DNA from: a virus
Virus record (IMG/VR): IMGVR_UViG_3300025405_000033
Coordinates: 1 to 22,778 of that record
DNA length: 22,778 nt
Strand: one strand, 5' to 3'
Position 1 is the stretch's first letter, and every line of letters starts with the position of its first letter. Positions 1 to 22,778 of this stretch are shown piece after piece. The notes under the pieces were generated by a model. The model ran no database searches. It saw only the letters and a list, made by a program, of their open reading frames with translations, and had not been told where the DNA came from. A program made the translations under genes and the position numbers.

Positions 1-1951
1 CACCAGCCGGGAAAATAGACGCATTAGTAGTTTGGTTGGCGAGCTCTACGGCGACAGGAGCCGTAGCCGAATATGTATATGCCGTAGCAGCACTGCCGCC
101 CGTAGCGCCGCGCGTGCAGCCCGTAAACGTGGTGCCGGTCAACCCGGTATAAGTCACATACTCCACGACGCCCGTATTGCCAGACCCAACCAAACGGAAA
201 GCCCCGCTATTCGGAAAACCGGCAGTGCTTGCCACGTTGATCGTGGTGTCGCCGGTGCCAACGCTAGACGTAATCGTGGTGATCGGTTGAATGCAATATG
301 ACTCGTAGTGCGCCGGCAAGTTGCCAGATCGCATCCACGCTTCAGTGTAGGTGTTGTTGTTCTGAACTTTGTGACAGTAAATCATCTGCCCCAGATTGGT
401 GCGCAAACCAAAGCGGATGAACCCCGCACCATACCAAGAGTAGTCAATATACCACATTTGCATCTTGGTCAGGTCAATGGTGTAGCCCGAGGGGCCAGTG
501 CCATCACACTTGTCCAGGTTCCAAGACGATTGCGGAAAGCGCGTTTCAATGGTCAACGACGCAACCACGTTCGATGAAGTGGCAGCACGATATTCCGGCA
601 CAATCTGAATCTGAGTGTTGCTGGAAATCGAATTTACACGGTAGCTTTGACCGCGAATGACAATATAGCTGCCAGGAACTAACTGCTGCGAGAACAGAGT
701 ATTCGTGCCGGTGACAACATTGGAACCGCTAGTAACCGCGATTGTGCCTGCAATCTGTTGAGTGCTTTGCCGACGAACCGCGTTTAGGGTTTGGCCGTCA
801 AACTCAAAAAAGATCCCGTTCTGCTGGTCCATAATGCCAATGCGGTGCGCAGTGCCATACCAGCTATAAGAACTGACATAGATCGGGAACCCCGTAGCAG
901 GAGAAACCGCCGGAGCGTTGTTGCAAGTATAGGTCAAGGAAGTCGGAGTAACCGTCACAACCTGCCAAATGCCGTTGTATTGCGACTGAACGCATCCGCT
1001 AACCTGGATATAAGATCCCGGCGTCATATTGTGGACGAACTTGGTGTTCACCGTGATCGTCGTGCCTGAAGCGGTCAGGCTATCAACGAACATGGCGTTC
1101 TTCATAATAGACCCAGTAGACATCTGAATCGCCTTGCCGGACTGATACCGGAAATAACGACGTGTCTGACGGATGATCTGAGCGCCAGGAGAGCCAACAC
1201 CGGCAGAGAACTGAATGCCACCGTCGTAAGCGCGGTGAATCGAGAACCCGTTTGGAGTGCAATACAGAGTGCTTGTCGAACCGGCAGACGCCGTAATCGT
1301 GCCAGTGGGAGCGTTTGCAACGGTGAACGTGAACGTGTTGTTCGTCGGAACCGTGGCAACCTGAAACATGCCATTCGGCGGGTTCGTCGTGGACGTAGTG
1401 CCGACAACATAGATCAGGTTGCCTACAGACAAGCCGTGGCCGTAGTTGGTCGCAGCAGTAACAGTTGTGCCTGCGTTCGTGAACGCAAAACCCGCACTCG
1501 AAGACACCGGAATAGCAGCACCAGTGTAGAACGTGCCCGTATAGATGTAGGTTTTGGTGCTGTCGTAAATGCTGCCAGAAGTTGCATCTACCGTCCCAGG
1601 AAGCTGGGTGTAGGTGAAGCTGCTTACGCTGGTCGTGGTTACAATGAACCAACCATTCGCCAGCACGTCAGTCGTGCTTTGCACATAGAGCGGAGTTCCA
1701 ACCGCCGGGTTGGCAGTCGAAGTCACGGTAACAGTGCCGCTAGAGATCGACACGCCAGTGATCGTCAGCGGGCTGGTCGGGTTGTAAAACGCAGTGGGAC
1801 GATTATTCGTCATATTGACGAAATCCCACTTAGTCGGCTGCAAACCATACTCGAAGTCCGTGTCGATCAACGACTGCGGCGTAGACGTGCGAATCTTGGC
1901 AACGGCGTCTAGCTGTTCTTCTTTAGGGATGATCTGGAGAACGTCGGGCAT
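1..1951 (-). CDS. Large modular virion (tail) protein, 3' end outside window
   Basis: An open frame of 650 codons starts at ATG 1951 and has no stop before the left edge, so the gene is partial. At least three similar beta-rich modules are visible, near residues 62-116, 156-211 and 286-344. Each has the pattern of a short strand, a 'VG.LIYV.G' or 'PGSYIQVSG'-like turn, 'NG.W.V' or 'NGMFQV', then an aromatic 'FTYT'/'FTFT'/'LTYT' strand. Residues about 556-620 show another module common in phage tail proteins, with 'STAGFPNSGAFRL', 'VEYVTYTG' and 'FTGCTRGA'. No catalytic motif is visible. From the modules and its place after the ejection genes I infer a tail-associated structural protein, perhaps a fibre or baseplate-like part. 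It lies 11 bp after the 72-residue gene. The frame is certain; the role is inferred. Confidence 0.85.
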   Translation of the reverse strand, partial: MPDVLQIIPKEEQLDAVAKIRTSTPQSLIDTDFEYGLQPTKWDFVNMTNNRPTAFYNPTSPLTITGVSISSGTVTVTSTANPAVGTPLYVQSTTDVLANGWFIVTTTSVSSFTYTQLPGTVDATSGSIYDSTKTYIYTGTFYTGAAIPVSSSAGFAFTNAGTTVTAATNYGHGLSVGNLIYVVGTTSTTNPPNGMFQVATVPTNNTFTFTVANAPTGTITASAGSTSTLYCTPNGFSIHRAYDGGIQFSAGVGSPGAQIIRQTRRYFRYQSGKAIQMSTGSIMKNAMFVDSLTASGTTITVNTKFVHNMTPGSYIQVSGCVQSQYNGIWQVVTVTPTSLTYTCNNAPAVSPATGFPIYVSSYSWYGTAHRIGIMDQQNGIFFEFDGQTLNAVRRQSTQQIAGTIAVTSGSNVVTGTNTLFSQQLVPGSYIVIRGQSYRVNSISSNTQIQIVPEYRAATSSNVVASLTIETRFPQSSWNLDKCDGTGPSGYTIDLTKMQMWYIDYSWYGAGFIRFGLRTNLGQMIYCHKVQNNNTYTEAWMRSGNLPAHYESYCIQPITTITSSVGTGDTTINVASTAGFPNSGAFRLVGSGNTGVVEYVTYTGLTGTTFTGCTRGATGGSAATAYTYSATAPVAVELANQTTNASIFPAG

Positions 1952-1962
1952 GGTTTGCTACC

Positions 1963-2181
1963 TCAGTAAACGGTTTTGCCGGGCTTGGTCGTGCGGCTGT
2001 TTTTAGTATCGTCAGCGCCTTTTCGCCAACTAAACATGGCGCGATAACCACCCGGAGGCATACCATCGCCCTGACAGAACTGGCTGCCCATACCATACTT
2101 GTCTTGCGGGATCTGCGCCCGCGAAGCCGTAGCAACGCGGAATACGTTATTCCTCAGGCGGTTGTTGCTGCTGTCTTTCAC
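1963..2181 (-). CDS. Small phage protein of unknown function, GTG start
   Basis: This 72-residue frame is not recognised. I place the start at GTG 2181 because AAGGA sits eight bases upstream. No ATG gives a good start: the one at 2226 lies deep inside the holin-like gene and lacks a site. The product is rich in Gly, Met, Arg and Asn, with 'DKYGMGSQFCQGDGMPPGG' in the middle and a basic tail, and has no membrane segment. Its first 35 bp overlap the end of the holin-like gene in another frame, and it ends 11 bp before the large tail gene. An internal ATG after the holin stop would give a much shorter protein, so the exact start is uncertain. Confidence 0.6.
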   Translation of the reverse strand: MKDSSNNRLRNNVFRVATASRAQIPQDKYGMGSQFCQGDGMPPGGYRAMFSWRKGADDTKNSRTTKPGKTVY

Positions 2182-2377
2182 TTTTCTTTTCCTTGAACAA
2201 AGATGGAACGAATACAACGGTGCCAAAGAACGCCGCCATGATAATCCGTTCTTGCGTCGGGTCGTGCATCACCCAGCAAGCCAAAGCGAACGTCATGCAG
2301 AGAGACAGGATAGTAAGAACCCGGTCGCTGATGACTTGAAAAGCGATGCGAACAATCTGCAAAATAACGGCGTCCAT
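2147..2377 (-). CDS. Holin-like small membrane protein
   Basis: A 76-residue protein with an amphipathic N-terminus and two hydrophobic segments, about residues 20-38 ('LTILSLCMTFALACWVM') and 44-60 ('IIMAAFFGTVVFVPSLF'). A short charged, Gln-rich tail ('KEKKSERQQQQPPEE') follows. Size, two membrane spans and a charged C-terminus match phage holins, which open the inner membrane at lysis. No endolysin gene lies next to it in the window, so this call rests on topology and on its place among late genes. It could instead be another small phage membrane protein. The ATG at 2377 follows an AGGGGAC box by five bases. A 78-codon frame over the same bases (2178-2414) has no such site or membrane pattern and was not chosen. 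Confidence 0.6.
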   Translation of the reverse strand: MDAVILQIVRIAFQVISDRVLTILSLCMTFALACWVMHDPTQERIIMAAFFGTVVFVPSLFKEKKSERQQQQPPEE

Positions 2378-2417
2378 AGGTGTCCCCTAAGTTAACTGTG
2401 GAAACACCATACATCGT

Positions 2418-2621
2418 TTATTCTTCCTCGTCACCGCCAAAGAAACCAGAACCAAAGTCGTCGTCACTCACCTTTTGTTTGATCTTTTCCAGATTCAAAG
2501 CACGGTCAAGCACACGCATCTTGTCGATCAAAGTGGCATTAGGATCGTTCATAACATCTTTCAGCAACTTGCTGATGGCAGATTCCAAGTCAGGATTGAT
2601 GCCTTTAGCCTTTTTTGCCAC
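2418..2621 (-). CDS. Small acidic-tailed helical phage protein, GTG start
   Basis: A 67-residue protein starting at GTG 2621, chosen because AAAGGAG lies six bases upstream. The ATG at 2666 would add 15 residues that only read through the neighbouring gene. The N-terminus is basic ('[15 protein letters not shown]'), the middle is helical ('[18 protein letters not shown]'), and the end is strongly acidic with aromatic residues ('[15 protein letters not shown]'). This resembles a small protein often seen in podovirus-like genomes. In T7-type phages the small terminase is also short and acidic and lies next to the holin, so a packaging role is a real alternative, but I see no decisive motif. It overlaps the upstream gene by 17 bp in another frame. 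Confidence 0.7.
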
Positions 2622-2754
2622 GATGCACTCCTTTTGCTTTGCGAGCGGTGCTAAGAGCAGCCGCAATCGCCTGCTTTTGTGGATGGCCGGATTTCACCAT
2701 TTCGCTAATATTTTTGCTGATGGTTGTTTTGCTCGAACCTTTTTTGAGCGGCAT
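2605..2754 (-). CDS. Small basic protein resembling the DUF6496 type
   Basis: A 49-residue basic protein. Its ATG overlaps the stop of the 747-residue gene (TAATG at 2754), so translation is probably coupled. It begins '[19 protein letters not shown]' and holds '[19 protein letters not shown]'. The KQAIA-x-ALS-x-AR core is like that of DUF6496 proteins and of short proteins common in tailed-phage genomes. It ends with Lys, Arg and His. The function of this group is unknown to me. Binding to nucleic acid is a guess from charge. The frame is supported by the motif, the coupled start and the following gene, whose ribosome-binding site lies inside its end. Confidence 0.75.
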
Positions 2755-4997
2755 TAGTCTGTTCCTAGCAGTGAAGATGCAGCGCGGCGAGCAGCCCAGC
2801 CTCCAAGGGGGACGCCTACGGCAGAAGTCGCGGCTGTGCCAATAACAACGGTGCGGGCTTTGTTCCGCTTATCAATGGCCGTTTTCAGTTTTTCAACCAG
2901 CAACTCAGCTTGCGCGTGTTGATCGGGCGGCAATTCGCTTTTCAACGTGCCGACCAATTTTGCGGCCGCATCTTGTCGCGCCTTGGAACTAAGAGCACTA
3001 TTTAATGTATTCAAATCTTCAGTCAGGCTTCCGCTACGCTTGGCTATGTCCTTCATGCTGCTGCTGATGGCGTCAACTTGCCTTTCCAGATCCCTGTATT
3101 CGCGTTCTGCCTTGTTTTGCAAACCTTTCAAACGAACGCCGCCAGCTTCATGTTCTTCCAGCCGCGCAGCATAATTGCCCAACTTTTTCCGCAAGCCGGG
3201 GACTGCATCCACAAAAGCATTGTTTGGGTTATCTAGCCAAGCGCGGGCTTCTTTCGCACCCAACCCTTTCAATTTATCAGTGGCATATTGCTCGGCAAGC
3301 TGGTTGACTTGTGTCTCGCCCATAAGGCGTTGAGCAAATTTCACCGAATCCCTGTCTCGAAACACATGCTGGCCCAACTGGCCTTCAGGGGTTTGATACA
3401 CGCCGCCTTCAGAAGAATACGGGATCTCTTGTTTGCCGGTTAACTTCTCGCCAAATTTAGTTTTCCAAGCATTGTAAGCTCGGGAAGCCTCGGCATAATC
3501 GCCGCGAGCATAGTTTTCTTCCCCAACCCAACGCTTCATGGCCGCTTCTAGGCGGTCAGCAACGCCCTTGATTTCTCGCTTTTGCGTTCCTGTAAAACCT
3601 TCAATCGCTTTCTTTTCCTGCAAATCGCGCAAATGACGCAATTCGCGGTCAACCAAACCAAAATCGACTTGCCGACCCGCTTGGGTGCCAGGCAAAACAC
3701 CGGCTGCTTCCAACTGAGAAGCCAGTTCAGGGTCAATATTAGACGGGGCTTCTTTGGATTGAGGATACAACGCTTCCTTCAACCGCTTGGCAGTTGCGGC
3801 TTCGTCCGCGCTGACATTCTTGAGTTCGCCAGAACCGCCTTGAATAAGCGTATCCAATTCGGATTCTAGAGCCTTGCCTTCCGGCGACAAACCAAACGGT
3901 TGAATGGATTGCTTGTTGTTGGCTACTTCAAGGTAACGCCGGAATGGCTTGCCGCCTTCTTCGGCCTGCACTTTTTCTGCTGCCTCAAAGCTGCGTTCAG
4001 CCAACGGACGCAACTGCCCCTCAACATGCTTATTAACAGCAATTTGTTCGCCGGTTGTGGGATTAGGCAAGCCCGCTATTTTGCGAGCCTGCTCTTGTGC
4101 CACAATGTCTTCAGGGTAGGTTGCATCCAAAACCTTTGCTGTAGCTTCTTTGCGATCCAAAGAATCCCGCATGTGTTGAGCCAATCGTTTGTCTTCAGCC
4201 GACAAACTTTTGATCTTGCCGTCAGCCAGATCTTTTGCTTTTTGCACGAGATCAAGTTCAGCTTGAGTGGCTTTGCGACCAAGTGCTGTAGACAAGTAAT
4301 TGTTAACCGCATTGACGCCAGAACCGACTAATGGAATGGCAATTCCCAAAGTGGCTCCAAGGCCCCCGCCAATTAAAGCGTCTATGCCTTTCCCCTTCAA
4401 ACGCTTTGTATAATCTTTTTCAGTGCTAGGAGATAAAGCGCCAGACAAAACGCCATATCCGCCGCCAATACCCATCCCTTTCAGAATGCTGGAACCCAAG
4501 GTTGCGATTTCAGATACGGCAGCAGGGGCTTTGAGTAAAGCGGAAGCAGCGCCACCGGCAAGCATTGGAATTGCTTGTGTGCCATAATAACCTATGCGAG
4601 CAGCCGCTGGATCTGCGTTAACTGCCTCTTTCCAAGCGGCACTTGCTTGGCGCGAAAGATCAGGCCCCAAAGTGCCGCCGTATTCATTCGGCAAAAGGCC
4701 GGTAACGCCACCAGCCAACCCTACCCCATAGGATGTTGCGCCTTTGACGGCGGCCTTAGATGCTTTTGGCGATAATGCCATGCCCATAGACGCCGCATAG
4801 TCCGTATACGGGTCATAGCCATTATCGGCGGGCGCAGAAGCTTTGGCAGGTGTATTTGACGCAGACGTTTCAGCGAGAAACGCTTTTGGATCAAAGCCAG
4901 ATGAATCCGAAGACGTTTCAGCGAGAAACGCTTTTGGATCAAAGCCAGATGAATCCGAAGACGTTTCAGCAAGAAACGCTTTGGGGTCAAAAGCCAT
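2754..4997 (-). CDS. Large internal virion / ejection protein with N-terminal tandem repeats
   Basis: A 747-residue protein, the largest complete one here. It opens with three copies of [16 protein letters not shown] (residues 3-18, 19-34 and a shortened 35-45). A Gly/Ala-rich region with several hydrophobic stretches (about residues 85-250) follows, with glycine-zipper patterns such as '[17 protein letters not shown]'. Long charged helices with likely coiled coils fill about 250-700. A last hydrophobic segment ('[17 protein letters not shown]') lies near the C-terminus. I see no transglycosylase or peptidase motif. 'FDPxAxLA' motifs near the N-terminus occur in other very large phage virion proteins. 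From composition and place after two similar genes I infer a protein packed in the head and injected, able to sit in membranes. The start overlaps the previous stop (TAATG at 4997). Confidence 0.75.
4864..4995 (-). repeat. 48-bp tandem repeat encoding a 16-residue repeat
   Basis: Two exact 48-bp copies lie at 4864-4911 and 4912-4959. A diverged third copy lies at 4960-4995 and includes the first codons of the 747-residue gene. Forty-eight is a multiple of three, so copy-number change would keep the frame. The exact identity of two copies against the drift of the third suggests a recent duplication. Confidence 0.95.
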
Positions 4998-6565
4998 TAA
5001 CCGCCTCCAAGTGTTCTGTTAGCTTTTTTACGCACTGCGTCCGCATTCGGGTCATTGGGGTTCTCATTTGCCCATGCCAAAGCTTTTCTAGCTTTTTCCA
5101 GTTGTTCAGGAGTTATTGAAGGCGTTTGGTTTCCGGGCGCAGCAGGATTGCCTGCAGAAGGAGCGCCGGACGCTTGCTGCGGGGTTGTCCCCGGCAAAGA
5201 AATATGCGGCAAAGCCTTGTAAACTTTGTCAAACTGATCTTGGGTCAAATTGGTTGATTGAGCCAACTGAGTTGCGCGCCGCGTCATAATATCGACGAAC
5301 GCTTCTTTGGTCAGGTTTTTGGGGTCCAACAACGGAGTGAGCGTTTTCATCACGGCAACAGGAAGCAAAGAACCGCCACGGGCTGCGCGTTCAGATTCCA
5401 AAATTGTAAAAATAGCTTCTTTGTAGAAGACAACATTTTTGTCGTTGGCAGACAAATTTGCTTCTTTGGCAGCCGCATCAATATTGCGGGAAATTTGTGT
5501 TTGAGCATCACTTGCATTGATAAACGAATCGTTAGACCCGAGCACCACGTTGCGTTTCCACCAAGATTCAACGCCTGTAGAAACTTTGTTCAATTCGCCA
5601 AAGAGAATTTCAGGACTTTTAGCGCGTTCTACCAATGCAAGCGTATCTCGTGCTGATCGAACTGCACCGACAATTGTTGTGGCTTCTTTTTCCGGCACGC
5701 TTGGTAGACCGGCGTTAGCAAGAGAGCGGGAATTGATACCTTCTCCAGCCGCAGGTTTAGGACGATAGCCCTCAAGCGGTTGGTAAGAGACATTTCCATC
5801 CGGTCCAACCGCAGCTTTGATAAAAGCCGGAGTGCCATCAGGCAACGTAACTTGTATCGGTGCTTGAGCGGCAACTTGATCTCGATGCCGAATACGCTCC
5901 AAATTAACCGAGTTGGCGTATTGCGCACCCAACCGTTCACGATCTTGCAAAAGGCTCGTAATGCCTTGCAGCCCTTTGGCACGGGCAGTGTGCAGCATAA
6001 TTTGATCGTCATGCTTCAACGCTTCAGCCTGAACGCCTTGAATAGCCGCATCCAAGTTGCCCTTGGCGCTAGTCAAAGCTAGTTCATAGTCTGTTTTACG
6101 CTTAGCAAGTTCCGCGTTGAACCGTTGAGTTGCTGCTTGGAAGTTGCTGTATTCACGGTCATAGAGGTCTTTGCGACCTTGTTGATAGCCTTGCATCATG
6201 CCGGTCATAGCCGACATAGCGTCCATGCCGCTGCTTTTGCCTTTGCCACCGATCATAGTGCCAAGAACGCCCAACATACCAAACAGGCCGGAGAGTTCGG
6301 TTGCTGTTTCTTTAGTCGGGATAAACTCTGGCGTAGGGCCAAGTTCCTTAATGGGAACAGCCGCCTGTTGCAACGCACCAACATATTGCCTTTGAGCTCC
6401 AGCGGTGCCTTGCGCAATCTCTTGTGCTTTCGCGGCTTGTTCTCGTCCTACGGCAATATCTTCTGCCATACCGGCCTGAATGCCGCCCATAGCACTTGTC
6501 GGAATTGGCAAAGTATTCATGCTTGCCACCCCGCCAATCCCAGTCGAAGTGAGAGTGTCGCTCAT
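4997..6565 (-). CDS. Putative internal virion / ejection protein
   Basis: A 522-residue protein, not recognised as a named family. The first ~90 residues are Ala/Gln/Gly-rich. A hydrophobic Gly/Met-rich stretch ('LSGLFGMLGVLGTMIGG') near residues 91-107 is followed by 'MDAMSAMTGMMQGYQQGRK'. A long charged helical region, probably coiled coil, runs to about 240. A mixed domain follows, and the end is low complexity ('ASGAPSAGNPAAPGNQTPS') with a short charged helix. Such a hydrophobic hairpin next to long helices is common in proteins that podoviruses eject with their DNA. The gene sits in a row of three large proteins of this type, joined to both neighbours by TAATG overlaps. Function is inferred from composition and place only. 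Confidence 0.7.
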   Translation of the reverse strand: MSDTLTSTGIGGVASMNTLPIPTSAMGGIQAGMAEDIAVGREQAAKAQEIAQGTAGAQRQYVGALQQAAVPIKELGPTPEFIPTKETATELSGLFGMLGVLGTMIGGKGKSSGMDAMSAMTGMMQGYQQGRKDLYDREYSNFQAATQRFNAELAKRKTDYELALTSAKGNLDAAIQGVQAEALKHDDQIMLHTARAKGLQGITSLLQDRERLGAQYANSVNLERIRHRDQVAAQAPIQVTLPDGTPAFIKAAVGPDGNVSYQPLEGYRPKPAAGEGINSRSLANAGLPSVPEKEATTIVGAVRSARDTLALVERAKSPEILFGELNKVSTGVESWWKRNVVLGSNDSFINASDAQTQISRNIDAAAKEANLSANDKNVVFYKEAIFTILESERAARGGSLLPVAVMKTLTPLLDPKNLTKEAFVDIMTRRATQLAQSTNLTQDQFDKVYKALPHISLPGTTPQQASGAPSAGNPAAPGNQTPSITPEQLEKARKALAWANENPNDPNADAVRKKANRTLGGG

Positions 6566-7623
6566 TATTGAGTCCTCGCCGGAGTTGCAGTCGATGCCAT
6601 AGAAGGCACCAACATACGAGCCAGAGTCGAGTAATAATTGGAGGTCATAGTTTGCAACTGCTGGTTGGCCTGCAACCCGGCTTGAATGCCCTGAGCGACA
6701 TAGGCATCACCAACCCGAGCCGTGCTCATGCCCAACGTCATTTGGTTGTCCAACAGCGTGTTGTAAATGTTTCCAAGCTGAGTTGCAGCCTGTTGTGCGC
6801 CCACACCACCCTTATTGGAAACTTGTTGGTTGATCTGCGCCTGGGCGGCCTGATACGCCTGTTGCGATTGCGGGGTGAGTTCACCGCGTTGTGCAGCGCT
6901 TATCATCGACTGCCCTTGTTGCTGGAAAGGTGCGGCCAAAGCAGCATACTGCGCTTGCGTCTGGTTTGCCTGTCTGCGAGCGGCTGCTTGCTGGCTCAAT
7001 CCCAACCCAAGACCGCCTGCACCAAGCCCCAACTTAAGCAAATTGGAAGGATCTTGTAGTGCATTCAAAGCCGAGGTTTGCGTTCTGCTCAACCAGCTGG
7101 GCGGCGGACCTTTTTCAACAGTCTGATTCTGTTGTTGATCGGGCGACACCGCTGCGGTCTGATCTGCACCGGCAAACGTCGGGGCAAACGCCCCTGTTGT
7201 CGGCGCAGTCGTCGAAATATTTACTTGCGGATTTACGGCACCATAAGCTGTGCCATAATCGGTTGTAGACGGCTGCATCTGGCCGGTCTGACCAAAACCC
7301 GAAAATTCTTGGGGCGGGGAAACAGATTCCGGGGCCGCTACTGGCGTGGTTTGTGTAGCCGTTGGCGGAGGAGTAACTGGTTCAAGCTGTGCAGGAGGCG
7401 TATAAAATTCATCCACGCCTTCCATCGCAAATTCAAGCAACCCAGTCTCGGGGTTGATCTTCCCAGAACCACCGTGTGCTTTCAACAACGCAGCTTCTCT
7501 GGGCGAAATGTGAGCAAGGATAGTATCACCCTTGCGGCCGCGCGAACGAAGGATCTGAGCAAGACCTTTCAGGTCCAAATCAGACATTGCATCGGTCTTT
7601 AACGCCTTCGCGAGACTTGCCAT
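6565..7623 (-). CDS. Gln-rich virion protein with conserved 'GDTILAHISPREAALLK' segment
   Basis: A 352-residue protein. Residues about 30-65 carry 'GDTILAHISPREAALLK' and then 'GSGKINPETGLLEF', a segment that recurs in phage virion proteins. A disordered Pro/Thr/Gln region (about 75-175) follows. Next comes a short Gly/Leu hydrophobic stretch ('LLKLGLGAGGLGLGLSQ') near 195, then a Gln/Ala-rich helical region to the end. The pattern suits an internal or ejection protein, and the gene sits between two others of that kind. It begins two bases after the previous stop; only a weak GGAA precedes the ATG, so coupling to the upstream gene is likely. No enzyme motif is visible. Confidence 0.7.
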   Translation of the reverse strand: MASLAKALKTDAMSDLDLKGLAQILRSRGRKGDTILAHISPREAALLKAHGGSGKINPETGLLEFAMEGVDEFYTPPAQLEPVTPPPTATQTTPVAAPESVSPPQEFSGFGQTGQMQPSTTDYGTAYGAVNPQVNISTTAPTTGAFAPTFAGADQTAAVSPDQQQNQTVEKGPPPSWLSRTQTSALNALQDPSNLLKLGLGAGGLGLGLSQQAAARRQANQTQAQYAALAAPFQQQGQSMISAAQRGELTPQSQQAYQAAQAQINQQVSNKGGVGAQQAATQLGNIYNTLLDNQMTLGMSTARVGDAYVAQGIQAGLQANQQLQTMTSNYYSTLARMLVPSMASTATPARTQ

Positions 7624-7625
7624 GA

Positions 7626-8483
7626 CTAAGTTCCAGACCCATCAGTTTGCCGCAAAGAAGCAGCGTTCCACACATTGCGATTAGACGAACCAGTATCAGA
7701 CGAACCAAAGTAAGTTCCGCCCGGTTGATACGACAAATCAGGCGATAAACTCAAACCCTGAGCAAGAGCAGCAGTTGAAGGAGAAGGAATGATCCCCGCT
7801 CCTGTAGAAGAAACGCCACCACCACTTGGGAATGCAGCACCTAGAGCCAAATTACTTGCCAAACCACCAGCAATTTGACCGCCAATAGATGACGTAGGCT
7901 CGTTTGAAAAGGCTGAATACAAGCTAGAGCCAATTCCGCTGGCCGCACCGCCCAAAGCACCGAGTTCAGCCGCAGTGCCAATGTTCTGACCAGTAGCAGC
8001 AGCACCAGCAGCACCAGATACGCCGCCTACAATGCCATTACTCAAGCCGCTGCTAAGCGCATCTGAAGTCGTGTATCCCAGTGAAGTCCCCAAAGTGGGA
8101 GATACGGTAGATCCGACAAGGTTTTGAACGGTTGGGCTAATAGCACTGCCCACACCACCGCTAATTGCGCCACCAAGCGCACCTTGCCCGATATCACCGC
8201 CCTGAACAGCAGCAGATGCAGCACCAGTTGCGGAGCCTACAATGGCTCCTGAAGCGGCGTTAGCAACGGTCGTGATGGCAGACAACGAGCCAGCCGCATC
8301 AGCGGCAGCAGCAGCCGTAGGCGCGCTTATAGCGGCAGCAGCGGCAGCCTCACCGCCAAGCGCACTCGCAATAGCCGGAGCAATCAAAGGAGCGGCAACC
8401 AATCCGATGCCAGCCGACACAACCGCCAACACAATAGGAGCGATCGTCTTGTTGTGTTTGATTAAACTACTGAGCCAAGACAT
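7626..8483 (-). CDS. Ala/Gly/Ser-rich membrane-active virion protein
   Basis: A 285-residue protein made mostly of Ala, Gly and Ser. A basic N-terminus ('SSLIKHNKT') precedes a strong hydrophobic segment (about residues 14-42, 'IAPIVLAVVSAGIGLVAAPL'). Repeated small-residue motifs such as 'GALGGAISGGVGSAIS' and 'LGALGGAASGIGSSL' then look like glycine zippers. The C-terminal 60 residues are polar and disordered. This composition is typical of phage proteins thought to enter or span the host envelope during DNA entry. The start overlaps the previous stop (TAATG at 8483). A structural minor head protein is the alternative. No named family is recognised. Confidence 0.65.
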   Translation of the reverse strand: MSWLSSLIKHNKTIAPIVLAVVSAGIGLVAAPLIAPAIASALGGEAAAAAAISAPTAAAAADAAGSLSAITTVANAASGAIVGSATGAASAAVQGGDIGQGALGGAISGGVGSAISPTVQNLVGSTVSPTLGTSLGYTTSDALSSGLSNGIVGGVSGAAGAAATGQNIGTAAELGALGGAASGIGSSLYSAFSNEPTSSIGGQIAGGLASNLALGAAFPSGGGVSSTGAGIIPSPSTAALAQGLSLSPDLSYQPGGTYFGSSDTGSSNRNVWNAASLRQTDGSGT

Positions 8484-8989
8484 TAGAGAGCAACCTCCAA
8501 AACATAGCCACCCGGTTGAGTCGATTGGCGTATGTTCACGGGGTATTTCTTGGACAACTGCTTAACCGCCATAGCTGCCTGCGGATCTTCAGTTGTTGAA
8601 GTAACTCGGTTAATGCCCATGCTCTTGAACGTGTTCAAAGCAGTCACAAACCGCTGCGCAATCTGGTTGGCATCTTCCGTAGATATGACATGCACATCAA
8701 CCGTGCCTTTAGGCAGAATTTTTTGATCTGGCGTGTAGCCCACCGCAAGAAGCAATGTGTTGCCAATTTGCACCAGTCTTGCTTTTCCAGACTTAGCCAA
8801 CTGGTTAAGGTTGAGGATAAACTGATTAACGGTCTTTTCGTCAGCACCCGTTGTTTGCATGTACTGCTTGATAATGCTGGCAGGGCCAGTTTCTGACGGC
8901 AGCGTTTTGCCGCGCTGGCGTGCAATAGCCCCCATTACGCTTTTGTTAGGGGCGTCTATCTTAGACTGTGCTTCCGCTACTCGTGCCAT
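8483..8989 (-). CDS. Conserved phage protein of unknown function
   Basis: A 168-residue protein, not assigned to a family. The first half is helical ('GADEKTVNQFILNLNQLAK'). It then has alternating beta and alpha elements: 'ARLVQIGNTLLLAVGY', 'GTVDVHVISTEDANQIAQRF', 'VTALNTFKSMGINRVTSTT', and a last strand 'GGYVLEVAL'. The second half reads like a small alpha/beta domain of about 90 residues, resembling the small acyltransferase-like folds seen between tail and ejection genes of some podoviruses, but I cannot identify cofactor-binding residues. Both ends are joined to neighbours by TAATG (8989 and 8483), so it is probably made with the virion proteins. Confidence 0.65.
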   Translation of the reverse strand: MARVAEAQSKIDAPNKSVMGAIARQRGKTLPSETGPASIIKQYMQTTGADEKTVNQFILNLNQLAKSGKARLVQIGNTLLLAVGYTPDQKILPKGTVDVHVISTEDANQIAQRFVTALNTFKSMGINRVTSTTEDPQAAMAVKQLSKKYPVNIRQSTQPGGYVLEVAL

Positions 8990-9330
8990 TAAGAAAGCCC
9001 TAACACCGCCGCTATTTGTTGGTGAATCAGCAAATGCTCAGAGAGCCAATCGTAAAAAGAACCCTCGTTGTTGAAGTTCACATCCAACATATTAAACGGA
9101 TTGCTGAGACCAGTCAGCCCCGCGAACGATTGATGTTCTACCTGATGAGCCTGTAGCCAGTCATCAAGATTATCAGTATCCGCATCCATGAGCGGATATA
9201 CAGGCACGGAAATGCCCTGAAGGAAAAACGTATCCCTGAACAGGTTGTGCTGAAGCCCGTTCTCGAACAGAAAGCTCTTTAAGCTATCCGTATTGCCAAA
9301 CTCCACCGCGCTGAGTTGATCGAAATCCAT
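8989..9330 (-). CDS. Small protein with three internal 'WL..H...HQ' repeats
   Basis: A 113-residue acidic protein with three related segments of about 22 residues: 17-40 ('LKSFLFENGLQHNLF...'), 55-76 ('LDDWLQAHQVEHQSFAGLTG') and 92-113 ('FYDWLSEHLLIHQQIAAVLG'). Each has an aromatic-Leu pair, a His or Asn, a second His four residues later, then a hydrophobic Gly-Leu/Ile end. Short 'HALIHQ'-type proteins occur in many phage genomes, but I know no function. The spaced histidines could bind metal or pack as helical hairpins; both are guesses. It lies between a single-span membrane protein and the 168-residue gene and starts six bases after the previous stop. Confidence 0.65.
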   Translation of the reverse strand: MDFDQLSAVEFGNTDSLKSFLFENGLQHNLFRDTFFLQGISVPVYPLMDADTDNLDDWLQAHQVEHQSFAGLTGLSNPFNMLDVNFNNEGSFYDWLSEHLLIHQQIAAVLGLS

Positions 9331-9336
9331 TTGTTC

Positions 9337-9567
9337 TCATTTGTCCGCTTTGCGGTCTAGCTTGTCGAATATCTGCTTTAGAATATCCTTCACATCAAGA
9401 ATATCCTGACGATACTCGTTTTTGGTCACATACTTGGTATGGAGATCCTTCTCCAAGTCCTTCAAGTCTTTTTCCAGACTGCGAATTGCGTCCCATACAA
9501 CCTTCAGCAGCCACCCGAGGACAGCCCCAAAAGAAGCTGCCATTATGTTGATTAGGTTTTGATCCAT
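9337..9567 (-). CDS. Small membrane-anchored coiled-coil protein
   Basis: A 76-residue protein with one N-terminal hydrophobic segment (about residues 7-25, 'NIMAASFGAVLGWLLKVVW') and then a charged helix with heptad-like spacing ('IRSLEKDLKDLEKDL', 'ILDVKDILKQIFDKLDRK'). It probably sits in the inner membrane with a cytoplasmic or periplasmic coiled coil. Small phage proteins of this build are common near lysis and tail genes; spanin-like or holin-helper roles are possible but not shown. No strong Shine-Dalgarno site precedes the ATG, and the gene starts 32 bp after the previous stop. Confidence 0.65.
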   Translation of the reverse strand: MDQNLINIMAASFGAVLGWLLKVVWDAIRSLEKDLKDLEKDLHTKYVTKNEYRQDILDVKDILKQIFDKLDRKADK

Positions 9568-9599
9568 TTGCGCTTTTGCCCAAACTTTATATTTTCGAG

Positions 9600-9770
9600 T
9601 TATTGTGCGATTTCCGCCTCCTTGCTTTCAATTTGGAGATTGAATTGGTTAACCAATGACTCAATTATTGGCTGAGCAATCCGAAACGGAAGCTCAATTA
9701 GAGCGCGTTCTACAATCTGCCATTGCTCTGCTGTAAGAGTGACAGTCATCATTGTTCCTGGCTTTATCAT
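9600..9770 (-). CDS. Small helical phage protein (56 residues)
   Basis: A short frame that starts at ATG 9770, overlapping the stop of the fibre gene (ATGA at 9770-9767). The product contains 'MTVTLTAEQWQIVERALIEL' followed by 'PFRIAQPIIESLVNQF' and a charged tail. It is a single helical unit like other short phage proteins beginning 'TLTAEQWQ'. Two in-frame ATGs at codons 7 and 8 follow an AGGA, so the true start may be at 9752 or 9749, giving 50 or 49 residues. The function is unknown. Confidence 0.6.
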   Translation of the reverse strand: MIKPGTMMTVTLTAEQWQIVERALIELPFRIAQPIIESLVNQFNLQIESKEAEIAQ

Positions 9771-11221
9771 GAACTGCTATCCGTTATAAGGCCCAGGCCA
9801 GAAAGGGCCGTGAGCAGTGAAGCGAGTGCGGCGTTGGCCCCGCGTGATCCGGTTACGGTTGGTTTGGCTGCCGATGCGTGGCCGTAAAACCCGACATTAC
9901 CGCCAATTGTGAATGCGCCAGTAACCGAAACTGCGCCGGTTCCTGCGGTTGCAGTGATGATCGGCGAGGAGCCATTTGCTAGGAACCATGTAGTGCCGTC
10001 GAATGCGCTCCAAACTGAGCCATCGCCGGAATAGGCAAGGCGCTGCCCGGCTTCTATGACGATTGCGCCCAGAAGGGAACCTCCTGCCGATGCGTATGTG
10101 CCAGATGGGACTGCGAGGGAAAGATCAATTGCGGCGACGGTATAAGTGTCTCTAACCTCAATTCCGCGCTTCATCGTGGAGGTTGTGTCGGTTGAACCAT
10201 CCGCCGCGCTACGCCTGATACGCAGCATTGTTCCCACGCCAAAAGTTGTATTGGTGGAACTATATTTTCCAAAAATTAAATCAAGGCCGGTTCGGATTCC
10301 CTCCGCATTGAAATCATCTGCACCACCCCCATAAACATCAAGCTCAAGACCAACCAAAGATCCCGCAATGCTACTTGGTTGATTGGTTTGATCAGCAGCG
10401 GCTATGCCTGCTGCAAACAAAGGAGACATGATGCCGGAACCACCGCTAGGTATTGCCGTGCGATTTGCGGCTCCATGCAGCGCAACATGCTGGCCTGACC
10501 CAGTGGCGGTAGAATTAAGCGTAAAGTTTGTGCACCACCCGTAAGAATTAGGAGACCCGCTAACCGTCAAGTTTCCAACAATGTTTGAGTTAACAACAGC
10601 GGACCCTCCGCTATGCGTCATATTATAGTCAAAACGAGTTACAGCGTAGTCAGTTGCTTCTGACACGCTTTTTTTGAACATCTTGGAACCTTGCCAAAAT
10701 GTCTCTGTGACTCCCGGAAGATTGTAATCCGCGATGGGCAATGACCCATCACCATTTGTTGCGCCGTTTGAACTCCAAAGAACTTGTTTTGACCCACTGA
10801 CTGAAAGAGAAAAATAATATTTGCCAAATGGGATATCAATAACGCTTCCAGCCGTCGCTGCAGTATAGGCCGCATTAAACGCGGCATAATTGTCTGCCAC
10901 CCCGTTCCCAACGGCACCAAAGTCTTTGACATTTTCCACATCGCCAAAGCGATCCCCCAACGTTCTAGCCGTGGTGCTCCCTGTGGCTGTGATCGGTGTG
11001 AGCGATGCGTTCGAGACTCCGGTGCCGCCGTTGGCTGCGGTCAGGGGGGTGGAAAGGGTCAGCGCACCCGTTATGACGGGCGTTGAAAGCGTGACTGAAC
11101 CATTTCCGATGCCGTTCACGGCATTAAAAATAGTCGTAAAATCCGTATCCAAGTAGGTCAACTGGTTCTGAGTAGTCGTGTTGCCAAAGGTATATGGAAC
11201 AGTCAGCGGGAGTGTAGTCAT
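9767..11221 (-). CDS. Tail fibre / tailspike protein
   Basis: A 484-residue protein. The N-terminus ('PLTVPYTFGNTTTQNQLTYL', then 'FTTIFNAVNGIGNG') is of the type that attaches phage fibres. An 'LTAANGGTGVSNASL' motif, frequent in fibres, follows. Residues about 95-140 ('VKDFGAVGNGVADNYAAFN', then 'AGSVIDIPFGKYYFS') match the opening of pectate-lyase-like beta-helix spikes. The middle is beta-rich. The last 60 residues hold 'GFYGHASAAKPTVTGSRGAN' and 'ALASLLTALSGLGLITD', an end segment shared by many phage fibres. It probably binds the host surface and may cleave polysaccharide, but I cannot pick out catalytic acids and the helix domain would be short. Its start overlaps the nozzle stop (TAATG). 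Confidence 0.85.
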   Translation of the reverse strand: MTTLPLTVPYTFGNTTTQNQLTYLDTDFTTIFNAVNGIGNGSVTLSTPVITGALTLSTPLTAANGGTGVSNASLTPITATGSTTARTLGDRFGDVENVKDFGAVGNGVADNYAAFNAAYTAATAGSVIDIPFGKYYFSLSVSGSKQVLWSSNGATNGDGSLPIADYNLPGVTETFWQGSKMFKKSVSEATDYAVTRFDYNMTHSGGSAVVNSNIVGNLTVSGSPNSYGWCTNFTLNSTATGSGQHVALHGAANRTAIPSGGSGIMSPLFAAGIAAADQTNQPSSIAGSLVGLELDVYGGGADDFNAEGIRTGLDLIFGKYSSTNTTFGVGTMLRIRRSAADGSTDTTSTMKRGIEVRDTYTVAAIDLSLAVPSGTYASAGGSLLGAIVIEAGQRLAYSGDGSVWSAFDGTTWFLANGSSPIITATAGTGAVSVTGAFTIGGNVGFYGHASAAKPTVTGSRGANAALASLLTALSGLGLITDSSS

Positions 11222-13188
11222 TAGAACCTCGCCCTCAATTCATGCTCTGTCTCAAGCGTGTTTATCACAAACCCGCCGTAAGTAGAGGTTATGGTTAACC
11301 CGATATATTTGCCCCACTGTTGGGCATCGCTTTTGTAGAGGTAATAACCGTTGGTAAAGTCCCATGGGATAATGGATGAGACGTTGTTGACCCACGGTAT
11401 AAAAGCGCCAGATGAATTAAACCAAGGCACTTGGTTCGTTAGCGTGTAAATCGGGCTTGAGTTAACTTGACTGTCAACGGTGACGTTTAACACGCCGCTA
11501 TTGGTCAAAGTGGCTTCAATGCCAAATTTCAGGGCTTGTTTGTCTCGGATAATATCGCCCATAGTCCATAGCGCGCTTTGCACGTTGGACGATATAGAGG
11601 CTGTGCTGCTTTGGTATAGCTTAACCAGTGATGTACCATCAGTGCCGTAGATCGAAGGCACCCCACCAACCGGAACGCCGTTAATATATTTGATAGTGCC
11701 TTGGCTAGTCAGGAACCATTTTTTGTCAAAAAACACTGCTTGAAGCGGGCGCGTTCCTTGCGCAGGATCTTGGTAGTAAAAATTAAACGCAGCGCAAAGA
11801 ATGCCGTTCAGCAGCACCTGACCGCCACTTACAGGCTGCGAAAAATCAATGAGCGGAAATATGCCATCCAAAGCGTCAGACAACTTCGTTGTCGTAGAAC
11901 CCACCAACGCATAAACGCCGTAGTCATTCATAAACAAAACGCTGCGGAAATATGGGAACAAACTGTAGACGCGTTTAGTGCCAACAGACGCACTGACGTT
12001 GGTGTTGGTGAAGATCGTTGTGCCGTTGCTCTGAACGCGAACGTCAGAAAACACGTTGATGCTGTCGTCACCAAAAATGTAGAGGAAGTTGTTGGCCGAA
12101 AGTAGGCCCTGAATGTTGCCGTGCAGCGTCTCATCGGTCAGCGTCACAGCGCCCGCAGAAACGGTCACAAAGTCGCTGTAAGAGCCTGCGGCGGAGTAAT
12201 ACACCGTGCGCCCTTGAGCCACCCACACGCGCCCCGAGAACGTCGCCACGTCTATGTTTGGGCTAGTGCTGGCAACCGCCGTAGCAATGGCTCCTGAACC
12301 CGTAGAATCGGTAATAGAGACAGACGGGTTGGACGTGTAACCGTTGCCCAAGTTAGTCATCACAATCTGCGTGATAACATTGGCGACAACAACCGCTTTG
12401 GCAGCCGCATTTGCGCCACCACCACCGGAAATAGTGACCGTGGGAGTGGCGCTATAACCTGTGCCACCGCTTTGAAGGTTTACAACAACAGTGCCGGTCG
12501 CAAAGCTAATGTAACTAGCAACCGCAGTTGCGCTTGATCCACCACCACCGCTCAAAGTCACTGTTACCGGCCCTGTGTAGCCAGAACCGGCGTTAGTCAA
12601 AGTGATGGAAGATACCGCAGTGCCGGTAAGCGATACCTGGGCCGTAGCTTGAACGCCGTTTGCGTCATTCGGCGCGCTAATAGATACAGACGGTGCGCTA
12701 GTATAGCCGGTTCCAGGGTTGGTAATTGCGATCGTGCCAACGGAGCCAATGGCGACTACGTTATTACCATTCCAACTATACAACCCGTTTGCCGGGTCAA
12801 GAATCAACAAACGCTCATTTTTCCATTGAGCCGAGCGCAATCCCGATCCACTAAACTTACCCGCAGATGCAATAGTGCCTTTAGTCGCCGTTTGGATATT
12901 AAAATTCTCAGCTGCGCCGTTGCTCTGGAATGAAAGCAAGTAGTCAGACAAATTGATATTAGACGACGTAAAATAAGTTGTCGCCGTGGTCCAGGTAACT
13001 ACATTGCCGCCGCTGTTTGTGACTGAGATCTGAGCCGGGACAATCTTAAGATTGCCTGAACCAATAGGCATCGCATTCTCAAGCCACGAAAATTCGTTCT
13101 CAGGAATTGCCGTGCGATTGGCGTGAGTATTGATACCCCTAAAGTCTTTTATGACCAGATACTGTTTGCGCTGCTCTGCCGACGCCAT
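11221..13188 (-). CDS. Tail nozzle / DNA-stabilisation protein (gp10-like) with inserted repeats
   Basis: A 655-residue protein. The start ('LVIKDFRGINTHANRTAIPE', 'FSWLENAMPIGSGNLKIVP') is typical of the large tail tube or DNA-stabilising proteins of short-tailed phages (T7 gp12-like and P22 gp10-like), which form the nozzle below the adaptor ring. Core beta-propeller-like segments continue at 'ERLLILDPANGLYSWNGNN' and 'FSGRVWVAQGRTVYYS'. Between them lie four repeats of about 40 residues (152-307), each with a G-x-GY motif and a small-residue loop. These occur in many phage virion proteins and are probably surface insertions. The gene lies right after the adaptor, as expected. Only a weak ribosome-binding site is seen. 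Confidence 0.85.
   Translation of the reverse strand: MASAEQRKQYLVIKDFRGINTHANRTAIPENEFSWLENAMPIGSGNLKIVPAQISVTNSGGNVVTWTTATTYFTSSNINLSDYLLSFQSNGAAENFNIQTATKGTIASAGKFSGSGLRSAQWKNERLLILDPANGLYSWNGNNVVAIGSVGTIAITNPGTGYTSAPSVSISAPNDANGVQATAQVSLTGTAVSSITLTNAGSGYTGPVTVTLSGGGGSSATAVASYISFATGTVVVNLQSGGTGYSATPTVTISGGGGANAAAKAVVVANVITQIVMTNLGNGYTSNPSVSITDSTGSGAIATAVASTSPNIDVATFSGRVWVAQGRTVYYSAAGSYSDFVTVSAGAVTLTDETLHGNIQGLLSANNFLYIFGDDSINVFSDVRVQSNGTTIFTNTNVSASVGTKRVYSLFPYFRSVLFMNDYGVYALVGSTTTKLSDALDGIFPLIDFSQPVSGGQVLLNGILCAAFNFYYQDPAQGTRPLQAVFFDKKWFLTSQGTIKYINGVPVGGVPSIYGTDGTSLVKLYQSSTASISSNVQSALWTMGDIIRDKQALKFGIEATLTNSGVLNVTVDSQVNSSPIYTLTNQVPWFNSSGAFIPWVNNVSSIIPWDFTNGYYLYKSDAQQWGKYIGLTITSTYGGFVINTLETEHELRARF
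12268..12735 (-). repeat. Four ~40-residue G-x-GY repeats inserted in the nozzle protein
   Basis: The coding stretch holds four related units with G-x-GY at residues 159-162 (GTGY), 201-204 (GSGY), 242-245 (GTGY) and 281-284 (GNGY), spaced 39-42 residues. Each has a following P-x-V-x-(I/L) strand or its equivalent, and two have a GGGG loop. They resemble each other in protein more than in DNA, so they are old duplications. Confidence 0.85.
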
Positions 13189-13191
13189 AGG

Positions 13192-13830
13192 TTAATACCC
13201 TGAGCTATACGGATTAGGCAGCCTGCGCGTAAATGTGCCAGAAAGCACGTTCTGCACTTTTTTGATGTATTCGTTCTTGAAGATCTCGGACTCGCCGTAA
13301 GACTGCTCTTTGTATTTGGCAGTATGGCAAGCGTAGTAAGCCACTGGAGAAGTCCAAGGATCGGGAATAGGGTCTACGTCCGACAAGTTTACGAGCGGCA
13401 CTGGCTCAATAACCGTGTCGATTTCCATTGCATAAACTTGGTCAGGCACCGGACCAAGGTAAAAGGTCTGAGTGCCATACATGGTGAACGCGATTGGGCG
13501 TCCAATGTAGTTCTGCCAATAGCGAAGCTGCGCGTTGAAATCACTCCACGCCAGATAGCGCAAAGGAACGCGGCTGTTGCCCCAATACAGGTTGATGTTC
13601 ACAATATCCATCGTCTGCGCACCCTGCGGCATTGATGAAAACGTGTAGATCTCTTGGCTGGTGACGGTATTCAACATCTGAATGGTGCGAAGGCAGCCGG
13701 TATCGCGCACCAAGCGATTTCTCGCTTCGTTGATGTAGTCAGTCAGTTCATTGGTCGAATAAAAGTTGGCGTTAGCGTCGTGCAGAAGCCTCTGGCACTG
13801 CGTAATGTAGTTTTGAAGCGTCGTGGACAT
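13192..13830 (-). CDS. Head-tail adaptor protein
   Basis: A 212-residue protein with an N-terminal helical part ('TQCQRLLHDANANFYSTNEL', 'TDYINEARNRLVRDTGCLR') typical of the adaptor that joins the portal ring to the tail in short-tailed phages (P22 gp4 and T7 gp11 type). A beta-rich middle follows ('YTFSSMPQGAQTMDIVNINL', 'LGPVPDQVYAMEIDTVIEPV'), then a helical end ('YYACHTAKYKEQSYGESEIF'). It comes directly before the nozzle gene, the usual place. A strong GAGGAGG site lies four to five bases before the ATG. Confidence 0.8.
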   Translation of the reverse strand: MSTTLQNYITQCQRLLHDANANFYSTNELTDYINEARNRLVRDTGCLRTIQMLNTVTSQEIYTFSSMPQGAQTMDIVNINLYWGNSRVPLRYLAWSDFNAQLRYWQNYIGRPIAFTMYGTQTFYLGPVPDQVYAMEIDTVIEPVPLVNLSDVDPIPDPWTSPVAYYACHTAKYKEQSYGESEIFKNEYIKKVQNVLSGTFTRRLPNPYSSGY

Positions 13831-13842
13831 GCGCCCTCCTCA

Positions 13843-14187
13843 TTATCGAGTGGCGTGAAGCGTCTTTACTCCCCCAACAACCCTGTGACGGGCTGAAGGG
13901 GGAGCATTGACCGTCGCCGGGGACAACGAACGACGATTCTGAGGCGCATCCTCACTGATTTGAATCTCAGCAAGGCGCACCAATCCCTGCGGAACGTCAT
14001 TTGACGTTTTAACCCAGCCCAAACGGGTCAAAAACGGCGCTTTATCTTCAATCTGATAGCCAAAAGTAGCGCGGGCCACTTCTACAGGAACTTCAACAGA
14101 GGTCTGAGGCGGAAATTTGAAAATTTCCCCGTCCCAAGAACCCTGCAAGAAGTCAGAACCCGTATTAGTGACCCACACTTTGTCCAT
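13843..14187 (-). CDS. Small neck/head-completion region protein, unknown
   Basis: A 114-residue protein starting at ATG 14187, where it overlaps the previous stop (TGATG). The alternative ATG at 14211 lies inside the upstream gene and was not used. The first 70 residues look like a small beta domain ('KVWVTNTGSDFLQGSWDGEI', 'FKFPPQTSVEVPVEVARATF'), and the tail is basic and disordered ('SPATVNAPPSARHRVVGG'). Proteins of this build occur between the capsid and adaptor genes of podoviruses, where they may act in head closure. That role is inferred from position. Confidence 0.65.
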   Translation of the reverse strand: MDKVWVTNTGSDFLQGSWDGEIFKFPPQTSVEVPVEVARATFGYQIEDKAPFLTRLGWVKTSNDVPQGLVRLAEIQISEDAPQNRRSLSPATVNAPPSARHRVVGGVKTLHATR

Positions 14188-14642
14188 CAGAAACTTACCA
14201 CGTCGCCCCAAACGCTAATGTTCACCGAGGTATTGGCGACAGCAACGCCAACCTTAACGAACAAAGCATTTGCAGTGTAGGCAGTAGTGGCCGCACCGGA
14301 GGCAAGCGTCAGGTCTTGCCAAGTATTGGCAGCAGTGACGTTACCTAGCGTCTGCCCAGCAGCCGTCGTCACCGCGTTTGACGTGTTACCGTCGTTGCTG
14401 GTGAGGATGGTCACATTGGCAGTAGCCAAAGACGGAACTGTGCCGCCCGCAGTGTTGGCAGGGTTTGTCACCGTAATGCGACGGATGATGTAAGAGCCAG
14501 TGCTACCAACGCCGCCCGAAAGAATCGGGAGGGTCGCAACCGCATTGCCAGTGCTTGCCAACGAAGTCGCTGGCGAGAAAGACACACGAAAAGACCCAAA
14601 AGCGTCTTGGTAAAACTGACCTACGGAATCAGGATTAGCCAT
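14187..14642 (-). CDS. Beta-rich small structural protein
   Basis: A 151-residue protein, Thr/Ala/Ser/Asn-rich, with regular beta-strand patterns ('GSYIIRRITVTNPANTAGGT', 'TANVTILTSNDGNTSNAV', 'ANALFVKVGVAVANTSVNIS'). It looks like an immunoglobulin-like or jelly-roll domain of the kind used as capsid decoration or neck proteins. It follows a similar 118-residue protein after 11 bp and shares its composition, so the two may be diverged relatives. AAAGGAG precedes the ATG at good spacing. No named family is recognised. Confidence 0.65.
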   Translation of the reverse strand: MANPDSVGQFYQDAFGSFRVSFSPATSLASTGNAVATLPILSGGVGSTGSYIIRRITVTNPANTAGGTVPSLATANVTILTSNDGNTSNAVTTAAGQTLGNVTAANTWQDLTLASGAATTAYTANALFVKVGVAVANTSVNISVWGDVVSF

Positions 14643-14653
14643 CGGTCACTCCT

Positions 14654-15010
14654 TTAGGAAGTGAAGGTTCCAGAAGCCGCCTGACCGCCATTCACCGTCA
14701 ACAACGTGACCGTCTGAGTGCCGGTGACGGCGTTCGCGCGGACGTTGAAACCGTCAGAGAACAGAACGCCGCCAGTGTTGTTAGCAAGGAGCGTGCTCCA
14801 GCTATTCGCACTACCAGTGTAGTTGTTCACCTCAATGGTGACGTTAGCAGACGGAAGCATGAGATACATGCCAGCCGGGACAAACTGCGAGTTAAGCATC
14901 GCAGTCGAGTTGCCCGCGCCAACATTCGCCACCGATACCGGCTGAAAATACGCCGCCGCCGAGTTGGCGCTGACGTTGTTGACGAGGATCTTGTTAAGAG
15001 CGAGTGCCAT
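14654..15010 (-). CDS. Small capsid-associated beta protein, possible decoration protein
   Basis: A 118-residue protein directly after the major capsid gene (11 bp), with AAGGAG at ideal distance. It is beta-rich and small-residue-rich: 'LNKILVNNVSANSAAAYFQP', 'FVPAGMYLMLPSANVTIEV', 'TQTVTLLTVNGGQ'. Position right after the capsid gene and small size suit a decoration or head-stabilising protein, but no motif proves it. Confidence 0.6.
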   Translation of the reverse strand: MALALNKILVNNVSANSAAAYFQPVSVANVGAGNSTAMLNSQFVPAGMYLMLPSANVTIEVNNYTGSANSWSTLLANNTGGVLFSDGFNVRANAVTGTQTVTLLTVNGGQAASGTFTS

Positions 15011-15021
15011 TGACTAACTCC

Positions 15022-16038
15022 TTAGATCGAAAGGCTGTTGTAGCCGGTGACTTTGGTCATAGAACGCGGCTTGGTGTTAACCAATTCCGCAATCATCAGA
15101 ACCGCACCGACATAACCAATTTGCCAATTCGGCAAAGTGGACTCAAAACCCGTAAACACAAACGAACCCTGCTCATGGATATAGAGCGACAAATAGTTTG
15201 TGTTCAGGAAGTAAACCGTGCCTTCAGGGCAATACGGGTCCGGGTAAACCGGAACGCCGGCAACCATCAAAGCGCGGAACGCAGCCTGCGGGCCATTGGC
15301 ATCAGTGTCAAAGCCGTGACCTGGCGTAATGACATACTGCTCCTGACCAACATAGTCCTGCGCCAGAAGTGTCCAAGTGCCAAAGCCGCAAACCGCAAAG
15401 GTCGGAACTTCAGCGCCATTCTTCACGGTGCCGGAAATGTATTGCAAGATGTTCTGACGAGTCGGGTTCACCGAACCAGCCGCATACACCTTCGAGCGCC
15501 ACCAAGTGTTCTGAGTGGTCGAGCGAGTGATGTTGCCGTAAGTCGCAGTGCCAGTGCCATCATCAACCGCGGCTGGCAGCCCAATAAACTGCTGCGTGTT
15601 GGTCGTGTTGTTGTAAAGCGCCGTCGCCATCGCATCCATCATCACGTTGGTCGCATCGTTCATGCGAGCCTCAATGAGCGGAATAACAGCATGATCCTGC
15701 TGAACCGCACCTTCCATGCCCAGGAACGGCACGGGAGCGATCATCAACTTTAGGTTAAATTCAGCGTCGAACGCGCCTTGCTGGACGCTCGGCTGGCTGA
15801 ACGAACCGCTGTAGTCAGACCATTGCGCGTTGACAAACTGCGAACCCTGCACCGGCACGGTAACAGAAGACACACCGCCAGAAGCAACCTGACTGTTCGA
15901 GATCAACGCCGCAAGAAGCGGAGTCGAGTTGTAGATTTGAACAACCAGCTTGGGAATAAACGCACGCCGCGTGACATAAGTCAGCTCGGTATACTGCGTT
16001 GATCCCGTCGCCGGAAGAATGCCACCACCAATAGGCAT
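15022..16038 (-). CDS. Major capsid protein
   Basis: A 338-residue protein that I take as the main shell protein. The N-terminal arm-like part ('TYVTRRAFIPKLVVQIYNST', 'PLLAALISNSQVASGGVSSV') resembles HK97-fold capsid proteins of P22-like and related podoviruses. The helical segment 'VIPLIEARMNDATNVMMDAM' reads like the long spine helix. The C-terminal part ('GFESTLPNWQIGYVGAVLMI') completes the shell domain. It follows a scaffold-like gene by 38 bp and precedes small beta proteins, the common order. GGAG lies seven bases before the ATG. No maturation protease gene is seen, as in P22- or T7-like heads. Confidence 0.85.
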   Translation of the reverse strand: MPIGGGILPATGSTQYTELTYVTRRAFIPKLVVQIYNSTPLLAALISNSQVASGGVSSVTVPVQGSQFVNAQWSDYSGSFSQPSVQQGAFDAEFNLKLMIAPVPFLGMEGAVQQDHAVIPLIEARMNDATNVMMDAMATALYNNTTNTQQFIGLPAAVDDGTGTATYGNITRSTTQNTWWRSKVYAAGSVNPTRQNILQYISGTVKNGAEVPTFAVCGFGTWTLLAQDYVGQEQYVITPGHGFDTDANGPQAAFRALMVAGVPVYPDPYCPEGTVYFLNTNYLSLYIHEQGSFVFTGFESTLPNWQIGYVGAVLMIAELVNTKPRSMTKVTGYNSLSI

Positions 16039-16076
16039 GGTTTATCTCCGAAAAAAATTAAGTCCCCTACAAAACG

Positions 16077-16619
16077 TCAAATGCCAATGGGTCGCGTGGG
16101 TTTGCGCAACTCATTAAAAGCCTTTGCCGCTTCATTCCTTGCAGCCATCTGCGGGTTTTTCCAGAACGCCGAAAGCGTAGTCTTGGCAGTGTCGTCCATC
16201 ACGTTCCGGTTATAGGAAGTGGGAGTCGGCGCGGCCTGTTCACGCATCCAGCGATGGTAATCCGCTGCGGTTTCGTGAGAAGTAATACCCTTCTCCAACA
16301 TGATCTTCTCCACTTCCTCGATCTCGCTTTCGCTTTTCACCATGCCTTTTTTCATAAGGTTGGTGCGGCGACGCTCAAGATCTTCAAGAGCCTCTTTTTC
16401 CTGAAGCCTAGCTTCAAGCTGACGAACACGGGCGTCTGAAGCGTCAATCGCACTCGTGGTGCGATCTTCAATGTCGATTTCCGGGATCGTCATGTCAGGC
16501 TTGGCTTTTTTGGTCAGACGCAAAAAGTCTTTGCGAGTGGCCGGATTTTCAGCAAGCTGACGCGCCAAAGCCGCGAGTTCATCGCGGGCTTCCGGCGAAA
16601 GATCTTCGAGAGAAGGCAT
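16077..16619 (-). CDS. Putative scaffold protein
   Basis: A 180-residue, highly charged and mainly helical protein directly upstream of the capsid gene. The start ('SPEARDELAALARQLAEN') is helical. A likely coiled coil spans about residues 60-115 ('VRQLEARLQEKEALEDLERR', 'SEIEEVEKIMLEKGITS'). The end is basic ('EAAKAFNELRKPTRPIGI'), as in P22-type scaffolds, where a basic C-terminal helix binds the shell. Composition and place support an assembly scaffold; no sequence family is certain. An AGGGGAC box precedes the ATG by four bases. Confidence 0.7.
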   Translation of the reverse strand: MPSLEDLSPEARDELAALARQLAENPATRKDFLRLTKKAKPDMTIPEIDIEDRTTSAIDASDARVRQLEARLQEKEALEDLERRRTNLMKKGMVKSESEIEEVEKIMLEKGITSHETAADYHRWMREQAAPTPTSYNRNVMDDTAKTTLSAFWKNPQMAARNEAAKAFNELRKPTRPIGI

Positions 16620-16637
16620 GTCTGTCCCCTAACCTAT

Positions 16638-16823
16638 TCAGATGACTTTATGCCCGTCGCCGGGCTTCTTGATCGACAGGTTGTTCTTCGGTCCAGTCTT
16701 GGACGCAGAAGAAAGCCCACCAAGATGCGCGTAGCGCGGCGGGTTGTAGATTGGACCATGCATCTGCTGGTCGCTAGTCGGGCGGCGGATGACACCAGCG
16801 CCCCTCGGCTTGAAAAGTTCCAT
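16638..16823 (-). CDS. Small basic Gly/Pro-rich protein, 61 residues
   Basis: A short frame starting at ATG 16823, chosen because AAGGA sits seven bases upstream; the longer frame reaching 17021 runs antisense-like through the neighbour in another frame and has no site. The product ('MELFKPRGAGVIRRPTSDQQ', 'YNPPRYAHLGGLSSASKTG') is basic and probably disordered. It lies between the Pro/Met-rich protein and the scaffold and may be a minor head protein. No family is recognised. Confidence 0.65.
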   Translation of the reverse strand: MELFKPRGAGVIRRPTSDQQMHGPIYNPPRYAHLGGLSSASKTGPKNNLSIKKPGDGHKVI

Positions 16824-16827
16824 GATC

Positions 16828-17325
16828 TTATCCTTGCATGGGCGGAGCGCCGCCACCGGGCGGCATTGGAGGCATACCACCGGGCATACCACCGGGCGGC
16901 ATGGGCGGAGGAGCGCCAGGAGGCGCACCGGGCATCGGCGGAGAAGCCGCCATAGCCCTAGCTTCAGGACTGCCACCGCCTGCATTTGGCAGGGTTTGCA
17001 GCATCTGAAGAATCTCAGCATTCTTGAGGCTGTTAGTCTTGGCGGTGCGCGGACCCATCATGCCCGTCAGGCTCTTAAGAGCCGACATGACTTTTTGCCC
17101 TTCATCGCTTTCAGCACCAAGACCCGGCAGCGATTGCTCAAGAAGATCCATCGCCAAACCAATATTGATTCGAGCCGATTCCTGCGTTCCAAGACGAGGT
17201 TCAGGATTTGACATAGGAGCCGCAGACGGCGGTTGAGGAGCATTGGGGTCAGACCCAATAGCAGCGCCCGGCGCAGATTGCTGCGCTTGCATCAACTCCA
17301 TCATCTTAGAAGTCGAATCAGACAC
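16828..17325 (-). CDS. Pro/Gly/Met-rich head-region protein, GTG start
   Basis: A 165-residue protein starting at GTG 17325 with GGAG seven bases upstream. Residues 1-45 are disordered (Ala/Pro/Ser/Gln). A helical core follows (about 48-112, 'SARINIGLAMDLLEQSLPGL', 'GQKVMSALKSLTGMMG'). The last 45 residues are almost only Pro, Gly, Met and Ala ('MPPGGMPGGMPPMPPGGG'). Such tails occur in small phage proteins between portal and scaffold genes. The helical core could bind portal or scaffold, but that is inference. It is the first gene after the hairpin region, so it may start a separate transcription or translation unit. Confidence 0.75.
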   Translation of the reverse strand: MSDSTSKMMELMQAQQSAPGAAIGSDPNAPQPPSAAPMSNPEPRLGTQESARINIGLAMDLLEQSLPGLGAESDEGQKVMSALKSLTGMMGPRTAKTNSLKNAEILQMLQTLPNAGGGSPEARAMAASPPMPGAPPGAPPPMPPGGMPGGMPPMPPGGGAPPMQG

Positions 17326-17380
17326 CTTACGCTCCAGTTAATAATGAATCCGCGTTAGCAGATTTTGGCATAATAAAACA

Positions 17381-17410
17381 AGGGGGAATATATTTGAGGT
17401 CCGTCCCCCT
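17381..17410 (-). terminator. Possible weak stem-loop with T-rich tail
   Basis: On the minus strand AGGGGGA (17410-17404) can pair with TCCCCCT (17387-17381) across a 16-base loop, followed by a T-rich run (TGTTTTATTATG). This could be a weak intrinsic terminator before the gene at 17325. The large loop lowers confidence, and the left arm also sits in an alternative GTCCG/CGGAC pairing. Confidence 0.35.
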
Positions 17411-17426
17411 CAGCGGACATCGGAGA

Positions 17427-17454
17427 CTAACAACGGGCTAAACCCGTCTGTTAG
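17427..17454 (-). other. Stable RNA stem-loop directly after a tiny ORF
   Basis: On the minus strand CTAACA-G-ACGGG pairs with CCCGT-TGTTAG around the loop TTTAG: an 11-bp stem with one bulged G. It begins at the base after the stop codon of the 10-residue ORF. No T-run follows, so a simple intrinsic terminator is not clear; an mRNA-stabilising, processing or protein-binding role is possible. Confidence 0.7.
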
Positions 17455-17487
17455 TTACTTCCGGCGGTGCTTGCGGCCCTTAGCCAT
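17455..17487 (-). CDS. Possible tiny basic peptide MAKGRKHRRK
   Basis: A 10-residue frame, MAKGRKHRRK, preceded by a perfect AGGAGG (17500-17495) seven bases from the ATG. This is the best ribosome-binding site in the head region, so translation is likely. Seven of ten residues are Lys, Arg or His. The stop codon touches a stem-loop. I know no family this short. It could be a small nucleic-acid-binding peptide, a packaged counter-ion-like peptide, or a leader whose translation affects the hairpin. It could also be an untranslated leader motif. Confidence 0.5.
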   Translation of the reverse strand: MAKGRKHRRK

Positions 17488-17537
17488 AATAAATCCTCCT
17501 TTCATAATTTGAGTTGCGTCCCCTGGGCCACCGTCAT

Positions 17538-17579
17538 TTAGCGAGCGCGACGGCGAGCACGTTTCATGGCGCGATACAT
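17538..17579 (-). CDS. Possible tiny arginine-rich peptide MYRAMKRARRRAR
   Basis: A 13-residue frame with an AAGGGGGGTGA site five to six bases upstream of ATG 17579. Seven of thirteen residues are Arg or Lys. It starts 14 bp after the 49-residue gene and 50 bp before the other tiny frame. Arg-rich peptides of this size can bind RNA (for example lambda N-type boxes) or DNA, but no homology is claimed. Shortness alone makes chance possible; the site and clustering argue for translation. Confidence 0.45.
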   Translation of the reverse strand: MYRAMKRARRRAR

Positions 17580-17593
17580 CAAATCACCCCCCT

Positions 17594-17743
17594 TCATTCA
17601 CGATCCAAGCGGCGCGTATTAGCGCGCGGCGCGGACGTGCGAATAGAGGATACGCGATATTCAATGCCTGCGCCATCTCTACCTGCATTCAACTGGGAAG
17701 TTTGAATTCTTGGCTGATCGCCACGAGGAGTTTCATCAGCCAT
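17594..17743 (-). CDS. Small basic protein, 49 residues, coupled to portal
   Basis: A short frame whose ATG overlaps the portal stop (TAATG at 17743), so it is probably translated by coupling. The product begins 'MADETPRGDQPRIQTSQLNA' and ends 'SAPRANTRRLDRE'. It is polar and Arg-rich with no hydrophobic segment, and probably disordered. I do not recognise it. It is the first of three short basic frames between portal and the hairpin region. Confidence 0.6.
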   Translation of the reverse strand: MADETPRGDQPRIQTSQLNAGRDGAGIEYRVSSIRTSAPRANTRRLDRE

Positions 17744-19377
17744 TACTTCACCTGTTTTAATTTTGCGCCACCGCCTTCATGGTGCGGTTGCGCGGCTGCT
17801 TTTGCCTCGTTCTTTTTCAGCTTGTCTTTCAACAACTGCTTCATTGGAGGCTCCAGAAGATCCAGCAAGCTCTCTTTGTCGATCGCGCCTGCCTTGAACA
17901 GATTAAACGCCAAAGTGCGCAAATCTTCCATGAAAATTGGACTATTGGAATGCGCGTCAACCTTGACGACAAAATCCTTAGTAAACTGCTCCGCGATAAA
18001 ATCCATGCCATTTGCATCGCGGAAAGACGTGTCGTCGTCCATCTGCATCAGCCGCAGATAGAGTGTCGCCATTTTCTCAAGCGCATCCTCAACGATAAGA
18101 GCGCGCTTCTTCGCACGGGAAGACCCAAGCCGCGCCAACTGCGAAGCGTGACCAGAAGAACGAACTCCAGACTCGCCATGACCGGAGAGAATGCTGCTGA
18201 TACCAGAGGCTTCAGCAAACATTGCGTCAATCTCGCCAATTTCCTTGTAAAGGTCCTGCGGGATTTCAGGCGCAAGTTTCTCAACCTTTGAATTGGGCAT
18301 GTCGGTCGCCAACAACCCGCCAGCACGGTTAAGAGCAAAGTTCTTTTCATCCAAAATGCCAGTAAAGCCCATCAAAGCTGTCGGAGGGTTTACTTGCTTG
18401 GACAACAGATCAAGTATCTCACTCATCCGCTTGTTGCGCATTTCTTGCAGATAAATGAGGCGAGAAACTTCAGACTGCCCCCAATAGTAGTCAAACTGGG
18501 GGTTGGGATTCAAATGCACAAACGGCAACTCTCCTTTTAAGAAAATTGCCTTGTTTGAATCCTCGTTCCACAACGGGCGGTCATAAATTACAACGCCGGG
18601 GTCGGCAATCGTGACAATCTGATAGTCTTGCGTCTCATCGTTGTAGACGTAGAGCTCCCGCATCTCGATCGTATCTTCAGCCACCTGCGGCCGCATGCGG
18701 TTCACCCCAGACAGATCCAAGTTTACGTTGCCGTAAATGGTCGGATTGCTCTGCGACATGATAATGCGGTTGACCGCATTCGGAATCTCGGTCGGTGCAT
18801 GGATGGAGGAGGTAATGCGTTTCATCAACGCTTCACGGCGCGGGTGTCGGTATAGGTTTCGCGCCAATTCGGATTTGGTGATGTAGTAGGTCTGGCACAA
18901 AGCCTCTTGGCGATCCGTGTAAGGCACATCCTCGCGCAACACGCCAATGGCTCCAGGCTCAACCATATACGGTGTAATGCCGCCAGGGCGACGCACCAAT
19001 TTGACAAACGTGCAGCCAAACACCAGTGACCACGTTAGGGCCATGCTAAAGATGTTGTCAGCGTTGGTGTTTGACCATTCGTCGTTAAGAGCCTGAGTCA
19101 AGACGGGGATCTTGGAATGTTCCGCTTCTTTGACTGCTGCACCCAACGCAATAGAAAAACGGGTTTGGTCCGCGCTGTAGAGGAATGACACAAGCTGGTC
19201 GATATGCGGGTAGATCTTGTTATAATGCGCTGGGCTTTCTTCAGGACCAGAGCCAAACAAGAAATAGCTACGCAGGGAAACATAATCGCCCTTTCGCTCA
19301 TTTTGCGAAACGTAACACTTCTCAGCTAGGTCTAAATAGAAAAACTCTCGCTCATCAGCATCGGACGGGATAATCAT
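17743..19377 (-). CDS. Portal protein
   Basis: A 544-residue protein with the size and pattern of podovirus portals, the twelve-part ring through which DNA enters and leaves the head. Visible conserved parts are 'YNKIYPHIDQLVSFLYSADQ' near residue 52, 'WSLVFGCTFVKLVRRPGG' near 115 followed by 'YMVEPGAIGVLRED', and 'GHGESGVRSSGHASQLARLG' near 405 followed by a helix 'KRALIVEDALEKMATLYLR'. That helix and its neighbours suit the stem and wing. The tail is Lys/Ala-rich with 'QPHHEGGG'. It lies three genes after the large terminase and upstream of the scaffold, the usual order. Its ATG overlaps the previous stop (ATGA). Confidence 0.9.
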   Translation of the reverse strand: MIIPSDADEREFFYLDLAEKCYVSQNERKGDYVSLRSYFLFGSGPEESPAHYNKIYPHIDQLVSFLYSADQTRFSIALGAAVKEAEHSKIPVLTQALNDEWSNTNADNIFSMALTWSLVFGCTFVKLVRRPGGITPYMVEPGAIGVLREDVPYTDRQEALCQTYYITKSELARNLYRHPRREALMKRITSSIHAPTEIPNAVNRIIMSQSNPTIYGNVNLDLSGVNRMRPQVAEDTIEMRELYVYNDETQDYQIVTIADPGVVIYDRPLWNEDSNKAIFLKGELPFVHLNPNPQFDYYWGQSEVSRLIYLQEMRNKRMSEILDLLSKQVNPPTALMGFTGILDEKNFALNRAGGLLATDMPNSKVEKLAPEIPQDLYKEIGEIDAMFAEASGISSILSGHGESGVRSSGHASQLARLGSSRAKKRALIVEDALEKMATLYLRLMQMDDDTSFRDANGMDFIAEQFTKDFVVKVDAHSNSPIFMEDLRTLAFNLFKAGAIDKESLLDLLEPPMKQLLKDKLKKNEAKAAAQPHHEGGGAKLKQVK

Positions 19378-19844
19378 GTTTTGATCTTTAACCCCTCATG
19401 ATCGGCAATATAACTTGCGGTGCGTGGTCCTTGCAAGTCTCCTACATCTCTGGGCAATAGACTAACAGATTCCCCTTTAACAGACTTGTATGCTTTTCCG
19501 CCCATAACATTAGACATGCTAATGCCGCCTCCGCCGCCCCAAATGGCATTGTCACCCGGACGCGCTTCACGCATTTCTTGTTCTTGTTTAGAAACCGGCG
19601 TGTTGTTCCTTGTGAAATACCCCTGTTGGCTTTCGCCTTCACGAGTGCTTTTGATGTTGCTCATGCCGAACTCTTGAGCCATGCCTTTAAGCGAGCGATC
19701 AGCAGTTTTCGTTCTTGCCGACATGTATGACGGTGCGCGAAGGAACACAACGTTAATGCCATGCTCGCAGCCATTCGGGCATACAGGCTCCCAAGCCTCA
19801 AAGAACCCATGCTGGTCGCATTTGTAGTCACGTTTTACAGCCAT
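19374..19844 (-). CDS. Zinc-ribbon-like small phage protein
   Basis: A 156-residue protein. I start it at ATG 19844, preceded by AAAGGGGAC, two bases after the previous stop; the ATG at 19922 lies inside that gene. Residues 7-28 ('YKCDQHGFFEAWEPVCPNGC' and following) hold Cys9, His12, Cys22, Cys26 and His28, a zinc-ribbon pattern like those of FmdB-type regulators. The rest is polar, with Arg/Lys-rich segments, a Gly run ('IWGGGGGISMSNV') and no membrane span. Proteins starting this way occur beside phage terminase and portal genes. DNA or protein binding during packaging is a reasonable guess, not shown. Confidence 0.7.
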   Translation of the reverse strand: MAVKRDYKCDQHGFFEAWEPVCPNGCEHGINVVFLRAPSYMSARTKTADRSLKGMAQEFGMSNIKSTREGESQQGYFTRNNTPVSKQEQEMREARPGDNAIWGGGGGISMSNVMGGKAYKSVKGESVSLLPRDVGDLQGPRTASYIADHEGLKIKT

Positions 19845-19845
19845 A

Positions 19846-20247
19846 TCAGTCCCCTTTATTGCCTTCAAGCTGTTGATTGAAACTTGGTCGCGAATAGTCC
19901 GCACGGTTGCGAATACCCACATCCATCTTTATTTGCCCGTCAACCACCTGAAGCCCCAGGTGGCGGTACATGCGTGGTTTAGGCGAACGCCGATACTCGG
20001 TGAACCGGGTGTTATACATGCCTTGCATCACGGCAATTTCGCCATTTTCCCACTGTTGCAAGGCCCTGCTAACCCGAATCTGCGTTATCTCTGAGACCGG
20101 GTTGATTTTTTGGATAAAGCATTTCTTGAACAGATCCTCGGTAATGCCCGCCACGTTGGCAAACAACGCCGCCGAGATCCCCCGTTTCTTATCCGCGAGA
20201 AACCTGTCAATACGCTCCATCAAGACTTTTTTGGGCAGGACGCTCAT
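19846..20247 (-). CDS. Helix-turn-helix-like protein between terminase and portal
   Basis: A 133-residue protein whose ATG overlaps the terminase stop (TGATG at 20247). Residues about 20-70 ('GISAALFANVAGITEDLFKK', 'SEITQIRVSRALQQWENGEI') read like a Cro/XRE-type helix-turn-helix. A basic 'FTEYRRSPKPRMYRH' follows and then a short C-terminal tail. Similar small proteins occur next to large terminase genes in environmental podovirus genomes. It could recognise the packaging site or regulate late genes. Translational coupling to the terminase suggests a linked amount of both proteins. Confidence 0.65.
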   Translation of the reverse strand: MSVLPKKVLMERIDRFLADKKRGISAALFANVAGITEDLFKKCFIQKINPVSEITQIRVSRALQQWENGEIAVMQGMYNTRFTEYRRSPKPRMYRHLGLQVVDGQIKMDVGIRNRADYSRPSFNQQLEGNKGD

Positions 20248-22007
20248 CAGGAACCATACATGCCAATGTTTTTGAGGTAGTCCGATACGTTGCGGCCCAC
20301 GCTGAGTTGTTCAGGAGTCCTGTTCTCCTGAGACTTGTTGACCGCACGGCTTAGTTTCATTGCCACCAATCGTGGTTGCACCTGTTCAGCATAAGCAGCT
20401 GCCGCCAACGCAGCGCCAATCACGCGATCATCTTTTCCGCGTCCGCCAGCCTCAATCGAAGCGCCGTCACGGCGAATGGTCTTCATTTCTTCGATCAGAT
20501 CCTGACTGCATACGCGCATCATGCCTCGTTCAAAATAGTCCTTCAGGTAACTCATCATCCGCTCTTTGGACGATACCGTTGTTACCCATCCCATAGCATT
20601 GCTTGGACCGCTCAACGTGTCGTTCTTCCGCCAGATGTAGTTGGACATATGCCCCAGCACATCCATCAGATCTTTACCGTGCTGCCCGCCTATGCTGACC
20701 GCCTGACGCCGCAAGTTGCGCAACTCATTGATGACGGCTTGTCCAGGTCCGTTCACTTCCAGGTTAAGCGTTGAATTGCGATACGCGCCAGCAAGATGAC
20801 TAATCACCCAGGCAAATTGATAAGTGTTCATTTCACTGGTTGCAAACTCGGCAACCTGTTCCATGCCGTCCGAGTAGCAACGCCAGACGCTAATGCAGAA
20901 CCTATCTGCCCAATCGCTAGATCCATACGCCGGGTCAGCGCCAATGACGTAGTAAGCCGTGTCAATCGGCTGTTCCCAAATCCTAAGCGTTGCCAGCTTG
21001 TCAGACGAACGCACAACCTCAGTGTCGGCAAAGTGCGCGCCCATCACATAGCGATACACCTCCGGCACCATCTTCTTCGCGTCTTTCATCGCATCCGTGC
21101 AGCGAGCGTTCGAGAAGAACGAACTGCCGGTCATAATGAAAGCGTAGTCCTCAGTGGGCGGAAACTCCTGATACATCAAAGCATCATCACGAATGCCTTC
21201 AGACAGTTTCCAACGCCACCAAGCCATCTGACGTGAATTGATCTCTACGCCATAAAGCTTCTTGATATCCCGGACCCATTCTTTCTCCTCGCCGGTCAAT
21301 CGACCATCCCAATAGACTTTGTAAACCTGAGATTCCGCATCGACAGAGTAGAACTCGTTCCGCCACCAACCGCAGAAAATAGCCTTCTGCGTTTTGGCTC
21401 TTTTGGCCGTGATATACATGTCATGAAACATGTTGAAGCCGCGAGCCGTGCTCTCAAACATATACAACCTGTCGGGGTTGGTTTCCGCCAACGAAGCCAA
21501 CAAGGACGCCAAACCCTCCTCATCACCCCATGAACTTGTCTCCGTGCCGTGAAGGTAGGTAATAGCTTTGCCGCGCCCCAGAGTGCCTTTCGCTCGCAAC
21601 CCGGCCACCTGATAAAACAACCGGCTTCGGTTCTTCAGCACCATCTGATTCCGGTTGTGGCTATCAACCGGCATCTTCCATTCACGCGGCAAATGCTCGT
21701 GATACATGCCAAGAGTGCTGCGGAACATCTCACGGTTTTCCTCCGTGTCAGTCACCAACGTCGCACCCAAACCCGGATGTGTGAACACCCAATACAAGTC
21801 CAACGCCAGACTGATTGTCGTAATGCCTTGCTGACGCCCTTTCAGAATCACATAATGATGGATATCGTTCTCAAGACCCTTCTGAATCTCCTCCATCACA
21901 TAGGTCTGAGTGCCAAGCAGGGTGCCAAGTTTCTTCAGACCCTGTTCCTTGGTCTCAATCTGAAGCTCCGAACAAAACTTGTAGAACTTCTTAAGATCGA
22001 ACTTCAT
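20247..22007 (-). CDS. Terminase large subunit
   Basis: A 586-residue packaging motor. The ATPase domain has the Walker A-like loop GRQQGITT (residues 57-64), a likely Walker B strand 'AITYLHGTETSSWGDEEG' (about 148-165), and an 'ESTARGFN' coupling motif (185-192). The nuclease domain shows 'VIGADPAYGSSD' (Asp358), 'LNLEVNGPG' (Glu417) and 'GRGKDDRVIGAAL' (Asp526/527), the acidic set of the RNase H-like fold. It cuts and pumps DNA into the head through the portal. A GGAGAG site lies seven bases before ATG 22007. It follows the putative DNA-binding partner gene by 24 bp. Confidence 0.95.
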   Translation of the reverse strand: MKFDLKKFYKFCSELQIETKEQGLKKLGTLLGTQTYVMEEIQKGLENDIHHYVILKGRQQGITTISLALDLYWVFTHPGLGATLVTDTEENREMFRSTLGMYHEHLPREWKMPVDSHNRNQMVLKNRSRLFYQVAGLRAKGTLGRGKAITYLHGTETSSWGDEEGLASLLASLAETNPDRLYMFESTARGFNMFHDMYITAKRAKTQKAIFCGWWRNEFYSVDAESQVYKVYWDGRLTGEEKEWVRDIKKLYGVEINSRQMAWWRWKLSEGIRDDALMYQEFPPTEDYAFIMTGSSFFSNARCTDAMKDAKKMVPEVYRYVMGAHFADTEVVRSSDKLATLRIWEQPIDTAYYVIGADPAYGSSDWADRFCISVWRCYSDGMEQVAEFATSEMNTYQFAWVISHLAGAYRNSTLNLEVNGPGQAVINELRNLRRQAVSIGGQHGKDLMDVLGHMSNYIWRKNDTLSGPSNAMGWVTTVSSKERMMSYLKDYFERGMMRVCSQDLIEEMKTIRRDGASIEAGGRGKDDRVIGAALAAAAYAEQVQPRLVAMKLSRAVNKSQENRTPEQLSVGRNVSDYLKNIGMYGS

Positions 22008-22031
22008 ACCACGCTCTCCACGTAGAAGCTG

Positions 22032-22448
22032 CTACTCAGCATCAACCTTTGCCGCAGGCTCATCCTCGCCAACGTAGTAATACCTTTGCTTCGAGGCGAT
22101 GATTGCATGTCCCTGCTTCCTATTCTTCTGCGCACACAAACTCATGATTGACCGCCAGGACACAGGCAAATAACCGTGCGGCCAAAGCAATTCCTTCAGA
22201 TCATCATACGAAACACCCTCCTTCCCAGAGAGCATACACGCATCCAAAAACCGAATAGGCTGTTCAGCCGGACGCACTCGACGAACATGCGCACGATGGT
22301 CCCCAGTCTCACGAGCATACTTCAAGTAAGACAAAATTGTGGTCAGGCTAACGCCCTCCCCATCAGCAATGTCCCGCAACCGAACATTAACCGCCCAACG
22401 GTCAAGTATCCGGTTCAAACGCTTCAATGATTCTTCACGCATCGCCAT
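22032..22448 (-). CDS. Two-domain DNA-binding protein, candidate small terminase or regulator
   Basis: A 138-residue protein, started at ATG 22448 because AGGAGG lies nine bases upstream; the frame stays open to 22691 but that part is GC-rich repeat DNA. Residues about 22-49 ('VRLRDIADGEGVSLTTILSY') form a helix-turn-helix. Residues about 70-127 ('YDDLKELLWPHGYLPVSWRS', 'NRKQGHAIIASKQRYYYVG') look like a winged helix of the PhoB/OmpR type, ending in a Tyr-rich wing. The tail is acidic. Position before the large terminase makes it the best candidate for the small terminase, which binds the packaging site; an autoregulator of late genes is the main alternative. The TCGAG array just upstream is its possible target. 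Confidence 0.65.
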   Translation of the reverse strand: MAMREESLKRLNRILDRWAVNVRLRDIADGEGVSLTTILSYLKYARETGDHRAHVRRVRPAEQPIRFLDACMLSGKEGVSYDDLKELLWPHGYLPVSWRSIMSLCAQKNRKQGHAIIASKQRYYYVGEDEPAAKVDAE

Positions 22449-22471
22449 ACAACAAATCCTCCTCATAAAGT

Positions 22472-22502
22472 TATATATGGTTTTAACAAATAATTGAAGT
22501 GC
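22472..22502 (-). promoter_or_regulatory. Candidate promoter before the packaging genes
   Basis: On the minus strand TATATA (22477-22472) could be a -10 box. The hexamer 17 bases upstream, ACTTCA, is a poor -35 match. The AT-rich setting, the short distance to the ribosome-binding site and the start of a gene cluster support it modestly. Confidence 0.35.
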
Positions 22503-22601
22503 CGCAAACATGGTTTTTTCTTGGGGGGAGTTGCGAAAGGGGCACCCGCATGAGGGGGCCCAGGGCCCATGCCGTGGCCATCCCGTTTGCCTGCCGAGCG
22601 G

Positions 22602-22761
22602 ATGCTCGAGGAAGGCGTCCAATGCTCGAGCAGGCTGCGCGTGAAGCGTGAGCATGTCTATGCTCGAGACTGGTCGAGATTGCTGGCCCAAATAGCGTTC
22701 CGGGGGGAGGTCGAGCGGTAGCTCGAGCGGTGCTCGAGGGGCGGTCGAGCGGTAGCTCGAG
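22602..22761. repeat. Cluster of nine TCGAG sites with three 6-4-6 dyads
   Basis: TCGAG starts at 22606, 22626, 22664, 22674, 22711, 22723, 22734, 22745 and 22757. Six are CTCGAG and three GTCGAG; ATGCTCGAG occurs three times. The last five are 11-12 bp apart, near one helix turn. A 19-bp unit is repeated exactly at 22709-22727 and 22743-22761. Dyads of 6-4-6 bp lie at 22650-22665, 22711-22726 and 22745-22760. This looks like a multi-site protein-binding region. Confidence 0.85.
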
Positions 22762-22778
22762 GGGCGGTCAGAGTAGGA

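Follow-up and report, generated by a model that had tools for sequence, protein, structure and literature searches.

Three kinds of described system come close to the locus analysed here. M. tuberculosis PhoP binds 7-bp motifs with a required 4-bp spacer, which also occur three or four in a row; its binding falls with any other spacer (PMC4832192, in part). Rows of three and four repeats are bound more tightly by PhoP (parts of PMC4832192 and PMC10936776), and the repeats of SARP regulators lie 11 or 22 bp apart (PMC10936776, in part). The array reported here resembles these PhoB/OmpR and SARP (AfsR) boxes in its direct repeats, in its pitch of about 11 bp and, if the adjacent protein is its binder, in the head-to-tail binding of OmpR-type winged helices (parts of PMC10936776 and PMC4832192). 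Those boxes regulate transcription, whereas the gene concerned here lies in the terminase operon and the spacers are 4 or 5 bp; moreover, the candidate binder carries an N-terminal helix-turn-helix (HTH) and is modelled without a receiver domain.

In lambda cos, a winged-HTH domain of the small terminase binds repeats beside the nicking site, and the static bend of the I2 A/T-tract by that site resembles an A-tract at the present locus (PMC4856287, in part). The three R sites of lambda belong to cosB and lie past I2 on a single flank of cosN, whereas there are nine repeats here, placed across the candidate core from the A-tract and the terminase genes. The SPP1 pac region (pacL-pacC-pacR) offers a binding region of about 100 bp adjoining the cleavage site (PMC7617512, in part). 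No sequence identity exists between its TerS sites at pacL and pacR, which are believed to be recognised by their structure (PMC4856287, in part), whereas the array here consists of near-identical heptamers. The literature searched names neither this array nor the conserved block beside it, and we make no claim that either is unpublished.

The repeat array

The window, i.e. the whole stretch of DNA analysed, is a 22,778-bp virus contig, all of which recurs without a single difference inside a longer contig of 36,080 bp. Its features are collected in Table 1. An earlier note on this DNA had described nine TCGAG sites within about 160 bp, the last five of them 12, 11, 11 and 12 bp apart; both statements hold on the + strand, where the sites span 22606-22761 and the distances are those between site starts. 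The palindrome need not be the unit, because all nine copies are direct repeats of the heptamer CTCGA(G/C)C, in the same orientation along the strand that encodes the terminases. Six of the nine are CTCGAGC and thus lie inside CTCGAG palindromes, and CTCGAGCAT is the reading of three of the four copies nearest the conserved block.

Table 1. Features of the terminase-proximal region of the window
Feature	Position	Strand	Basis
Large terminase	20247..22007	-	PHROG 2, Pfam Terminase_6C
HTH plus OmpR/SARP-type winged-helix protein, 138 aa; candidate array binder and candidate small terminase	22032..22448	-	
AGGAGG, Shine-Dalgarno-like sequence of the HTH-wHTH gene	22458..22463	-	
A-tract after C run, candidate static bend	22513..22522	-	
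Block core GTGCCCC-N9-TCCCCCCA, candidate packaging-start (cos/pac) core	22522..22545	-	
TGGGCCCTGGG, upstream G box of conserved block, 24 bp before GTGCCCC	22559..22569	-	
Nine direct repeats CTCGA(G/C)C forming the array	22604..22761	-	sequence scan, simulations
Two tandem 34-bp copies, 85% identical, holding the five regular heptamers	22701..22768 (22701-22734 / 22735-22768)	.	
Five heptamers at 12/11/11/12-bp pitch, spacers 5, 4, 4, 5 bp	22709..22761	-	

The array is beyond chance, real and unusual: nine site centres fall within 160 bp, against a maximum of 4 both in 60 first-order Markov genomes and in 3000 local simulations of 600 bp. All six CTCGAG of the window belong to it, in agreement with the note. 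The 36,080-bp contig holds it nine times, seven times in the array, the seventh lying 44 bp past the last copy of the window, and twice elsewhere, versus about 4 expected outside the array from a Markov estimate.

The proposal that the sites face one side of the helix holds roughly for the five regular copies (Rayleigh R 0.73 at 10.5 bp, 0.99 at 11.5 bp), and only approximately, because a pitch of 11.5 bp drifts against the helix. It does not extend to all nine copies (R 0.34 at 10.5 bp), for which strict phasing was rejected (P = 0.34). Helical phasing is therefore weak overall, and the 34-bp tandem duplication underlies the 11.5-bp pitch of the five. The other four copies lie outside this duplication and have unlike spacings.

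The window edge is a contig edge only, since all four other same-phage contigs that reach the array continue through it. In the 36,080-bp contig the edge is followed by CTCGAG, a TATAGCTC-rich stretch and then, in the opposite direction, a 98-aa gene and an ArdC anti-restriction gene (L177:8086-9009, - strand; Pfam ArdcN, MPTase-PolyVal), the latter divergent from the terminase genes. Short repeats of the TATAGCTC type occur at about 9425-9475 of L177, in an AT-rich stretch adjoining the array, and TATATA-rich stretches are found upstream of the block at similar positions in many relatives. No stop codon interrupts the frame of the HTH-wHTH gene across the block and the array, up to the end of the contig (22032-22778, - strand, 248 aa); the array as coding sequence was rejected and the open frame taken as chance, the gene of the relative L004 starting at its own ATG.

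Two further observations concern more distant parts of these contigs. Two copies of a 764-bp stretch, 99.3% identical, lie towards either end of the 36,080-bp contig (L177:846-1609 and L178:16017-16780); the match stops at the flanks, and the pair may be an internal duplication or an assembly effect. The protein encoded at 11221-13188 (- strand) of the window matches many different virion structural PHROGs in overlapping parts of residues 140-344, which suggests a widespread domain.

A conserved block beside the terminase genes

Between the array and the terminase genes lies a block that is shared far more widely than the array. It reads, in order, TGGG, a gap of about 24 bp, GTGCCCC, nine less constrained positions, TCCCCCCA and an A-tract (22513-22569), and is followed in many relatives by a short T-tract that is weak in the window. 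The block was first recognised upstream of the terminase genes among 80 contigs found with the large terminase, and a pattern scan yielded 93 stretches. A PSSM was built from 42 non-redundant sites, all of which match the pattern, so the pattern columns are conserved by construction. Three terminase searches gave 136 distinct contigs, 6 of them too short to score, and the PSSM placed the block in 87 of the remaining 130, which had been chosen by the large terminase alone. In an earlier run without L200 (135 contigs given) it was found in 86 of 129, with scores of 21.9 to 85.1 versus at most -12.7 on the reverse-complement control.

The block was not found in 43 of the 130 scored contigs, 28 with less than 1.5 kb upstream of the terminase and 15 with at least that length, two of these 15 having at least 3.5 kb. 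Some members may lack the block or carry a diverged form.

Where present, the block holds a fixed place beside the terminase genes, 75-4146 bp before the large terminase. Its matches in the first 80 terminase loci are all in one orientation (30 to 0), a single match was obtained in 116 other virus contigs, and a near-complete genome contains one copy. The block DNA of L043 had no match in named phages, yet two public genomes, MW202753 and MW202825, contain the block by PSSM. It also occurs in two MAG-binned contigs (L179 and L180) and was not found in the examined stretches of L181, L182 and L183. One 34,108-bp contig, IMGVR_UViG_3300042465_002345 (L138 and L164), has a block at both ends, about 33.7 kb apart, followed by sequences that are similar, not identical.

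The conservation, orientation and position of the block suggest that it is probably the packaging start, a cos or pac core. Its one copy in the near-complete genome lies 75 bp from the cumulative GC-skew minimum. It separates divergent arms, with the terminase on one side and ArdC on the other; a divergent ArdC gene lies 382-891 bp away in 25 of the 60 blocks for which 2.5 kb or more of upstream DNA is present. It would be reasonable for an anti-restriction gene to adjoin the DNA end that reaches the cell first. Contigs that end at the block from the ArdC side were sought too, but all six carrying one upstream marker continue into the block; the ArdC search returned 9 loci.

The starts of the contigs provide a softer argument. 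Contig starts within -55..+17 of GTGCCCC number 13 of 62, 12 of them by score and one by eye (L014, which starts inside the C run and scores below the threshold), against a background that averages 2.75 per 80 bp in the adjoining 640 bp upstream. The counts per 80-bp bin are 13 at the block, then 2, 7, 5, 4 and 1. The argument is soft because starts are also frequent 140-380 bp upstream (16 further contigs), the bin at the block was picked after the data had been seen, and the starts may instead be assembly breaks at an odd sequence; P is no better than 0.027 if the highest local rate, 7 per 80 bp, is taken as background.

The gene preceding the large terminase

The gene order given in the earlier note, an HTH plus winged-helix protein followed by the large terminase, agrees with the model of the former and the family matches of the latter. 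The AF2 model of the 22032-22448 protein (pLDDT 79, pTM 0.45) shows an N-terminal HTH and a C-terminal winged helix, whose relative placing is unsure because of the low pTM. The C-terminal domain is modelled as an OmpR/SARP-type winged helix without a receiver domain: its best structure matches are AfsR (Z 10.5) and EmbR (10.3), and CosR (9.0), ToxR (8.7) and PhoB-DNA (7.5) match too, with winged helices of other classes scoring as high among them (PafBC, Z 9.8). Foldseek gave weak E-values for the protein (best in the PDB 0.13), the best viral match being an OmpR/PhoB-type phage protein (2.4e-3). The protein has no good family match (best Pfam E 0.048) and none to a terminase family among those of Pfam and PHROG, and two queries found no match to the HTH-wHTH protein in named phages.

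The HTH-wHTH gene ends 24 bp before the large terminase here, about 18 bp before it in L097, L108 and L132, and about 0.9 kb from it in L007 and L034. Among 79 block-to-terminase intervals, 8 contain this gene, 66 a gene for a protein of about 85 aa, none both and 5 neither; the low P of this mutual exclusion counts related phages as separate. These intervals derive from 84 of the 87 block contigs (L002, L062 and L200 were not given), from which L003, L034, L061, L075 and L202 were left out since the block lies too near the contig edge. A further HTH-wHTH group also has its gene directly before the large terminase. In a tree of 54 large terminases the HTH-wHTH class requires one change (support 75/27), by which the gene swap is a single event rather than many.

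The family of about 85 aa (e.g. in L222, L021 and L053) is all-helical in the AF2 model (pLDDT 83), unrelated to the HTH-wHTH protein and of no known function. Its position suggests a candidate small terminase, a label given by position because the model has no convincing fold match. The HTH-wHTH protein sits in the slot that this unrelated gene occupies in most relatives, and for that reason is probably the small terminase itself or a partner of it. The gene position makes the 22032-22448 protein a candidate small terminase, while a match to a terminase family is missing in Pfam and PHROG.

Binding of the array by this protein is plausible from the model, since its winged-helix class matches the layout of 7-bp direct repeats at a pitch of about 11 bp. 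The main new argument for the array as the binding array of the adjacent HTH-wHTH protein is this analogy of fold class and site layout, against which stand the spacers of 5, 4, 4 and 5 bp, versus the 4 bp required by PhoP.

The earlier note gave an operator of the adjacent gene as its alternative, in which the HTH-wHTH protein would act as a transcription factor on the array, controlling the divergent early (ArdC) and late (terminase) promoters without any role in packaging. Winged helices of the OmpR/SARP type are mostly transcription factors, the array lies between divergent genes and adjoins an AT-rich stretch, and the relative L108 weakly matches two PHROGs, a DNA binding protein with E 0.0014 and a late transcriptional activator with E 0.029. 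However, a scan for sigma-70-like promoters, the only type covered, gave none in 9200-9900 of the genome contig, where one terminator-like site was seen versus 0.4 expected. The array is also separated from the downstream gene by 156-313 bp and from the upstream one by over 200 bp, whereas OmpR-type operators are usually nearer their genes, and the HTH-wHTH gene takes the place, immediately ahead of the large terminase, of another small gene. We consider the operator somewhat unlikely, and yet a serious rival.

The array in related phages

All four same-phage contigs that reach the array contain it in full, which does not represent independent conservation, and it was seen in no other relative. 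The earlier note had expected the array in close relatives with the same two genes. In this test, set in advance, it is absent from L004, the closest different relative, of which the large terminase is 92% and the neighbouring protein 57% identical. L004 retains the block, but the stretch beside it is free of CTCGAG, its 33-kb record containing a single one. In a weak pairwise alignment a 49-column gap removes two of the five regular copies and the beginning of another; the other short repeats at the same place in L004 (CAAGC, 13, 13 and 8 bp apart) are likewise weak. The site of L004 may have changed together with the protein. As judged from these comparisons the array is lineage-specific. 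Consequently, the earlier view of the array as a packaging recognition site is retained as to place, since it flanks the probable packaging start, and given up as to conservation, the conserved part being the 22513-22569 block and not the CTCGAG array.

Repeats of a comparable layout were sought in the other phages, near-duplicate upstream regions having been collapsed in the word, phasing, autocorrelation and pentamer-chain tests. Pentamer chains (at least 3, pitch 10-12 bp) occur in 7 of 62 block-upstream regions versus 3 of 514 control segments. With the HTH-wHTH gene sought by tblastn, they occur in 5 of the 15 phages that have it versus 3 of 42 others (Fisher P 0.024, one of several tests on relatives that are not independent), and 10 of the 15 show no such chain. 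A broader repeated-word test gave no link to the gene (P = 0.14) and autocorrelation no 11-bp peak in the HTH-wHTH group, both with labels assigned by hand and partly wrong, as the HTH-wHTH loci L008, L009 and L013 were counted as lacking the gene. Elsewhere, phased CTCGAG triples occur in at least 119 stretches; among the 25 densest matches listed, the ones taken for other phages resemble Leu-Glu coding sequence or tandem repeats. The array region had two chance-level matches in named phages.

A further rival is that the array is a neutral expansion of short repeats, produced by slippage in a fast-evolving intergenic stretch and bound by nothing. The 34-bp duplication and the lineage restriction agree with such an origin, as does the general richness in repeats of block-upstream DNA: 10 of 63 such regions, versus 9 of 662 control segments, have a repeated-word score below 1e-6, mostly with different words per phage. 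Against it, the four copies outside the duplication are unevenly spaced, and still neither the CTCGA(G/C)C sequence nor its orientation changes in any of the nine. Neutral expansion is, like the operator, a serious rival, though a distinctly unlikely one. A replication origin, with an AT-rich unwinding element and iteron-like repeats bound by a Rep-like protein, is improbable: the cumulative GC-skew minimum lies 75-80 bp from the block (at 9833, or 9838 when detrended, of the genome contig) and a 40-bp step of 68% AT follows just past the array, but divergent gene orientation gives the same skew, the minimum in MW202753 is about 600 bp from the block, a separate gene matches primosomal and replication initiation families, and the array pitch is about 11 bp whereas iterons of known origins usually have a pitch of about 20-22 bp.

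A possible packaging-initiation region

We tentatively favour a packaging region in which a conserved core is accompanied by an array bound by the 22032-22448 protein in a small-terminase role, a reading that as a whole we hold to be possible at a little short of even chances. Packaging in a freshwater phage lineage with genomes of about 34-36 kb would then begin in the intergenic region upstream of the terminase genes. The core (22513-22569) would be the cos or pac core where the terminase starts packaging, and the array a lineage-specific row of candidate sites for the protein encoded downstream. As published for PhoP and, as far as the pitch goes, for the SARPs, the winged helices would dock head-to-tail on the 7-bp direct repeats; the protein would gather the terminase at the region, and the large subunit would then act on the block. 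What the sequences and models show of this proposal is an array of uniform orientation confined to one lineage, a conserved block beside it, the predicted fold of the protein and the swap of its gene. On the other side, the block is explained without the HTH-wHTH protein, because it is common to phages with either small protein.

An extension that we regard as unlikely is that the packaging core was kept while the small-terminase slot was swapped once, the HTH-wHTH protein bringing with it fast-changing arrays that resemble PhoB boxes, so that recognition and cutting evolved separately. If true, one small protein, a short array and a conserved core would make an experimentally simple system in which DNA recognition and cutting by the terminase can be separated, and the sequence signature would mark where packaging probably starts in freshwater phages that are uncultured and documented by metagenomes alone.
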